64,000 nt of DNA from assembly GCF_000725345.1 (NCBI RefSeq), contig NZ_CP008852.1:4084001-4148000 (forward strand), read 5' to 3'. Below the pieces are notes generated by a model. The model did not search any database, had not been told where the DNA came from, and saw nothing but the letters and a program-made list of their open reading frames with translations. Below, piece by piece: positions 1 through 64,000 of this stretch. The DNA comes from Pelosinus sp. UFO1 (lineage in GTDB: Bacteria; Bacillota; Negativicutes; DSM-13327). The position numbers and the translations under genes are program-made. Each line of letters starts with the position of its first letter. Positions within the stretch are counted from its first letter, which is position 1.

Positions 1-559
1 TATAAATCAATGTTAAAATAATGCCAACCACAAGTGTTGTAATATGAATTGTTGTTCCACCAAAAAGATCTGGCACAAATCCATTGCTCATTTTTTGGAA
101 AACTTCCGGGTAAGGTCCTTTAGATTGGCCCTCTAACGCTGTCATTGTCAGTCCTCGAAAAATTAGCATCCCTGCTAATGTGACAATAAAGGCCGGAATT
201 TTAAAATAGGATATCCAATACCCCTGCCATGCCCCGGCAAGAGCTCCAATTAGCAAAGAAACAAGAATTCCAGGCACAACTCCAATTTTATTATCCACCA
301 TTAGGATTGCAGACATGGCGCCAACGAACGCTGCTATAGATCCTACTGATAAATCAATTTGAAAGGCTACGATAACCAGCAGCATTCCAATGGCAAGTAC
401 AAGTATATAACTATTCTGCTGAATAAGATTCGTTACGTTTAACGGTTTCAACAAGACTCCATTACTCGCTATTTCGAAAAATATCATAATGGATACGAGT
501 GCAATAACCATACCATATTCTCTAATATTATTTTTAAACATCTGTTTCAATGTTTCCAT
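1..559 (-). CDS. mmsB: Multiple-monosaccharide ABC transporter permease (partial)
   Basis: Inner-membrane permease of a CUT2-type sugar importer; about 186 N-terminal residues are visible and the frame stays open off the left edge, so the C-terminus is missing. Reading back from the ATG, a cytoplasmic start is followed by hydrophobic segments and the stretch FQIDLSVGSIAAFVGA, the signature region of BPD_transp_2 (RbsC/XylH/GguB) permeases. It has a clear ribosome site (GAGGAGGGATTGTC before the ATG) and lies 13 bp downstream of the ATPase gene, so it is the last visible gene of a binding protein-ATPase-permease operon. Assignment to the MmsB/GguB branch comes mainly from its partners. The family call is firm; the substrate is not known. 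Confidence 0.9.
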   Translation of the reverse strand, partial: METLKQMFKNNIREYGMVIALVSIMIFFEIASNGVLLKPLNVTNLIQQNSYILVLAIGMLLVIVAFQIDLSVGSIAAFVGAMSAILMVDNKIGVVPGILVSLLIGALAGAWQGYWISYFKIPAFIVTLAGMLIFRGLTMTALEGQSKGPYPEVFQKMSNGFVPDLFGGTTIHITTLVVGIILTLIY

Positions 560-572
560 GACAATCCCTCCT

Positions 573-2096
573 CTATTTATCAATTACGTATTTCATAATT
601 TTCTCTTGGGATGCTTCACTCCGGGAAAGTTCTCCAGTAATACTCCCCTCACTCATAACATAGATTCGATCGCACATTCCTAAAACCTCAGGAAGTTCAG
701 AAGAAATCAGCAAGATTCCCTTTCCCTCTTTAACTAACTGATTAATAATGTTGTAGATTTCAAATTTAGCTCCTACGTCAATCCCCCTTGTTGGTTCATC
801 CAAAATTAAAATATCCGGATTAGTAAAAATCCACTTACTCAAAACAACCTTTTGCTGATTTCCACCACTTAGATTTACAGTTTTCTGCAAAATACTAGAA
901 CACTTAATGTTCATCTTCTGACGGCTTTTTTCTGCCACGACGATTTCTTGATTCTCGTCCAGTACATGGTTCTTCGCGAGCTTCTCTAGATTTGCTAATG
1001 AAATGTTGGTCTTTATATCGTCATTTAAAATTAAGCCATACTGTTTTCGATCTTCTGTGACATAAGCGACGCCTTGTTCAATGGCGCTGCTTACATTCGG
1101 TAACTGTATTTCTTTTCCGTTTTTATATAAATGTCCACTTATCTTTTGGCCATAGGATTTACCAAATATGCTCATGGCTAACTCTGTTCTTCCCGCTCCC
1201 ATGAGCCCGGCAATCCCTACTACCTCGCCTTGTCTAATCGAAATATTTACATTATCAATCATTTTTCGTTCACCATGTAGAGGATGGTATACGTTCCAAT
1301 TCTTTACCTCGAAAATAACGTCACCAATCACTGTCTCTCTTTTGGGAAAACGGTCTGTTAATTCCCTGCCTACCATACCTTTGATGATCCGATCTTCCGT
1401 AATGTGATCTTCTTGAACCTGTAAGGTCTCTATGGTGGCTCCATCTCGCAAAATAGTAATCGAATCTGCAATCTTTGAAATTTCATTCAGCTTGTGTGAA
1501 ATAATAATAGAGGAGATTCCTTGCTTCTTAAAATCTAACAGGAGGTTTAATAAATTCTCACTATCATCTTCATTTAAAGAAGCCGTTGGTTCATCTAAAA
1601 TTAACAGCTGTACTTCTTTTGATAGTGCTTTTGCAATCTCAACTAATTGTTGTTTGCCAACACCTATATTAGTTATCAGTGTATTAGGTAATTCTTTGAG
1701 TCCCACTTTTACAAGTAATTCTTTTGTATTAACAGTCGTAGCGTGCCAGTCAATTAGACCGTTTTTTCCTTGTTCATTACCAAGAAAAATATTTTCTTCT
1801 ATGGATAAGTAAGGAATCAAGGCAAGTTCCTGATGAATAATAACAATTCCTAACTTTTCACTTTCTTTGATATTCTTAAATTCACATAACTGCCCATTAT
1901 AATGAATTTCTCCTGTATAGGACCCATGAGGATATACTCCACTTAAAACCTTCATTAAAGTGGATTTCCCTGCTCCATTCTCACCAACGAGTGCATGAAT
2001 TTCGCCCTTTTTCACCTCTAGATTTACATCATTAAGCGCTTTAACCCCTGGAAAGGTCTTCGTAATATTCTTCATCGCTAAAATAATATCTTCCAT
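573..2096 (-). CDS. mmsA: Multiple-monosaccharide ABC transporter ATP-binding protein
   Basis: Double-cassette ATPase energising a CUT2 sugar importer at the cytoplasmic face. The first cassette has Walker [10 protein letters not shown] at residues 38-46, signature [14 protein letters not shown] and Walker [12 protein letters not shown]. The second has the degenerate Walker [11 protein letters not shown] typical of this family, a canonical LSGGNQQKV signature and [12 protein letters not shown]. Length (507 aa) is normal for RbsA/XylG/GguA. The order binding protein, ATPase, permease matches the chvE-gguA-gguB operon. A 12-bp stem-loop lies between it and the binding-protein gene, which could lower its expression relative to that gene. 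Substrates in this family include xylose, arabinose, galactose and glucose; which applies here cannot be read from sequence. Confidence 0.95.
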
Positions 2097-2145
2097 ATAT
2101 CCTCAACTCCTTCCCTCTCTCCCTCTTTCTAATATCCTATATACT

Positions 2146-2179
2146 AATGTAGTGATGACCTCTCAGCCATCACTACATT
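2146..2179 (-). other. Intercistronic stem-loop between binding protein and ATPase genes
   Basis: Perfect 12-bp inverted repeat (AATGTAGTGATG and its complement) with a 10-base loop, lying in the spacer after the binding-protein stop. There is no T-run on the transcribed strand, so it resembles an mRNA-protecting or attenuating hairpin rather than a full terminator. Such hairpins commonly keep the binding protein in excess over the ATPase and permease; that role is inferred. Confidence 0.7.
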
Positions 2180-2223
2180 ATCTTGACCTTACGATCCATT
2201 ATATGATAAAAAATTGAGCCCTA

Positions 2224-3312
2224 TTATTTAAGTTTATCTTCTGTATAATATCCGCTCTCAACTAGTATTTTCGCGTAGTTCGATTTATCTACAGAAACAG
2301 GAACTAAGAGATAAGAAGGTACTACTTTTACACCATTATTGTAGGTCTTATCATCATTGGTTTCTGCTTTTTTGCCATTTAATAATGCATCTACCATATC
2401 AACAGTTACTTTAGCAAGGTCTCTAGTATCTTTGAACACTGTCTGTGCTTGTTCACCCTTGATAATTGATTTAATAGAAGGTATTTCAGCATCCTGTCCT
2501 GTAACAATAGGCATTGGTTGACTTGGTGTACCATAACCAACCGCTTTTAAAGAAGAAAGGATACCAATACTAATACCATCATAAGGAGATAATACTGCAT
2601 CTACTTTAGCACCAGAATAATTCTTACTTAATAAATTATCCATTCTTGCCTGAGCAGTAGCACCATCCCATCTTAATGTAGCGCATACGCCCATGTCCAT
2701 TTGTCCACTTTTTACAATTAACTTCTTAGAATCGATATAAGGTTTCAGAACTGACATAGCGCCATCAAAAAACATGAACGCATTATTGTCATCAGGTGAT
2801 CCACCAAAAAGCTCAATATTAAAAGGTCCTTTACCTTCTTTTAAGCCTAGGCTTTTTTCAATGTAGGTAGCTTGTAAAACCCCTACTTTAAAATTATCAA
2901 AGGTTGCATAGTAATCTACATTTGGAGTCTTCTTAATTAAGCGGTCATAGGCTATGACCGGAATGTTTTTATCTTTTGCTTTTTGCAGTACATTCGTTAA
3001 AGATTCACCGTCAATGGATGCAACAACTAAAACATTAGCACCCTTTGTAATCATGTTTTCTATTTGGGCAAGTTGATTTTCTACATTGTCTTCCCCATAT
3101 TGCAAATCAGTTTCATACCCCTTGGCTTGCAGTTGTTTTACAATATTCTCACCATCTGCAATCCATCTTGCTGAAGACTTTGTTGGCATTGCGATACCTA
3201 CTTTTTTCTTACCACTAGCAGCCGAATTCGTTGATGAATTCGTACTTGATCCGCATGCTGCCAGCAAAAGTACCATAGCACACATGAGTAATAGAGCGAT
3301 CACCTTTTTCAT
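2224..3312 (-). CDS. chvE: Multiple-monosaccharide ABC transporter substrate-binding lipoprotein
   Basis: Extracytoplasmic sugar-binding lipoprotein of the importer, Peripla_BP_4 fold, 362 aa from the chosen start. The longer frame adds 12 residues (beginning MITEIKEEG), but the ATG at 3312 sits behind GAGGAGGGGG and opens a proper signal peptide, [13 protein letters not shown], ending in the lipobox LLAAC with the lipidated Cys near residue 20. A Ser/Thr/Asn linker follows. The mature part carries ChvE-type motifs such as [23 protein letters not shown] and [14 protein letters not shown]. The ChvE/MmsB-system call is strong; the exact sugar is open. Confidence 0.93.
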
Positions 3313-3399
3313 TGAAAAATCCCCCTCCTCTTTTATCTCTGTAATCATGATCCTACAACTTTTCCTTTACCCCTATCACCTACTTTTGGCATATAGCCA

Positions 3400-3458
3400 T
3401 TTATAAAATTCTTTCTTATATCGGTAATTATCTGCCTTTTCCAAAAATACAGATAATT
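3400..3458 (-). promoter_or_regulatory. Candidate promoter and operator of the sugar ABC operon
   Basis: Reading the minus strand, TTACCG (3427-3422) and TATAAA (3405-3400) are separated by 16 bp, a plausible sigma-A promoter about 88 bp before the binding-protein start. An inverted repeat AATTATCTG/CAGATAATT (3426-3434 and 3450-3458, 15-bp gap) overlaps and extends upstream of the -35 and could be a regulator site. No regulator gene for this operon lies in the window. Confidence 0.45.
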
Positions 3459-3611
3459 TAAGTCATAGGATACTATCTTCAATGATCCCTTAAATCGCCT
3501 TATTTCTTAGAGTTGCTAACGATGTGGTCGGTTTTATATCTCTAAGTCCTAATTGCATTGATTTTTACTTTTTATAGATTCTACAGTATAACCCTAAAAT
3601 CCTGCTACAAT

Positions 3612-3637
3612 ATTTAAAAATTAATTAATTTTTAAAT
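3612..3637. promoter_or_regulatory. 26-bp perfect AT palindrome upstream of the secreted orphan gene
   Basis: The stretch is perfectly self-complementary over 26 bp, centred on TTAATTAA, about 100 bp before the secreted-protein start. Every base is A or T, so composition helps it form by chance, but the length is unusual. It could be a dimeric regulator site or a cruciform. The rest of the 425-bp spacer 3313-3737 shows no credible gene. Confidence 0.5.
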
Positions 3638-3737
3638 TAACTAATTCTTACTTTTAAATTCAGCTTTATTTTCCACGGATTGCAACGACGATAACATGGC
3701 AGACTAAAAATAAAAAACTTGTAAGGAGGATGATTAT

Positions 3738-4361
3738 ATGGAAAAAAAGTTATCAAAACGTAAAATGCTGCGCCGTAAATATAAACATTATGCTGCAGCG
3801 TTAGCAGGAGCCGCTATTCTGACAGGCGTTGCGCTCCCTGGTATCCCCGTTGCCAAAACTTTTGCTGCTGAAAATCCTACAACGCCTCCTACTGCAACAG
3901 AGCAAACAACACTTGTTACGAATAATGATCAAAGAGTGGTTACAGCAGATAGAGATTACCCCTTACGACTCAGAGATAACTACGGTTGGCATAAACACGA
4001 TCGCAGCTGGCCTGGTTCAGATGATAACCAAGCTTTATATAAAGATGGACAAATCTATTATCGAAATGACAACAATCGTTATAACGACTGGGACAATGAT
4101 TATGCTTACTACAACAATAGCCCTGTATCTTTTATAAAATCCCTCGCTTCCAATTATGGATTTGATCAGTACCAAGATTCCTTTAGGCTTCTTTTTCAAT
4201 CAAATAACCAAGCCACCGTTCAAGTAATAAAAAATGAAACTGGACAACGATTCAAAGTAGATCTAGAAAGGGATGGCGATGGAGATTGGACAATTGTCGC
4301 TATACGAGGAATTGGTGATGCTTACCACCCAGCAACTTACCATTCTGTGGGAAGAAGCTAA
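3738..4361 (+). CDS. Secreted orphan protein, Asp/Asn/Tyr-rich
   Basis: I do not recognise a family. The 207-aa product has a very basic N-terminus (MEKKLSKRKMLRRKYKHY), a hydrophobic stretch AAALAGAAILTGVAL and a likely signal-peptidase site near AKTFAAEN, so it should be exported. Residues about 45-60 are Thr/Pro-rich. Residues about 75-130 are dense in Asp, Asn, Tyr and Trp, and the last 80 residues look like a compact fold (RFKVDLERDGDGDWTIVAI). TAAGGAGG stands 9 bases before the ATG, making the start secure. It is monocistronic, with a large upstream spacer holding a 26-bp palindrome. Acidic Asp/Asn patches could bind divalent cations or surface polymers, but that is speculation. Confidence 0.75.
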   Translation: MEKKLSKRKMLRRKYKHYAAALAGAAILTGVALPGIPVAKTFAAENPTTPPTATEQTTLVTNNDQRVVTADRDYPLRLRDNYGWHKHDRSWPGSDDNQALYKDGQIYYRNDNNRYNDWDNDYAYYNNSPVSFIKSLASNYGFDQYQDSFRLLFQSNNQATVQVIKNETGQRFKVDLERDGDGDWTIVAIRGIGDAYHPATYHSVGRS

Positions 4362-4367
4362 ATCAGC

Positions 4368-4605
4368 ATAAGAAAAACGCTACGCGTCCTTTTAAAAGAT
4401 AGACGTTTTGAAACACAAAGACACAAAGCCGCTTACGCGGACACGGAGAGCACAGAGGGGTAGAATAAAAATGTCTCTGTGTTCTTTGTGCATCTTTGTG
4501 TTCTCTGTGTTTAACGTACTCTTTTGTGTGCTGCACCGCAGCATTGCGTCTTTGTGGTTCAATGGTTTTACCCCAAAAAACTTATACTTTCTGATTCCGT
4601 AAAAA
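4368..4605. repeat. 238-bp dispersed repeat, copy 1
   Basis: Matches the copy at 39581-39818 at 237 of 238 positions; the single difference is G4450 here and A39663 there. The repeat starts ATAAGAAAAACGC and ends CTTTCTGATTCCGTAAAAA. Its interior contains tandem ACAAAG/CTTTGTG-type words that fold into a long imperfect hairpin; inner arms GAgCACAGAG and CTCTGTGTTC. The single substitution keeps a G-U pair, so the stem survives. A 64-codon frame spans it but has no ribosome site or protein-like composition. The right end abuts an intrinsic terminator. Confidence 0.9.
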
Positions 4606-4643
4606 AAATCTCCTATAGAAATTATTTCTACAGGAGATTTTTT
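4603..4643. terminator. Bidirectional intrinsic terminator
   Basis: Stem with arms AAAAAATCTCCT and AGGAGATTTTTT plus an inner TAGAAA/TTTCTA pairing, loop TTA, one A-C mismatch. It has T-runs on both strands and lies between the secreted orphan gene and the convergent MacB-type permease. Its A-tract is continuous with the end of the 238-bp repeat. Confidence 0.9.
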
Positions 4644-4664
4644 ATGCTATAGACCCCATATTAT

Positions 4665-5882
4665 TTATTCATATCGTAGTGCATCAATAGGATCCAGTAA
4701 TGCAGCCTTACGAGCAGGATAAATTCCGAAAAATAATCCAATCATTACAGAAATAGTAAATGCCCCAAAGATAGCAATGTAGGAAATTACTGTATTCCAA
4801 CCTGCTACCAGAGAAACGATACGAGCTCCTACTACACCGAGAAAAATACCCAGTAATCCTCCGGTGACACCAATCACTACGGCTTCTATGATAAATTGAA
4901 GTAAGATATTTTTATAAGTTGCGCCCAGGGCTTTTCGTATTCCTATTTCGCGAGTCCTTTCTGTTACAGAGACTAACATGATATTCATAATACCAATACC
5001 ACCGACTAATAATGAAATCGCTGCAACACTTCCCAAAAATAAGGTAAGGGTCCCAGTCGTCTCTTTCATGGTGGTCATAAGTGATGTAAGATTCCGAACT
5101 GTAAAATCATCTGTAGTATTTTGCGCTAAGTGATGACGCGATCTGAGTAATGTAGCAACGTCTTCTTGCACTTTATCCATGATTTCATCATTCTCTACCT
5201 GTATATTAATATTGTGTACATAAGATATACCCATCAGACGTTCTTGCGCTGTGGTTAAAGGTACAATGACCACATCATCCTGATCAGACCCCATAGATGA
5301 CTGCCCCTTACTGCCCAGTACCCCTATTACGCGAAAAGGAGCCTGACCAATGCGTATCGTCTGCCCTACAGGACTAACCCCTCCAAATAAATTAGTGGCT
5401 ACTGTTTCACCAATCACAGCAACTCGTGCTCGTGTATCTTCGTCACTTGTACTAAAAAACGTTCCGGATGCAACCTCAAAATTGCGTATTGTTAAAAATT
5501 CGGGGGTAGTGCCCTGGACACTGGTTTTCCAGTTTTGATTCCCATAAATAATCTGGAATTGTTGACTGACAGCAGGTGCTACAGCATTTACTCCACTTAC
5601 TTGTTGACTAATGGCTTTCCCATCTTGCTTTGTTAACGTGATATTCGATCCAGCTGCCAAACGCACGCCCCCTGAAGGTGAATTCGATCCTGGCGTAACG
5701 ATAAGAAGATTGCTCCCTAAACCTGCAATGGAATTTTGCACCTTTTGCTGCACTCCAAGCCCAAGGGATACCATGGCAACAACAGCACCTACACCAATAA
5801 TAATTCCCAGCATTGTAAGGATGGCTCTGAGCTTATTGGCTTTCAGCCCTTCAAAAGCAATTAAAACGCTTTCCCAGAACAT
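4665..5882 (-). CDS. MacB/YknZ-type ABC exporter permease
   Basis: FtsX-like permease of a three-component exporter, 405 aa. A first membrane segment lies near residues 20-45 (LTMLGIIIGVGAVVAMVSLG), followed by a large extracytoplasmic MacB_PCD domain to about residue 270, then three membrane segments; the loop TERTREIGIRKALGA is the family's hallmark. The ATPase is a separate gene, as in YknXYZ, not fused as in E. coli MacB. The start overlaps the ATPase stop by about 20 bp, indicating translational coupling. Substrate unknown; homologues export peptides, macrolides or lipoprotein-like molecules. Confidence 0.93.
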   Translation of the reverse strand: MFWESVLIAFEGLKANKLRAILTMLGIIIGVGAVVAMVSLGLGVQQKVQNSIAGLGSNLLIVTPGSNSPSGGVRLAAGSNITLTKQDGKAISQQVSGVNAVAPAVSQQFQIIYGNQNWKTSVQGTTPEFLTIRNFEVASGTFFSTSDEDTRARVAVIGETVATNLFGGVSPVGQTIRIGQAPFRVIGVLGSKGQSSMGSDQDDVVIVPLTTAQERLMGISYVHNINIQVENDEIMDKVQEDVATLLRSRHHLAQNTTDDFTVRNLTSLMTTMKETTGTLTLFLGSVAAISLLVGGIGIMNIMLVSVTERTREIGIRKALGATYKNILLQFIIEAVVIGVTGGLLGIFLGVVGARIVSLVAGWNTVISYIAIFGAFTISVMIGLFFGIYPARKAALLDPIDALRYE

Positions 5883-6571
5883 AGTCTCGCCTCCTTACCC
5901 TTTTCATCACGAACAATTTTACCATCTCGAACATGAAGGATCCGACGTGTGAATGCAGCAATTTCAGGTTCATGGGTGACTAAGATAATCGTTCGCCCTT
6001 GGCTGTTTAGATTACAAAAGATCTCCATAATTTCATTGCCCGATTTCGTGTCTAGATTACCTGTAGGTTCATCAGCCATAATAATTGCTGGATTATTAAC
6101 TAACGATCGAGCAATTGCCACCCGTTGCCTTTGACCGCCTGATAATTCATTAGGACGATGATCTTTACGTTCTTCTAGACCAACCATAGCGAGTGCTTGA
6201 GCCGCCGTTTCCATTCGTGCCTTCTTATCCACACCCGCATAGACCATAGGTAGCGCAACATTTTGTAAAGCCGACATCCTGGGCAGCAGATTGAAATTTT
6301 GAAATACAAAACCAATCTTTTTGTTGCGAGTAGCTGCCAGTTCGTCCCCATTAAGTTTTGCAACTTCTTGCCCGTCGATTCGATAAGATCCACTACTAGG
6401 AATATCAAGACAACCTAATATGTTCATTAATGTTGATTTTCCTGATCCTGACGGGCCCATAATAGCCGTCAATTCTCCAGGAGCAATCGATAAATTAACT
6501 CCTGCTAATGCACGTACTATGGTATCTCCCATAGAATATTCTTTTGTGACATTTTCTAAATGAATTGTCAT
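5861..6571 (-). CDS. MacB/YknY/LolD-type ABC exporter ATPase
   Basis: Cytoplasmic ATPase of the exporter, 236 aa, single cassette. Walker A GPSGSGKST near residues 40-48, signature LSGGQRQRVAIARSL, Walker B IIMADEPTGNLD and switch LVTHEP are all intact. It sits between the membrane-fusion protein gene (15 bp upstream) and the permease gene (overlapping), so the three are one transcript. The family is well defined; the exported substrate is not. Confidence 0.95.
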   Translation of the reverse strand: MTIHLENVTKEYSMGDTIVRALAGVNLSIAPGELTAIMGPSGSGKSTLMNILGCLDIPSSGSYRIDGQEVAKLNGDELAATRNKKIGFVFQNFNLLPRMSALQNVALPMVYAGVDKKARMETAAQALAMVGLEERKDHRPNELSGGQRQRVAIARSLVNNPAIIMADEPTGNLDTKSGNEIMEIFCNLNSQGRTIILVTHEPEIAAFTRRILHVRDGKIVRDEKGKEARLCSGKAF

Positions 6572-6586
6572 ACTATTCTCCTCACT

Positions 6587-7660
6587 TTATATTGGAGGCG
6601 GTGGCCCTTGATTTTGAGTAGTGGCCGTTGTACGTGCTTTAGCTACTGGTAATACAATGACATCACCTTCATTTAACCCACTACGTATCTCCACCTTTTC
6701 ATCATCACTCAATCCAATGTTTACTGGCGCCCTCTGCTGTACACCATTTACTATTAATTGTACGTATTTTTGTCCCTTTTCCTCTTTAACAGCCGCTAGG
6801 GGGGCAACCAATACATTCTTGCTCTCTCCAGCTTTTATTGTTACTCTCGCAGTCATCGTTGGGTATAACAGGTTTTCTGCAGAGTCCACGTCGACATAGA
6901 CAGGGTAATATACAACATTAGACGAGGTTGTTGCACTTCGCGAAATACGTGTCACTTTCCCCGTAAAGGTTTGAGTAGTATAAGAATCCACAGTGAAAGA
7001 AACCTCTTGCCCCATCTTCACCCGACCAATATCTGATTCATCCACTAAAACCTTAATTTGCATTTTTGACATATCCGCAATAGTCATAATAACTTGGGGG
7101 GTAGAAATCCCTTGGGCTACAGTCTGCCCAGCAGGTGTAGGCGTGCCAATTACCATACCATCAATCGGCGCTGTAATCACATAATATCCTAACTGGGATG
7201 CGTTGCTATTATATGTAGATTGGGCTACAAGGAAATTGGTACGATCCGTGTCTAGTTGCTGCAATGCCTCTGCACCAATCGCTGCTAATTTCTTACTACG
7301 TTCATAAGTAGCAGCATAATTTTCCATTTGGGCTTGATATTGAGCAATTTGTGCTTTGATCGTTGTGTCATCCAGTACAACCAAAACCTGCCCCTTTTTC
7401 ACCATATCATTTTCTTTTACTCTGAGTTCACTAATCAGCCCTGTTACCCGGGAACTAATATCGACTGAATTCACTGCAGAAATGGTTCCCGTTGCAGAAA
7501 TAGCTTCTATTACATCACCCCGCCCGATGGTCACCCTTGTTCCTGCAACAACAGGGATGCTACTTTTTTTGAAGTATAATGCACCGCCACCTCCTAGGCA
7601 TGCTAGAACGACTAAAAATATAATTGATTTTTTATATTGCTTAATTTTTTGCCAAATCAT
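6587..7660 (-). CDS. Membrane-fusion (MacA/YknX/HlyD-type) exporter subunit
   Basis: Adaptor anchored by one N-terminal membrane segment (SIIFLVVLACLGGGGALYF, residues about 13-31), 357 aa. It has the biotinyl-lipoyl halves typical of RND_mfp proteins (VTGLISELRVKENDMVKKGQ and APIDGMVIGTPTPAGQ) around a coiled-coil hairpin, then beta-barrel and membrane-proximal parts. The C-terminus ends in a Pro-rich tail, GPPPPI. First gene of the exporter operon, divergent from the response-regulator gene with a 171-bp shared control region. No TolC-like outer-membrane gene is nearby. Confidence 0.93.
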   Translation of the reverse strand: MIWQKIKQYKKSIIFLVVLACLGGGGALYFKKSSIPVVAGTRVTIGRGDVIEAISATGTISAVNSVDISSRVTGLISELRVKENDMVKKGQVLVVLDDTTIKAQIAQYQAQMENYAATYERSKKLAAIGAEALQQLDTDRTNFLVAQSTYNSNASQLGYYVITAPIDGMVIGTPTPAGQTVAQGISTPQVIMTIADMSKMQIKVLVDESDIGRVKMGQEVSFTVDSYTTQTFTGKVTRISRSATTSSNVVYYPVYVDVDSAENLLYPTMTARVTIKAGESKNVLVAPLAAVKEEKGQKYVQLIVNGVQQRAPVNIGLSDDEKVEIRSGLNEGDVIVLPVAKARTTATTQNQGPPPPI

Positions 7661-7721
7661 AGTATCACTGCTTTCATACTTTTTTGCCTACCAATTACCT
7701 ATTTTTAATTATGAAGGATAA

Positions 7722-7740
7722 TTGTTACAGTTTTGTTACA
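7722..7740 (+). promoter_or_regulatory. Direct-repeat operator candidate for the adjacent response regulator
   Basis: Two GTTACA words (7724-7729 and 7735-7740) are spaced exactly 11 bp apart, one DNA turn, as expected for tandem binding of OmpR/PhoB-type regulators. The pair lies about 25 bp upstream of the -35 of the regulator promoter and between the two divergent genes. The same 11-bp-spaced (G/A)TTACA words occur at 10008-10035 before the secreted-protein gene. Confidence 0.6.
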
Positions 7741-7764
7741 AAACTTTATAAATGTAGCAATTCA

Positions 7765-7793
7765 TTGACATCTTCCTTGATACTCTTTATTCT
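7765..7793 (+). promoter_or_regulatory. Sigma-A promoter of the two-component operon
   Basis: Exact TTGACA (7765-7770), 17-bp spacer, TATTCT (7788-7793). The predicted transcript starts near 7800, giving a leader of about 32 bases before the TTG start. Confidence 0.7.
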
Positions 7794-7831
7794 AAAATAG
7801 AAATATTAAATTTCTAAGGGAGGTTGACTTC

Positions 7832-8497
7832 TTGAAAAAAACAATTTTAATCGTTGATGATGAACTACGTATTAGAAAATTGATAACTGATTTTTTAGTG
7901 AGGGAAGGCTACAGCACCCTAGAAGCTGGTGATGGACTTCTCGCACTAGAACTTTTGGCAAAAGAACATATTGATTTAGTTATTTTAGATGTTATGATGC
8001 CAGAACATGATGGCTGGACAGTGTGTAGGGAAATTAGGAAAAAAAGTAATATTCCTGTCATTATGCTTACAGCAAAAGGGGAAGAAGTGGATCAACTTTT
8101 TGCCTTTGAGATTGGTGCCGATGAATATGTCACAAAGCCTTTTAGCCCGAAGGTTCTAACAGCACGAGTCAACGCTTTGTTTCGCCGCATAGAAGGAGAG
8201 AAAGCCACTGTGTATAACGGATTGCAAATCAATACAACCGCCCGCCAAGTATCCATTGATGAACAGTCCTTAGATTTAAGTCCGAAAGAATATGACCTAC
8301 TAGCCTATTTAACAGAAAACAGCGGCAAAGCCTTAAGTCGCCAGCAAATTTTAAACCAAGTATGGAGCTATGATTATTTCGGTGACCTACGCACTGTAGA
8401 TACTCATATTAACAGACTTAGAACAAAACTAGGAGAGAAAAGCACCCTTGTGCAAACCATAAGAGGCTACGGATACCGATTTGAGGTTGAAAAATGA
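7832..8497 (+). CDS. OmpR/PhoB-family response regulator
   Basis: DNA-binding response regulator, 221 aa. Receiver domain residues 1-115 with the acidic pair D9/D10, phosphoacceptor D53 (VILDVMMP), T/K switch residues in LTAKG and TKPFSP; winged helix residues about 125-220 ending TIRGYGYRFE. The TTG start has AAGGGAGG 8 bases upstream. Its stop overlaps the kinase start by 4 bp (ATGA), so the two are coupled. Divergence from the exporter and the shared GTTACA repeats suggest it controls the exporter operon and itself. Confidence 0.95.
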   Translation: MKKTILIVDDELRIRKLITDFLVREGYSTLEAGDGLLALELLAKEHIDLVILDVMMPEHDGWTVCREIRKKSNIPVIMLTAKGEEVDQLFAFEIGADEYVTKPFSPKVLTARVNALFRRIEGEKATVYNGLQINTTARQVSIDEQSLDLSPKEYDLLAYLTENSGKALSRQQILNQVWSYDYFGDLRTVDTHINRLRTKLGEKSTLVQTIRGYGYRFEVEK

Positions 8498-10002
8498 CCT
8501 TATCCATTCGAAAAAAGCTTTTCATCATCTTAAGTGGGCTTATACTGTTTTTTGTACTAATGTCGTTAGGCCTGACCCGTATTGGTTTAGAAAAATTTTA
8601 TCTTTGGCAAAAGAAAGATGTCCTGATAGCAAATAGTACCGCTTTAGATAACCTATATCAGGGAGATCCCAAAGAAATATCCTTAGAACTCGAAAGGGTC
8701 AGCAATGCACTTGGTGCAGGAATTATTATCTTTACAAAGGAAGGCTATATAAAGTATAGCTCCTTTGGCCCTATCATCAATCAAGAGTTTCAACGCTTTC
8801 CTAATCCCATTGGTCCTCCTACGACCGATAAATCCCGCCCTCGTTTTCCTCACGGGCCTCCACCTCTCATTAAAGATCGAGAAGTGATTGATGACCATAC
8901 CATCCTAGAAATAGAGCAAGATCCAGACCTAAAAATCGATTTTCTGGTAATCAGACGTCAAATGCTTAAGGATGATCTATTAATCATTAATCAGCCTCTT
9001 TCCTTGGTATCAGAAAGCGTTACTGTAGCCGCCCAGTTTATTATATTTACGGGCATATTATCAATACTAGCAGGCTGTATATGGGCTTTTTTCTTTGCCA
9101 AACGATTTACCCTCCCAATATTAGAACTTAATCGCATCGCACAAAGTATGTCCCAGCTTGACTTCTCACAGAAATGTACCATCAATCGCGCTGACGAAAT
9201 TGGTGAACTTGGTAAAAATATTAATCACTTATCCAATCAACTAGATACCGCCATCTCAGAACTCAGCCAGAAAAACCAACAACTGCTAGCAGATGTAGAA
9301 AAAGAACGAAAGCTGGATGCGATGCGTAAAAACTTTGTTTCCAATGTATCTCATGAGCTAAAAACACCCCTCTCCCTCATTCTCGGATACGCCGAAGGAT
9401 TGAAGGAAAATATTGCACAAGATGAAGCTAGTAAAAACTACTACTGCTCTGTTATTATGGATGAGGCCGAAAGAATGGATGCCTTAGTAAAAGATTTGCT
9501 GAACCTATCCCAAATTGAATCTGGGTTTTTTAAGCTTAGTAAAACTGATTTCAACCTTTCTCTATTACTACAGGACATGGTCCAAAAATACCTTACTATT
9601 TTAACGGAAAAAGAAATTACACTAGAGATGAATCTAGAGGATAACTACTTGGTAAACGGTGATGAATTACGTATTGAACAAGTTTTCTTAAACCTGTTTA
9701 CTAACGCCATTGACCATACAACATACCAGAAAGTTATCAAAATAGTTGTAAAAGACACTGAAAACGGTTATAGGGTCTTTATTTATAATTCGGGGCAACC
9801 AATACCAGAGGAAAGCTTAGAAAAAATCTGGACAAGCTTCTATAAAGTAGACAAAGCTCGAACTAGAGAACACGGTAGATATGGCTTAGGTCTTTCCATC
9901 GTGCGGGCCATTCAAGAACAACACGGCAACGACTATGGCGTGGAAAATCTCCCAGACGGTGTCCGGTTTTGGTTCGATCTTACTAAAGCGAAAAATTTAT
10001 AG
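8494..10002 (+). CDS. Membrane sensor histidine kinase
   Basis: Partner kinase, 502 aa. Two membrane segments (residues about 8-28 and 175-205) flank an extracytoplasmic sensor domain of about 150 residues that is rich in Pro/Arg (PNPIGPPTTDKSRPRFPHGP). HAMP follows, then HisKA with SHELKTPLSL (His287) and HATPase_c with N box, GYGLGLSI-like G box (RYGLGLSIVRAI). The sensor domain shows no known ligand motif. Its coupling to the regulator and the nearby small His/Pro-rich secreted protein, which may interact with the sensor, are notable. Confidence 0.95.
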   Translation: MTLSIRKKLFIILSGLILFFVLMSLGLTRIGLEKFYLWQKKDVLIANSTALDNLYQGDPKEISLELERVSNALGAGIIIFTKEGYIKYSSFGPIINQEFQRFPNPIGPPTTDKSRPRFPHGPPPLIKDREVIDDHTILEIEQDPDLKIDFLVIRRQMLKDDLLIINQPLSLVSESVTVAAQFIIFTGILSILAGCIWAFFFAKRFTLPILELNRIAQSMSQLDFSQKCTINRADEIGELGKNINHLSNQLDTAISELSQKNQQLLADVEKERKLDAMRKNFVSNVSHELKTPLSLILGYAEGLKENIAQDEASKNYYCSVIMDEAERMDALVKDLLNLSQIESGFFKLSKTDFNLSLLLQDMVQKYLTILTEKEITLEMNLEDNYLVNGDELRIEQVFLNLFTNAIDHTTYQKVIKIVVKDTENGYRVFIYNSGQPIPEESLEKIWTSFYKVDKARTREHGRYGLGLSIVRAIQEQHGNDYGVENLPDGVRFWFDLTKAKNL

Positions 10003-10007
10003 AAAAA

Positions 10008-10034
10008 TTACAATTTTATGTAATAAAATTGTAA
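10008..10034. promoter_or_regulatory. Dyad operator upstream of the secreted-protein gene
   Basis: Perfect 11-bp arms TTACAATTTTA/TAAAATTGTAA with a 5-bp centre, starting 6 bp after the kinase stop. On the minus strand it reads GTTACA then ATTACA with 11-bp spacing, the same arrangement as at 7722-7740. No T-run follows, so a terminator role is unlikely. CATAAT at 10046-10051 could be the -10 of an activator-dependent promoter. Confidence 0.6.
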
Positions 10035-10087
10035 CATTTCTCCCTCATAATAAGAGTCAAAGAAGATTACTAAAAGGGGAGAATGAA

Positions 10088-10564
10088 ATGAAACAACAAG
10101 TAGCAAAAAAAGTGGTTAGCGGATTGATTATGGGGTGCCTTACACTATCTTTTGGAGCATTGGCCCTAGCCCATGGCGGAGAACAGGGTCCTATGCCAGG
10201 CCCAGGCATGATGCAAGAAGATCGCCCCCATCCCGAAGATAGACAACAACACATGAACAAGGCTTTAGAAAAACTAGCCACTGATGGTACGATTACGCAA
10301 GACCAAGTAAGCAAGCTCAAAAGCTTCTTCAAGGAAAAAGACACTGAGCGAAGGACTGACATGGGAAAAATGAAAGATATGAGCCCCGAAGACCGAGATG
10401 CCTACCTTAAAGAAAAGTTCAAAAATCACCCCGATTTTATCAACGATATAAAGACGGCTGCTGAACTTTCAGAGGAACAAGCCAAAGCAGTTGCTGAAGC
10501 ACTGCGTCCTCCCCATGGCCCACATCCAGATGGTCCACGTTGCCCTATGATGCCAAATCCTTAA
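10088..10564 (+). CDS. Small secreted protein with Spy/CpxP-like LTxxQ-type motifs
   Basis: 158 aa from the ATG at 10088, preceded by AGGGGAGAATGAA; the frame is open further upstream into the kinase gene, but without a ribosome site. A signal peptide (KKVVSGLIMGCLTLSFGALALAHG) is followed by a Gly/Pro/Met/His segment, then an all-helical charged core with ITQDQVSKLKSFF and LSEEQAKAVAEAL, and a tail PPHGPHPDGPRCPMMPNP. The two xxxxQ helix starts resemble the LTxxQ repeats of periplasmic Spy/CpxP proteins, which restrain sensor kinases. Homology is not proven. Its own operator suggests it belongs to the regulon; the His/Met/Cys-rich ends could bind metal. Confidence 0.8.
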   Translation: MKQQVAKKVVSGLIMGCLTLSFGALALAHGGEQGPMPGPGMMQEDRPHPEDRQQHMNKALEKLATDGTITQDQVSKLKSFFKEKDTERRTDMGKMKDMSPEDRDAYLKEKFKNHPDFINDIKTAAELSEEQAKAVAEALRPPHGPHPDGPRCPMMPNP

Positions 10565-10603
10565 ATTCAGCAAGTAATGTATAATTATTACCATAACAAC
10601 AAT

Positions 10604-10634
10604 AAAACTCCTGCAAAATTCTTGCAGGAGTTTT
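10604..10634. terminator. Intrinsic terminator after the two-component operon
   Basis: 13-bp stem AAAACTCCTGCAA/TTGCAGGAGTTTT with a 5-base loop and T-run; A-rich on the other side, so it can also serve the convergent DUF1540 gene. Confidence 0.9.
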
Positions 10635-10679
10635 TAATTTGAAAAGTATATGTTCTCCCTTTAGGGCAATAATGATAAG

Positions 10680-11000
10680 CTATTTTGTCAGTTCAAAACT
10701 GTCACACTCTGTTTGCGTGTGATATTCAGCATGATCACCTTTGACCTTTATATTATCTAAAGTGCACAAATGATTACTATTAAAACTACAAGTCTCAACA
10801 GTGCATTTTAAACAATCACAAGAACCTGAGCTCAATGTATTATTCGTCAATTCTGCATAATGAAGTTTGTTTAAAAAGGAACCACAACAGGTGTCATAGT
10901 CTTTCAAAGCAGAACTGCCAACGATATCAACACAGTTGGCGTAACAGACGCCCGTCTTATTATGAGAACAATTTGTTACATCACAGCTAATCTTTGCCAT
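10680..11000 (-). CDS. DUF1540 protein with two Cys-rich repeats
   Basis: 106 aa from MAKISCDVTNCSH; the frame runs 36 codons further upstream, into the rubrerythrin gene, but AAGGAG stands just before this ATG. Two DUF1540 units are visible (residues about 5-48 and 58-103), each with CxxxxC, a C...C pair and a C-terminal C-x-SF or CDSF, twelve or more cysteines in all. Such small proteins are presumed metal-binding and are common in spore-forming Bacillota. It lies 13 bp after the reverse rubrerythrin stop, apparently in the same transcript, which suggests a redox or metal role. Confidence 0.88.
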   Translation of the reverse strand: MAKISCDVTNCSHNKTGVCYANCVDIVGSSALKDYDTCCGSFLNKLHYAELTNNTLSSGSCDCLKCTVETCSFNSNHLCTLDNIKVKGDHAEYHTQTECDSFELTK

Positions 11001-11013
11001 ATCAATATCTCCT

Positions 11014-11556
11014 TTATTTAAAGTATCTATCGAGTAAGCCTTTAAAAGCACACCCATGTCTAGCTTCATCTTTACACATCTCATGCACTGTATCATGGAT
11101 CGCATCAAGATTCTTTTCTTTTGCTAATACGGCTAGCTTCTTTTTGCCTTCACAAGCCCCATATTCAGCTTCCACTCTTGCACTCAAATTTGCTTTGGTA
11201 TCTGCAACAACTACCTCACCTAAAATTTCAGCAAACTTAGCAGCATGTTCGGCCTCCTCATAGGCAATTCGTTTATATGCTTCTGCCACTTCAGGATATC
11301 CTTGACGGTCTGCTTGACGGGACATAGCCAAATACATGCCGACTTCCGTGCATTCCCCAAGAAAATTAGCCCGCAGGCCATCCATCAGTTCAGGAGGGAT
11401 ATCTCGTGCAATCCCGATTCTGTGTTCATCTGCCCAGGCTAAATTTCCGGTCATTTCCTTGAACTGATCTTTGTTCGCTTTACAAACTGGACATTTGTCA
11501 GGTGGTTCTTCTCCTTCATGAACATACCCACAAATGATACAAACATATTTTTTCAT
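11014..11556 (-). CDS. Reverse rubrerythrin (NADH peroxidase type)
   Basis: Oxidative-stress di-iron protein, 180 aa. The rubredoxin-like domain is at the N-terminus ([20 protein letters not shown]; ligand cysteines 5, 8, 22 and 25) and the ferritin-like domain follows ([45 protein letters not shown]), the reverse of classical rubrerythrin. Members of this type reduce hydrogen peroxide and oxygen in clostridia and related anaerobes. AGGAGGAACAGGA precedes the ATG. No convincing PerR box is seen upstream. Confidence 0.95.
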
Positions 11557-11775
11557 TCCTGTTCCTCCCGACTAGTATAGAATGTAGATTACATGTTACC
11601 GCTTTAGTATTAGTTTTTACTATTTATACCATACTAAATTTGTCTATTTTTTTTATCAAAAAAAACTTTATTACCTTAAGGGTATAAGAAGTTGATTATA
11701 AAAATAGAATTAGAATAGGGGCAAGTTTTATAGGTAGCCCTAGAAACATAACAATCTATTAAGGATGGAATCTAA

Positions 11776-12306
11776 ATGTGGTATATTTTATTTTTTAGGA
11801 TTTTTCTTGTTCTTGGGTTTCTCTTAGCCGTATGGAAGTGGGGTGATTGGAAAAACCGAGAAAATTATTATTCAACAGTTTTATTTATTATGGTTATCAA
11901 CCTAGGTGCTAGTTTTTTAACATACCATCATATACTTTGGAATTATCAGCCCGACGCTCTTGTAAAAACACAAACAACAGTCGAATTGATCAATAGCTAT
12001 GTTATATTACCATCAGCAACATTTATCTATCTATCAAATTTTCCTTTTAACCGTAAAGGTAGATCCTATGGCTATATTGCCCTGTGGATTTTGCTCTTTA
12101 GTTGCCTAGAATTGATCGACAATGTAATCGGTGGTATGTCTTATAAAAATAACTGGTCATGGCTATCTTCCTCTATTCTTGATTGTGCTATGTTTCCAAT
12201 TATGAGGCTGCATTATGAAAGTCCATTACGAGCATGGATTGTTTGCTTATTAATCACAATTATTGTTTTAATACTTTTTGACTTTTCCTCGGCAGAAATG
12301 AAATAG
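11776..12306 (+). CDS. CBO0543-type multi-pass membrane protein
   Basis: 176 aa with four or five hydrophobic segments. The pattern near the N-terminus (VWKWGDWKNRENYYSTVLFIM), then HHILWNYQPDAL and the central ELIDNVIGGMSYKNNWSW, matches the CBO0543 family of spore-forming Bacillota, whose function is unknown. AAGGATGG stands 7 bases before the ATG. It is monocistronic, with its own terminator. Confidence 0.8.
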   Translation: MWYILFFRIFLVLGFLLAVWKWGDWKNRENYYSTVLFIMVINLGASFLTYHHILWNYQPDALVKTQTTVELINSYVILPSATFIYLSNFPFNRKGRSYGYIALWILLFSCLELIDNVIGGMSYKNNWSWLSSSILDCAMFPIMRLHYESPLRAWIVCLLITIIVLILFDFSSAEMK

Positions 12307-12322
12307 GGCAATACTTTTTACT

Positions 12323-12358
12323 AATTTTAGCCCCTATCATAAGACAGGGGCTAAAATT
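12323..12358 (+). terminator. Intrinsic terminator
   Basis: 13-bp stem AATTTTAGCCCCT/AGGGGCTAAAATT, 10-base loop, followed by TATTTATT. It ends the CBO0543-type gene. Confidence 0.8.
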
Positions 12359-12575
12359 TATTTATTAAATTAACTGACACATTATTTCTTTTTCTTATCT
12401 TTCACATATGCTTCAACTGGGAAAGGCGGGGCAAATTTAAATTACTCTGCTTTAAATAAGATTTTAAGGGTTCTAGTTCCAATTAGAAAAGCTGGAGCAT
12501 AGTAGATAATAGTAATCACAGTGGCACTGGTTTTTTATCATAAGCTGATCACATTATCTAAAAGGATGTGTTAAT

Positions 12576-12965
12576 TTGGCTTTGAAAGTGGATTTCCAGA
12601 ATACCTTAGAAACTTTTGTTTTTTCAAATCTTCCCGTCTTAATGAATATAACCAATGCCATGCATGTTGTTGTTTCTGATACAATAACGCCAACAACTCC
12701 TACTAACCCAACCATTCCTGTTTCCACTCCAATTGATACTACGATAACCCCTATACCTACCATCGTAATTACACCTGATGTTTTAAAAGCCATTCAAGCT
12801 TATACATTAAATAACTTTCCCGATATAGGACTCCCCCAGGATATTCAAGAAATTGCAAAAGAATTTTTAGCCAATCTCCCACCCATCGTACCTGTTACTC
12901 AAAATACTGCTACAACTCTTAATACTGCCACATCTACGAATCCTATTATTTCTGGCCAAGTCTAA
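12576..12965 (+). CDS. Small orphan protein with Thr/Pro-rich linker
   Basis: 129 aa, no family recognised. TTG start with AAAGGATG 6-7 bases before it. An N-terminal 30-residue amphipathic part (LKVDFQNTLETFVFSNLP) is followed by a 40-residue Thr/Pro/Ile linker (PTTPTNPTIPVSTP), then a helical segment (VLKAIQAYTLNNFPDIGLPQDIQEIAKEFL) and a Thr/Asn-rich tail. There is no signal peptide or membrane segment. Coding status is supported by the ribosome site, codon pattern and a terminator just downstream, but not by homology. A competing minus-strand frame over its first half looks like a shadow. Confidence 0.6.
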   Translation: MALKVDFQNTLETFVFSNLPVLMNITNAMHVVVSDTITPTTPTNPTIPVSTPIDTTITPIPTIVITPDVLKAIQAYTLNNFPDIGLPQDIQEIAKEFLANLPPIVPVTQNTATTLNTATSTNPIISGQV

Positions 12966-13000
12966 AACTGACTAGTCACTACATCTAAATAAATAGCTAA

Positions 13001-13029
13001 AAAACACAGGCAAAAAGTGCCTGTGTTTT
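13001..13029. terminator. Bidirectional intrinsic terminator
   Basis: 12-bp stem AAAACACAGGCA/TGCCTGTGTTTT with loop AAAAG between the convergent orphan gene and the FAH-family gene. Confidence 0.9.
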
Positions 13030-13045
13030 ATCAATTGCCAACTGT

Positions 13046-13927
13046 TTATTTTACGTAATTTGTTAGTTTTCCAATCTTTTCAACCTCTACTGTTACTATA
13101 TCGCCTGAATTCATTGGGCAGCTTCCAGAAGGTGAACCGAGAGCCAATACATCACCTGGTTCTAAGGTCATAACCTTTGAAATCCAGCTAATTAAAAAAG
13201 GTATACTTAAGGACATTTGATTTGTATTTCCGTCTTGCACTACTTTTCCATTCAATGTCGTAACAATCCTCAAATTGGTAGGGTCGACACCTGTTACGAC
13301 GCATGGGCCAATCGGACCAAAGGTATCGAAACCTTTGCCTCTTGTAAACTGTGGATCCGTCTTTGTAAGATCTCGAGCAGTAACGTCATTAAATACGGTA
13401 TAACCAAAAACGTAGCTTAGTGCATCTTCTTCTTTAATATTTTTACCACTTTTACCGATGACTACTGCTAATTCACCTTCAAGTTCTACTCTATTCGTCA
13501 TATCAAGTGGTGGCAAACAGATAGTTTCTTGATCAGCAATGAGTGCCGATTGGGGCTTCAAGAACAGGAAAGGCTCTTTTAAATTGGCTGTACCACCAGT
13601 TTCTTTTGCATGTCCAGCATAGGTCCAACCAAAATTTACAACCTTTGATGGTTCTACTGGAATTAAAATAGTAACATCAGAAAGTAAAACCTCTGTACCA
13701 TCATAGGTAACTGTACCAGACGCAATTTCGGCAAAATTGCTGGCAAGCTGAAAGATTGTATCCCCTTCCACTACACCATAAAATATATTTTTCTCTTTAT
13801 CCTGATAACGTACTATCTTTTGGGAACCACTCAATAAAACACCTACATCTTCAGAAGTGGTATTTAAGGAATAACGCCCTTCTAATACTGTTGACTCAAT
13901 ATCATTACAAACTGCTTCTTTTCCCAT
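13046..13927 (-). CDS. Fumarylacetoacetate hydrolase family protein
   Basis: Metal-dependent hydrolase/decarboxylase/isomerase of the FAH family, 293 aa. A small N-terminal domain (residues about 20-70) precedes the catalytic fold, which shows NFGWTYAGHAKETGG, KPQSALIADQETICLP, the acidic ligands in VELEGELAVVIG and the GYTVFNDVTARDL block. AAGGAGAAATTATT precedes the ATG. Family members act on acylpyruvates, oxaloacetate or aromatic-degradation products; the substrate cannot be told here. It is divergent from a LysR gene with two LysR-type boxes between them, so it is very probably that regulator's target. Confidence 0.9.
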   Translation of the reverse strand: MGKEAVCNDIESTVLEGRYSLNTTSEDVGVLLSGSQKIVRYQDKEKNIFYGVVEGDTIFQLASNFAEIASGTVTYDGTEVLLSDVTILIPVEPSKVVNFGWTYAGHAKETGGTANLKEPFLFLKPQSALIADQETICLPPLDMTNRVELEGELAVVIGKSGKNIKEEDALSYVFGYTVFNDVTARDLTKTDPQFTRGKGFDTFGPIGPCVVTGVDPTNLRIVTTLNGKVVQDGNTNQMSLSIPFLISWISKVMTLEPGDVLALGSPSGSCPMNSGDIVTVEVEKIGKLTNYVK

Positions 13928-14035
13928 AATAATTTCTCCTTACCCATGATTATTTTATAACTTCGATGAGCTTTTCCGTACCTTTAGTATAGATCTATCT
14001 TCTGTATAAGGAAAATATCGATTAATCATGGTATG

Positions 14036-14050
14036 ATAACTATAAGTTAT
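14036..14050. promoter_or_regulatory. LysR-type box, distal to regulator
   Basis: Perfect dyad ATAACT-ATA-AGTTAT, the T-N11-A layout of LysR-family sites, 109 bp before the FAH-family start. A near-identical box is present at 14162-14176. Confidence 0.7.
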
Positions 14051-14161
14051 TGGGTAAAGTAATGGGGCTAAAGGTATATTTTAAGAAATTATGATAAGTT
14101 CATAAAATAAATCCCATATTTCTAATGCTTTAATAGTTTATTTTTGTATAGCCATGCTATA

Positions 14162-14176
14162 ATAACTATAAGCTAT
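14162..14176. promoter_or_regulatory. LysR-type box overlapping the regulator promoter
   Basis: ATAACT-ATA-AGCTAT, one mismatch from the perfect box 126 bp away. It overlaps TATAAT at 14158-14163, a likely -10 of the LysR gene, which suggests autorepression. Confidence 0.7.
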
Positions 14177-14196
14177 CATATGGAGTGGATAAAGAC

Positions 14197-15084
14197 ATGG
14201 ATATAAGAGAATTAGAATATTTTGTTACTGTATCTGAATTACAAAATTTCACAGTTGCTGCCAATAGACTACACGTATCCCAACCCGCCATTTCCAAATC
14301 TATCCATAGATTAGAGGAAGAGTTAGGTTTTCAACTACTCAATCGAACCCAAAAAAAAGTTCTTCTTACAGAAGAAGGTGCCGTGTTTCTTGACTTAGCG
14401 AAAGACATTCTTGCCAGAATAATTGCTGCTCAAAACACGATGACAGAATATAAAAACTTAACTAGAGGGACCTTCCGAATTGCTGTCCCGCCTTTGTTAG
14501 GGGCTTATGTTTTTCCTGAGTTATTTGCGGCTTTCAAAAAAAATTATCCTTCCCTTGACATGGCTGTTATTGAGGATGGTTCCTCCACAGCTGTTGATCT
14601 AGTTAAGCGTGAAGAAGTGCATGTTGGCCTTGTCATTTTACCGCCAACTTTAACAGACCTGGATTCCCACCTAATTACCTCCCAGGAAATTGTCGTTTGT
14701 CTCCCCACAGAGCACCCTCTTAGCCAGGAGCCATTTCTAACCTTTGAACAACTAAAGAATGAGCCTATCATCCTTTATAATGAAGGGTTTGTATTGCGGC
14801 GCATCATTTTGGAGGAATATGCGAAGCACAATATTACACCGCAAGTAGCCTTATCCACCAACCAGTTCCAAACTATAAAAGCCTTAGTTGCCAAAGGAGT
14901 AGGGATTTCCTTTTTACCAAAAAATTCAATTAAAGTAGTGAATCATGTAACCAAAATCCCCCTTCACCCCCACCTCTTTTTAGATATGGGGCTCATTTGG
15001 AAACCTGATAAAGTCTTACCACTAGCCTGTAAGGCCTTTATTGATTTTGTTAATCAATTTGATCCAAATGAAAACTCTAACTAA
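14197..15084 (+). CDS. LysR-family transcriptional regulator
   Basis: 295 aa from ATG 14197; an in-frame GTG lies 12 bp earlier but overlaps the GGAG ribosome site, so the ATG (MDIRELEYFVTVSE) is preferred and matches family starts. Winged helix residues 1-60 with AANRLHVSQPAISKSIHRLEEELG, then the effector domain (LGAYVFPELFAAF, VGLVILPPTL, VAKGVGISFLPKNS). Divergent from the FAH-family gene with two matching boxes in the spacer. The effector is probably a carboxylic acid related to the hydrolase substrate (inference). Confidence 0.95.
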   Translation: MDIRELEYFVTVSELQNFTVAANRLHVSQPAISKSIHRLEEELGFQLLNRTQKKVLLTEEGAVFLDLAKDILARIIAAQNTMTEYKNLTRGTFRIAVPPLLGAYVFPELFAAFKKNYPSLDMAVIEDGSSTAVDLVKREEVHVGLVILPPTLTDLDSHLITSQEIVVCLPTEHPLSQEPFLTFEQLKNEPIILYNEGFVLRRIILEEYAKHNITPQVALSTNQFQTIKALVAKGVGISFLPKNSIKVVNHVTKIPLHPHLFLDMGLIWKPDKVLPLACKAFIDFVNQFDPNENSN

Positions 15085-15120
15085 TAAAGCACAAACAAAA
15101 ATTAACATCATTTTTTGCCA

Positions 15121-15158
15121 TAAAAGGAAAAGCAGGCTATGACCTGCTTTTCCTTTTA
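15121..15158. terminator. Bidirectional intrinsic terminator
   Basis: 16-bp stem TAAAAGGAAAAGCAGG/CCTGCTTTTCCTTTTA, 6-base loop, between the convergent LysR gene and the CheX-like gene. Confidence 0.93.
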
Positions 15159-15197
15159 TTATAACAATCTATGAAGTTTTCCTATAATACTCATTAA

Positions 15198-16064
15198 CTA
15201 TGCCCCAGTCATGATTAAATCCATTCTACCAATACCAGTATCGATCGCTACTGCATAATTGGATTTCCCCTTAAAAGCAGCACCTTTTGTAACAGTTTGT
15301 GGCTGTAGATCAAGATCCAATCCCACATTAGAAAGATTAATACAAAAAAGGCCATTAGCAACATTCAAAAACTCCCCTATACTATCAAAAGCAAGCTCAT
15401 TCATTTCACAAATTTCTTCACCACTATAGCTACGTGCTAATGTAAGCAATACACTATCTTCAGCAGTAAAACTACTATGTAGCGTAACATCTCCCATCAT
15501 ACTTTGTGAAACAAACCATCGATTCTGATCCTGTTCATGGGCTATTGATATAAGTAAGGGACTGGCGTCCAAAAAACGAACCATAGCTCGAAGAAAAAGT
15601 GAGATATAATCATAATACAATTCTACATTTTCATCTTCTGGTGAGAAGTTTATTTGAGTACGAATTCGCTCTTTAAGAACTGATACATCAGACTGTCCGC
15701 CTAAATTACTTTGTTTTTTGTAATCTTCTAAAACATGCTCCAGTTGTGCTAAAGTCATAAAACCTTTATCAACTAATGTCTGACCAAATTTGAGATGACT
15801 ATTTTCCTGTGTGTCTAAGAGAATCATAAGTTGCTCTTCTGATAAATAACCTCCGTCTAAAGCTATCTCCCCAAATCGTTTATCAATAGTATGTTGTAGC
15901 CTGTAAATTTCCTCTACTTGTTTAGCATTCAAAAATCCTTGATTAATGGCCAATACACCTAACTTTACTTGCACTGCACGTCTACTTTCAAGAACTTCCT
16001 GTACTTGAGTTGGTGTAAGTAGCCCTTGGTTTAATATATATTGAGCAAAAAATTGACTAAACAT
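15198..16064 (-). CDS. MshEN-like repeat protein fused to a CheX-like domain
   Basis: 288 aa with two parts. Residues about 5-120 hold consecutive units of the form KLGxLAINQGFLxxxQVEEIYxLQ, RFGEIALDGGYLSEEQLMxLLxTQ and KFGQTLVDKGFMTLAQLEHVL, fitting the 24-residue motif of GspE/MshE N-terminal (MshEN) domains, which in MshE bind c-di-GMP. Residues about 150-288 resemble CheX/CheC chemotaxis phosphatases, with the helix motif DSIGEFLNVANG carrying the expected E-xx-N. It follows the CheY-like gene directly, with its ribosome site inside that gene's end. Likely role: a phosphatase or modulator of the adjacent CheY-like protein, perhaps gated by c-di-GMP. The domain reading is by eye. Confidence 0.75.
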   Translation of the reverse strand: MFSQFFAQYILNQGLLTPTQVQEVLESRRAVQVKLGVLAINQGFLNAKQVEEIYRLQHTIDKRFGEIALDGGYLSEEQLMILLDTQENSHLKFGQTLVDKGFMTLAQLEHVLEDYKKQSNLGGQSDVSVLKERIRTQINFSPEDENVELYYDYISLFLRAMVRFLDASPLLISIAHEQDQNRWFVSQSMMGDVTLHSSFTAEDSVLLTLARSYSGEEICEMNELAFDSIGEFLNVANGLFCINLSNVGLDLDLQPQTVTKGAAFKGKSNYAVAIDTGIGRMDLIMTGA

Positions 16065-16439
16065 TTAGGGCTCCTTTCGAATGATGTCATTTACTGCTTT
16101 CACGATTTGATTACTATTGTATGGTTTTTGAATAAAATCGATTGCCCCTAGCTTAAGAGCCTCTAGCAATTTAGTAGCAGTACCTGTCGAAGAAAGCATA
16201 ATCACCCTTGCCTTATTATCTATTTCTTTAATTTTTTTCAAAGCATCTAAACCGCTTACTTTTGGCATAACAATATCCATAAATACTCCGTCAGGACAAA
16301 ACTGCACATACGCTTCAATCACTTCTTGTCCATCTTTCGCTTCAAAAACTTCACAACTTAGCTTTTCTAATTCTGCTCTTAATTTTTTTCGCAATAATAA
16401 TGAATCATCGCTAATCAAAATTTTCAGTGGTTTATGCAA
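16065..16439 (-). CDS. CheY-like single-domain response regulator
   Basis: 124 aa from a TTG at 16439 behind GGGGAGGATTTTT; a longer frame starting MRHIGSQF has no ribosome site. Receiver only: acidic pair D11/D12, phosphoacceptor D55 (VFMDIVMP), switch residues in MLSSTG and the conserved Lys in IQKPY. It is the middle gene of an HD-GYP, CheY-like, CheX-like operon, so phosphorylation by a CheA-type kinase elsewhere and dephosphorylation by the next gene product are reasonable inferences. Confidence 0.9.
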   Translation of the reverse strand: MHKPLKILISDDSLLLRKKLRAELEKLSCEVFEAKDGQEVIEAYVQFCPDGVFMDIVMPKVSGLDALKKIKEIDNKARVIMLSSTGTATKLLEALKLGAIDFIQKPYNSNQIVKAVNDIIRKEP

Positions 16440-16488
16440 AAAAATCCTCCCCTTACAAGTAAATTGACTACCTATATGCCGCACTTTT

Positions 16489-17475
16489 TTACATTGCTAA
16501 ATTATGTAGAACGGACCTTTTACCTCCTACATCAAATTTTTTAACATGCTCTATTAAACAAGCCAAAACATGAGTATCTAATTGCCCGGACATCTGAAAC
16601 ATCATTATTTCTATTGCTTCTTGTGGTGAAACGCTCCTTTTGTAGTAACGATTACTAATAAGAGCGTCATATACGTCAGCTACAGCAATAATTCTAGCTA
16701 ACATAGTAACCTCTGTGTCGCTACACCCATAAGGGTATCCTGAACCATCAATTCTTTCATGATGTTGAAGAACTGCATTTAAAACTGCATTAGGTACAAT
16801 ATCTGTTTGCGCCAGCAATTGATAACTATAGCTTGCATGTATTTTAGCAATATTGAACTCTTCCAAATTTAGCTTATCAGGTTTACTTAACACTTCAGAT
16901 TTAAATCGAGTTTTACCAATATCATGCATTAATCCGGCCAAAGTAAGGTTCAAAATATCACTGTCACCATAGCCGAGCCACCGTCCAAGATAACCAGAAA
17001 GTAGAGCAACATCTAATGCGTGCCTATACAGATAATCTCCAGATGAGGAATCTGTGTGTAATTGTATAAAAGAATCCTTTTGAGATAACCTTGGGTAGAT
17101 TCTAGTATTAACCAAATTAAGAATCGTATCTAAAGGTATAACCCCATGATACCCAGTACGCAAAAAAATCCGTTTCAATTCTGTTTCTATTTTAGAATGC
17201 GCCTCTGTAGTAACTTGTCCATGTTTTTCTATGGTTGTACTATTTTCCAAGGTTATAACAATATCCGAAACCATTTTCTCAATTTCAGCTATGTTAAAAT
17301 CAGCGGTTGCGACCTCTAGCACATCGGCACCTTCTACTGCCCATCCTTTTAAGCAAGATAGTAAATACTCATTTACCACCGTTCCTTGCCCAAAAATCAT
17401 TTTTGCATTTGGACTGACAAATACCTGATTAAGAGTCATACCTATCTTGATATCTGATAAAGGTAAATAACTCAA
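16489..17475 (-). CDS. HD-GYP domain protein (putative c-di-GMP phosphodiesterase)
   Basis: 328 aa. An N-terminal region of about 120 residues without recognised motif precedes the HD-GYP domain, with GLMHDIGKTRF near residue 190 and HHERIDGSGYPYG near residue 240; the metal ligands and GYP triad are intact, so hydrolysis of c-di-GMP to pGpG/GMP is expected. GAAGGAGGGGC precedes the start. First gene of the operon with the CheY-like and CheX-like proteins, 50 bp upstream of the former. Confidence 0.93.
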   Translation of the reverse strand: MSYLPLSDIKIGMTLNQVFVSPNAKMIFGQGTVVNEYLLSCLKGWAVEGADVLEVATADFNIAEIEKMVSDIVITLENSTTIEKHGQVTTEAHSKIETELKRIFLRTGYHGVIPLDTILNLVNTRIYPRLSQKDSFIQLHTDSSSGDYLYRHALDVALLSGYLGRWLGYGDSDILNLTLAGLMHDIGKTRFKSEVLSKPDKLNLEEFNIAKIHASYSYQLLAQTDIVPNAVLNAVLQHHERIDGSGYPYGCSDTEVTMLARIIAVADVYDALISNRYYKRSVSPQEAIEIMMFQMSGQLDTHVLACLIEHVKKFDVGGKRSVLHNLAM

Positions 17476-17680
17476 AAAAGCCCCTCCTTCTAATAAAGAT
17501 GCCTACTATGTATGATAACTGACAGAATTTTTTCTTTACGAATTCTCTAGGGAAAAAATTATATTTGCAATCCTAAGATAACACAAATAGCGAAGCTAAC
17601 TATTATTTTCATGTTAACATTTGGTTATTTCTTTCAGCCAGCATTTCTAATTTTTTAAAGCATATTATCGTTCAAGTAGA

Positions 17681-17724
17681 AAAGAATGTCCTAGAAGAGT
17701 AGCATCTCTTCTAGGACATTCTTT
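17681..17724. terminator. Intrinsic terminator of the M24 peptidase gene
   Basis: 19-bp near-perfect stem with arms AAAGAATGTCCTAGAAGAG and its complement, 6-base loop TAGCAT, T-runs both ways. It separates the M24 peptidase gene from the HD-GYP operon downstream. Confidence 0.92.
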
Positions 17725-17764
17725 CAATATGAAGGAATAATATTTCCTTGATATGTTGTTGTTC

Positions 17765-18952
17765 TTACTTTATATAGGTAATAACCTCAGGAGTCACACT
17801 TAATTTCTTTGGTCCTTCCTCTGTCATAACATAGCTATTCTCCGTTCCAATGGCTCCTTCAGGAAACACTAATTTGGGTTCAAGCGCAAAGGTCATACCA
17901 GGCAAGATCGGATTCTTAAGTCCTTTAGCAAATATAGGCCATTCATCAAGTTCCAGACCAATACCATGACCAACAAACTTGACCTGATCTTCCTTGTAGC
18001 CCATGAAGTAGTCTTTATAGCCCATTTCCTCTGCTATTTTTACAGCTAATAGATAAGGCTCTTCAGCAGGTGTTCCCGGTTTGATTCCCTTAAGTATTTC
18101 AGCCTGAATCAGTAACATATCTTCAAATGCCTTTGTCATATGAGGAGTAAGCTCTCCAACACAGAAAATTCGTGCTTGGTCACCTGTATAACCTTGTACC
18201 ACACAAGTATAATCGATATAAACAACCTCATCCCTTTTTATTTTCTTCCATCCAGCCCCTTGGGGGGAGGATAAAGATACACCTTTACCCCCTACAGGTC
18301 CATCAAAGAAACTAGGATAAGCGCCATTGCTGCCACTACACAGGTTTCCGTAAAAGAAATCTTGATTAAAGGCTCTCATTTTGCAGGAGCCCGAATACCC
18401 ACCTTTACGTAGCTCCGCTTCAAACAGAGCAGCTAACTCAATTTCTGGAATCCCTTCCCGTAAAAATGTAGGTATTGCAGAAAAAGCCCGATCGGCGACT
18501 TGTAGGGCATTGCGCAAAAGTTCTACTTCATAGGGTGACTTGATCATACGAATTTCTTTTATCGCAGGGGAAATATCGCTAAATTCAGCACCAGGAAATA
18601 CTTTTCTATACATTTGGTAATTATTAAATGGTAAAACATCCAATTCCAGCCCTATTTTTTTCAAATTTGCATACTGAAAACTTGCTAGAATTGCAGGGAT
18701 TTCCATAGGGTGCTTCATGGGAACAATATTTTTGAGTGAAGATTCCTCTTGAGCACGTCGTAAGCTTTTTTTCACCATTAACACAGGATCACCAGTAGAA
18801 GGGATATATAAATAGGAATTTTGTACTGTACCAGCAAAATAGAACATATCGCTATTTAATACAATGATTCCTCCGTCAAGTTCCTGTTCTCTTAACTTCT
18901 CCTGAAAACTAGAAATTCTTTTTTCGATTTCTGATTTTGGTGTAACATCCAT
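17765..18952 (-). CDS. M24 family metallopeptidase (Xaa-Pro peptidase-like)
   Basis: 395 aa. An N-terminal creatinase-like domain (residues about 1-140; GGIIVLNSDMFYFAGTVQNSY) precedes the pita-bread domain with the five metal ligands visible: Asp in YIDYTCVVQGYTGDQAR (two), His in GHGIGLELDEWP, Glu in FALEPKLVFP and Glu in GTENSYVM. The domain order is that of aminopeptidase P/prolidase/creatinase relatives. Monocistronic, with its own terminator. Peptidase specificity is inferred only from family. Confidence 0.92.
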   Translation of the reverse strand: MDVTPKSEIEKRISSFQEKLREQELDGGIIVLNSDMFYFAGTVQNSYLYIPSTGDPVLMVKKSLRRAQEESSLKNIVPMKHPMEIPAILASFQYANLKKIGLELDVLPFNNYQMYRKVFPGAEFSDISPAIKEIRMIKSPYEVELLRNALQVADRAFSAIPTFLREGIPEIELAALFEAELRKGGYSGSCKMRAFNQDFFYGNLCSGSNGAYPSFFDGPVGGKGVSLSSPQGAGWKKIKRDEVVYIDYTCVVQGYTGDQARIFCVGELTPHMTKAFEDMLLIQAEILKGIKPGTPAEEPYLLAVKIAEEMGYKDYFMGYKEDQVKFVGHGIGLELDEWPIFAKGLKNPILPGMTFALEPKLVFPEGAIGTENSYVMTEEGPKKLSVTPEVITYIK

Positions 18953-19256
18953 AAATAATCTTCCTTTCTCATCTTAAAATCAACTATTACTACTCTAATT
19001 ACAAGTTTTATTATTTCTTCGCGTATACCTTTATGGATTCCTTCGCCATATAAAAAACAATCTCTGCTATAGAAATTTTACAAATTTCCACAGCAACGAT
19101 TATTTTTGTCTAAATGTGATTGCAATATCAAATAAAATCATTTCGACTATTTTATTTTTTTAACGAATTACTGCTAATAATTTAATCTTAACTAAAGAAA
19201 AGAATGAGATGATAGTAATAAAAGAAGTTTTATTTATATATGAGGAGGAAATGATT
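18953..19256. other. AT-rich spacer before csrA
   Basis: Contains the divergent upstream regions of the M24 peptidase gene and csrA. No gene, strong dyad or canonical promoter stands out; the only clear element is the GAGGAGG ribosome site of csrA. Confidence 0.6.
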
Positions 19257-19448
19257 ATGCTAGTATTAGGAAGAAAACCTGGCGAATACGTTATGATCGG
19301 AAAAGACATTATGGTCAAAGTCGTCAGAAGTGACGATGGCGATTTAAGACTGGCTATCGATGCCCCTAAATATATAAATATTATCCGCGGCGAAATCTAT
19401 GAAGATAACTCCAAGTATATTCAAGAAGATAAGCTTGTGAATATTTGA
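19257..19448 (+). CDS. csrA: CsrA, translational regulator
   Basis: RNA-binding dimeric repressor of translation, 63 aa. The start is taken at the ATG giving MLVLGRKPGEYVMIG, the family's standard N-terminus, with GAGGAGG 8 bases before it; two codons upstream another ATG lies too close to the ribosome site. The core has VRSDDGDLRLAIDAPK and IIRGEIYED (Arg near residue 43 is in the RNA-binding position). In Bacillota CsrA represses flagellin translation and is antagonised by FliW. The flagellin gene lies 1.7 kb downstream with GGA motifs in its leader; no fliW is visible in this window. Confidence 0.95.
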   Translation: MLVLGRKPGEYVMIGKDIMVKVVRSDDGDLRLAIDAPKYINIIRGEIYEDNSKYIQEDKLVNI

Positions 19449-19508
19449 CTTACACCAAACCTAAAACAATTAAGAGTTTTATCATTATTCTACCGAGGTG
19501 GTGCTATT

Positions 19509-19874
19509 TTGAACGCAAAAATCATCCCTTTTCCTGAACAAGTCGAAACTCCTTTGGAGGAAATTGATCGGCAAATACGAACGTGTCTAGCCGAGATAAA
19601 AGCAGATCGGGATTTTATAGATTATGTTGCTACTCGAATGAAATATTTTATCGAAAACTATGCCAGTACATACTTCCAAATGAATTTCAATCTGATAGTT
19701 CCGCCCAATCTTTCCCCGGAACAAGCCGAGGCTCTCGTATTCTCTATAGAAAAAGGCGTTCAAGACAACGCGAAAGAGTTGCAGGACATGATAAGGAAAA
19801 TTATTATGGAGAGGCTTCACCTTGAAATTGAATTATATATGAACCAAAAAGATATAAAATATCGACTATGTTAA
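19509..19874 (+). CDS. Uncharacterised small protein next to csrA
   Basis: 121 aa, TTG start with GAGGTGG upstream, family not recognised. The N-terminus NAKIIPFPEQVE is followed by a mostly helical, acidic sequence (LEEIDRQIRTCLAEIKADRDFIDYVATRMKYFIENYAS) and a second helical part (QAEALVFSIEKGVQDNAKELQDMIRKIIMERLHLE). It has no membrane segment or signal peptide. Located 60 bp after csrA and before a strong terminator, so the two are probably cotranscribed, which suggests a role in motility or CsrA control; this is context only. Confidence 0.75.
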   Translation: MNAKIIPFPEQVETPLEEIDRQIRTCLAEIKADRDFIDYVATRMKYFIENYASTYFQMNFNLIVPPNLSPEQAEALVFSIEKGVQDNAKELQDMIRKIIMERLHLEIELYMNQKDIKYRLC

Positions 19875-19920
19875 AAGCAGAAAAGGTTACCTATTATACC
19901 AGGTAACCTTTTCTGCTTTT
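19873..19920. terminator. Bidirectional intrinsic terminator
   Basis: 20-bp perfect stem (AAAAGCAGAAAAGGTTACCT and its complement) with an 8-base loop and T-runs, between the csrA-linked gene and the convergent response regulator. Confidence 0.95.
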
Positions 19921-19928
19921 TAAAACTC

Positions 19929-20612
19929 TTAATTCGCAACTTTCGAGATATTGCTTTTCGGTAAATAATAGCCAACGCCCCTTACCGTCTTCAAATTGGA
20001 TATATTAATCTTTTTGCGTAAGTAATGAATATATATATTGATTGTACTTTCTTCCGCATCGGAATTGTAACCCCATACCTTTTCGATGATCCGCTGTTTG
20101 GTAACAACTTGACCCTGGTTACGTATTAGTAGTTCTAATAGCTGTGATTCTTTTAATGTTAACTGAATTACCGTATCTTTTTTAGTCACTTGGGCACGCT
20201 GAGGATCAAATCTAATATCGTCAAGAGTTAAAATGGTATCCACTATTTCTGTGTTTTTTCGACGAGTTAGCGCTTGCAATCTTGCTACTAATTCTACAGT
20301 AAAAAATGGCTTAACTAAATAATCGTCTGCACCAGCATTTAAACCTTCTGCCCGATCGTCTGGGGTATCCTTGGCTGTCAAAAAGAGAACGGGAGTATTA
20401 TGTCCGAGTCTGCGAAATTCTTTCAGCAAGGACACACCATCTAAATAAGGCAACATGCGATCCAAAATAATAATATCATAGATTCCAGTACAGGCCATTT
20501 CAATGCCTGTTTCACCATCCATAGCAACATCGACTACGAAGCCATTCTTCTTTAACAAATATGATAGTGCTTCAACTAATTTACTCTCGTCATCTACTAG
20601 TAATAGTTTCAT
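19929..20612 (-). CDS. Orphan OmpR-family response regulator
   Basis: 227 aa. Receiver residues 1-115 with D7/D8, phosphoacceptor D51 (IIILDRMLP), TAKDTPDDRAEGLNAGADDY and KPFFTVEL; winged helix residues about 125-220 (LTLKESQLLELLIRNQG, TVRGVGYYLPKS). No histidine kinase gene adjoins it. It is convergent with the csrA pair and divergent from the flagellin gene, so flagellin regulation is possible but unproven. Confidence 0.93.
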   Translation of the reverse strand: MKLLLVDDESKLVEALSYLLKKNGFVVDVAMDGETGIEMACTGIYDIIILDRMLPYLDGVSLLKEFRRLGHNTPVLFLTAKDTPDDRAEGLNAGADDYLVKPFFTVELVARLQALTRRKNTEIVDTILTLDDIRFDPQRAQVTKKDTVIQLTLKESQLLELLIRNQGQVVTKQRIIEKVWGYNSDAEESTINIYIHYLRKKINISNLKTVRGVGYYLPKSNISKVAN

Positions 20613-20960
20613 TCAAAACACCCTTTTGAGACCACAACCTTGTGAAAAATTATCCATCCTTGGACATTTCTGTATTTATATAATGACATATTATTATTTA
20701 TATTTTATTTAGTTTTAGTAATAATTTCTTAATAATTTAACTAATTTTAAACTTTGTAGAATGTCAAATTACAAGAAGAAACAAATTGCTTTCCTTATAA
20801 TACCTTTTCTTGCCCATTCTTTCCTATTATAAATTATCAAAATTGGAATTCTCTTTCTAAATAAATATCTTTTTTTTAGAAAATCGACAATAATTTATTA
20901 TTTTTACCTATTTACTAAATACAATCTTAATATTTCCCTTCGAAAACAATAATAGATAAA
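20613..20960. other. AT-rich divergent spacer between response regulator and flagellin
   Basis: Very AT-rich, no gene. A weak sigma-28-like arrangement, TAAA at 20862-20865 and ATCGACAA at 20883-20890, has a 17-bp spacer (15 is usual), so it is only a candidate for the flagellin promoter. Confidence 0.4.
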
Positions 20961-21112
20961 CGCGAAAGGAGGCGCTTACCCATAGCAGGTAATGGGGGAC
21001 AAGTCATTTCGGTAAATGACTTGCAGTTAGAAAGAAGCTCATTGTAGCAAAATTCTAATGCAAAATGGTGCACGGAAGCTAAATTTTGTTCAAAATCAGG
21101 GAGGAATAAATT
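20961..21112 (+). promoter_or_regulatory. Structured flagellin mRNA leader with candidate CsrA sites
   Basis: Successive elements: GCG/CGC hairpin with AAAGGAGG in its loop (20962-20975); two mutually exclusive stems, TTACC/GGTAA (20976-20992) and CCCAT/ATGGG (20979-20996); a perfect 10-bp hairpin CAAGTCATTT-CGGT-AAATGACTTG (21000-21023); a CAAAAT/ATTTTG stem (21061-21088) presenting ACGGA in its loop; and the ribosome site CAGGGAGGA. GGA in hairpin loops plus GGA in the ribosome site is the arrangement by which CsrA represses flagellin in Bacillus. CsrA binding here is inferred. Confidence 0.65.
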
Positions 21113-22867
21113 ATGTCAATGGTAATTAGTACAAACATGTCCGCTTTAAACACTACGAATCAGTTAAACAAAAACACTACGCTTATGAATTCATCATTAG
21201 AAAAATTGTCATCTGGGTACTCTATCAACAGTGCCTCTGACAACGCAGCTGGATTAGCCATTTCTGAAAAAATGCGTAGCCAAATCCAAGGTCTCGACCA
21301 GGCAAGTAGCAACTCTCAAGATGCTATATCCTTGGCTCAGACAGCAGATGGTGCCCTCGATGAAACTACATCCATCCTAGAACGCATGCGCGAGCTAGCT
21401 GTACAGGCTTCCTCTGATACATTAACCGATGATGACAGAACATCCATCCAAGATGAGGTCGATGAACTCTCTCAGGAAATTGACCGCATTTCTAATGACA
21501 CTGAATACAACACCAAGAAATTGTTAAATGGAGATAGTGGTGCAACTACATCTGTATCTGGTACAAATTCAGCTGCAATTAATACTGCTGCAACTGTTGC
21601 CGGAAATAATACAGATTCAGGCACTTATGTAGTAAATTACACTGCAGTAGCAACGCAAGCAACTACAGGTCTTGCTACATCCTCTACTACAATTGCTGCT
21701 GCAACTGATTCTGCATCTGCTTTTGCAGGAGACATTGAAATCAATGGAACAACAATAACCGTTGATTCCAACGATACTATAGAAGGTGTTCTTGAGAAAA
21801 TAAATGATGAAACAGCTACTACTGGCGTTACTGCCTCATTGAATACAGATACAACTGGTGCGTACTATATTTCATTAAATAATGCTACCTACGGCAGCGA
21901 TTCTGAAGTTACTGTAGCTGCTGATAATGCTACCTTAACTGGCCTATTTAATGCAACAGCAAGCACGACCGCCACAAGTGTTACCGTCAATGGTACCGAC
22001 GCTGCAGGAACCATTAATGGAGCAGCAGCCACCGCTGATGGTAATACCTTAACGGCTTTTGGTCTGACTGTTACTGGTAACGATGCAGAACTAGCAGCAC
22101 TTAATACTGCTTATGCCACTACTAATGCAACTGCGGTTGCTCTTGTTGCTAGCACTAGTACTACTGCTGCTACTGACTTAACTGCCTTAGTTTCAGCACT
22201 ATCAGCCTCTACTGCATCAACATCAGCAGCTGACAACGCAGCAGCAGCTGCTTATACCAGCGCTGTCTCTGGCGGTAATGCTACTACTATAGCTACTGCT
22301 AAAGCAGCTCTATATACTACAGCAGCAGCATCTACTGACGCAACTGTAGTAACTGCAGGAACAACGTCCGCTGCATCTGATACAGCTGCTACTAACGCTA
22401 AAAATGCGTTATCACTTATTCCTGTTGCTACTTCTGATGTTACCGTTGATTCTTCATCTGCTCTAACCTTCCAGGTCGGCGCAAACTCAAATCAAACAAT
22501 GACGCTTTCCATCAGCGATATGGATGCCAGCTCACTAGGAGTTGCTGGTGAAGATGCTGATACAGGTCTTGATATGAGCACAGTAGATAGTGCGAGTAAT
22601 GCTCTCACTGCTATAGATGCAGCAATTAAAAAAGTTTCTGCAGAACGTTCTAATCTAGGCGCTGTCCAGAACAGTCTAGAGAGCAATATTAACAATTTGG
22701 ATACTGAAAGTGAAAACTTAACTTCTGCTGAATCCAATATCCGCGACACAGATATGGCCTCAGAAATGGCAGAATACACCAAGCTAAGCGTCATAACTCA
22801 AGCCGCTACTGCTATGTTGTCAAAAGCCAATCAACAACCACAGCAAGTATTGACTCTGTTACAATAA
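21113..22867 (+). CDS. Flagellin
   Basis: Filament subunit, 584 aa. Conserved D0/D1 N-terminus (residues 1-140: SMVISTNMSALNTTNQLNK, SGYSINSASDNAAGLAISEKMRSQI, TILERMRELAVQASSDT) and C-terminus (last 100 residues: AIKKVSAERSNLGAVQNSLES, SNIRDTDMASEMAEYTKL). About 340 central residues are Ala/Thr/Ser/Asn-rich and low complexity, lacking Cys, the surface-exposed variable region. The protein is larger than the 270-400 aa common in Bacillota. Last residues (QQPQQVLTLLQ) are the typical export end. GGGAGGA precedes the ATG. Probably exported with FliS, encoded in the facing operon. Confidence 0.97.
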   Translation: MSMVISTNMSALNTTNQLNKNTTLMNSSLEKLSSGYSINSASDNAAGLAISEKMRSQIQGLDQASSNSQDAISLAQTADGALDETTSILERMRELAVQASSDTLTDDDRTSIQDEVDELSQEIDRISNDTEYNTKKLLNGDSGATTSVSGTNSAAINTAATVAGNNTDSGTYVVNYTAVATQATTGLATSSTTIAAATDSASAFAGDIEINGTTITVDSNDTIEGVLEKINDETATTGVTASLNTDTTGAYYISLNNATYGSDSEVTVAADNATLTGLFNATASTTATSVTVNGTDAAGTINGAAATADGNTLTAFGLTVTGNDAELAALNTAYATTNATAVALVASTSTTAATDLTALVSALSASTASTSAADNAAAAAYTSAVSGGNATTIATAKAALYTTAAASTDATVVTAGTTSAASDTAATNAKNALSLIPVATSDVTVDSSSALTFQVGANSNQTMTLSISDMDASSLGVAGEDADTGLDMSTVDSASNALTAIDAAIKKVSAERSNLGAVQNSLESNINNLDTESENLTSAESNIRDTDMASEMAEYTKLSVITQAATAMLSKANQQPQQVLTLLQ

Positions 22868-22870
22868 ATA

Positions 22871-22920
22871 TAAAAAATAAAGGGTTGCCTCATTTTCTGA
22901 GGCAACCCTTTATTTTTTTA
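22871..22920. terminator. Strong terminator after flagellin
   Basis: 22-bp near-perfect stem around AAAGGGTTGCCTCA with loop TTTTC and long A/T tracts on both sides. Confidence 0.95.
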
Positions 22921-23346
22921 TAGATAGCATTTAAAAGAATAAAATCTAAGTGTCCAGTAAGTCTAATCTGGGTTAATCTAGCCATCTTAAATCAGGGCGA
23001 TCCAAGTTAACGCTTATAGGGACAAAAAATAAACTTATGAAAGCAATTAAATTAAATATAATCTTGGTATCACTTATAAATCATACTAGAGTGACACCCA
23101 GCAGGCTATTAACAACTTAAACGAGCCTTTCCTCCAGCAAATACCATGACTCTATAGCAGATTGCTTTTTATCTCTTTTTTGACATAGAAAATCCCCTCC
23201 GACTGACAAGTTGTAGTCACATTCCATCAAATGTGCTTTTGAACTTTATCGACCAAAAGGGGATACTGAGCAACTTAACCTATATGTCTTTTTCGTACTA
23301 GTAATGTTTAGTAGTTAATGCATCTATACATGCCAAAACCAGCAGA
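22921..23346. other. Spacer between flagellin and flaG, possible decayed element
   Basis: No intact gene. On the minus strand, GGAGGGGATTTTCT is followed by ATGTCAAAAAAGAGA and then a stop codon after five residues, i.e. a good ribosome site and start leading into broken frames. ATCCCCT (near 23192) and AGGGGAT (near 23258) form inverted ends around about 70 bp. It could be the relic of an inserted gene or element; no family could be named. Confidence 0.35.
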
Positions 23347-23745
23347 CTATGCCTTTTTGTCTAAAAAAACACCTATACAATCCTTTATTTTAGCCACCAT
23401 ATCTAAAAGCTCATGGGAAGGAAATTCTTTGATTACTTCGTGAGTTTTGTTATCTACAGCCTGTATCATTAATGTTTTTGTTTCAGTATGCAGTTCAAAT
23501 TGGATATTGGTGTTCAGTGATTGCATAAAACTGTTTATTTTTTCAGTAATATCATTAAGCTCATTTTCACTGAGCTGATTTTCATCAGCAGTAGTCCCAG
23601 TATTTTTTTTATTATCTACATCTTTTACACCACTTGTAGTTGAATCATTCTTTACTGTTATATCCGATTGGGTATTCACTGGCTTAACTACCGATACCGC
23701 TGTTGAAGCTACACTACTATTACTTTTAACACTTGTAATGCTCAA
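23347..23745 (-). CDS. flaG: FlaG family flagellar protein
   Basis: 132 aa from a TTG (LSITSVKS-type start) behind GGAGGGTAGGTG; the frame continues 19 codons upstream (MGNRRDTYACK) without a ribosome site. A Ser/Thr/Asn-rich, unstructured first half is followed by the FlaG domain (residues about 60-132): LNDITEKINSFMQSLNTNIQFELHTETKTLMIQ and VIKEFPSHELLDMVAKI. FlaG proteins affect filament length. Last gene of the flgD-flaG operon. Confidence 0.88.
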   Translation of the reverse strand: MSITSVKSNSSVASTAVSVVKPVNTQSDITVKNDSTTSGVKDVDNKKNTGTTADENQLSENELNDITEKINSFMQSLNTNIQFELHTETKTLMIQAVDNKTHEVIKEFPSHELLDMVAKIKDCIGVFLDKKA

Positions 23746-23874
23746 ATCACTACACCTACCCTCCATATTTTTGCATGCATATGTATCTCTCCGGTTCCCC
23801 ATGTCAGTAAATCCTAAATAAGAAAAATTTTAGTGCTAACTTAAAATTATTAACATGCAGAATTGGAGTCTAAG

Positions 23875-24267
23875 TTACTTCCCTACGGCTTTATCCATAC
23901 GCACCTGCTTCATCGCTTGGAACCATGCATCGCGAAATTCTACCAACAATCTTTTCGCTTCTTCCAGTTGAACCTTATCTTTTTTCATATTGCCCTGAAT
24001 TAAGCAATGTAATATATATTCGTCAATCTGTCGCCAAGGCTGGGAAATTGGCTGTTTCATATCCATTGTCACCATAAATTCACGAACTATATTTTGCGCC
24101 TTTATATTTGCAGTATGTGCCTTTTCTATATCCTTCTTCTCAATCGCCAGAATGCTTTCTGTAACAAAGCGAATGGCGCCATTGTACAGCATCAGCGTCA
24201 ACTCTTCTGGCGGTGCGCTCATGATTTGTTGCCTCTTATATGCATTGGCAGTATTCTTAGCATTCAT
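23875..24267 (-). CDS. fliS: FliS, flagellin export chaperone
   Basis: 130 aa. The second ATG is used because the GGGGGG ribosome site is only one base from the first. Helical bundle typical of FliS: NAYKRQQIMSAPPEELTLMLYNGAIRF, then ISQPWRQIDEYILHCLIQGN and AKRLLVEFRDAWFQAMKQ. FliS caps the C-terminus of flagellin before export. It lies between the FliT/FlgN-like gene and flaG in the operon. Confidence 0.95.
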   Translation of the reverse strand: MNAKNTANAYKRQQIMSAPPEELTLMLYNGAIRFVTESILAIEKKDIEKAHTANIKAQNIVREFMVTMDMKQPISQPWRQIDEYILHCLIQGNMKKDKVQLEEAKRLLVEFRDAWFQAMKQVRMDKAVGK

Positions 24268-24394
24268 GACCATTCCCCCCTATACCTTCAGATTTATATA
24301 CAACAAACAAACCCCCACCAAAAACCATGCGGATTTGCCTTTTAGGCTCTTCTCACTCCCAAAATCTAGCGATCAATAGTCACCAAAATTTTTC

Positions 24395-24814
24395 TCAACA
24401 TTTTTCATTAATACGTCTTCCTTGTGCAATGATAGCCCAAGGATTACTATACCGATTTTTGACTTGCCGCCGAGCCTTGCTAGCTCTTAATTCGGCGGCA
24501 ATACCAATTCGTTCAGTGACAGCTTCCTGCATGATTTGGCTACTGCGGTCTATTATTTCCTGTTGCTTATTGGCAATATCTTGAATCATCGGTGTTAACC
24601 CCTGTATACCTTTCCAAGTTTGGTCACTGAACAACGCTTCATTTATAGCAATGAGTTTCCTGATTAGCACTTCTCGTTCTCCAAGGGTGCGCTTTAAACC
24701 TTTCATCTCTCGTCGGTGAATAAAACGGCATAATGCTTCGGTATTGACGAGAATTTTCTCAAGAATTATGTTTTTTTTATTTAAATAAGATCTTGCATTT
24801 TCCCGCTGCCCCAT
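24395..24814 (-). CDS. FliT/FlgN-like flagellar chaperone candidate
   Basis: 139 aa, all-helical and charged, AAGGAGTCAATA before the ATG. No diagnostic motif, but the two long helices (ILVNTEALCRFIHRREMKGLKRTL; LTPMIQDIANKQQEIIDRSSQIMQEA) and position between fliD and fliS are what is expected for FliT or FlgN, the substrate chaperones for FliD or FlgK/FlgL. The C-terminus RYSNPWAIIAQGRRI is reminiscent of short FlgN-family tails. The assignment is mainly from position. Confidence 0.65.
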   Translation of the reverse strand: MGQRENARSYLNKKNIILEKILVNTEALCRFIHRREMKGLKRTLGEREVLIRKLIAINEALFSDQTWKGIQGLTPMIQDIANKQQEIIDRSSQIMQEAVTERIGIAAELRASKARRQVKNRYSNPWAIIAQGRRINEKC

Positions 24815-24850
24815 ATTATTGACTCCTTGAAAATATTTCTATTGTCCGAC

Positions 24851-26800
24851 TTAACTACTAGTAAGTGATGACAAGGCTGAGAGTTGCGAATTCATGGTAC
24901 TAATATAGGTTTCTAACGTAGTGTATTTGTCATAAAGGGTGTCTTCCAAATCATCTAGACGATCTTCCTCGTCATCAATTTCCTCTTGATACTTATCAAT
25001 CAGTGTAGTCAGAGTGTTATCCGTATCAGTAGCATCGTCCTCAGTACCAGCTTTTTCTAATAATGTTCCTTTATTTCCAGAACTATCACGGGTGGTTGAA
25101 ATATACTTTTGCATGGTATCGTAAAAACGGTAGGAAATACCTTCCTCCTCGTACCTAGTACTCAATGCACTTGATGACAAACTCCGCACCGTTGAATTAT
25201 TCGGATAGGTAGATGACTTCTGGGTAAAAAGATTCATAACTGCTTCTGGATCACTTGCGATGGCTGCCGTCAGTGTATCTTCATCGATATATAGTGCACC
25301 ATCCTCGTCATAGGTACCACTGCTTATACCGATGCTAGAAAGACTGATTGTCGAACCAGAAACTGAATCAATCAAAGATGTTCGTAAATCACTTAATAAA
25401 GCTTCCAAAGTGGAATCACTTTCCAATAGGCCTACTTTTGCTTTGGTTTCCCAGGCGGTAATCTCGTCATCCGTCATTTCTTCTTTTTCATCGTCCGTGA
25501 GTGGTGGGTAATCTGAATCCGCATTTTCATCGATCGCAGTATTAATGGTATCAATTAGCGTATTATAATCGTCCACGAAAGCGCTAATCAAATCATACAC
25601 ACCATCAGTATCTTGCGTTACAGTTACCGTAGCCTCCTCAGTCGTTTCTGCATTCAGAGTATAAGTTACTCCATCAAGAGTAATGGTGTTAGAGCTACGG
25701 GTCAAAGCCTGATCATCTATCGTTACCTTGGCATCGACACCGGCAGTAGCAGTAGTCAGCAGCAATGTTGCAAAGTTGCTCGTACTCGAGTCGGTGTCGG
25801 TCACTGTCAACGTATTGCCAGCACCTGTATCATCGGCCGTCATCACGAGCTTACCGGTAATTGTATCATAGGTCATTGTAACCCCAAGGTCAGCCGAGTT
25901 GATTTCGGACATCATCGTAGCGAGAGTCACAGTACTTGCAAAGCTTTTTGTAGTGCCGTTGATCGTCAATGAGACTCCGGAAGTGCCAAATGTCGACGCT
26001 GTAGACGAACTTAACTGCTCGGCAATTGTCGCTAACGTATCGGAGGTGTCTAAGCGGTTAGAGAGTATTGCACCCGTGCCAAAACCCAGTTCGCTTAAGC
26101 CCGCATTATCTGCTGTACCATCACTATTGGCATCGGTGGCGCTAACAGTAATCGCCTGTACACCACTATTTGTGGCTGAGGTGATCTCTAGATATCCAGA
26201 GGAGTTTGTACTGACAGTAACTTTACCCGAACCAACTGCAGTATCGATCGCCGTTTGCAGCGCAGTGATCGCAGCGGTACCGGTGGTACCATTCACATTA
26301 TCAAGATCGACTGTATAATCTGTACCATCCAGGGTCATGACAAAGCTTTCATCGGTGAGGCTCGTATAATCCGCTACCGCTGAACCTTGCACCTCTTTGG
26401 AAACGCTAGCGCTACTTGTGAGCGTGGCTGCCGTGGCTAGTTGAGTTACTGTTACGGTATGACTCCTTGCACTGGCTGTACTGGCAGCAGTCACCGAAAC
26501 TGCACTATCGCTACTAGTGGAAGCGTATTGTAAAAAATTACTTGCTTTCATGATGCTACTGGACGAGGTTGTACTGAAATACTCACTGGAAAAATCTTGA
26601 ACATCAGTGATAATGTCACGGTATGCTGTCTGTTTCCATTCAGCCGTTTGTAACTTTTGTTGCAATTTATTTAGCTTCTTTGCTTTCTCGGCAGTTACCA
26701 GTTGTTCAACGATGCCATCTACATCAATCCCGGAAGACAAGCCCGTAATCCGAGTTGTTCCATTGACTGTGCTGGTTGTTATACTACTACTACTAGACAT
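24851..26800 (-). CDS. fliD: FliD, filament cap protein
   Basis: 649 aa. The N-terminus shows the FliD_N pattern (ITGLSSGIDVDGIVEQLVTAEKAKKLNKLQQKLQTAEWKQ in part: GLSSGIDVD then LQQKLQTAEWKQTAYRD) and the C-terminus the coiled FliD_C pattern (EDRLDDLEDTLYDKYTTLETYISTMNSQL). The middle is a Thr/Ser/Ala-rich region of exposed domains with VKVGLLESDSTLEALLSDLR. It caps the growing filament and folds flagellin. GGGAGGTGGAGTAA precedes the ATG. Longer than the usual 450-500 aa because of the enlarged middle. Confidence 0.93.
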   Translation of the reverse strand: MSSSSSITTSTVNGTTRITGLSSGIDVDGIVEQLVTAEKAKKLNKLQQKLQTAEWKQTAYRDIITDVQDFSSEYFSTTSSSSIMKASNFLQYASTSSDSAVSVTAASTASARSHTVTVTQLATAATLTSSASVSKEVQGSAVADYTSLTDESFVMTLDGTDYTVDLDNVNGTTGTAAITALQTAIDTAVGSGKVTVSTNSSGYLEITSATNSGVQAITVSATDANSDGTADNAGLSELGFGTGAILSNRLDTSDTLATIAEQLSSSTASTFGTSGVSLTINGTTKSFASTVTLATMMSEINSADLGVTMTYDTITGKLVMTADDTGAGNTLTVTDTDSSTSNFATLLLTTATAGVDAKVTIDDQALTRSSNTITLDGVTYTLNAETTEEATVTVTQDTDGVYDLISAFVDDYNTLIDTINTAIDENADSDYPPLTDDEKEEMTDDEITAWETKAKVGLLESDSTLEALLSDLRTSLIDSVSGSTISLSSIGISSGTYDEDGALYIDEDTLTAAIASDPEAVMNLFTQKSSTYPNNSTVRSLSSSALSTRYEEEGISYRFYDTMQKYISTTRDSSGNKGTLLEKAGTEDDATDTDNTLTTLIDKYQEEIDDEEDRLDDLEDTLYDKYTTLETYISTMNSQLSALSSLTSS

Positions 26801-26822
26801 TTACTCCACCTCCCTATCAGAA

Positions 26823-28178
26823 TTATGCAATATAATCGATCAGCGACTTGGAGATTACTTTAGCCCCAACTGCCAGAGCCGCTTCATAAGTATACTCGGC
26901 ACTCGTTAATTCCGTAGCTGCTGAGGCCGTATCTATATCCTCATTGTCACTCATAAAAGTACTATATGCTGTATAGGCATCACCTAGGCTACTAGTTACA
27001 GTTGTCACAGTGTCCATACTAGCTCCCAAGGCAGCTTGTGCAACCGTCACCTTGCTAAGATCCGTACTGAACTCGTCAATTAAATCGGTTAAATCTAAAG
27101 AATTGGTAGTAACTGTCACGTTACCTGACGAGTCTAGACTAGCCGTTTTATAACTGGTATCCCCATCTAGTGCCAGAAGTAGTTTAGCAATGGTATTAAA
27201 TAGATTGCTGGTACCTTCTCCTGTAACATCCTGCCCCTCAATATTGACAGTCACTTCGCTATTAAAGCCAATATTGTAGTTAATGTCCTGGTCTGTATTG
27301 GCAGCAGCAGCAGCTAACGCATCCGAAGTAGTTTTAGCAGCGGTAGCCGCATCAGCTAACGTAGTATTCGTGGGATCCGCATCTGCAGCAGTCTTCGCAG
27401 TGGTATAAGCAGTCAGAGCAGCCGCAACGGCATCCGTTAAATTAGTAGAACCCCCATAAGTGGTAACAGCCGCAGCTAATGTATCAGAAGTACTCTGCGC
27501 AGCGGCAGCTTTAGCAGCTAACGTAACATTCGTGGGATCAGCAGCAGCTGCTGAAGCAGCAGTATTAGAAGCAGCTAGAGCAGTCGCCGCAGCGGAAGTT
27601 AAAGAATTATAGGCATCGCTAGCGTTGGCAGTATAGTAGGAAATGATATCCGCATCATCGATATCCGCTGACACCACGCCACCAAGGCTTAAGTAATCAC
27701 CTTTAAACGTCACGGTATCGCCAATATCTGTGGACACTACCTCATAGGGTGCTTCGTTCGTGCTATACCCGCCAAAAATATAACTTCCATTATACGTAGT
27801 ATTCATAAGTGAAATAGCCGATTCCAGTCCTTCCTCGACTGACGCCTTGATACTTGTTAGATCAGCATCACTAATCGTGTCACTAGACGCCTGCGTGGTT
27901 AATGTCTTAAGCGTTGTGACGAGGTCGCTCAAATCGCTTAACGCATCATCCGTCGCCGTCTGCCAGGCATCGGCGGATTCCGCATTATCTTGGTATTGTT
28001 TTATCTGGGAAACATAGCTGCGGTATGTTACCGCTCGTGCCGCCACTACTGGATCATCAGAAGCTATCTGAATTTTTTGATTGGACGATACAGCTGCATT
28101 CGCATCAGCCAGTCGATTTGCAGCCTTATTAATATTCCGCAGCGTATTTGCTGCTACCATCCCATTGGTTATGCGCAC
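26823..28178 (-). CDS. flgL: FlgL, hook-filament junction protein
   Basis: 451 aa; GTG start behind AAGGAGG. Flagellin-like ends: MRITNGMVAANTLRNINKAA and, at the C-terminus, ELTSAEYTYEAALAVGAKV. Typical FlgL is about 300 aa; the extra length is an Ala/Thr-rich insert at residues about 195-305 composed of two related units, each with ADPTNxTLA followed by a TSDxLAAA block. The insert probably protrudes from the junction. Sits between fliD and flgK. Confidence 0.93.
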   Translation of the reverse strand: MRITNGMVAANTLRNINKAANRLADANAAVSSNQKIQIASDDPVVAARAVTYRSYVSQIKQYQDNAESADAWQTATDDALSDLSDLVTTLKTLTTQASSDTISDADLTSIKASVEEGLESAISLMNTTYNGSYIFGGYSTNEAPYEVVSTDIGDTVTFKGDYLSLGGVVSADIDDADIISYYTANASDAYNSLTSAAATALAASNTAASAAAADPTNVTLAAKAAAAQSTSDTLAAAVTTYGGSTNLTDAVAAALTAYTTAKTAADADPTNTTLADAATAAKTTSDALAAAAANTDQDINYNIGFNSEVTVNIEGQDVTGEGTSNLFNTIAKLLLALDGDTSYKTASLDSSGNVTVTTNSLDLTDLIDEFSTDLSKVTVAQAALGASMDTVTTVTSSLGDAYTAYSTFMSDNEDIDTASAATELTSAEYTYEAALAVGAKVISKSLIDYIA

Positions 28179-28194
28179 AAAGAAAACCTCCTTC

Positions 28195-29706
28195 TTAATC
28201 GTCTACCATGTTGAGGGTAGTTTCATAGATTTCATTCCAAGTACTAGTCACCGAAGCCGATGCAGCATACGCCGATTCGTAAATAGTCAAATTTACCGTT
28301 TCCTCGTCACTTGAAACTCCGGACACAGAAGACCGGCTAGTATCGATATAGGTTGCGATAGCGTCCTTACGGTTATATGAAACTTGTGCATAGGAACTAT
28401 CTGTAGCAACAGTGGCAATGATCGTACTATATAAATCATCAACGGTAGCGTTACCGGAAATAGCGACACTGCTGCATATGCTAATAATGTCATCCAGATT
28501 TTCAGTATTGCTTTCCTCACCATCGCTTGAGGCAGTTGCAATCTTATTCGTATCTTCTTGAATATCTTTTGATACTGATATATTCGCTGCAGTAATATTC
28601 TGATATACCGCCTCTGTATCAGTACCACTAGCCATTAGTTCTTCCGACGATAGGTCATCATAAGAAAAGAAACGAATTCCAGTCGTCTCAGCTTCGTCGA
28701 TACCTACCCCGTCAGCGTGACCACTATAGGTGGTAGTACCAGACGTAACCCCTTCATTGAAGGCCTCGGCATAGGTCCGGGCAAAATCATCTAACTGACT
28801 GAGGTAGTAGGGTATCCCTTTACTATCTGAGCTATTACCGTCCCGAACCTCAAGGTAACCGTTCAATGCACCAGAATCACCGGAATCGAAATCTTCACCA
28901 GAATCTGCCCAGCGTATGCCATACATGCCATACTGGTCACTAGTCGTATCGGTGACGGTATAACATTCCAGTTCTTTCGCATTATTCCCCTTTACTAAGG
29001 TAGTCCCCTCAACAGAAATTGTGAGGCTGCCATCATCAGCTTTGGTGACATCGCACCCAACCAACCCGGACAGTTCATCTACCAGCAATCCTCGCTGATC
29101 TTCTAGCTCATTGGTAGAAGCACCTGAGGCCGTAGCCAGGGTAATCTGCTTGTTCAAAGCGGCAATCTGGGTTGCGTAAGAGTTGATTTGATCTACTGTT
29201 GTCTTTACATCGCTGTTGATATCACTACGTAGTTGAGTCAATTGAGAAGAGGCATCATTTAAGGTTGAACAAACGCTCTCCGCTGCTTCCAGCACCACAG
29301 CCCTAGCTGATGTACTGGTCGGGTCGGTAGCCAGGCTGTCTAAGGCTGTGTTGAAAGTATCTAGCGCTGTACTGATATAACTAGTATCCGTACTACCTAA
29401 AATAGTCTCTGCTTGTTCCAAGTAAGTAGATTTGGCCTCCCATAAGCTTGCTGCACTATTTTCCTGCCAATACTTTTGGTCAAGGCGAAAACTTCGCACG
29501 CTATCTACAGAAGTAACCTCTACCCCATTTCCAACTAAACTGCTACTATAGACTGCAGCCGGTCCAATGGATGTCTGGTTCACCACTTGCCGTGAATAAC
29601 CCGTTGTATCTATATTGCTCATATTATTCGTGGTCACTGTCATTCCAACCTGAGCGGCATTTAACCCGCTACTCGCAATACTAAGTCCCACAAAAGTTGA
29701 AGCCAT
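28195..29706 (-). CDS. flgK: FlgK, hook-filament junction protein (copy 1)
   Basis: 503 aa, GGGGGGAGTAAA before the ATG. Conserved rod-like N-terminus (STFVGLSIASSGLNAAQVG, NNMSNIDTTGYSRQVVNQT) and C-terminus (VNLTIYESAYAASASVTST). The NxxNxxTxGYSRQ motif is fully conserved, so this is the canonical copy. It lies just downstream of a second, diverged FlgK gene, 30 bp away. Confidence 0.93.
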   Translation of the reverse strand: MASTFVGLSIASSGLNAAQVGMTVTTNNMSNIDTTGYSRQVVNQTSIGPAAVYSSSLVGNGVEVTSVDSVRSFRLDQKYWQENSAASLWEAKSTYLEQAETILGSTDTSYISTALDTFNTALDSLATDPTSTSARAVVLEAAESVCSTLNDASSQLTQLRSDINSDVKTTVDQINSYATQIAALNKQITLATASGASTNELEDQRGLLVDELSGLVGCDVTKADDGSLTISVEGTTLVKGNNAKELECYTVTDTTSDQYGMYGIRWADSGEDFDSGDSGALNGYLEVRDGNSSDSKGIPYYLSQLDDFARTYAEAFNEGVTSGTTTYSGHADGVGIDEAETTGIRFFSYDDLSSEELMASGTDTEAVYQNITAANISVSKDIQEDTNKIATASSDGEESNTENLDDIISICSSVAISGNATVDDLYSTIIATVATDSSYAQVSYNRKDAIATYIDTSRSSVSGVSSDEETVNLTIYESAYAASASVTSTWNEIYETTLNMVDD

Positions 29707-29736
29707 TTTACTCCCCCCTTATTTTAGCCCGAATCC

Positions 29737-31230
29737 TTAATCAAGCTCGTCAATCAAATCACCAATCAAGCCATCAATCGTACTCATAACTTTAGCACTG
29801 GCAGCGTAGGCAGTTTGAAACTTGATCATGTTTGACATTTCCTCATCGATCGAAATGCTCGAAACCGACTGCCTCTGGTTGTCTAGCTGCGTGACCACAG
29901 CTGCTTGGTTTTCATAATTGGTTGCCGCGGTATCACCAGCAGTCCCGATCCAAGAAGTTACCGCTTTATAAAAGTCTGTAATATCAAGAGACAAATCGTC
30001 ACTCTTGTAAAAAGTCGTATCGCTATCAAGATCGCAAATCTTATCAGCAATCGTATTGTCACCGTCTGCATCACTGGAAGAGGTAACCACCTTATCCGAA
30101 TCATCTATTAGTTCCGGATTAACCTGTATATTGGTAATACTCAACGGCTGGCTGTCATCTATGGCCGTAAAAAAGTCAAGACCAGCGTCCCCATTGAGAT
30201 CGACGCCGGAAGTGCTCAACGAATTAATCTCAATTGCAAGTGTTGTAATCAAGACATTTAAAGCTTGCCTCATGGTACTGATGGAACTAGTTGCATCTGT
30301 GGTAAAGTCATATGGAATATCGCTGGCGTCAAGGGTTTCATAACCGGTTTGATCCGCATCTTCCATATAAGCCGCAATGCTCCCACTACTAATCTGAGCT
30401 GTACTACCCGAATCAACCCACTTCACACTCAAGGGATCATCCGTTGTCCCAGTACCTTCGACAACCAGCGCATGCGTAGTATCACCATTCACCAATGTCG
30501 AGCCACAAATAGTAACTTTTAGCGTCCCATTGGATTCGGTAACACTAATGTTGGCCAAAGCGGACATCTCGTCCAGCAAAACGTCACGCTGATCCCGCAG
30601 GTAGCTGGCCTCGCCGCCACCTGCCTCTGCCTGAGTAATTTGCTTATTCAAGTCGGCAACTTGCTCAGCCAGGTCATTGAGACTGTCCACGCCATCTTCA
30701 ACCCCAGTCACAGCATCTGCCTGCAGCTGCTGCAATTGGTCATCGATATCGGTCAGCATTTCGACCAAGTCAGCACCGGCTGCGGTAACCGCTTCACGGG
30801 TACTTTCGGTACTCGCATCCGTCGACAATGTTTCCCATGAATCGAAAAAGTCGGTTATCGCCTCCTGAACACCAGAAGTCGTAGTCGAAGTAGTATCTGT
30901 AGTCGTGCTAGTATCGAATTCGCTTAATATCTCGTCCATATATTCCAAATTTCCGCTTTTTACTGAGTAATAAGTGGAATCCGCATTCTGTGTCCGATAA
31001 CTTCTGTCAAGGAATATATCACGAGATCGCGTGATGGATGCCACGCTAACACCATTATTTGTAGATGTCCCACTCGACTGAACGGTACTTTCTGCAACAC
31101 TAGTCACTTGCACTTTTGAAGCTCCCGTGGTATCCACATTCGCAATATTCGTGCTTGTTGCTGTAAGGGCGGCCTGATTCACATACATTCCTGAATAAGC
31201 GACGCTGTAGGTGCCGAAAGTCGACGCCAT
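29737..31230 (-). CDS. flgK: FlgK-like hook-filament junction protein (copy 2, diverged)
   Basis: 497 aa from ATG 31230, which has GGAGGTGAGCGT before it; the frame extends 15 codons upstream without need. It starts STFGTYSVAYSGMYVNQAAL and ends DEEMSNMIKFQTAYAASAKVMST, aligning with copy 1 at both ends. The motif is altered to NIANVDTTGASKVQ, losing the usual YSRQ. Middle region is Asp/Thr/Ser-rich. It may replace FlgK in a mixed junction or make a second one; both copies lack Cys-rich oddities or frameshifts. Confidence 0.88.
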   Translation of the reverse strand: MASTFGTYSVAYSGMYVNQAALTATSTNIANVDTTGASKVQVTSVAESTVQSSGTSTNNGVSVASITRSRDIFLDRSYRTQNADSTYYSVKSGNLEYMDEILSEFDTSTTTDTTSTTTSGVQEAITDFFDSWETLSTDASTESTREAVTAAGADLVEMLTDIDDQLQQLQADAVTGVEDGVDSLNDLAEQVADLNKQITQAEAGGGEASYLRDQRDVLLDEMSALANISVTESNGTLKVTICGSTLVNGDTTHALVVEGTGTTDDPLSVKWVDSGSTAQISSGSIAAYMEDADQTGYETLDASDIPYDFTTDATSSISTMRQALNVLITTLAIEINSLSTSGVDLNGDAGLDFFTAIDDSQPLSITNIQVNPELIDDSDKVVTSSSDADGDNTIADKICDLDSDTTFYKSDDLSLDITDFYKAVTSWIGTAGDTAATNYENQAAVVTQLDNQRQSVSSISIDEEMSNMIKFQTAYAASAKVMSTIDGLIGDLIDELD

Positions 31231-31287
31231 ACGCTCACCTCCATTTATAAGATGCAACTCGTTCGATAGTAACATTAAGTTGCGTTA

Positions 31288-32913
31288 TTAATTTTTCATG
31301 GCCATGAGAGCCTGCAGCATATCATCAGCAGTAGAAACGACTTTAGAGTTAGCCTGATAAGCCCGTTGAGCGATCATCATCGCACTGAATTGCGCCGACA
31401 AATCCACGTTAGACAACTCCAACGCGTAAGATGTCATCGTACCTGTGCCGTTTGTACCGGCTACAACAGTTTTATAATCACCAGAACTGGAACTCGTGGT
31501 ATAGAGATTGTCACCAGTTTTTGTCAACCCACTCGCATTGTCAAAAACCGCCAATGCAATTTGTGCTATTGCTTGTGTTTGATTATTACTGTATGTACCT
31601 GTAATGATTCCATCAGAAGAAATACTATAACTCGACAGTGTTCCCGACGCATATCCATCGGCATCAGCGGTCAGAGTAGCGGAAGTGTTGCTCGTAGTCG
31701 TAATATTGGAAAAGTCCATCTCCACTGAAACTGCATCGGTGTTGGCAGCCGTAGATTTAACGGTAATTGCCGGAGTAGAATCAAAGGTTAAAGTGGTACC
31801 AGCGGCAACCGTGAATGTTGAGGTACCAGTTGTAACTGTCGTCGGTGCAGCTAGAGTAACTGTTCCCGACGAGGTTGTAAAAGTAGCTGAGCCATCTTTG
31901 GAAGTTGTGGTAGTGGTATTGCCGTCTGCATCTACCAACGTAATATCGTATTGGCCACTAGTAGTCGTGGAATCCGCCACAGTGACAGTATAACTACCTG
32001 CCGTCAGCCCCGTACTAACACTAATATTACTGTCACTATAGCCAGCAGTATTGGTAGCGGTATCGACTGTCGCTGTAAGCGGGGTGACTGAAGTCACCAT
32101 CTTACCATCTGCGTCAAAGGCAACATAGCCGCTAGAAGGACTTATCGTTGCATCTGTACCACTGGCTTCCCAGTACCAGCTAGTGGTTGAACCATCTGTC
32201 GCACACTTTTTCCAATTGAGCGTAACCTCGGTGGTATTGCCCTGTGCGTCCACAACATCGACTGATGTTGTGGCGTCCCAATCTGTAATCGCTGTGCTAC
32301 CGATGTCTTGTAGTGTAGCACCTGTCACCACATCAGATGTAGAGTCAAGGCTACTACCAGTACTAAAGGTGACAGAAGTTGTAGCCTCAGCAGCCATAAG
32401 CTTATTATTGCCGCTGTAAAGATTAATCGGTTCGACAGTGCTATTTGTATTGAAAACTTTGTTGCCATCTTCATCAAGAGTATACGATGTCTCCCACCCA
32501 CAAACTTCATAACCATTTATATTCAGATTCCCTGAGTCATCAACAGTCATATTACCAGCTCTAGAAAACTCATATTCACCGTCCGTACCTGTCGATACAA
32601 TAAAGTAACCATCACCAGTAAGAGCCACATCAGTTGCATTACTAGTCGCTGAAGTACTGCCTACGGTCATATCCGTATCCGTGCTGGCAATTTGGACACC
32701 CAGTCCAACTTGCTGGGCATTGGTGCCGCCAGTCGTTGCGGTAGAAGCAGTAGCAGAACTGATCGTCTGGCTCAACACATCACTGAAACTAACCGTCTGT
32801 GATTTATATGCTGTGGTGTTAACGTTGGCAATATTATTAGCAATTACATCGAGGGCAGTTTGCTCACTTTTAAGTCCCGATACCGCGGAACCTAATGCAA
32901 CCATCATAGCCAT
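31288..32913 (-). CDS. flgE: FlgE, flagellar hook protein
   Basis: 541 aa. The N-terminus has the rod/hook pattern (ALGSAVSGLKSEQTALDVIA, NNIANVNTTAYKSQTVSF) followed by GLGVQIASTDTDMT and ALTGDGYFIVS, and the C-terminus ELSNVDLSAQFSAMMIAQRAYQANSKVVST is diagnostic. The middle 250 residues are Thr/Ser/Asp-rich Ig-like hook domains. GGAGG is upstream of the ATG. It follows flgD in the operon. Confidence 0.95.
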   Translation of the reverse strand: MAMMVALGSAVSGLKSEQTALDVIANNIANVNTTAYKSQTVSFSDVLSQTISSATASTATTGGTNAQQVGLGVQIASTDTDMTVGSTSATSNATDVALTGDGYFIVSTGTDGEYEFSRAGNMTVDDSGNLNINGYEVCGWETSYTLDEDGNKVFNTNSTVEPINLYSGNNKLMAAEATTSVTFSTGSSLDSTSDVVTGATLQDIGSTAITDWDATTSVDVVDAQGNTTEVTLNWKKCATDGSTTSWYWEASGTDATISPSSGYVAFDADGKMVTSVTPLTATVDTATNTAGYSDSNISVSTGLTAGSYTVTVADSTTTSGQYDITLVDADGNTTTTTSKDGSATFTTSSGTVTLAAPTTVTTGTSTFTVAAGTTLTFDSTPAITVKSTAANTDAVSVEMDFSNITTTSNTSATLTADADGYASGTLSSYSISSDGIITGTYSNNQTQAIAQIALAVFDNASGLTKTGDNLYTTSSSSGDYKTVVAGTNGTGTMTSYALELSNVDLSAQFSAMMIAQRAYQANSKVVSTADDMLQALMAMKN

Positions 32914-33035
32914 AAGAAAAAAACCTCCAAATTATTATTTTATCTCTCATACCATTTCATCTCTCATTCAGAAATAGTGATTAACCTCCCTGATTGGGTC
33001 CGGTTAAAAGCAACAATTTATTTATTATTTTTATG

Positions 33036-33479
33036 CTACGTCGAAGACGTAGTAGTGGACGTAGTACTAGAATCTGCCACCTTGGTAATGGCAGAAAGAT
33101 CTACCGTTGTACCCCCAACGTTGACATAGGTATTGCTGCCAGAAATGGTTACTGACTGCACAGTACCTGTGCCCGTCACTGCATTGCCAGATGTGTCGGT
33201 AGTAGAATAGGTCGCTGTCTTGCCAATCATACTAAATGCTGTAGAATTATTTAGAGAACTGTTCATCGTTGACAATGCCGACAATGAGCTGATTTGGGCC
33301 AGCTGGGTTACGTACTCAGTACCGCTAACTGGATCGTCTGGATCCTGGTATTTCAGTTCTGTGGCCAATAGTTGCACGAATTCGTCGAAATCCAAACTAA
33401 CGGTTTCTGCTATGCTAGAGCTAGTTGTAGCCGTCGATGTACTAGATGTGCTAGATGTGACGGATGATGTTGTACTCAT
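33036..33479 (-). CDS. flgD: FlgD, hook assembly scaffold
   Basis: 147 aa, short for FlgD. After a 30-residue Ser/Thr tract, the conserved block VSLDFDEFVQLLATELKYQDPDDPVSGTEYVTQLAQISSL (quoted in part: LLATELKYQDPDDP and QLAQISSLSAL) is present, and a C-terminal half (SMIGKTATYSTTDTSG) resembles the tudor-like part. The usual Fn3-like domain seems reduced or absent. First gene of the operon, behind a sigma-28-type promoter, with TGGAGG before the ATG. Confidence 0.92.
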   Translation of the reverse strand: MSTTSSVTSSTSSTSTATTSSSIAETVSLDFDEFVQLLATELKYQDPDDPVSGTEYVTQLAQISSLSALSTMNSSLNNSTAFSMIGKTATYSTTDTSGNAVTGTGTVQSVTISGSNTYVNVGGTTVDLSAITKVADSSTTSTTTSST

Positions 33480-33522
33480 TTATTTTTCCTCCATTTTTGT
33501 CGAATAATATTTTCTATTACCA

Positions 33523-33549
33523 GTATCGCAGGCATATATTTAGTTTTTA
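33523..33549 (-). promoter_or_regulatory. Sigma-28 (SigD/FliA) type promoter of the flgD operon
   Basis: On the minus strand TAAA (33549-33546), exactly 15 bp, then TGCGATAC (33530-33523), against the consensus TAAA-N15-GCCGATAA. The leader to the FlgD ATG would be about 37 bases. Confidence 0.75.
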
Positions 33550-33626
33550 TTTAGAAAAGTCAAATCTCAAAAAAATGTTTATTGGTAAAAAAGGATAGCT
33601 ACTAAACCCTATTTTCCCTATAGATA

Positions 33627-33666
33627 AGGGGCTGTGGTAACTCGTTTATGAGTTACCACAGCCCCT
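33627..33666. terminator. Strong stem-loop downstream of the DUF2238-like gene
   Basis: 17-bp perfect stem (AGGGGCTGTGGTAACTC and complement) with a 6-base loop. T-runs are poor on both strands, so it may be a weak terminator or an mRNA 3-prime protector. Confidence 0.65.
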
Positions 33667-33735
33667 GCTGTTTGTTACTTATATACTATTTAGCTTACTT
33701 CAATGCCCTAAATGATGATATTTAGTTATCGCAAA

Positions 33736-34308
33736 TCAGAAATTCAAATTAATAAAGGTTTTATAGGTCGCATGAACTGCGGCAATAGTTGCTCCAATCA
33801 GATCGCCAATCATATCTAGATCCGTATCTAGCAAACTAGGTTGGCTAGGTAAGGGTGGATGGGAAATAGTATCCGTCAGAAATTCTAATATTTCATAAAA
33901 GGCTCCAATACTAAGCCCCAAACTTACTACCAAGATAAATTTAAAAGATCGAGTCAAAGGGTATTTTAGTAATTGTACAACTAAAATATAAGCAAATAAG
34001 GAAAACGAATAGGATCCAAAAACATGCAAAATTTTATCAAAAACTACAGATGTAGCATACAGGTTCAAATAATATCCCCCAAAACCGTCGCATAAAAGTG
34101 AAATCACTACTACTACTCTAACATAATGATTCATATATAATCCATATCGAGCTTCTAAAAATGTATATAAGAGCCAAAGACTAGCCGTCACCAGTATGCT
34201 TCGTATATAGTCAAAATGTCCTTGGCCAGCTAAACCAATAATAAGTAGGATTTGACTCGCGATAAAAAATATGGTTATTTTAAGAATTGTCGAATTGTGA
34301 TTCGTCAT
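33736..34308 (-). CDS. DUF2238/YjdF-like membrane protein
   Basis: 190 aa with five or six membrane segments. The motifs DGFGGYYLNLY, FDKILHVFGSYSFSLFAYIL, SIGAFYEILEFLTD and LLDTDLDMIGDLIGA are those of the DUF2238 family (E. coli YjdF type): a conserved D-K-x-x-H helix, an E-x-x-E/F-x-x-D helix and a final T-x-x-D-x-x-x-D helix. Polar residues buried in membrane suggest transport or catalysis, but the family has no established function. Starts just after AGGAGG; separate from the flagellar operon. Confidence 0.8.
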   Translation of the reverse strand: MTNHNSTILKITIFFIASQILLIIGLAGQGHFDYIRSILVTASLWLLYTFLEARYGLYMNHYVRVVVVISLLCDGFGGYYLNLYATSVVFDKILHVFGSYSFSLFAYILVVQLLKYPLTRSFKFILVVSLGLSIGAFYEILEFLTDTISHPPLPSQPSLLDTDLDMIGDLIGATIAAVHATYKTFINLNF

Positions 34309-34690
34309 GAGACCTCCTGGCTATCATATATGTTCTATAAGAATTGGTGTCCGCCCCCTCTCGCTCCCACCCCAGCAAAATGTTGCCATTCCATAGGAAC
34401 CACAAAGATGCAATAACAAACCTTATCATTCTTTCACCCTTCTGTGTCTTCTATTTATTATTTTGCACCACAATCACAAATATATAAGTAAAAAAAACCT
34501 TGCCAACATACACCTTGCAGATTCTATTTGATGTTTATCCCATGACAATCTGCTTAAAACTCTAATTCAAATCTTCTTTACGCTAGATCATCATTAGCTT
34601 CAAAAAAAGTTTTTACTCATTTGAAGTATTCAATACATACTACAAACGCTCTTTACTGCATATATGTAACTCTAAGGAGGTGTGAATAAT
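34309..34690. other. AT-rich divergent spacer
   Basis: Upstream regions of the DUF2238-like and amidase genes. One weak inverted pair GCAGATT/AATCTGC with a 22-bp gap is present near 34516-34552. No gene or clear promoter is seen. Confidence 0.5.
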
Positions 34691-35401
34691 ATGAGGGTTC
34701 AATACATCGCTAAACGTCACTTTTTTTTATTTGTATTATCTACCCTATTATTAATAAGCACCTTATATGCCCATGATAATATAAGCCACAAACTATCGGG
34801 AAAAATCATTGTAGTGGATGCTGGTCATGGCGGTATTGACCCTGGTGCAAATCGTCAAGGCGTTCTCGAAAAAGATATTAATTTAGCCATAGCGTTACAA
34901 CTTAAAAATATTCTTAATGAATATGGTGCAAAGGTGGTACTATCTCGTCAATCGGATATTGACCTAAGCCCCGAGTGCGACAATGAAAAAGTTAGAGGGC
35001 GCTATCGTCGTGATTTGACTGCTCGCGTAGAAATGGCCGAAGAATCAGATGCCGATTTATTCATTAGTCTTCATGCTAACGCGGTCTCAAACGCAAGTAG
35101 GCAAGGTGCAGAGGTTTTTTATTATGCTAAATCCGAAACTGGCAAGGAATTATCCAATGCGATTCAAGCTGAGCTCGGCAAAGTGGTAAAAACTCCGCGA
35201 GCAGCCAACCCTGCCCACTACTTTGTATTACGTCGCAATAAGATTCCTGCTGCACTTATCGAAGTTGGGTATATTACCAATACAGTAGAACGTTCCCTAT
35301 TGCAGACACCAGAACATCAGAAGAAACTGGCAGACGCAATTGCGAAAGGCATTAATTCTTATTATCACCCTTCTTTTTCACTACCTAGAACCACAGGTTA
35401 G
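34691..35401 (+). CDS. N-acetylmuramoyl-L-alanine amidase (Amidase_3, CwlD-like)
   Basis: Zinc amidase cleaving the amide between MurNAc and the stem peptide, 236 aa. An N-terminal signal/anchor (FFLFVLSTLLLISTLY) precedes the catalytic domain. Zinc ligands: His in IVVDAGHGGIDPGA, Glu in LEKDINLAIALQL, His in LFISLHANAVS; catalytic Glu in AALIEVGYITN. TAAGGAGG precedes the ATG; an in-frame GTG 9 bp upstream overlaps the ribosome site and is rejected. Single-domain architecture and size match CwlD, the spore-cortex amidase, but vegetative relatives are similar. Confidence 0.92.
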   Translation: MRVQYIAKRHFFLFVLSTLLLISTLYAHDNISHKLSGKIIVVDAGHGGIDPGANRQGVLEKDINLAIALQLKNILNEYGAKVVLSRQSDIDLSPECDNEKVRGRYRRDLTARVEMAEESDADLFISLHANAVSNASRQGAEVFYYAKSETGKELSNAIQAELGKVVKTPRAANPAHYFVLRRNKIPAALIEVGYITNTVERSLLQTPEHQKKLADAIAKGINSYYHPSFSLPRTTG

Positions 35402-35447
35402 CTTAACTAATGCTGCTGGTTAAGCCATTGAACTTCTACAAAAAACA

Positions 35448-36875
35448 TTAGAATTTGCTGAGAAAAGCCGGTTGCCACACTGTGTGGTTAAACATGATAC
35501 CAAATTGATTTTTCGTCTCAACTCGGATAAAAAGAAAATTCTTCAATTGGGTTGGGGATGAAGAAATCTTAATGATAACATCATCTGGGTAACGCACAAT
35601 ATCATCTGGAGATAAGTTGGTATCGGCCTTACTAAAATAAACTGTTTGCTTCTCTCTACTCATTTGATGATCCGATAGACTAAAGGTCACAATTGACACA
35701 TCATATTGATTTCGTTTTTTCGAAAATCCTGGTATATGAAAACGTATCCAAATCGTGTTGCCTTGCATATAGCTATAAATGCTTGTTATTTTCCCTTTAG
35801 GTTCCAAAGCACCAACTGGATTTACGCCCCGAGGATTCACTAAAATTGGCTCCTGATTGGACCAAGTATCAAGATTTCGTAAATCTACATCCAGCGGTAT
35901 CTGTGTTATTAAAGGAAAATGCACCTCCTCAAACAATTCATTCTTGCGAATGAAGCTATATAATAAGCTCGACATAATCGGGACGCGAATTTGACTAACA
36001 TATTCTTTAATGGATTGCTCTTTCAAAGCTTCCATATCCGAGTTTATTGGATATTGCAGCCAGCTACTAGGCTGTGTCTGGTATAATGGTTTTGGCGGTG
36101 ACAACAAAGCATCTGTTTTATAACCATGGGGGATTGGAAAATCCCCACGATGGATTAAATATGTATATAAATTAACTCCTGGTACGAATTCACCCTTGCT
36201 AAGTTTCATAAAAGCAGCAGCAACAAAGGCCCAAGTCGACGCATGATCAGGGTGCTCATCTGCTGGATGTGGTGCTAAAATAAGGTTAGGTTGAAACGCA
36301 AGCATTATTTGTTCTAGATTATTTAAAACAGTTTCTCCAGTATAAGGAGCATTTTGCTGATAACTAGTCGTATAGGGTGAATGATCACTTCCAGTATAAC
36401 GAGATTGATAAGGCTGGCTATTATTCCAATAATCCGACCATATTGCTCTAAGGCCGCGATCAGGAAACCCGAGAAAAATAATTTGTTTTTCTGGCACGCC
36501 CAGCAAATGCAGCGCATGTAATGTTTCACTCTGACGGGCATACCCCGAATTCACGTAGTCTTCATTAGTAAGGAACAAACGATGGAACTGTTCTTCTGTA
36601 GCAACAGTAAAGCCATCACCATTCGTCATGAAAACAACCATAACTTGTCCGCCTGCTGCAATGACATCATGGATGACACCAGCGCAGCCGAGTGTTTCAT
36701 CATCACAATGAGGAGCGATCACTAGTAAGCGGGTCTGTTTTTGTACTACAGGCAAAGATTGAAGTAGCACATTGGCCTCAGGTTTTTCCTGATAGTAAAA
36801 ATAGAGAGAACTTATAAAATATAAAATAATACTTACTCCTACTATTACATATAGTATCTTGTAAATATGCCTCAA
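35448..36875 (-). CDS. PIG-L family deacetylase, membrane anchored
   Basis: 475 aa, TTG start. One N-terminal membrane segment (ILYVIVGVSIILYFISSLYF) anchors it. The LmbE/PIG-L catalytic domain covers residues about 45-260, with the zinc motif APHCDDETLGCAG and the distal APHPADEHPDHASTWAF; it removes acetyl groups from GlcNAc-type substrates. A C-terminal region of about 180 residues with beta-rich character (residues 300-475) is not assigned and is unusual for the short LmbE proteins. Substrate might be a cell-wall or glycolipid GlcNAc (inference). Confidence 0.88.
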   Translation of the reverse strand: MRHIYKILYVIVGVSIILYFISSLYFYYQEKPEANVLLQSLPVVQKQTRLLVIAPHCDDETLGCAGVIHDVIAAGGQVMVVFMTNGDGFTVATEEQFHRLFLTNEDYVNSGYARQSETLHALHLLGVPEKQIIFLGFPDRGLRAIWSDYWNNSQPYQSRYTGSDHSPYTTSYQQNAPYTGETVLNNLEQIMLAFQPNLILAPHPADEHPDHASTWAFVAAAFMKLSKGEFVPGVNLYTYLIHRGDFPIPHGYKTDALLSPPKPLYQTQPSSWLQYPINSDMEALKEQSIKEYVSQIRVPIMSSLLYSFIRKNELFEEVHFPLITQIPLDVDLRNLDTWSNQEPILVNPRGVNPVGALEPKGKITSIYSYMQGNTIWIRFHIPGFSKKRNQYDVSIVTFSLSDHQMSREKQTVYFSKADTNLSPDDIVRYPDDVIIKISSSPTQLKNFLFIRVETKNQFGIMFNHTVWQPAFLSKF

Positions 36876-37033
36876 ACGATAACAACCCTTTCCAGTAAAG
36901 TTTATATTAGTCTTCCGCCAATGTCATATCTAATACAAGGAACAAGCGTGATGATTTTTATTATGCTACAAATTTTATTTTTTTATCGACTACTCACAAC
37001 TGGTAGTTGTTTTTTTTAGCCGTGGTTAGAACA

Positions 37034-37086
37034 AAAATAAGCCTTGTTGAGATAAATCTACACTTTATCTCAACAAGGCTTATTTT
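37034..37086. terminator. Strong intrinsic terminator after the P-type ATPase gene
   Basis: 23-bp perfect stem (central arm GCCTTGTTGAGATAAA) with a 7-base loop TCTACAC and A/T tracts at both ends. Confidence 0.95.
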
Positions 37087-37116
37087 GAGGGCTACTACTA
37101 TTTTTACATTAGGGTA

Positions 37117-39042
37117 TCATTCATGGCGCAATAAACGTGCGGAATTCAATACAACTAAAATTGCTCCTACATTATGCACAATGGCAGCGGCAACAGGTCC
37201 TAATAATCCTAAAGCGGCCAATATAATTGCAGCAAGATTAATTACATTAGCAACTACAATATTTTGCCAAATGGTGCGAATGGCTTTTCGACTTTTCTGT
37301 ATTGTCTCCGGTATCTTTTTCAAGTCATCAGACAATAATACAATATCTGCCGCCTCAATCGCTATATCTGTTCCAGAATACCCCATAGCAATGCCGATAT
37401 CCGCCTTAGCCAAAGCAGGTGCATCATTGATTCCATCGCCGAGCATTGCCACCTTGAAACCTTCTCGTTGATAGGTTTCAACATATTTTACTTTATCATC
37501 AGGTAGTAAGTCCCCATGTATGACGGGAATATTCACTTCTGCTCCTACTGCATTTCCCACTGCTGTCGCATCACCAGTCAATAGCACTACTTTCTTAATT
37601 TGCTCACGCTGTAATGCCTCGATTGCTTCTTTAGCTCCTTCACGTATAGGATCTTGAATGGTAATGATCCCCACAATATCACCATTCGCTGCAATAAAAA
37701 CGACTGTCGCTCCCGCCCCTTGATTTTCAATGCAGTATTCTTCTTGATCCGTTGTCAGCATAATATCTCGGTTTTTTATTAGCCATCGATTACCTAACAA
37801 GAAAATTTCATCATCTTTTTTCGCTACTATACCTTGCCCAATGACAGGTTCCCAAACCGTCGGTTCAATAAACGAAACGCCTTCTTTTTCTGCCTCTTGT
37901 ATAATTGCTTTTGCCAAATGATGCTCAGAACGTTTTTCAATGCCAGCTGCGATTGCTAGTAACTGGTTTCGTTGCCACCCATTGTAACAACGAATGTCTT
38001 TCAAAAAAGGTTTCCCTAATGTGATCGTTCCTGTTTTATCAAATACAACTGTATCTAAAGAGCCTACCCTTTCTAATATTTCGCCTCCCTTGATCAAAAT
38101 ACCACGGCGAGCAGCAGCTCCAATAGCGGCTGCTACAGCTGTAGGAGTACTTAATAGCATAGCACAAGGGCAAAAAACAATTAAAATAGTTACTCCTCTT
38201 ACAATATCGCCTGTCACTAGATAAACTAACACTGCAATCGCAAGACTTAATGGTACAAACCAATTTGCCCAGGTATCAATAATTCGGGCACTAGGCGCCT
38301 TACTTGCTTGCGCCTCTTTAACCATTTTAATGATATGACCTAACGCTGTGTCTTGACCAACCTTCGTTGCGACAATTTCAATACTCCCCATGGCTACTAT
38401 CGTTCCACCAAAAACATTCACTCCCGTATGACATTCAACTGGGATTGATTCCCCGGTTATCGTCGCTTGATCAACGGTTGCATGACCAGCTGTTACCATG
38501 CCGTCCACTGGAATTTTCTCTCCTGGTTTTACTAATAAGATGTCTCCCGGTTTTACTAATTCGGCAGCAATTTCTCGTTCGCTGCCCCCTTCTAAAATGC
38601 GGGCTTTTAAGGGAGTTAAATCTGCAAGTTTTTTTAATGCGGTATTTGATTTTTCTAGGGTAATATGCTCCAACATTTCGCCTATCGTCATGATTAGTGC
38701 AACTTCAGCAGCGGCAAAATATTCCCCAATGGCAATGGAAGCAACAATCGCAATACTTACCAACAAACCCACCTTGGTATCACCACGACGATAAATGGCG
38801 CTAACTGCTTCTTTAATAATCGGCAATCCCCCAATGATTGCCGCAAGCAAAGCTGTATTGATTCCTAGAATATTTGGCAGCCACTCCAGCCAATAGCCAA
38901 GTAACAAAATCGATGTAGCAGCGATTACTATAAAGTCCTGTGTATGACTTCCTTCTCCATGTTCCATGCAGTTGGATTCATTTTCTATTTTTTCTGCGCT
39001 AATTGCTTCTTTTTTCATTAGCAACTTTTCCTCGCTCCTCAT
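37117..39042 (-). CDS. P1B-type heavy-metal-translocating ATPase
   Basis: Membrane metal exporter, 641 aa. Visible motifs: TITGESIPVE (actuator), FCPCAMLLSTP (CPC in the metal-binding helix), VFDKTGTITLG (phosphorylated Asp), GDGINDAPALAKADIGIAMG (hinge) and C-terminal HNVGAILVVLNSARLL. The usual SEHP motif reads SEHHLAKAI. No N-terminal HMA or CxxC metal-binding domain; only a short Cys/His stretch (NCMEHGEGSH). CPC plus the HNxG end leaves the metal (Zn, Cd, Co, Mn) open. It follows the MarR gene, whose stop lies 2 bp before the ATG, so both form one operon. Confidence 0.93.
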   Translation of the reverse strand: MRSEEKLLMKKEAISAEKIENESNCMEHGEGSHTQDFIVIAATSILLLGYWLEWLPNILGINTALLAAIIGGLPIIKEAVSAIYRRGDTKVGLLVSIAIVASIAIGEYFAAAEVALIMTIGEMLEHITLEKSNTALKKLADLTPLKARILEGGSEREIAAELVKPGDILLVKPGEKIPVDGMVTAGHATVDQATITGESIPVECHTGVNVFGGTIVAMGSIEIVATKVGQDTALGHIIKMVKEAQASKAPSARIIDTWANWFVPLSLAIAVLVYLVTGDIVRGVTILIVFCPCAMLLSTPTAVAAAIGAAARRGILIKGGEILERVGSLDTVVFDKTGTITLGKPFLKDIRCYNGWQRNQLLAIAAGIEKRSEHHLAKAIIQEAEKEGVSFIEPTVWEPVIGQGIVAKKDDEIFLLGNRWLIKNRDIMLTTDQEEYCIENQGAGATVVFIAANGDIVGIITIQDPIREGAKEAIEALQREQIKKVVLLTGDATAVGNAVGAEVNIPVIHGDLLPDDKVKYVETYQREGFKVAMLGDGINDAPALAKADIGIAMGYSGTDIAIEAADIVLLSDDLKKIPETIQKSRKAIRTIWQNIVVANVINLAAIILAALGLLGPVAAAIVHNVGAILVVLNSARLLRHE

Positions 39043-39044
39043 GT

Positions 39045-39464
39045 CTAGAACGCCTCCTCATTAATTTTCTTAAGGATTTTGATCAATTGCTCATTTTCTT
39101 CACTGGAAAGGACGGCGAGAATTTGCTCTGTTAGATTAGAATGATATTGATGATGTTCAGAAAAAGCATGCAGACCTTTTTCTGTTAGCGTTATAAGATG
39201 GACACGCCGATCTTCCTTGACAGACTCCCGTTTGGCGTATTCTTTTTTTTCTAATCGATCAACGGTAACGGTTGTCGTCCCTGTCGTTACTCCTAAGTGC
39301 TGAGCAAGAGTTTTCATCTTCATTTGACCGTATGTACCTAATATCTCAATTGCATGGGCCTCGGACACGGTCAAATCGCTAGTTTTTATCACCGAGTTCT
39401 CCCACGAAGAAAAACCATTATAAAAAGTAAACAATTCATGTGTTAATTCATCCAATGTATTCAT
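39045..39464 (-). CDS. MarR-family regulator of the metal ATPase
   Basis: 139 aa from the ATG at 39464 (MNTLDELTHELFTFYNG), which has AAGGAG 9 bases upstream; an earlier ATG overlaps that ribosome site. Winged helix with MKTLAQHLGVTTGTTTVTVDRLEKKEYAKR and the wing VKEDRRVHLITLTEKG. A perfect GTTTGA-TAT-TCAAAC dyad lies 45 bp upstream. Being first in the operon with the ATPase, it probably represses both and is relieved by metal; no metal-binding Cys cluster is present. Confidence 0.92.
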   Translation of the reverse strand: MNTLDELTHELFTFYNGFSSWENSVIKTSDLTVSEAHAIEILGTYGQMKMKTLAQHLGVTTGTTTVTVDRLEKKEYAKRESVKEDRRVHLITLTEKGLHAFSEHHQYHSNLTEQILAVLSSEENEQLIKILKKINEEAF

Positions 39465-39508
39465 ATTCCTTAACTCCTTCGACATTCAAATTGTTAGACA
39501 TAAATAAT

Positions 39509-39523
39509 GTTTGATATTCAAAC
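39509..39523. promoter_or_regulatory. MarR-type operator
   Basis: Perfect palindrome GTTTGATATTCAAAC (6-bp arms, 3-bp centre) in the upstream region of the MarR-ATPase operon. A half site ATTCAAAT also occurs at 39484-39491. Confidence 0.65.
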
Positions 39524-39580
39524 TAATAATAAAATATACAGTAACATTTGTCAATTAAATTTTCCATTTTGCTAGTCAAA

Positions 39581-39818
39581 ATAAGAAAAACGCTACGCGT
39601 CCTTTTAAAAGATAGACGTTTTGAAACACAAAGACACAAAGCCGCTTACGCGGACACGGAGAACACAGAGGGGTAGAATAAAAATGTCTCTGTGTTCTTT
39701 GTGCATCTTTGTGTTCTCTGTGTTTAACGTACTCTTTTGTGTGCTGCACCGCAGCATTGCGTCTTTGTGGTTCAATGGTTTTACCCCAAAAAACTTATAC
39801 TTTCTGATTCCGTAAAAA
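39581..39818. repeat. 238-bp dispersed repeat, copy 2
   Basis: Differs from copy 1 only at A39663. Same boundaries: ATAAGAAAAACGC at the left and CTTTCTGATTCCGTAAAAA at the right. Here the inner hairpin arms GAACACAGAG/CTCTGTGTTC pair perfectly over 10 bp. No target-site duplication is seen. The right end abuts a terminator-like stem. Confidence 0.9.
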
Positions 39819-39844
39819 GAGACTGGCTATTTTGCCTGTCTCTT
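39814..39844 (-). terminator. Stem-loop abutting repeat copy 2
   Basis: Arms AGAGAC-T-GGC and GCC-T-GTCTCT with a 6-base loop and one T-T mismatch; on the minus strand it is followed by TTTTTACGG, so it reads as an intrinsic terminator leftwards. Its T-run is the end of the repeat. Confidence 0.7.
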
Positions 39845-39870
39845 CCTGCCCTTACGTTATTCTACAATCT

Positions 39871-39900
39871 AAAAGCTCCGCTTTTATGCGGAGCTCTTTT
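39871..39900. terminator. Bidirectional intrinsic terminator
   Basis: Stem AGCTCCGC/GCGGAGCT with loop TTTTAT, flanked by AAAA and TTTTT. It ends the small orphan gene on the minus strand. Confidence 0.88.
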
Positions 39901-39923
39901 TGACTCTTGTTTATATGTATTAT

Positions 39924-40238
39924 TTAGTCTGTACTATCGTTACCTGAATAGCTTACTAAATGGGAAAATCCCTTTGCTTCGAATTTGAAAATAGCTAATC
40001 CTTCTTCAAATTTTTCTGGACAATCGTGAACTTTTGAAACCAAAAACTCTAAGCCATATTGGGAAAAGATATTCCATAAAGAGCATGGGAGTTCGTCTAA
40101 TTCCTTATATGTTATTAAGAATTGCTCATTATATTGCCCCTGGAACAGCCTCTCCCTCCACAGACAGTCTTGACTGATATCTCTCACAACATCTTCTAGG
40201 TATTTTTCGTGGGATTTCTCTGCAATAGCAAATTTCAT
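39924..40238 (-). CDS. Uncharacterised small acidic protein
   Basis: 104 aa, family not recognised. Sequence looks like a soluble globular domain (MKFAIAEKSHEKYLEDVVRD, ITYKELDELPCSLWNIFSQYGLEFLVSK). TAGGAAATAATAATC lies before the ATG, a moderate ribosome site. No membrane segment or motif is visible. It stands alone with its own terminator downstream and 160 bp upstream of ArsM-ArsN2 gene end, so no operon partner is indicated. Confidence 0.65.
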   Translation of the reverse strand: MKFAIAEKSHEKYLEDVVRDISQDCLWRERLFQGQYNEQFLITYKELDELPCSLWNIFSQYGLEFLVSKVHDCPEKFEEGLAIFKFEAKGFSHLVSYSGNDSTD

Positions 40239-40396
40239 GATTATTATTTCCTACTTTCATTCAATTTAAGGAGTACAGATTAGGGGGACTATGCTACATC
40301 ATCGAAATCATACCACTTCTAGCATGCAATTGCCAGGAAGAATCATCCTCAAGCTTTTTCGTATCGAACTTATCGCCACGTCCCTTCACCAGGGTA

Positions 40397-41632
40397 TTAT
40401 AACTTTAACTTCATACAACTACTTGATGTGGGGCAGCAACTATCCAATGCCGAACTTTGCATGAGATCAGCAGATATTTCCGAACGTTCTATCTTATAAA
40501 ATCCCCAGCGTGCCGCAAACTTTTCTGCTGTTTGCGTTAAAAGGTATATTTCTTGAATACCTGCCTGACGTGCTATAGATAATGAGTGCTCAACTAAAGC
40601 AGTTGCAATTTTACGTTTGCGAAATTCTTGAAGAACCGCCATGGATCTTAACATGACTTGAGTTCCAGCAAATTCAAGACCGATTACACCGATAACCCTT
40701 TCTTGAACAGCTACCAGAAAATTGGCCAGGTTTTCTTCTACCCCAGAGCTTGTTAGCCCATTTTCAAGTAGAAGTTTATGAATGGCAGACAAATCTGTAT
40801 CTTTAGCAATGCGGATTGAATAATCACTGCCTTCATTAAAAACTTTTACAGGTTTTTTAGCGCGAATAAAGGCGCTGACTAAAGCTCCCTTTAACTCTTC
40901 TCTTTCTACTTGAGAGAATTCAGGTAAAAAAGATGCTCCATGCTCATCACTAAAGTCATAAGTTCTTGTCCTTACAATTTCTATATTTGTAAATCCTGCT
41001 GCAGTTAGTTTCTCTTGGTATTCTTGTTCAAGTAATGCCCCTGCAATACATCCAGCCCAAGCAGTTATGCTTTTCTGCACACTTACTGGTAGTTGGCGGG
41101 TTACTACAATATCAGATATAGCAAATCTGCCGCCAGGTTTTAGCACACGATATCCTTCCTGTAATACCCGATCTTTATCAGCAGAAAGATTAATTACACA
41201 ATTGGAGATAATTACATCTATCGTATTATCCCCCAATGGAATGCCTTCAATGTGACCTTTTAAGAACTCGGCATTTAAAATATTAGAAGAAGCTTGGTTT
41301 TTTTTTGCGACAGCTAACATTTCATCTGTCATATCCAGGCCATATGCTTTTCCATAAGGTCCAACCCGCCTTGCTGAAAGGAGTACGTCAAGGCCAGCCC
41401 CGCTGCCTAGATCAAGAACAACTTCCCCGGGGTACAGCTCGGCAAGAGCCGTTGGATTGCCACAGCCAAAAGATGCCTTTACAATATCTTCTGACAATCC
41501 TTCCACGTCATTTTTTTCATATAGTCTTCCAGTTACCGGATTTTCAGAGGTAGAAGCTCCACAGCAATTAAGCTTATTTGTAATAGCCTGCGCATATTTT
41601 TTTCTTACATTTTCCCTAATATCCTGTGTCAT
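40397..41632 (-). CDS. arsM: Arsenite methyltransferase fused to ArsN2-type N-acetyltransferase
   Basis: 411 aa, two enzymes in one chain. Residues 1-260 are ArsM: SAM site [28 protein letters not shown], and the arsenite-binding cysteines in SFGCGNP (C57), SNCVINLS (C145) and [10 protein letters not shown] (C195); a vicinal NCCG lies near the N-terminus. Residues about 270-400 are a GNAT domain of ArsN2 type ([56 protein letters not shown]), ending in a Cys-rich tail [21 protein letters not shown] precedes the ATG at 41632. Methylates arsenite and probably acetylates an arsenic-related compound. MarR gene upstream. Confidence 0.92.
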
Positions 41633-41723
41633 AAACAAACCTCCTACTATTTTTTATAAAAAAGTCATGCTACTAAAGTGTCAACATCAATTTAATATTA
41701 GCCCAATCATGCTTTCAGCTTTT

Positions 41724-42167
41724 TTAGCAACATTTCGTATTTTTTAGTGCATCTGCAAAAATTTGCAAGCTCTCAATTACCTGCTCACGCTTTCCTTCAG
41801 GGACAGCATTTAATATTTCGGAAAAGTATACTTCCATCCGTTGCTCAATGCTTTTAAATAATTCTTCTCCCTTATCAGTAAGCTTTAACTTGACGAAACG
41901 CCGATCTTCTGGATCCGCTTCCCGCAGCATGGTGCCATTATTGACCAGCTGATCTACGGTTCTACTTACAGTACTTTTATCAAGATTAAGTAATTCAGCC
42001 AGTTCATTGACAGATATTTGCTGCTTTCGACCGGTTTCAATGATTGCATGGCATTGTGTTAATGTAATACCACAACATATTGCCCCACCACGCTCTAAAA
42101 GTCCAAGTTTTCGGATTAGTAACCGAGTCATTTCTCTAAGACGTTGACTTGGATCAACAAAATTCAT
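41724..42167 (-). CDS. MarR-family regulator, Cys-rich, upstream of arsM-arsN2
   Basis: 147 aa from ATG 42167 (MNFVDPSQRLREMTRLLIRK) behind AGGAGGTGGTTCT; the frame runs 16 codons further upstream across the ribosome site. Winged helix: SVNELAELLNLDKSTVSRTVDQLVNNG and DPEDRRFVKLKLTDKGEE. Cysteines cluster as GAICCGITLTQCH in helix 2 and as NTKCC at the C-terminus, an arrangement that could bind arsenite. It lies 91 bp upstream of arsM-arsN2 on the same strand; a TTGACA within the gap hints at an extra promoter. Confidence 0.9.
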   Translation of the reverse strand: MNFVDPSQRLREMTRLLIRKLGLLERGGAICCGITLTQCHAIIETGRKQQISVNELAELLNLDKSTVSRTVDQLVNNGTMLREADPEDRRFVKLKLTDKGEELFKSIEQRMEVYFSEILNAVPEGKREQVIESLQIFADALKNTKCC

Positions 42168-42202
42168 AGAACCACCTCCTAGTACAATTTTACTAATATT
42201 AA

Positions 42203-42215
42203 TTGCAAATTGCAA
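42203..42215. promoter_or_regulatory. MarR-type operator candidate upstream of the Cys-rich regulator
   Basis: TTGCAA-A-TTGCAA, two palindromic hexamers, centred 42 bp before the MarR ATG. Position and symmetry suit autorepression. Confidence 0.5.
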
Positions 42216-42246
42216 CTGTTTCTTTAAGAAACCATATAAAAGAAAG

Positions 42247-42278
42247 AAGGGCAGTTAGATCTACGCCTAACTGCCCTT
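42247..42278 (-). terminator. Intrinsic terminator of the pirin gene
   Basis: 12-bp stem AAGGGCAGTTAG/CTAACTGCCCTT with 8-base loop; the minus strand continues CTTTCTTTTATATGG. Confidence 0.88.
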
Positions 42279-42318
42279 CCCCTTTAACAAGTCTCTTATA
42301 CTGTTGAGAAAGATTTGA

Positions 42319-43161
42319 TTATCGGATAAACTTATTTTCCTCTAAATCTTTAAAAGCTTGATTCAATTCTTCTTTTGTATTCATAACGATGGGTCCTCCC
42401 CATGCAATTGGTTCCTTAAGGGGTTTCCCAGCTAAGAATAAAAATCTTATACCAGTATTTGAAGCTTTTACCCAAAAGGTATCTCCTTCATTAAATAGTA
42501 TCGCATGTTTCTCCGAAATAAACTCCTCATTACCTGGACTAAAACAACCTCCTCCTTGAAGAATATATACAAATAATGTGGAATCTGCTTCCGTCTGGAA
42601 AGACCATTCACAATTTTCCTTTACTTCTACATCAAAATATAAGGGTTTGACGTAATCGCCTTGGATAGCACCAGATACTTCTTTATAATTTCCAGAAATT
42701 ATATGTATTTTATAATCATCCTCCTCAATAACAGGGATGTTCTTCTTTAGAATATCTCGATACTTAGGTGCAACCATTTTATCCTTAGAAGACAGATTGA
42801 GCCATATCTGAGCTCCCAGCATTCGATCACTAGATTTTGGCATTTCTTGATGAATAATCCCAGATCCTGCAGTCATCCATTGACAGTCTCCATCCAAAAT
42901 ACTACCTTTATTCCCTAGGCTATCTCCGTGTTCTATATCTCCATTTATAAGATAGGTGATGGTTTCTATACCACGGTGAGGGTGCCAAGGGAATCCTTTG
43001 ATATAATCATCAGGATTCACAGAATCAAAAGCATCTAACATTAAAAATGGATCAAAATCTTTAACATCATCATGGCCAAAAACTCTTACTAGCTTGACAC
43101 CAGCACCATCTATTGCCTGTTCTCCTGTTACAATTCTGCGAATTGTCCGGATATTACTCAT
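42319..43161 (-). CDS. Pirin family protein
   Basis: 280 aa from the ATG behind GGGAGGTAAATTACTT; the six extra upstream codons include the ribosome site. Double cupin: N-terminal domain with the metal-site motif FPWHPHRGIETITYLINGDIEHGDS (H residues in PHRG and HGD) and MTAGSGIIHQEMP; C-terminal domain LFVYILQGGG and ILFNEGDTFWVKA. Pirins may oxidise quercetin-like flavonols or act in redox control. Monocistronic. Confidence 0.93.
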   Translation of the reverse strand: MSNIRTIRRIVTGEQAIDGAGVKLVRVFGHDDVKDFDPFLMLDAFDSVNPDDYIKGFPWHPHRGIETITYLINGDIEHGDSLGNKGSILDGDCQWMTAGSGIIHQEMPKSSDRMLGAQIWLNLSSKDKMVAPKYRDILKKNIPVIEEDDYKIHIISGNYKEVSGAIQGDYVKPLYFDVEVKENCEWSFQTEADSTLFVYILQGGGCFSPGNEEFISEKHAILFNEGDTFWVKASNTGIRFLFLAGKPLKEPIAWGGPIVMNTKEELNQAFKDLEENKFIR

Positions 43162-43328
43162 AAGTAATTTACCTCCCAAGCTCTATTTTTATAGGCTCCC
43201 ACGGAATGATGGAATCTATTAGTAAAATGATATGGTTCCTATACTTTATTCTAACTTACACTCAATGAAAATATAAAATGCCAGCCAACAATTTAATACT
43301 AACCGTCAGCTGACACTTTACCTAATTA

Positions 43329-43568
43329 TTAAAGATTATTATGTGTTCCATCACAGAATGGAGGTGTTTTAGTATGCTTACAGGCACAGAGATAAACCGT
43401 TTCATCTTTTTCAGCAGTAAACGCTAATGGCTCAAATGAAGTTCCTTTATGTGCCCCATCACAAAATGGTTGATTAGAGCTTTTGCCACATTTACACCAA
43501 TAGTAGGTTTCACCCTTCTTAACATCAACAGCAATAGGTGATTTTTGAGAAATTACTGGTTTTTCCAT
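43329..43568 (-). CDS. Double CDGSH iron-sulfur protein
   Basis: 79 aa. Two CDGSH [2Fe-2S] motifs: CKCGKSSNQPFCDGAH (residues about 24-39) and CACKHTKTPPFCDGTH (about 60-75), each with the 3-Cys/1-His ligand set. Tandem small CDGSH proteins are typical of prokaryotes; a role in electron transfer or iron-sulfur handling is presumed. GAGGAGAGATAAG precedes the ATG. Monocistronic, close to pirin and arsenic genes. Confidence 0.95.
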   Translation of the reverse strand: MEKPVISQKSPIAVDVKKGETYYWCKCGKSSNQPFCDGAHKGTSFEPLAFTAEKDETVYLCACKHTKTPPFCDGTHNNL

Positions 43569-43821
43569 TCTTATCTCTCCTCTTTTAAATTCTTCTATTA
43601 ATTAAGTTTATTAATAGACATCATTAATTTATCTACGCTTCAATTTATACTATTTGTATAACCTTTTCATGCATTAAATAAGAAGAGTATTTAGATTCAT
43701 CATCATTGTACCACTTTATGGTAAAACCTTAAATATAAATAATAAAATACGATAGATAAGTACTACATTTTGGCCATATCTTTTTGCTGAAATATCATTT
43801 TACAACTTATTTTTCTCCTCC

Positions 43822-43877
43822 AAATCAAAAGGACTCAACTAGTAAGAATACTATCTGCTGGCTGAGCCTTTTGATTT
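43822..43877 (-). terminator. Intrinsic terminator of the chemoreceptor gene
   Basis: Arms AAATCAAAAGG-A-CTCA and TGAG-CCTTTTGATTT with one bulged A and a 25-base loop; T-tracts on both strands. The rest of the spacer 43569-43821 shows no gene. Confidence 0.75.
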
Positions 43878-43927
43878 TTTAGCACATTATAATGTAAAAT
43901 TTCTTCACACTTTTGGAGTTGGTTATG

Positions 43928-45616
43928 TTAGAACTTAAACCTTGCAACAACTTCTTGCAACTCTACGGCCATATGTGCCAGTGCTTGACTGGAAGAAGCA
44001 ATTTCTTGCATAGAGGCAGATTGTTCCTCCGTAGCTGCAGAAACAGTTTGGGTTTGACCACTTATATCATTACTAATTTGATCAACTTTTTGGATATAAA
44101 CACCGACTTCTTGGCTATCATTGACCATCTGCTGAATGGAACTAGAAATATCTTTACTTTGATCCGATACTTGGCTAATTAGCTTAGAAATCTCCGCAAA
44201 TGATGTCCCAGCAACATTTACTACATTGATACCCGTACTTACCTCACGAGTTCCTTCCTCCATTGCGTTAACTGCTTTGTCAGTTTCTCCTTGAATTTCA
44301 CTAATCAAAGTGGCAATCTGTTTTGCTGCTTCTTGAGACTGTTCCGCTAGTTTTCTGACTTCATCCGCTACCACAGCAAAACCCTTACCTTGTTCTCCTG
44401 CCCGAGCAGCTTCAATTGCAGCATTTAGAGCCAACAAGTTGGTTTGACCTGCGATACTGGAAATAGCATCAACAATTTGCCCGATCTCTTTTGAACGCTC
44501 ACCAAGGTTAGTGATCACTTCTGAAGACTCGCCCACTTTTCTATCAATTGTACCCATTTGTTTAACAGCTGCCTCAATAGCACGCCTCCCCTTTTCTGCG
44601 GCATCGGCAGCTTGATCACTTATGTTCATAGAATTAACTGCATTACCTGCAACCTGTTGAATACCAGTTGCCATCTTATCCGTAGTCGTTACAGTCTCAC
44701 TGATATTCTGGCGTTGTTTCTCTGTATCTTCTGCCACTTCAATAATTGTCATCGCTACTTGTGTAGCGGCTTGCGCTGATTGCTCTGCACTCGCAGTTAA
44801 TTCCTCAGAAGATGCCGCAACCTGTTCTGCGGAAACCGATACTTGACGAATAATCGTCCTAAGGTTAGAAAGCATTTGGTTAAAGGCCACAGCGAGTTGT
44901 CCAATTTCATCACTCGACTGATAGCTAATATTCTCAATCGATAAGTCGCCATTGGCTATTTTGCTAGCAGCTTTGGCAACTTCACCCACTGGGCGTGAAA
45001 TACTGCGGGAAACTAAAAAAGCGATGATCATAGACATAATAATTACAATAATATTAACCACAACGAGGATAGTACGGGAACTTTTCGCATCCTCTGCATA
45101 TTTTCCTTGCTCTTGCTTTACGTAATCTTTAGTAGAACTAACTAGCTCTTCGGTAGCGCTCATTGTAGCTTTATAAGGCTTTCCAGCTTGAGACATATAG
45201 ATAGCCACTTCATCTAGTTTATTTCCTTGTTTAGCAGCCATAGATTTTTCTGCTATTTCTTCATAAGCTGCTTTTTCTTTTTTAATCGTTATCAAGAACT
45301 GATTGGATTTTTCGGTATGAAGACTTTTTTCCAGCCAAGTTATCCGTTCATTAGCTTTTGTTTTATATTCATTATAAACTTTAATATCATTGGGGTCCCC
45401 GGTAAAATTAAATCGGCGCATGACAACGGCTTCATTTGCAATATCTGAAGCAGCCCCCTGCACCATTTCCATTTTTTCAATATTTACTTTGCTAAACTCT
45501 TGATAAGATGACGTTATCTCACCAATTTTCCAGTATGTAAACCCACTCATCAGAATAACGAGAGTCAAAACAACGAGAAAACCTCCTGTTATTTTCTTTC
45601 CTACGGTCAAGTTCAT
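43928..45616 (-). CDS. Methyl-accepting chemotaxis protein
   Basis: 562 aa from the ATG at 45616 ([12 protein letters not shown]) behind AAGGAGGATTATTT; 46 extra upstream codons lack a ribosome site. Membrane segment 1 at residues about 11-30, a four-helix-bundle (4HB_MCP) ligand domain to about 180, membrane segment 2 ([20 protein letters not shown]), HAMP, then MCPsignal with the hairpin tip [16 protein letters not shown]. The end has no CheR/CheB pentapeptide. Stimulus unknown. Confidence 0.95.
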
Positions 45617-46068
45617 AAATAATCCTCCTTTTTTTATAAAGACATTATTGCTAAAGATAAAAAGTAGCTTACTATAAAGGCTCCCACCCCTAAATATAAG
45701 CTTACATCCACCAGCCGATATGTTATTATTACTTAGATGCGACGAGACTTTCATCCCAGCATTTTAAAAGGATATCAATACAATCACTAAACTATACAGC
45801 TAAATTTCGACAAAATAATATAAACTCCTTTTCAATATGTCATTATTTTACCAAATTTTAAATTGTTTCTCTGTTTATCCCATATGCCAATAGTCCTAAT
45901 TAAAGCTTACGCTAGGTACTAATTAAGTAAACGGATAGGATTTATAATAATCATGAAGATGGACGCAACGAAACCCAGTTCTCATATTGAGAGCTGGGTT
46001 TCTTAAATAGCATTCACATGCCCTGTTAGACCTTTTGAAACCATTAAACTTCCTCATTATTTATGAAG
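45617..46068. other. Spacer with one terminator-like hairpin
   Basis: Contains the stem GAAACCCAG-T-TCTCA/TGAGA-G-CTGGGTTTC at 45970-46002 (one mismatch, weak T-run), which may end the HAD gene transcript. No gene, riboswitch or sigma-28 promoter found in the rest. Confidence 0.5.
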
Positions 46069-46422
46069 CTAGGATTTTTTATTCCACGGTTTAAAGCTTT
46101 TAATCTTATCTAATAAACCTTCTGTTTTACCGTCAAAGGTAATGGCTCGATCATCAACAATAACAACTGCTGGGGGTTTTTCATCGGTTACGTCATCCAC
46201 TGTTATATCATATTTTTTTAACCATGCATTGATTCCTTCAATTCCTCCAGGCTGATAACACCTTGAAGAAACAACAACTACACGATAATGCTTACGTATT
46301 TCAGCAATGGCTTCCTTAATACCCTCCACTGGAGGATCAGGAATTACACCAGCACCTTGCCAACGACTAGTATAGCTGTTAATAACTCCATCAAAATCAA
46401 ATATTACCGTTTGTTTTTTCAT
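46069..46422 (-). CDS. Small HAD-like hydrolase
   Basis: 117 aa, third of three consecutive ATGs chosen because GGAGG is too close to the first. HAD motif I VIFDFDGVINSY (nucleophile Asp and DxD), motif II VVVSSRC, and motif IV AVVIVDDRAITFDG. No cap domain, so it acts on a larger substrate or is a minimal phosphatase. Resembles the short HAD proteins also seen in phages. Monocistronic. Confidence 0.85.
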   Translation of the reverse strand: MKKQTVIFDFDGVINSYTSRWQGAGVIPDPPVEGIKEAIAEIRKHYRVVVVSSRCYQPGGIEGINAWLKKYDITVDDVTDEKPPAVVIVDDRAITFDGKTEGLLDKIKSFKPWNKKS

Positions 46423-46638
46423 CATCATACCTCCTTATAACATCAGTATTCCCCATATAGTTTAAAAAACATTTTTGCTTATAAAACATATCTCTCATAG
46501 AAGTTTTTTGGGAACATTCTTTCATAATCAATTACGCTTTCTTAATTTTTTGTGTAAAGTTATCTTATTTAGAGTATTTAGCAGGTAATAGTAGATCTCC
46601 TGTAGAAAGCATCAGGCTAAGAGAGGTGATTACGTATT

Positions 46639-47406
46639 ATGTGCTTAATTTTATTCGCTTACCAACACCATCCTAACTATCCTTTGATTGTGGCTGCCAA
46701 TCGTGATGAATATTATGCTCGTCCCAGTGCACCAGCCCAATATTGGTCTGATCATCCTCATATTTTAGCTGGAAGAGATCTAAAGGAACTGGGAACTTGG
46801 ATGGGTATAACTGTTCATGGACGTTTTGCTACCTTAACTAATTATCGCGACCCTCAACGTCATTCTGACGAGGCTTTATCTCGAGGCCATTTAGTTGCTG
46901 ACTTTCTTCACAATCAACAACCACCACATGAATACCTAGAAAAAATCGAAAAACAAGCTAAGCAGTATAATGGTTTTAATTTACTTGTTGGTGATCTGCA
47001 ATCTTTATGGTATTACAGCAACCAACAGGAACAAATACAACGGGTTACGCCTGGAGTTCACGGTCTTTGCAATCAGCTTCTGAATACGCCCTGGCCCAAA
47101 CTTTTAAACGGCCGCAAGCAATTGGCGCAATGCCTTACTGGAGAAACAGTTTCTGAAGCGGATTTATGGGACATTTTAACTAATGTTGAAAAAGCACCGG
47201 ATGCTACTTTACCCAATACAGGTGTTAGTTTAGAATGGGAGCGTACCTTATCTTCTATCTTTATTGAAAGTCCGGAATATGGGACACGCTCTTCTACCAT
47301 ATTACTAGTAGGACATGATGGATCGGTTAAATTTGTTGAAAGAACATATCACTCATCTCTATCTTCTTGGCAGGAAGTCTCCTATCAACTTAAGCTCAAA
47401 CTTTAA
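46639..47406 (+). CDS. NRDE/TANGO2 family protein
   Basis: 255 aa. Begins MCLILFAYQ with the name-giving motif VAANRDEYYARPS, followed by LAGRDLKELGTWMG and TNYRDP, all typical of the Ser/Thr-Arg-Asp-Glu family. Cys2 may be an N-terminal nucleophile after Met removal. TANGO2 homologues are linked to heme and lipid metabolism in eukaryotes; bacterial function is not settled. AGAGGTGATTACGTATT precedes the ATG. Confidence 0.93.
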   Translation: MCLILFAYQHHPNYPLIVAANRDEYYARPSAPAQYWSDHPHILAGRDLKELGTWMGITVHGRFATLTNYRDPQRHSDEALSRGHLVADFLHNQQPPHEYLEKIEKQAKQYNGFNLLVGDLQSLWYYSNQQEQIQRVTPGVHGLCNQLLNTPWPKLLNGRKQLAQCLTGETVSEADLWDILTNVEKAPDATLPNTGVSLEWERTLSSIFIESPEYGTRSSTILLVGHDGSVKFVERTYHSSLSSWQEVSYQLKLKL

Positions 47407-47491
47407 GACATATTGCATAGTACCCATGTTTGGATGTCGATAGGGTTGATACTAAGAAGCTATATTAGAAAAAATGTATACCTACCTAAAG

Positions 47492-47530
47492 TAAAGAAAG
47501 CGAATGCCAAAAAGGCATCCGCTTTCTTTA
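47492..47530. terminator. Bidirectional intrinsic terminator
   Basis: 17-bp stem around AAAGAAAGCG with one mismatch, loop AAAAA, between the NRDE gene and the convergent CBS gene. Confidence 0.92.
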
Positions 47531-47565
47531 TTTTAGTATCTCACTTGCTTTTCTACCACTCTTTT

Positions 47566-47979
47566 TTAATAATTGACATCACAGGATTTTTTGGCAAAAT
47601 ACTCAATAATCTCACTACGACGAATGATTCCGATAAAGATCCCACTATCATCCACCACAGGGACAAAGTTTTGTGCGATAGCCAAACAAAGTAATCCTTC
47701 CATCTCTGCATTTACTCGCACTGGATTGTTTATCATCCGCAAGGGAATTTCTTTTATCATAACCCGCTCAGTATCAGCAAAGGTTAATCCTGGTGTATTT
47801 TTCATTTTCCATAATAGATCACCTTCTGTAATTGTCCCAGCATATTTACCATGCTCATCAATGAGAGGAACAGCTGTATAACGGTGATATTCCATTTTCT
47901 CAAGGGTTTGCCGCATAGTACTATTATCCGGCAAATAAACTACTTCGCTTTTTGGAATCAAAAAAAATGCTATATTCAT
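47566..47979 (-). CDS. Two-CBS-domain protein
   Basis: 137 aa, two CBS motifs and nothing else. Repeat 1 (residues 10-75): MRQTLEKMEYHRYTAVPLIDEHGKY with the GTITEGDLLW end; repeat 2 (residues about 80-135): VRVNAEMEGLLCLAIAQNFVPVVDDSG and GIIRRSEIIEYF. Such proteins bind adenine nucleotides as regulators. GGAGGATTATTTTCT precedes the ATG. Partner unknown. Confidence 0.92.
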   Translation of the reverse strand: MNIAFFLIPKSEVVYLPDNSTMRQTLEKMEYHRYTAVPLIDEHGKYAGTITEGDLLWKMKNTPGLTFADTERVMIKEIPLRMINNPVRVNAEMEGLLCLAIAQNFVPVVDDSGIFIGIIRRSEIIEYFAKKSCDVNY

Positions 47980-48152
47980 AGAAAATAATCCTCCAACTTT
48001 ACTATTCTACTTACTGTTATATTAGATAGCCCACAGAATAGTACCTAATTTCGGATAATCTTAAATTAGATGACTATAGCTAATAATATTACCATGCATG
48101 GCGAAGCTTTGGCAAGTTTGACTGGGGGTTTGCTCTACCAGATAGCATAGAA

Positions 48153-48190
48153 AAAAGTTCCATTTACCTCATTATGCAAATGGAACTTTT
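48153..48190. terminator. Intrinsic terminator of the M20 peptidase gene
   Basis: 13-bp stem AAAAGTTCCATTT/AAATGGAACTTTT with a 12-base loop. Confidence 0.88.
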
Positions 48191-48211
48191 ATTATACCTA
48201 CACTCAGATAC

Positions 48212-49456
48212 TTAGTTAATTTCAGGCCACTTCCCAGTTAATTCAAGAATAAAACAAACCAATGCCACGGTGCGAGGAACTGCAGTTTTTAGATCAACAG
48301 ATTCATGATCCGTATGTTCATCATAGTTTTCTACCCCCAAGGCATCAATTGTAGGAACGTATTTGGCAGCACGATTCCCATCAGTAAGCCCGCCGGCTAT
48401 CCATTCAACAACATCAGCATTATACTCACGTTTTACTATCTTTTTAAACATATCAACTAATATTTGTGCCTGTGGTGTTTTCTCCATTGGACCTGTCTTG
48501 ATGCCGCCAGTCACAGTGACTTTAGTTCCAGGAACAACGGTTTTATGGGGAAGATCCTTTATTTCTCGATCAAGACGTTGCTGCTCTGCAACACTGAAAC
48601 AACGAACATTAATTTTAGCAAAGGCATCTTTAGGAATCGAGTTAATTTTTTGATTACTTGAACCAATTACACCCACATTGATCGTGTTATCTGGGATAAA
48701 TTGGCCATGGTCTTGAATACCTTTTTCTTTTAGTTTCTCCATTGTAAGGCTGCTAGGGTCATCCGATAAGGGACTAGCCATCTTATATAATAAACTAATT
48801 TGATTTCCAAGCTCCATAATAGCATTTGCTGAGATCTGAGAAGCGTTTCCATGGTGTCCTGCAATGCCCTCAACTTGAATTTCATAATTAGCACTACCTT
48901 TGCGTTGCGTCACAATCCCCCAATTAGGGCGAGCAGTGTCCATTATAATACACATATCAACTTGTTGAGCAAGTTCTGCAACGATCTCTTCAGCAGTCGA
49001 TGACCCGCCTTCTTCCTCACCATTATAATAGAGGATTATTTCTTTAAAATTATCATAATTTAAATCCTTAAGAGTTTGCATTGAATAAATCGTTTGGACA
49101 ACGGTTGCTTTATCATCCCCTACGCCAGGTCCGTAAGCAAACATATTTTCGTCCACTCTGAATGGACGTTTCTGAGCTTCTCCCTTTTCAAATACAGTAT
49201 CTACATGAGCAATTAATAATAGTCGTAACGATCCCTTGCCTGTAAAGCGTACAATTGTGTGAGTAGCTCTTGGATTTTTTCGATACTCTACACTTGCTCC
49301 AAGCGCTTCCAATCTTGCTCCTACAATTTTTGCAACAGCATCAGTACCCTCTGCATCACCATTACCAGAATCAATATTAGTCAGTTTTTCTAACTCGTTA
49401 ATAAAATCAGGTAAATAATTAGCAACAATCTCTTTTACTTTTTTACTATCTATCAT
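48212..49456 (-). CDS. M20 family metallopeptidase (carboxypeptidase G2-like)
   Basis: 414 aa; the second of two adjacent ATGs is chosen because GGGGG lies too near the first. Zinc motif LLIAHVDTVFEKGEAQKRPF (H and D ligands), GPGVGDDKA (bridging Asp), YNGEEEGGSS (catalytic and ligand Glu), DTARPNWG and the dimer-domain IAGHHGNASQ. Similar to glutamate carboxypeptidase (CPG2). No signal peptide, so cytosolic. It is divergent from a DcuC-type carboxylate carrier, suggesting processing of an imported N-acyl or peptide carboxylate. Confidence 0.93.
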   Translation of the reverse strand: MIDSKKVKEIVANYLPDFINELEKLTNIDSGNGDAEGTDAVAKIVGARLEALGASVEYRKNPRATHTIVRFTGKGSLRLLLIAHVDTVFEKGEAQKRPFRVDENMFAYGPGVGDDKATVVQTIYSMQTLKDLNYDNFKEIILYYNGEEEGGSSTAEEIVAELAQQVDMCIIMDTARPNWGIVTQRKGSANYEIQVEGIAGHHGNASQISANAIMELGNQISLLYKMASPLSDDPSSLTMEKLKEKGIQDHGQFIPDNTINVGVIGSSNQKINSIPKDAFAKINVRCFSVAEQQRLDREIKDLPHKTVVPGTKVTVTGGIKTGPMEKTPQAQILVDMFKKIVKREYNADVVEWIAGGLTDGNRAAKYVPTIDALGVENYDEHTDHESVDLKTAVPRTVALVCFILELTGKWPEIN

Positions 49457-49459
49457 CAT

Positions 49460-49858
49460 GAATCCCCCTATAGTTACTATGTATTCTGTAAAATCACTGC
49501 TCTATAGTTACCTCATTATTCTATCATGATTCGTAGTAATATTTAAGTAATATTCTGAATGAATGATTATCTACTAATCAGTAACTAGGCAATGTCCTCT
49601 GAAAACTATATACTACAAATGTTGAATTTGCAATATTTTTAAAAGAGGGATTTTTCAGAATATGTCTAATATAATATTGTGTAAGTGTCTCTTGTAGGAG
49701 AACAGTCCTGCAAGCTTGCATCCCGCTATCACTATTTTGCTTATCTTGCTACAAGAAATTATATTAATTTTTTTGGGGTAATAAAAAAACAGCAGAAAAG
49801 TCAAGAGGAGGCATGGAGCGGTCAGACCTTATTCTTCATCAATAAAGGAGGTACATAG
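49460..49858. other. Divergent spacer with a stem-loop
   Basis: AT-rich. A 9-bp stem CTTGTAGGA/TCCTGCAAG (one G-T pair) with 6-base loop at 49691-49714 may belong to the carrier leader. No T-box or known riboswitch sequence is seen. Confidence 0.5.
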
Positions 49859-51223
49859 TTGAATATTGTTCTTTCGTTAATCGTCACTTTTTGGGTAGGT
49901 TTCCTTATTGTTAAAAAGTATAAACCACAACCTGTTCTGTTTATCGCTGGATTAATTCTTATGTTTGCAGCAGTAGCCCTTGGTCTCGGGCGAATCCTAC
50001 CAGTTAAAGAGAGTACGGGATTAGTTCTGTTTGATGCATTTGAATTTATCAAGCAAACTTTTAGTTCTCGTGCAGCTGGTCTAGGTCTTAATATCATGGC
50101 TGTGGGCGGCTTTGCTCGCTACATGGATCATATCGGTGCCAGTAAGGCTTTAGTTAAACTGACAATCAAACCATTATTGGCCCTCCGCTCTCCATATATT
50201 GTTATGTCCGCCGCGTGGATAGTAGGAATGCTTTTAGGGTTATGCATCAACAGTGCCTCTGGCCTAGCAATGCTGCTCATGGTTACTATGTTCCCCGTCC
50301 TCATCAGTCTTGGCGTTAGTCGCTTATCTGCTACTGCGGTTATTGCTACTACCCTTTGCTTGGACTGGAGCCCCAGTGATACAGGTACGATTCTCTCTGC
50401 TGTCACTGCCGGTATTGATCCAGTAATCTATTGGACCAATTACCAAATTCCCATAGCAGCCGTAGTGATACCAGTGGTTGCAGTACTCCATTTCTTTGTA
50501 CAAAAATGGTTTGACAAGCGTGAAGGTCATGTCGTCCAAGCGACTACCTTTACCGAAGCTGAAACGGATGAAAAATTGCCGCCGATGATTTACGCAATAC
50601 TGCCAGCCCTGCCTTTGGCTTTAATCTTGATCTTCAGTAGCCTTTGGATTAGTTGGATTAAAATGGATATCATTAAAGCCATGTTTATTGGTGTGGCTAT
50701 CGGTATGATTTTTGAATATTTCCGTTACCGGGATGGGAAAAAAGTTCTTGCAGATATTCAATCCTTTTTTGATGGCCTAGGTATGCAGATGGCCAACGTT
50801 ATCACGCTAATTGTAGCTGGTGAAACCTTCGCTAAAGGTCTTACCACCATTGGCACTATTGATGCAATCATAGCTTCCGCCCAAAGCTCAGGTTTTGGTG
50901 CTATCGGCATGATTCTCGTTATGATCGGTATTATCGCTATTTCATCAGTAGTCATGGGCTCGGGCAATGCACCATTTTTTGCCTTTGCAGCGTTAACCCC
51001 TACTGTTGCCGCCAAAATGTCGATTGCACCCGTGGTTATGCTATTACCCATGCACTTTGCCGCAAGTGCTGCCCGCACAATGTCACCAATTACTGCGGTT
51101 ATCGTAGTTGCTTCCAGTATGGGTAACGTATCGCCCTTTGATGTAGTCAAACGGACCGCAATTCCTATGGCTGGAGCCTTAATTACCCTTGTTGCCGCAA
51201 ACTTCCTTTTCTTTTATAGATAA
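49859..51223 (+). CDS. dcuC: DcuC-type C4-dicarboxylate carrier
   Basis: 454 aa, TTG start with AAAGGAGGTACATAG upstream. About twelve membrane segments; motifs INSASGLAMLLMVTMFPVL, TLCLDWSPSDTG and a C-terminal half with SSVVMGSGNAPFFAFAAL and the APVVMLLPMHFAASAARTMSP block are characteristic of the DcuC family. Anaerobic uptake, exchange or efflux of succinate/fumarate-type acids is the family role. It is divergent from the M20 peptidase gene. Its TAA stop coincides with the first bases of the 105-bp repeat. Confidence 0.92.
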   Translation: MNIVLSLIVTFWVGFLIVKKYKPQPVLFIAGLILMFAAVALGLGRILPVKESTGLVLFDAFEFIKQTFSSRAAGLGLNIMAVGGFARYMDHIGASKALVKLTIKPLLALRSPYIVMSAAWIVGMLLGLCINSASGLAMLLMVTMFPVLISLGVSRLSATAVIATTLCLDWSPSDTGTILSAVTAGIDPVIYWTNYQIPIAAVVIPVVAVLHFFVQKWFDKREGHVVQATTFTEAETDEKLPPMIYAILPALPLALILIFSSLWISWIKMDIIKAMFIGVAIGMIFEYFRYRDGKKVLADIQSFFDGLGMQMANVITLIVAGETFAKGLTTIGTIDAIIASAQSSGFGAIGMILVMIGIIAISSVVMGSGNAPFFAFAALTPTVAAKMSIAPVVMLLPMHFAASAARTMSPITAVIVVASSMGNVSPFDVVKRTAIPMAGALITLVAANFLFFYR

Positions 51224-51324
51224 GAAAAGACTTGGTTTAGGCCAAGTCCTCAGACGCAGGCAGAATCCTTAGTCGTTCTTACTTGGAATCAAGGAAGTGT
51301 TATACTTTCTGATTCCGTAAAAAA
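51220..51324. repeat. 105-bp repeat element, copy A
   Basis: Starts ATAAGAAAAGACTTGG and ends CTTTCTGATTCCGTAAAAAA. Inside are a GACTTGG/CCAAGTC hairpin and a GGAATCA/TGATTCC hairpin. On the minus strand the first is followed by TTTTCTTAT, so the element reads as an RNA ending in an intrinsic terminator. Its first bases supply the carrier gene's stop. Confidence 0.85.
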
Positions 51325-51388
51325 TGTATTACTAAAAGTTTAGGTTATCTAAATAACAGCCATTTTCTCAAGCAGGGCCGCTATTTAC

Positions 51389-51494
51389 ATAAGAAAAGAC
51401 TTGGCTTGTGCCAAGTCCTCGGACGCAGACAGAAGCCTTAGTCGCTCTTACTTGGAATCAAGAAAATGTTATACTTCCTGATTCCGCAAAAAAA
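51389..51494. repeat. 105-bp repeat element, copy B
   Basis: Direct copy of element A, 64 bp away, about 85 percent identical by eye. Stems GACTTGG/CCAAGTC and GGAATCA/TGATTCC are intact while loop bases differ (TTTAGG versus CTTGTG), as in conserved RNA structure. The right end merges with a terminator. Confidence 0.85.
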
Positions 51495-51534
51495 GCAAGC
51501 TACTCTTCCAATAGGAAGGTCGCTTGCTTTTTTT
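51488..51534. terminator. Bidirectional intrinsic terminator
   Basis: 13-bp stem AAAAAAAGCAAGC/GCTTGCTTTTTTT, with an inner TTCC/GGAA pairing in the 21-base loop; between the repeats and the convergent secreted-protein gene. Confidence 0.92.
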
Positions 51535-51535
51535 A

Positions 51536-52453
51536 TTATTTACTTTCCGAGAAAGTTTCAATGGAATTTAGTACATCACCATCAAAACTAAGTTTTTTAC
51601 TACCATAAATCCAAACTGAATCATCTTCTTCTATGCCAACTGGCTTGCCCCAACTCAAAAGAATTTCTCCTTTGGTCATGCCTTCTTCTACAATTCCCTT
51701 TTCAATTTTACTCCACAAATCACCAGACCAGCCGAGGCTAATCCTTGGATCTTCTGTAAATAATGCATCCTGCCAAGGAGGCGTCTGAGTCCAAGATTGA
51801 ACTGGTATATTAGTCCAACTATAAGCAATCGGTAATATCGCCTTTTCACCATTCACTGAAACAATCAACCAAATAGGTTCTTGCGACTGATTACCTGCAT
51901 ATACATCAACCACAGTAACTGGAGCACCAATAATAGTAGCTACAGTCACCGGCGTTTCGTATGGGTCGTATAGCCCAGATAGCTCTCTAAACTTTGGATA
52001 AATGGTTTTTCCTAGAAATTGCTGACGTGCATTATCTAGATCGGAAGTTAACACCAGTCCTTCTAATTGCCCACGCATAGTGCGCCCAACCAACTTCTCT
52101 CCCGTATCTTTTACCGTCATATAAACCATATACTCCTGCTGATGATAGCCAGCTGCAAAAGGTACTACTTCAGTTACTTTAACTTGTTTTCCTACATGCT
52201 GCGCATAAGGAATACGAACAGAGTTATCTCCCTTCAATCCCTGAGTAGCTTGGTCCACTTTAAAAATCTCGTACCCAGCAGCTTGCTTCTCAGCAGGTAA
52301 AGTTAGAAATGTGAAACTGTTCCCTACCCATTGATCAACCTTTATATTAACTGAAGATGCTTCATTAGATGCCGCAGCCCAAACTGAACCAGTCGTCCCA
52401 AATCCTATTAGTAAACTCAATACCAACAAAATACGTAAACCAAAATGTTTCAT
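51536..52453 (-). CDS. Secreted protein with BamE/SmpA-like C-terminal repeat
   Basis: 305 aa with a clear signal peptide (LRILLVLSLLIGFGTTGSVWAAA). The central part has beta-rich, unassigned sequence (EIFKVDQATQGLKGD, LVLTSDLDNARQQFLGKTIYP). The C-terminus, EEGMTKGEILLSWGKPVGIEEDDS then VWIYGSKKLSFDGDVL, has the GMTxxEVxxxxGxP...W.Y pattern of SmpA/OmlA (BamE) repeats, found in envelope proteins. GGGGGGATAAGAA before the ATG. It probably works in the periplasm or on the outer envelope; function unknown. Confidence 0.85.
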   Translation of the reverse strand: MKHFGLRILLVLSLLIGFGTTGSVWAAASNEASSVNIKVDQWVGNSFTFLTLPAEKQAAGYEIFKVDQATQGLKGDNSVRIPYAQHVGKQVKVTEVVPFAAGYHQQEYMVYMTVKDTGEKLVGRTMRGQLEGLVLTSDLDNARQQFLGKTIYPKFRELSGLYDPYETPVTVATIIGAPVTVVDVYAGNQSQEPIWLIVSVNGEKAILPIAYSWTNIPVQSWTQTPPWQDALFTEDPRISLGWSGDLWSKIEKGIVEEGMTKGEILLSWGKPVGIEEDDSVWIYGSKKLSFDGDVLNSIETFSESK

Positions 52454-52787
52454 TTCTTATCCCCCCGTTTTATTTTTCCTATGACAAATGTGAATGATCC
52501 GTACCTCTACCTAATTTTTCGTATGAGGTTCACCAAGCAACTAATCAAAACATGCTGATTAAGAATAATAAAAACCCCTACGTGTACGATTCCATGTCTG
52601 TCATCTAGCAGATCTACTGTCTCAATCTCGTGGCGGTCAAATATCTTACTTCTATTAATTTTTATAAATGACAATAAATTTAAAAATATCATACTACGGA
52701 TAATTATTATTGTCAAATATCAGTTTAATTTTACCATTTTTCTCACAATATATGCCATCCAATTTAGCACACCAACGATCCTATAAA

Positions 52788-52829
52788 AGGAGGCAGCCAG
52801 CACTAGTTTTACAGTGCTGGCTGCCTCCT
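52788..52829 (-). terminator. 17-bp stem-loop with leftward T-run
   Basis: Perfect 17-bp stem AGGAGGCAGCCAGCACT/complement, 8-base loop. On the minus strand it is followed by TTTTATAGG. No gene ends just upstream of it; the QueG-like gene has its own terminator 100 bp earlier. Confidence 0.8.
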
Positions 52830-52931
52830 AATAGATGACTGATGCAATCGACTTGATGTTGAGAAATGCTTACCATGGACTTTGAATTACATTCGTGTTG
52901 CATAGGTATCGCAGGTATTTTATAATAGGCA

Positions 52932-52968
52932 AAAGAGCACCTACTTCTTATATAAGTAGGTGCTCTTT
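52932..52968. terminator. Intrinsic terminator of the QueG-like operon
   Basis: 15-bp stem AAAGAGCACCTACTT/AAGTAGGTGCTCTTT with loop CTTATAT, starting 2 bp after the stop codon. Confidence 0.92.
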
Positions 52969-52969
52969 A

Positions 52970-54094
52970 CTATGAAACAAACAAAGCTGCTTTAATTTCT
53001 TTTTTTACAGCCGCAGAAGTTTCCTTGCTAAGATTTTCTTTCAGAATTTGAATAGCCTGCTTGCCACCTATTTTACCTAAAGCCCATGCAGCATAACTTC
53101 GTACTAACTCTTCTTTATTTTCCATAGCAACTGCAAGATCTGGGACAAATGCTGGGTCACCTAAGTTGCCAAGTGCAATCGCTGCATTACGCTGTAAATA
53201 TTTTCTCTCTTTTACATAGTTGAACATTAAGGGCTGAATTCTTGTGGCATGAAACTCATCTGTCATATTGAGCATGTTAGCAAGGCTAAAGTCTTCTACC
53301 ACTTTCGATAAAAATCGATCCTCTGGTAATTTGGCTTTTATCCTTGCTTGATTGCGAGGGCATACCTCTTGGCAAATATCGCAGCCATACACCTTTGTCC
53401 CCATTTTTTCCCGTATTTCAGGCTGAATATAACTACCAGCCATACCATCTTGTGTGAAAAAAGTATTGAATGGGATGCAGCGGCTCGGATTCAATTTATT
53501 TGGCTCATATATGGCTTGCGTAGGGCAAGCTTTCATGCAAGCCGAACATCCTTTGGGGCATCCTACTTCAACCGTAGGACTATCATATTCAAGTTCTTGA
53601 TCTACCAGAAAGGACGTTAAATAGATAAAAGAGCCGATCCCTTCAGCGTAAGCAAAATTATTTCTACCAAAATCTACTATACCAGCCTTTGCCGCAACCA
53701 ATCTTTCTGGCAAAATAATATTCTCGCCTACCTCACAGCCAAGTTTGCGCAAAAAATCTCGCATTAATTGTGTTCGAGCACCATTAACATGCTCAGGCGG
53801 CGCGTTATAAGCTCTAGCTTGATAAACCCTCCCCATTATATCTGTCAATTCCTTTGGGAATTCCTTTTGTGAGTAGTCATAGACTGTTGTAATGATTGAC
53901 TTTGCAGTTGGCATTACAGAACGGGGTTTAGCAGAATTCAATGGGCGGTAAGGCGATTGGATATAAAATGCATACATTTCACTTCGATTCGTTAATTCAT
54001 CGATGTACTCCTGAAAATCGTCAGCAGGAATAATTCCCACCTTACTATACCCAAGGTCTAAAGCAAATTCTTTAATTTGCGATGTAAGTGACAT
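52970..54094 (-). CDS. QueG-like double-cluster iron-sulfur protein with HEAT repeats
   Basis: 374 aa. Resembles epoxyqueuosine reductase: N-terminal cobalamin-binding-type domain (SQIKEFALDLGYSKVGIIPADDF, PERLVAAKAGIVDFGRNNFAY), then an 8-Fe ferredoxin region with GCSACMKACPTQAI and GCDICQEVCPRNQ. After this, residues about 300-374 are HEAT-like repeats (RNAAIALGNLGDPAFVPDLAVAM; RSYAAWALGKIGG). Two QueG-like genes in tandem make a tRNA-only role less certain; a corrinoid-dependent reduction is possible. AGGAGG before the ATG. Confidence 0.85.
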   Translation of the reverse strand: MSLTSQIKEFALDLGYSKVGIIPADDFQEYIDELTNRSEMYAFYIQSPYRPLNSAKPRSVMPTAKSIITTVYDYSQKEFPKELTDIMGRVYQARAYNAPPEHVNGARTQLMRDFLRKLGCEVGENIILPERLVAAKAGIVDFGRNNFAYAEGIGSFIYLTSFLVDQELEYDSPTVEVGCPKGCSACMKACPTQAIYEPNKLNPSRCIPFNTFFTQDGMAGSYIQPEIREKMGTKVYGCDICQEVCPRNQARIKAKLPEDRFLSKVVEDFSLANMLNMTDEFHATRIQPLMFNYVKERKYLQRNAAIALGNLGDPAFVPDLAVAMENKEELVRSYAAWALGKIGGKQAIQILKENLSKETSAAVKKEIKAALFVS

Positions 54095-54106
54095 ATTATA
54101 TTCCTC

Positions 54107-54877
54107 CTAATTATTATTAGATAGACCTACAGGACATGATTTCATACAGTTGAAACACATATACTGATTTCCTAGATACGCAGCCTGGCGTAACCTGCCA
54201 TATTCCTCACTCATGAGCATTTCCTTTTGCTTTTCTGGTGAAGCAGCAACAAGCTGAGCCCAAAAAGTTATATCTGTTCCAATGCCGTAAGGCAGCGAAT
54301 GCTTAACACATCTCATCACGTTCGTTTTCCCTGCTTCCTCTAAAGCATTGCCGGGACAATTCTTTACACAAAGATTGCAATGGATACAGAAATCCTTATT
54401 ACTCTTTATTGACGGCTCAATTGCAAGGTTCGTAACAATACTGACAAAATTAACCCTGGTACCGAACTGAGGGTGAATGACTAGATTGTGGCGTCCAAAA
54501 GATCCCAGCCCCGCGGCAACAGCGGCATGTCGATGCGAAAAATCAGCAATTGCCTTTCTGTCTTGATGAATTTCATAAGGAGATGATAGGGGTATAGTCG
54601 CCACCTTTGCTCCCATTCGGCTCTCTAAAAATCGCGCAACACGATAACTGGCTGTCCTGGCAAAGGCTCCTAAGTCCAAATAGCCATTTAAAGCAGCGCT
54701 CAGACTTGGACTCTCACAGTTTGACAGTACTTGGAAAGCTAACACAATAATTGATTTTGCATCAGGACGAAATTTGGTAATTTCATAGGATTTGGGGCTA
54801 TTATAATCATCTGCACTTGCAAACCCAACGTCATCAACACCCAAATTTAGAATAAACTCTTGAATTTTTTCCTTCAT
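54107..54877 (-). CDS. QueG-like 4Fe-4S protein (shorter paralogue)
   Basis: 256 aa from the ATG behind AGGAGTGATATTTG. Same N-terminal pattern as the next gene (KIQEFILNLGVDDVGFASADDY; HAAVAAGLGSFGRHNLVIHPQFG), a ferredoxin motif CIHCNLCVKNCPGNAL and a second cluster ending MCFNCMKSCPVG. Lacks the HEAT tail. It is 12 bp upstream of the longer paralogue and downstream of a MarR gene whose box precedes it. Epoxyqueuosine or corrinoid-linked reductase activity is inferred only from fold. Confidence 0.85.
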   Translation of the reverse strand: MKEKIQEFILNLGVDDVGFASADDYNSPKSYEITKFRPDAKSIIVLAFQVLSNCESPSLSAALNGYLDLGAFARTASYRVARFLESRMGAKVATIPLSSPYEIHQDRKAIADFSHRHAAVAAGLGSFGRHNLVIHPQFGTRVNFVSIVTNLAIEPSIKSNKDFCIHCNLCVKNCPGNALEEAGKTNVMRCVKHSLPYGIGTDITFWAQLVAASPEKQKEMLMSEEYGRLRQAAYLGNQYMCFNCMKSCPVGLSNNN

Positions 54878-54982
54878 CAAATATCACTCCTATATTATTT
54901 TTAAATACCTGTATCTCGAAAAATCGACTCTTATCTTAAAGAAAGGGCAAAACCACAAATAATCTTAAAATGAGCATTTTAC

Positions 54983-54994
54983 GTGTATATACAC
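54983..54994. promoter_or_regulatory. MarR-type operator upstream of the QueG-like operon
   Basis: Perfect palindrome GTGTATATACAC, 106 bp before the first QueG-like gene. The related GTGCATATACAC lies upstream of the MarR gene. Confidence 0.65.
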
Positions 54995-55074
54995 CCAAGT
55001 TGATAAGAAAAATGCTGGTAGACCTTTTTTTATCTCCAGCCTTACAGCAAAGGCTTCTAGTACTATGCAAAATT

Positions 55075-55518
55075 TCATTGTCCCAAGGCTTCTAATCTAG
55101 CCATTAGCTTAACCAAGGTAATTAGATCTTCTTCACCAAGATATTCCTTCAATGCAGATTGTGCCTCTTCCCACAGTCGCCAAGCTTTTATTGTAATCTC
55201 TTTTCCTGTTTCAGATAATATTACTTCTTTTACGCGGGGGTCTTTTCCAGGATGAATGACCAGTAGCCCAGCATCCACTAATGGTTTCAAATTGCGGTTC
55301 AATGTAGTACGATCAATCCGCATCGCTTTAGCTAGTTCGCTAATTGCAATGGGTTCAAGCTGCTCCACATGTCGTAATAAGGACAATTGGGTAATTTTAA
55401 GACCGCTTGGTTCTAAAATCTTGTCATAAAATTGGGTTACTGCCCGGGATCCCCGCCGAATATTTAGGCAGTTACACAAGCTAGAAGTTTTGGGAGCGTG
55501 TTCTGTAACATGTTTCAT
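55075..55518 (-). CDS. MarR-family regulator of the QueG-like operon
   Basis: 147 aa from the ATG (MKHVTEHAPKT); four more codons exist upstream starting at TTG. N-terminal SLCNCLNIRRGSRAVTQFYD has a CxC pair; the winged helix follows (AISELAKAMRIDRTTLNRNLKPLVDAG, GKDPRVKEVILSETGKE). The two GTGyATATACAC boxes, one on each side of the gene, suggest it controls itself and the two QueG-like genes downstream. The CxC could sense redox or metal. Confidence 0.9.
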   Translation of the reverse strand: MKHVTEHAPKTSSLCNCLNIRRGSRAVTQFYDKILEPSGLKITQLSLLRHVEQLEPIAISELAKAMRIDRTTLNRNLKPLVDAGLLVIHPGKDPRVKEVILSETGKEITIKAWRLWEEAQSALKEYLGEEDLITLVKLMARLEALGQ

Positions 55519-55555
55519 AGTAATCCACAACCTTTATAAAGATAAAACAATATAT

Positions 55556-55567
55556 GTGCATATACAC
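55556..55567. promoter_or_regulatory. MarR-type operator upstream of the MarR gene
   Basis: GTGCATATACAC, one base from the perfect site at 54983-54994, and part of TATATG-TG-CATATA symmetry, about 38 bp before the MarR start. Confidence 0.6.
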
Positions 55568-55612
55568 TAATTTATTTTTTATAATAACAATATCTTTTAA
55601 TTTTGTCAAGAT

Positions 55613-56866
55613 TTACTGACGGGTGATAATACGCACGATTCTCTCGTAAACCAAATAGTCCCAGATCCATTTTACAAAAACCACAGCGCGATTGCGGAAG
55701 TCAATTAAACGTAAAATATGCACGAATGACCATATAGCCCAAGCTAGGAAACCATGTATTTTAAATTTTCCCATATGAACAACTGCAGCATTGCGTCCAA
55801 TTGTTGCCATATTTCCCACATCGTTGTAAACGAATTTTTTAAGTTCCTTACCACGAATCAGACCACAAATATTCTTAGCAGCAATTTCAGCCTGCTGCAT
55901 TGCAACAGGTGCAACCATTGGTAAGGGTTTTTGATCCTGCATGCATTGTGCCGAATCGCCTATAATAAACACATCAGGACGGTTAGGTAATTGTAAATAG
56001 TCATTTACAATAGCCCGCCCCATACTAGCCTGCTCCACATTTAATTTTCCCACCAGTTCATTCGCTTTTACCCCTGCTGCCCAAATTAAGGTGTATGTAG
56101 GAATGATTTCTCCGCCTTTTAATGTCATACGTTCACCATCATACCCAGTAACTTGCACACACATTCGTACCTCTACATGCTTACCAATTAAAGTCTCTAC
56201 TGTAATATCACTCAGTTCTTCTGGCATAGCTGCTAATAGTCTATCGGAAGCTTCAACCAACATAATACGCACTTCTTTGAAATTAAGAGTATGATATTCT
56301 TTAATCATTACATGATAAATAAGTTCAGATAAAGCACCTGCTGACTCTACGCCTGTAGGACCTCCGCCGACAATGACAAAGGTTAACAACGCCCGACGTT
56401 TGTCACCGTCTTGTTCATGAGCAGCCAATTCAAACATCCGTAAGACATGATTACGAATAGTAACAGCCTCATCTATGGTTTTCATACCAAAACTATACTT
56501 TTCTAAAGATGCCATTCCAAAATAATTAGTCATTCCACCTACTGCTACGACCAAAAAATCATAACAAATAGTACCTGTATTCATGGTAACAACTTTATTC
56601 TCAAAATCCACACCTATCACTTCAGCTAAACGAAAATCTACATTCTTTTGCTCTCTAAAGATAGCCCTCACTGGATAGGCAATATCATCAATCGATAACC
56701 CAGCAGTGGCAACTTGGTAAAGTAACGGCTGAAATAGGTGATAATTATACTTATCGATAAGCGTGATCTTGACGCCACTCTTTGCTAATGCCCGTGCTGT
56801 ACGTATTCCACCAAAACCAGCACCAACAATTATAACGTGTGGTTTTACCGCTGTTTTATTCTCCAA
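55613..56866 (-). CDS. Type II NADH dehydrogenase (NDH-2 like)
   Basis: 417 aa from a TTG behind AGAGGTGCATAGTA; a longer frame (MSKTVSNRVN) lacks a ribosome site. FAD site IIVGAGFGGIRTARAL, NAD site VIVGGGPTGVESAGAL, WAAGVKAN and IIGDSAQC, plus the membrane-associated C-terminal amphipathic end (WAIWSFVHILRLIDFRNRAVVF). It moves electrons from NADH to quinone without proton pumping; the CHGFL-like tail anchors it to the inner membrane face. Monocistronic. Confidence 0.93.
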   Translation of the reverse strand: MENKTAVKPHVIIVGAGFGGIRTARALAKSGVKITLIDKYNYHLFQPLLYQVATAGLSIDDIAYPVRAIFREQKNVDFRLAEVIGVDFENKVVTMNTGTICYDFLVVAVGGMTNYFGMASLEKYSFGMKTIDEAVTIRNHVLRMFELAAHEQDGDKRRALLTFVIVGGGPTGVESAGALSELIYHVMIKEYHTLNFKEVRIMLVEASDRLLAAMPEELSDITVETLIGKHVEVRMCVQVTGYDGERMTLKGGEIIPTYTLIWAAGVKANELVGKLNVEQASMGRAIVNDYLQLPNRPDVFIIGDSAQCMQDQKPLPMVAPVAMQQAEIAAKNICGLIRGKELKKFVYNDVGNMATIGRNAAVVHMGKFKIHGFLAWAIWSFVHILRLIDFRNRAVVFVKWIWDYLVYERIVRIITRQ

Positions 56867-56945
56867 TACTATGCACCTCTGTTTTTTTCCATTATTATTT
56901 AAATTTACTCGATTTGAAACAGTTTTAGACATATACTTACTAATT

Positions 56946-56979
56946 ACAAAAGACGAAGATTGCTCTCTTCGCCTTTTGT
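56946..56979 (-). terminator. Intrinsic terminator after the sugar-phosphate operon
   Basis: Stem ACAAAAG-A-CGAAGA/TCTTCG-C-CTTTTGT with one mismatch and a 6-base loop; minus strand continues TAATTAG after CTTTTG. Confidence 0.8.
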
Positions 56980-56999
56980 ATTACCATGATCTAAAATCT

Positions 57000-57074
57000 T
57001 TATTTCTCATGCCTCTCTGCAATCTCTTCTAATTTTCTCTTGCTATCGGCTAGGGTATTATCACTCTTCTCCAA
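57000..57074 (-). CDS. Possible 24-residue ORF overlapping the HPr end
   Basis: TTG start within the last codons of HPr, in another frame, reading (M)EKSDNTLADSKRKLEEIAERHEK then TAA. The sequence is an ordinary charged helix and sits before the operon terminator. There is only a weak ribosome site (GATGAGAAG), so it could be chance or the remnant of a longer HPr-linked reading frame. Confidence 0.25.
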   Translation of the reverse strand: MEKSDNTLADSKRKLEEIAERHEK

Positions 57075-57324
57075 ACTTCTCATCAACTATTTTTTGTAAG
57101 GCAGTTCCAGCTTCAGCAGCATCTGACCCATCAATTTTCACAAGTAAGATATCACCTTTTTTTACACCTAATCCCATGACACTAATAATACTTTTGGCAT
57201 TTGCACTTTTACCATCTTTATATATCATAATATTTGATTTAAATGCATTCGATTTCTGTGAGAACATCGCCGCAGGTCTTGCATGTAGACCTGCCCGATT
57301 TTGAATTTCTAAATTTAACTCCAT
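57061..57324 (-). CDS. ptsH: HPr phosphocarrier protein
   Basis: 87 aa. Active-site His in AGLHARPAAMF (His15) and the regulatory Ser region AKSIISVMGLGVKKGD (Ser46). Having both, it can act in PTS phosphotransfer and, in Bacillota, be phosphorylated by HPr kinase for CcpA-type control. AAGAGGTATAGTAAT precedes the ATG. It is the last gene after pfkA; the PTS EI/EII genes are not in the window, so it may be a locus-specific HPr. Confidence 0.95.
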   Translation of the reverse strand: MELNLEIQNRAGLHARPAAMFSQKSNAFKSNIMIYKDGKSANAKSIISVMGLGVKKGDILLVKIDGSDAAEAGTALQKIVDEKFGEE

Positions 57325-57352
57325 ATTACTATACCTCTTTTCCTATTGACTT

Positions 57353-58312
57353 TTATATTGACAATGTTTGAGATAAACTATACATTTCTTGATCGAATAC
57401 TTTTCTTTTCGTAAGTGCTTCCATAATATCTATGTCAATCAAATGATTATCCTTAATGCCGATTGCACGATTGGACTTTCCATCCATTAGCAAGCTAACT
57501 GCCTTCGCCCCCATCTTACTTGCCAAAATTCGGTCAACAGCCGTTGGAATCCCACCTCGTTGAAGATATCCTAGAACCGTAACTCTGGATTCGATACCTG
57601 TATGGTTAAGTATTTCTTTTTGTAACTCTGCAGCAGATTCTCGACCTTCTGCCAACATAATAATATTGTGAGCTTTTCCACGCTTCTTGCCTTGCAGTAT
57701 TTTCTCACAAACTTTAGGCACTTCATACTTTTCTTCTGGGACTAAGATACTTTCCGCTCCTCCGGCAAGACCTGCATAAAGGGCTATATCTCCACAGCGT
57801 CTGCCCATAACTTCGATAATAGTTACCTTCTCATGTGACATAGAAGTATCCCTTATTTTACTGATGGCATCTAACACGGTATTAACTGCCGTATCAAAAC
57901 CAATTGTGTAATCTGTGTATGCTAAATCATTATCAATCGTACCTGGAACTCCCATGACTTTTATATGGCTACGCCCCAGTTTATTTGCCCCCTGAAAAGA
58001 ACCATCCCCGCCGATTACAATAAGTCCATCGATTTCATTTTTTTCTAATATATGAATTGCCTCATTAATACCAACATCCGTTTTCAGTCTTTCACATCGT
58101 GAGGTTTTAAGAATGGTTCCACCCCGATGAATAATATCTCCAACTGATGCTATTTGCAGTTCTTTTATCTCACCATTAAGAAGGCCAGTATAGCCCCTTT
58201 CAATTCCTACGACTTTTAGGTTATGAGCTATGGCTGTTCTGACGATGGCCCGAATGGCTGCATTCATACCTGGAGCGTCTCCTCCGCTGGTTAACACTCC
58301 TATCTTTTTCAT
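57353..58312 (-). CDS. pfkA: 6-phosphofructokinase
   Basis: 319 aa, ATP-type PfkA. Motifs [49 protein letters not shown] (catalytic TIDND) and [20 protein letters not shown]; the length is that of bacterial ATP-PFK. It commits fructose-6-phosphate, made by transketolase, to glycolysis. GGGAGG before the ATG. Lies 32 bp after the transketolase C-part gene. Confidence 0.95.
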
Positions 58313-58344
58313 ATTTCAGGCCTCCCTTCCTAACATAACAGGTA

Positions 58345-59283
58345 CTATTTATTTTTATTACCTATCATTTTTTGCGCTGTATGATAAATGTTATCAACAG
58401 TTAATCCATACTTTGTTAATAATTCTTCAGGTTTTCCTGACTCACCAAAGGTATCATTAATACCAATCTTCACTACCTGTACAGGGCAATAAGCCGACAC
58501 TACATCACAAACAGCACTACCTAAGCCACCAATAATCGAATGTTCTTCCACTGTTATAATGCGATTTGTTTCCTTTGCTGCTTGAATAATGATGTCCTCA
58601 TCAATTGGCTTAATGGTGGAAAGATTGATAACTCTAGCACGAATTCCCTCTTTTTCTAACAGCTCTGCAGCCTCTAGACATTTGCTCGTCATTAAACCCG
58701 TACCGATAATTGTGATATCCTGCCCTTCCTTAAGCAAATTTCCTTTGCCAAAAGTAAAGATATGATTCTCACCAAAAATAGTAGGAACTCCAAGCCGCCC
58801 TAATCTTATATATACAGGTCCCTCCATATTTGCTGCGGCTCTAACAGCCTGTTTCGTTTCAATGTCATCAGCTGGTACTATAATTCTCATATTCGGTAAT
58901 GATCTCATAATGGCTATATCTTCAATCGATTGATGAGACCCACCATCCTCTCCCACAGTAATTCCCGCATGAGTTGCTGCAACCTTAACATTTAAATTGG
59001 GATAGCAGATGGAATTTCGAATGACTTCAAAAGCTCTACCGGTAGCGAAAACGGCAAATGTACTTGCAAAAGCGATTTTCCCAGTTGTAGCCAACCCTGC
59101 TGCCATTCCCATTAGGTTTTGTTCAGCAATCCCCGCATTAATAAATCGTTCTGGGAACTTTTTAGCAAATCCCGCCGTTTTTGTTGATTTTGATAAATCT
59201 GCATCCAAAACAACAATGTTTTTATTTTCTTCCCCTAATTCTATTAATATATTTCCATAAGATTCTCTTGTGGCAATACTCAT
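58345..59283 (-). CDS. Transketolase, C-terminal subunit
   Basis: 312 aa from the ATG at 59283 (MSIATRESYG) behind GAGGAGGAGAAATA; eight extra upstream codons are the ribosome site region. Pyrimidine-binding domain with the catalytic Glu in GIAEQNLMGMAAGLA, HAGITVGEDGGSHQS, and the C-terminal TkC domain. Together with the N-terminal subunit it forms a complete transketolase, as in many archaea and anaerobes. Converts pentose phosphates to fructose-6-phosphate and GAP. Confidence 0.93.
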   Translation of the reverse strand: MSIATRESYGNILIELGEENKNIVVLDADLSKSTKTAGFAKKFPERFINAGIAEQNLMGMAAGLATTGKIAFASTFAVFATGRAFEVIRNSICYPNLNVKVAATHAGITVGEDGGSHQSIEDIAIMRSLPNMRIIVPADDIETKQAVRAAANMEGPVYIRLGRLGVPTIFGENHIFTFGKGNLLKEGQDITIIGTGLMTSKCLEAAELLEKEGIRARVINLSTIKPIDEDIIIQAAKETNRIITVEEHSIIGGLGSAVCDVVSAYCPVQVVKIGINDTFGESGKPEELLTKYGLTVDNIYHTAQKMIGNKNK

Positions 59284-59349
59284 TATTTCTCCTCCTCGTA
59301 ATCCCATTCTATCGCAATCAACATAAGCTCTTATATAAGCAGGTTTAAA

Positions 59350-60165
59350 TTATCTGTTGCTCTTTTCCAATTCCTCGATAGCTCTGGCTCTCTCTGCTTG
59401 CGATGGTGTCACCCCATGCCAACCAACTTGGTTTTCCATAAAAGAAATGCCTTTTCCCTTACTTGTTTTTGCAATAATTACTGTTGGCTGACCCTTACAC
59501 TGTTTTGCTGCAGCAAATGCTTTTTCCATATCGCTGAAACAGTGACCATTGATTTCAATTACATTCCAGCCAAAGCTTTCCCACTTTTCTTTTAAAGGAT
59601 TTACTTTCATAACTTCGTCGTTGGTTCCATCGATCTGTAAACCATTATTATCAATAATAGCTACTAGATTATCTAATTTATAGTGGCTTGCAGCCATGGC
59701 AGCTTCCCACACAATACCCTCTTGGAGCTCCCCATCTCCTAGTAGTGTGTACACTCGATTTACACTCTTATCTATTTTAAAGCCTAGTCCAACACCAACT
59801 GCTGCAGAAAAACCTTGTCCGAGAGACCCTGTTGACATTTCGACGCCAGGTACTTTTTTCATATCAGGATGCCCTTGGAGAAAACTTCCCATTTTCCGCA
59901 AATTTTTCAATTCATTAATGCTAAAAAAGCCCTTCATAGCAAGGGTGCCATACAGTACGGGAGCCGCATGTCCTTTACTTAAAATAAACCGATCACGATT
60001 CGGATTATCTTTGTCTTCACTATCAATATTCATTTCTTTAAAATACAAATAGATTAAAAGATCTGCTGCTGATAGTGAGCCTCCTGGATGACCTGATCCC
60101 GATTCCGTTAGCATATTTATAATATGTATTCGTAGTTGATTCGCGTATATTTTCATTGTTTCCAT
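59350..60165 (-). CDS. Transketolase, N-terminal subunit
   Basis: 271 aa from the ATG (METMKIYANQLRIH) behind GGAGGCATTTTTT. TPP/Mg domain: GSGHPGGSLSAADLLIYLYF, LSKGHAAPVLYG, VGLGFKI, and the cofactor motif GDGELQEG...IIDNNGL. Split transketolase partner of the next gene, 66 bp away. Confidence 0.95.
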   Translation of the reverse strand: METMKIYANQLRIHIINMLTESGSGHPGGSLSAADLLIYLYFKEMNIDSEDKDNPNRDRFILSKGHAAPVLYGTLAMKGFFSINELKNLRKMGSFLQGHPDMKKVPGVEMSTGSLGQGFSAAVGVGLGFKIDKSVNRVYTLLGDGELQEGIVWEAAMAASHYKLDNLVAIIDNNGLQIDGTNDEVMKVNPLKEKWESFGWNVIEINGHCFSDMEKAFAAAKQCKGQPTVIIAKTSKGKGISFMENQVGWHGVTPSQAERARAIEELEKSNR

Positions 60166-60194
60166 AAAAAATGCCTCCATATTTTATAAGATGA

Positions 60195-60656
60195 TTATCT
60201 TATTTCTGATTCATAATCCCTAATGAACTGTATTCGTTCCGCATGCTTACCTGCATCAAACTTAGTCATAATCCATTTTTTTGTAATCTCTAACGCTAAG
60301 CCGCTGCCAATGACTCTTTCCCCCATACATAATATATTAGAGTCATTATGTGCCCTTGTAGCTTCTGCGGAAAAAGTATCGTGCACTACCGCTGCTCGGA
60401 TCCCTTTTACTTTATTCGCCATAATGGACATTCCTATTCCCGTACCACAAATTAAAATACCTTTTATATTTTCGTTAACTACCCTTTCTGCTACCAATTG
60501 GGCAATAGGTCCATAATTTGTACGTTCTGTAGAATATGCCCCTACATCTTCCACTTCTATTTCTAAGTCTTTTAATAGGGAAACAATTTTCTCTTTCAGC
60601 GTAAAACCTGCATGATCACTACCTATAATCATCTTCATTTTTTTCTTTTCGTCCAT
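60195..60656 (-). CDS. rpiB: RpiB/LacAB sugar-phosphate isomerase
   Basis: 153 aa. IIGSDHAGFTLKEKI, catalytic Cys in LICGTGIGMSI, GIRAAVVHDTFSAEATRAHND and LCMGERVIG are all RpiB-type. Interconverts ribose- and ribulose-5-phosphate, or a related aldose/ketose phosphate. Its ATG overlaps the DeoC stop (TAATG), showing coupling. Confidence 0.93.
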   Translation of the reverse strand: MDEKKKMKMIIGSDHAGFTLKEKIVSLLKDLEIEVEDVGAYSTERTNYGPIAQLVAERVVNENIKGILICGTGIGMSIMANKVKGIRAAVVHDTFSAEATRAHNDSNILCMGERVIGSGLALEITKKWIMTKFDAGKHAERIQFIRDYESEIR

Positions 60657-61375
60657 TACATTGTCTCCTTTCTTGAAGGGTTGTTTTCCCTCTCAATAAG
60701 ATTGCTCGAAAGAGCCTTGACATTATTGCCTGTAATGATTTTAATCCCATTACTTGTCCCTATTCGATTTGCTCCTGCCTTCACGATATTAACAGCGTCT
60801 TCATAGGTTTTAATGCCACCAGCAGCCTTTACACCAAAATTTTTGCCAACAGTTGCTCTTAACAAAGCAACATCATCCACTGTGGCACCACCACCATTAA
60901 ATCCTGTAGCTGTTTTAACAAAATCAGCTTCTGCCTCCATAACTAGATTACAAGCAATCATCTTTTCTTCTCTTGTTAGTAACGCTGTCTCTATAATGAC
61001 TTTAGTTATTAACCCTTGAGAAGCTTTTACAACTTCTTGTATATCATATTTGACGATACTATATTCCTGCGACTTTAAAGCTCCTAAATTGATCAGCATA
61101 TCAATTTCTCTAGCACCATTTTTTATTGCATCTACTGTTTCTGCTACTTTTATTTTTGTCGTAGCGCCGCCCAAAGAAAAACCAATCGGCACACCAACCT
61201 TAACATCATTTTCTTTTAACAACTCATTCGCGTAAGAGACATAGTATGGATTTACAAATACAGTTTTAAATCCGTACTTTATAGTTTCTTTACAAAAATT
61301 CGCAATGTTTTCTCTAGTTGCAGTAGGACTTAGTAATGTATAGTCGATCAAATCAATAAGATGATCCTTCTTCAT
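60656..61375 (-). CDS. deoC: Deoxyribose-phosphate aldolase family
   Basis: 239 aa from ATG 61375 behind TGAGGATTTTT. TIM barrel with Schiff-base Lys in DFVKTATGF, GFSLGGATT, REIDMLINLGAL and the KAAGGIKTYEDA block. Class I aldolase, yields glyceraldehyde-3-phosphate plus acetaldehyde from deoxyribose-5-phosphate. Coupled to rpiB. The neighbourhood of a polyol/pentose cluster leaves an alternative substrate possible. Confidence 0.92.
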   Translation of the reverse strand: MKKDHLIDLIDYTLLSPTATRENIANFCKETIKYGFKTVFVNPYYVSYANELLKENDVKVGVPIGFSLGGATTKIKVAETVDAIKNGAREIDMLINLGALKSQEYSIVKYDIQEVVKASQGLITKVIIETALLTREEKMIACNLVMEAEADFVKTATGFNGGGATVDDVALLRATVGKNFGVKAAGGIKTYEDAVNIVKAGANRIGTSNGIKIITGNNVKALSSNLIERENNPSRKETM

Positions 61376-61467
61376 AAAAATCCTCACTTTCCATTCTTCT
61401 ACTCTGAACTCAAGACCCCATCTGTTGTAGCTGATAAAACTTACTACATTGGAAATGTTGCCATTAA

Positions 61468-62823
61468 TTATGAATAGTAGATAGAAGTAATCATTTCAGC
61501 TACTTCATCCAAGATTCCAATGTCTTCTAGCACTTGAAACAGTCCAAATCTTTGGCGAATGTCTTTTGCTGTAAGTAAGCTTAAACGAAATGACTCTCTA
61601 TCTAAATTAAGATCCCGAGGAGTAAGATGGCAGCCTGCAGTTTCCATCATTTCGTGATAGGAATCCGTTGAAGGTAATATTGGAAGTACACTTTCTTTGA
61701 TCGTATCCCATTTTTGTACAATATTTTGTGCTGCCTTCTCCCGAGGGATTTCATCAAAATTCATATCTGGTGCCTTTAGCTCAATAATCTGAGGGGCAAT
61801 ATCACCAAATAATTGTTTTATATTATTCTCCCATTTTTCCCGGGTAAGAGACCGGAACTTCCCATCCGCATATACTTTATTAATATCCACTGTTGCTAAA
61901 TATTCGTACACATGAATGATAATTTCAGTGGCTATCCCTACTTGGTTGCCATGTAAAAATGTTTCTTGTCCACGCATAAGAGCTAGCATCTCCCACGTGT
62001 GAGACAATCGATGCTCTTCTCCAGAAGCTGGCCGGGAATTTCCTATCATTCCAATACACATGCCAGATAAAATTAGACCTTCGATGATACTACGGATGGC
62101 TTCTGGCGTCCTTACCATAATCCCAGCAGCACTAGAAACACATTGCCTAACAGCTTTTTCTACTAGCGCTGCTGTAATTTCGCAATAATATTCATCATTG
62201 ATAATATTGGCTAATTTCCACTCGGCTAGCGCACTATATTTTCCCACAATGTCTCCAAATCCAGCATGAAGCATATGAAAGGGAGCCTCTTTCATGATAG
62301 CGATATCCGCAATTATGCAGTATGGATAAACGGCAGAATAGGTAACTTTAACGCCCTTAGTAATCAGTGGTGAAACCATCGAAGCGTATCCATCCATAGA
62401 AGGCGCAGTACATACCACGATATAGGGAATCTTTGTTTCACAGCTTAGATAACGAGCAAGATCATTTAATGTCCCAGAACCAACTACTACAATCGCTGTA
62501 ATGTTCGGATTGATAGCGGCTCTTAATTGTTCCATTGCAGCTTCATCAGGGTGAAGATGAGTGTTAGAAAAAATCACCTTTTCTAAAGCAAAGTCTTTAG
62601 AAAGTATGGATTCAACTTTTCGCCCCCCCACCTCATAGGTCGTACTATCTGCAATAAATAACACTGTACCACTTGGCAAGGACTGTAACGATTTCACAAT
62701 ATCAGATAGGATACCGCTACCAATGCGGACACCATTGATATCAATGCTATGAGTTCTGCCACAGGAACAAGGAAATGTTAAGCCTGCCATCTCTTCTGGA
62801 TTTTTCATTAATAATTCATTCAT
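61468..62823 (-). CDS. AraM/EgsA-type iron-alcohol-dehydrogenase-like protein
   Basis: 451 aa from ATG 62823; a GTG 12 bp earlier overlaps the GAGG site. N-terminus CSCGRTHSIDINGVRIGSG and the cofactor loop VVVGSGTLNDLARYLSCETKIPYIVVCTAPSMDG match sn-glycerol-1-phosphate dehydrogenases (AraM/EgsA), with FGDIVGKYSALAEWKLA following and metal-ligand His in GEEHRLSHTWE. In Bacillus AraM makes sn-glycerol-1-phosphate; in sugar operons the substrate may differ. First gene after the 322-bp spacer. Confidence 0.9.
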   Translation of the reverse strand: MNELLMKNPEEMAGLTFPCSCGRTHSIDINGVRIGSGILSDIVKSLQSLPSGTVLFIADSTTYEVGGRKVESILSKDFALEKVIFSNTHLHPDEAAMEQLRAAINPNITAIVVVGSGTLNDLARYLSCETKIPYIVVCTAPSMDGYASMVSPLITKGVKVTYSAVYPYCIIADIAIMKEAPFHMLHAGFGDIVGKYSALAEWKLANIINDEYYCEITAALVEKAVRQCVSSAAGIMVRTPEAIRSIIEGLILSGMCIGMIGNSRPASGEEHRLSHTWEMLALMRGQETFLHGNQVGIATEIIIHVYEYLATVDINKVYADGKFRSLTREKWENNIKQLFGDIAPQIIELKAPDMNFDEIPREKAAQNIVQKWDTIKESVLPILPSTDSYHEMMETAGCHLTPRDLNLDRESFRLSLLTAKDIRQRFGLFQVLEDIGILDEVAEMITSIYYS

Positions 62824-63145
62824 TTTTTTATTCACCTCGTATGCTTATTTCTCTAGTCCTTACTATTTGGCTAATCTACACCTGCAATTTTTTATAAAAA
62901 AACCATCACAATATATAAAATACCAAGATAATTATTCATAATATTCTGTTATTTTATATATTTAGTTGGCTCACTTTTTTCTAAATTAAATGTACTTTTA
63001 TCACTTTAGAAGAATAGATACTGAGCTCAGAACAGACTTCCTAATAATCGAACAGCTAGGCCTAACTGTATCAGCTTACTTTAATAACAGTCAACTTGCA
63101 TTAAATCCTACTTATACTTTTGTATCATCAAACTCTTTTCAGGGA
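62824..63145. other. Spacer between zinc dehydrogenase and the sugar-phosphate operon
   Basis: No gene and no terminator hairpin. On the minus strand TTGACT at 63094-63089 is a possible -35 but its -10 is poor, so the operon promoter is uncertain. Confidence 0.4.
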
Positions 63146-64000
63146 TTATTCTACTTTTAAAACTACCTTAATGGCATCCCCACTTTTTATCGTTGCATAT
63201 GCTTTATCCCACTCAGTAATGTTAAATTGATGAGATATCAACGCCTTTGCATTTACACTATTATCATTCATAAGCTGTAACGATGGTTCCCAATCACTCG
63301 GCTTTTGACTTCTGCAACCAGTTATTGAAAGTTCTTTTTGTATAATTTTTTCAAAATCTGTAAGAATTTCTGCTGTTGGAAAAATCCCAACCTGAACATA
63401 CTGTCCTTTTTTAGTTAAAAGATCTAAACCAAAGTTTACAGAAGGAGGGGCACCTGTACATTCAAAAACAACGTCCGCACCATATCCTTGTGTTAATTCA
63501 TTTACAGTCTGTTTTAAATCTTGGTTTTGAATGTCAACTGTAACATCAATCCCTAGCTCTTTTCCTTTTTCTAATCTACCTTTATCTTTCTCTAGTCCAG
63601 TAATGATTACTTTCGCATCGTAGGTTTTTGCAATCTGTGCCACAAACAGTCCAATAGGACCAGGCCCCAGGACAACTACAACGTCACCCTTTTTTATCTT
63701 ACTTTTGGCCACTGCATGGTGCGCACAAGCCAATGCCTCGGTAAGAGCACCTGATTGATAATCTACATTTTCAGGTAGTTTGTGTATACTTTCTTTGCGG
63801 GCGACTACGTATTTGGTAAAGGCTCCATCTTGCTGGTTCCCTAATCCTTTACGTTCTTTACATAGGTTATAATCTTTTGATTTACAGTATTTGCACTGTC
63901 CGCAGATATAAAAGGTAGTTTCAGAGGTAACCCGCTCACCTACTTTCACTTCTGTTACATTTTCACCAACTTCTACAACTTCACCAGCGAACTCATGACC
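63146..64000 (-). CDS. Zinc-dependent sugar-alcohol/threonine dehydrogenase family (partial)
   Basis: The start lies beyond the right edge; 284 C-terminal residues are visible. GHEFAGEVVEVGENV and the structural-zinc cysteines in CGQCKYCKSKDYNLC, then the NAD loop VVVLGPGPIGLFVAQIA, belong to medium-chain zinc alcohol dehydrogenases of the sorbitol/tagatose/threonine branch. It presumably oxidises a polyol to a ketose ahead of the phosphate enzymes downstream, if all belong to one pathway (inference). Confidence 0.9.
   Translation of the reverse strand, partial: GHEFAGEVVEVGENVTEVKVGERVTSETTFYICGQCKYCKSKDYNLCKERKGLGNQQDGAFTKYVVARKESIHKLPENVDYQSGALTEALACAHHAVAKSKIKKGDVVVVLGPGPIGLFVAQIAKTYDAKVIITGLEKDKGRLEKGKELGIDVTVDIQNQDLKQTVNELTQGYGADVVFECTGAPPSVNFGLDLLTKKGQYVQVGIFPTAEILTDFEKIIQKELSITGCRSQKPSDWEPSLQLMNDNSVNAKALISHQFNITEWDKAYATIKSGDAIKVVLKVE

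Follow-up and report, generated by a model that had tools for sequence, protein, structure and literature searches.

CheX enzymes insert the Glu and Asn of an E-x-x-N motif into the active site of a receiver. The second messenger c-di-GMP is also linked to chemotaxis signalling by the PilZ protein MapZ and by the CheY-like Cle proteins, and inputs of this type act on CheR or on the receiver and motor and are not known to act on a receiver phosphatase. To our knowledge, the c-di-GMP route to chemotaxis in flagellated Bacillota is poorly known. The original prediction was unaware of any description of the MshEN-CheX fusion, but CheX is named among the domains found with MshEN, with no function given, in Wang et al. 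2016 (PMC5013675; text and supplementary table/figure). No functional study of MshEN with CheX was found in the literature searched.

Here we examined a 288-aa MshEN-CheX protein encoded beside a CheY-like receiver in Pelosinus sp. UFO1, within a 64,000-nt stretch of contig NZ_CP008852.1 (the window). We lean slightly toward a system of receiver and CheX-type phosphatase in which an MshEN part would sense c-di-GMP and c-di-GMP would set the lifetime of the phosphorylated receiver.

Locus layout

An HD-GYP gene, a CheY-like receiver gene and the gene of the 288-aa protein had been placed in a row, and all three open reading frames were recovered on the minus strand of 15198-17475 (Table 1). The receiver probably starts at the inner of its two candidate codons, TTG 16439, behind AAGGGGAGG; the product read from there has the receiver length seen in relatives. 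The ATG of the MshEN-CheX gene directly follows the receiver stop codon, and the two genes appear to be translationally coupled. The hairpin beyond the MshEN-CheX gene is likely an operon-ending, bidirectional terminator; it was not among the elements listed by a separate scan of the window. An Rfam scan of the window returned no match, and hence no known c-di-GMP riboswitch before the operon, and promoter-like sites in the window were no more frequent than in shuffled sequence. Elsewhere in the window are a flagellin-like gene whose long middle part is rich in Ala, Thr and Ser (21113-22867), FliD (24851-26800) and a chemoreceptor gene (43928-45754); no more than about 10 kb separates the receiver/MshEN-CheX pair from flagellar filament genes. 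A Pro/Thr-rich 129-aa ORF at 12576-12965 had no Pfam match.

Table 1. Features of the locus, in window coordinates
Feature	Position	Strand	Details
HD-GYP phosphodiesterase gene	16489..17475	minus	328 aa, TTG 17475; HD_5 97.7 bits
CheY-like receiver ORF	16065..16484	minus	longest ORF starts at GTG 16484
CheY-like receiver, likely product	16065..16439	minus	124 aa from TTG 16439; Response_reg 91.6 bits
MshEN(x4)-CheX fusion gene	15198..16064	minus	288 aa, ATG 16064
Motif U1, residues 5-28	15981..16052	minus	degenerate in the window: F5, A7, R28
Predicted c-di-GMP site, U2 (34-57) + U3 (63-86), residues 34-86	15807..15965	minus	model and conservation
Motif U4, residues 92-115	15720..15791	minus	degenerate in the family: Y/F at position 24
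CheX phosphatase domain (putative), residues 145-288	15201..15632	minus	E-x-x-N motif = E231-F-L-N234
RBS AAAGGAG of the MshEN-CheX gene	16071..16077	minus	within the 3' end of the receiver gene; read from the sequence
15-bp stem hairpin	15122..15157	.	3' of the MshEN-CheX gene; read from the sequence

The HD-GYP gene

The HD-GYP protein carries the HD, HHE, DGSGYP and ADVYDAL motifs and matches structure 4mcw (E 7e-26). An intact copy lies directly upstream on the same strand in most Pelosinus, as would fit a three-gene feedback module to which HD-GYP activity is integral. However, the gene adjoins the pair in Pelosinus only, and in P. fermentans JBW45, another Pelosinus and one neighboring genus, all of which have the pair, the catalytic domain is gone and only the N-terminal 80–110 aa remain before the receiver (L041:5146-5478, L044:1052-1342 and L010, complement 2850-3095; a Pfam scan of the JBW45 remnant gave no match). 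For these reasons we rejected the HD-GYP protein as a core part and consider the three-gene module improbable. The set of three originally proposed stands for the window, where the HD-GYP gene is intact, but not for the conserved unit.

The conserved gene pair and its distribution

A search of 60 related genomes for the fusion protein found matches in 28, mostly over the full length; 29 sequences were aligned. A scan of contigs from one genome per species gave 80 loci in Negativicutes, Bacilli (Lysinibacillus, Ureibacillus, Cytobacillus, Paenibacillus and others) and Clostridium; one metagenome-assembled genome (MAG) labelled Alistipes was also among the fusion loci. Full-length MshEN-CheX proteins were present in 12 of 299 sampled genomes of the phylum, and the viral contigs searched held no relative. 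Three genomes (L027, L028, L029) keep the CheX half, with the MshEN half weakly matching or absent.

The original prediction of a CheY-like receiver beside the fusion was borne out well beyond the window. The receiver gene lies directly upstream of the MshEN-CheX gene, within 82 nt, in 77 of the 80 loci, with an 8-nt overlap in 28 loci, and it lies directly downstream in one further locus. The conserved unit is a bicistron of a receiver and an MshEN-CheX putative phosphatase, found across Negativicutes, Bacilli and Clostridia. Numbered from GTG 16484, the phospho-site residues of the receiver are D26, D27, D70, S98 and K120; D26/D27 were present in 77 of 78 aligned rows and the other three in all 78. 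Since the receiver gene is adjacent and intact, the simplest reading is that the 288-aa protein would be the phosphatase of its cognate phosphorylated receiver.

The other flanking genes are mostly unrelated housekeeping genes. In six Negativicutes loci (L048, L049, L052, L054, L055, L113), a membrane kinase of about 1070 aa stands directly before the receiver; the one scanned (L054:2342-5551) has HAMP, weak Hpt and HATPase domains, and the other five loci are similar. Judged by these domains the membrane protein is a CheA-like kinase, and the six loci may hold a complete kinase-receiver-phosphatase system. Sporomusa and related MAGs (L058:3297-6873, also L057, L065, L068, L069) have a chemoreceptor, a STAS-domain protein, the receiver and MshEN-CheX in one row. 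At two loci (L046:1567-2878, L095:3230-4539), a gene for a receiver-CheX fusion overlaps one for CheX alone, a few kb ahead of the pair, and the genome of the window has neighboring CheX genes of a similar kind (G000:C1:4698452-4699212). CheA genes were found in 33 of 33 tested carriers and 22 of 29 non-carriers, and GGDEF genes in 33 of 33 and 25 of 29, respectively (raw counts that ignore kinship); this co-occurrence is consistent with a c-di-GMP-tuned receiver phosphatase.

The CheX half

An AlphaFold2 model of the 288-aa protein, built from 63 sequences for the protein alone with no ligand and no partner, reached pLDDT 88.9 and pTM 0.72. Model residues 145-288 superposed on CheX 1squ with Z 18.0 (2.3 A over 143 residues), and the Borrelia CheX-CheY complex 3hzh scored Z 17.4, confirming the CheX-like part with E-x-x-N that had been read from the sequence. 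Solved CheX structures also match the protein by sequence (E 2.7e-5), and in this comparison E231 and N234 align to the CheX E-x-x-N. Both residues are present in 81 of 81 homologues, and E231, F232, L233, N234, N237 and G238 are invariant in the 81-sequence alignment, where conservation of E-x-x-N is partly by selection, EFLN having been part of one of the two search patterns behind the 80-locus set. In the pattern-free set, E-F-[LVI]-N is kept in 29 of 29 sequences.

The MshEN half

The N-terminal half contains four tandem 24-residue MshEN units with 5-residue spacers, starting at F5, K34, R63 and K92. Searching with MshEN and CheX profiles, the check originally suggested, gave a divided result. 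NF053729 (NCBIfam; c-di-GMP-binding, MshE-related) exceeded its cut-off of 38 with 69.7 bits, whereas the 288-aa protein was not among the matches of Pfam MshEN PF05157, which found only one other good match in the whole genome, and Pfam CheX PF13690 gave 24.8 against a cut-off of 27 over the whole protein and 27.2 on the domain in a genome search. Of 63 homologues, 60 matched NF053729 at E<=0.01, and solved MshE/PilF structures match the 288-aa protein by sequence. Three of the four units conform to the MshEN motif in its relaxed form (Wang et al. 2016); when the protein was shuffled 200,000 times, only 107 of the shuffled sequences held at least one match.

The two central units have the R/K-L/F-G start and terminal Q of an MshEN receptor. 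The R/L/G contact positions, on which the original prediction had staked its reading, are present as K34-L35-G36 (U2, ending in Q57) and R63-F64-G65 (U3, ending in Q86), and in PilF a Lys in the first motif position does not preclude c-di-GMP binding. Model residues 32-89, spanning U2 and U3, superposed on residues 7-64 of MshE in its c-di-GMP complex 5htl (Foldseek: 53 columns, 0.9 A, 32% identity), with a VIA Z of 10.2 against 5htl and a Z of 9.6 against PilF GSPII-B. At an offset of 25, MshE R9, G11, Q32, R38, G40 and Q61 become K34, G36, Q57, R63, G65 and Q86, and the family profile on 5htl has the same register; run against genomes, this profile most often aligns ATPase-sized proteins of 550–600 aa to about 29-87. 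The 24-residue units are thus MshEN-like, as first proposed, and a four-helix pocket resembling that of 5htl is predicted in U2+U3.

G36, Q57, G65 and Q86 are kept together in 75 of 81 homologues, while complete motif pairs occur for U1+U2 in 41 of 81 and for U3+U4 in none; U1 has Gly at position 3 in 64 of 81 and Gln at position 24 in 41 of 81. We also considered U3+U4, the best NCBIfam stretch, as the binding pair and rejected it because in relatives U4 lacks the Gln and mostly also the Gly, and it is U2+U3 that aligns to MshE. The model and the alignment together predict a c-di-GMP site in U2+U3, flanked by U1 and U4. With its ligand contacts conserved, c-di-GMP is the likely effector.

The MshE stacking leucines L10, L25, L29, L39, L54 and L58 correspond to L35, V50, Y54, F64, L79 and L83, two of the six (Y54, F64) being aromatic here, and the Leu29 position, Tyr in the window protein, is His in 67 of 81 homologues. 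Loss of one conserved hydrophobic contact in MshE lowers affinity more than 10-fold according to Wang et al. 2016 (PMC5013675), so with Tyr or His at the Leu29 position the affinity for c-di-GMP could be low. The same substitution and the degenerate U1 and U4 would suit MshEN units that have lost c-di-GMP binding and act as a protein-protein or dimerization scaffold in an ordinary receiver and CheX phosphatase pair; degenerate, non-binding MshEN domains are known in XpsE (same source) and PilF GSPII-A. A mere scaffold, however, should not retain exactly the ligand contacts, as most homologues do around an MshE-like pocket in the model, and we hold this loss of binding to be quite unlikely.

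The MshEN part could instead bind c-di-GMP and control location, or docking to another machine such as the flagellar switch, leaving the phosphatase constitutive. FliM, FliY and CheC share the CheX-like fold with the model (Z 8–11), including the FliM middle domain, and MshEN domains elsewhere sit on large motors (PilB/MshE). ATPase-sized MshEN-like proteins are moreover widespread in the sampled genomes. Against this, most loci have the pair by itself, no consistent pilus or flagellar neighborhood was found among the loci examined, and there was no sign of contact with a motor. Control of location with a constitutive phosphatase is, in our judgment, unlikely.

Proposed mechanism

In the preferred reading of a c-di-GMP-controlled phosphatase, CheA, or the adjacent membrane Hpt kinase in some relatives, would phosphorylate the receiver at Asp70 (numbering from GTG 16484), and the CheX domain would strip the phosphate using E231/N234. 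One c-di-GMP would bind the U2+U3 pair and change phosphatase activity, either by altering access to the E-x-x-N helix or by altering a CheX dimer, so that c-di-GMP would determine how long the receiver remains phosphorylated. In Pelosinus, the adjacent HD-GYP enzyme may lower c-di-GMP and reset the sensor. The receiver could act on the flagellar motor, or it could serve as a decoy or phosphate sink for CheA.

Direct control by c-di-GMP of how fast a dedicated receiver is dephosphorylated, widespread in Bacillota and without transcription, PilZ or motor binding, is in our estimate as likely as not. If true, the pair would be a response-regulator phosphatase under second-messenger control, conserved from relatives of Clostridium and Bacillus through to Negativicutes, and would link a second messenger to phosphorelay lifetime by a route that bypasses those three. 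The system is soluble, consists of two proteins and retains its catalytic and ligand residues, which makes it directly testable in vitro.

Comparison with known systems

The 288-aa protein shares its fold, E-x-x-N motif and CheY-like partner with CheX among the CheC/CheX/FliY CheY-P phosphatases (T. maritima 1squ/1xko, Borrelia 3hzh). It differs in its 120-residue N-terminal MshEN array, in an identity of 13–19% and in the invariant signature E-F-L-N-x-x-N-G of its own family. With the MshEN of V. cholerae MshE (5htl) and Thermus PilF GSPII-B it has in common the 24-residue motifs, the 5-residue spacer, the register and the G/Q contacts, but its tandem motifs number four rather than two, it lacks both the MshEN_C subdomain and an ATPase, and Phe and His/Tyr replace two of the stacking leucines of MshE. 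The partner receiver, the bicistron, the four-motif layout and the mechanism are not described for MshEN-CheX in the accessible parts of Wang et al. 2016. New here are the conservation of a bicistron that includes a receiver, the arrangement of four motifs with the predicted site in U2+U3, the spread of the pair and the demotion of the HD-GYP gene from it.
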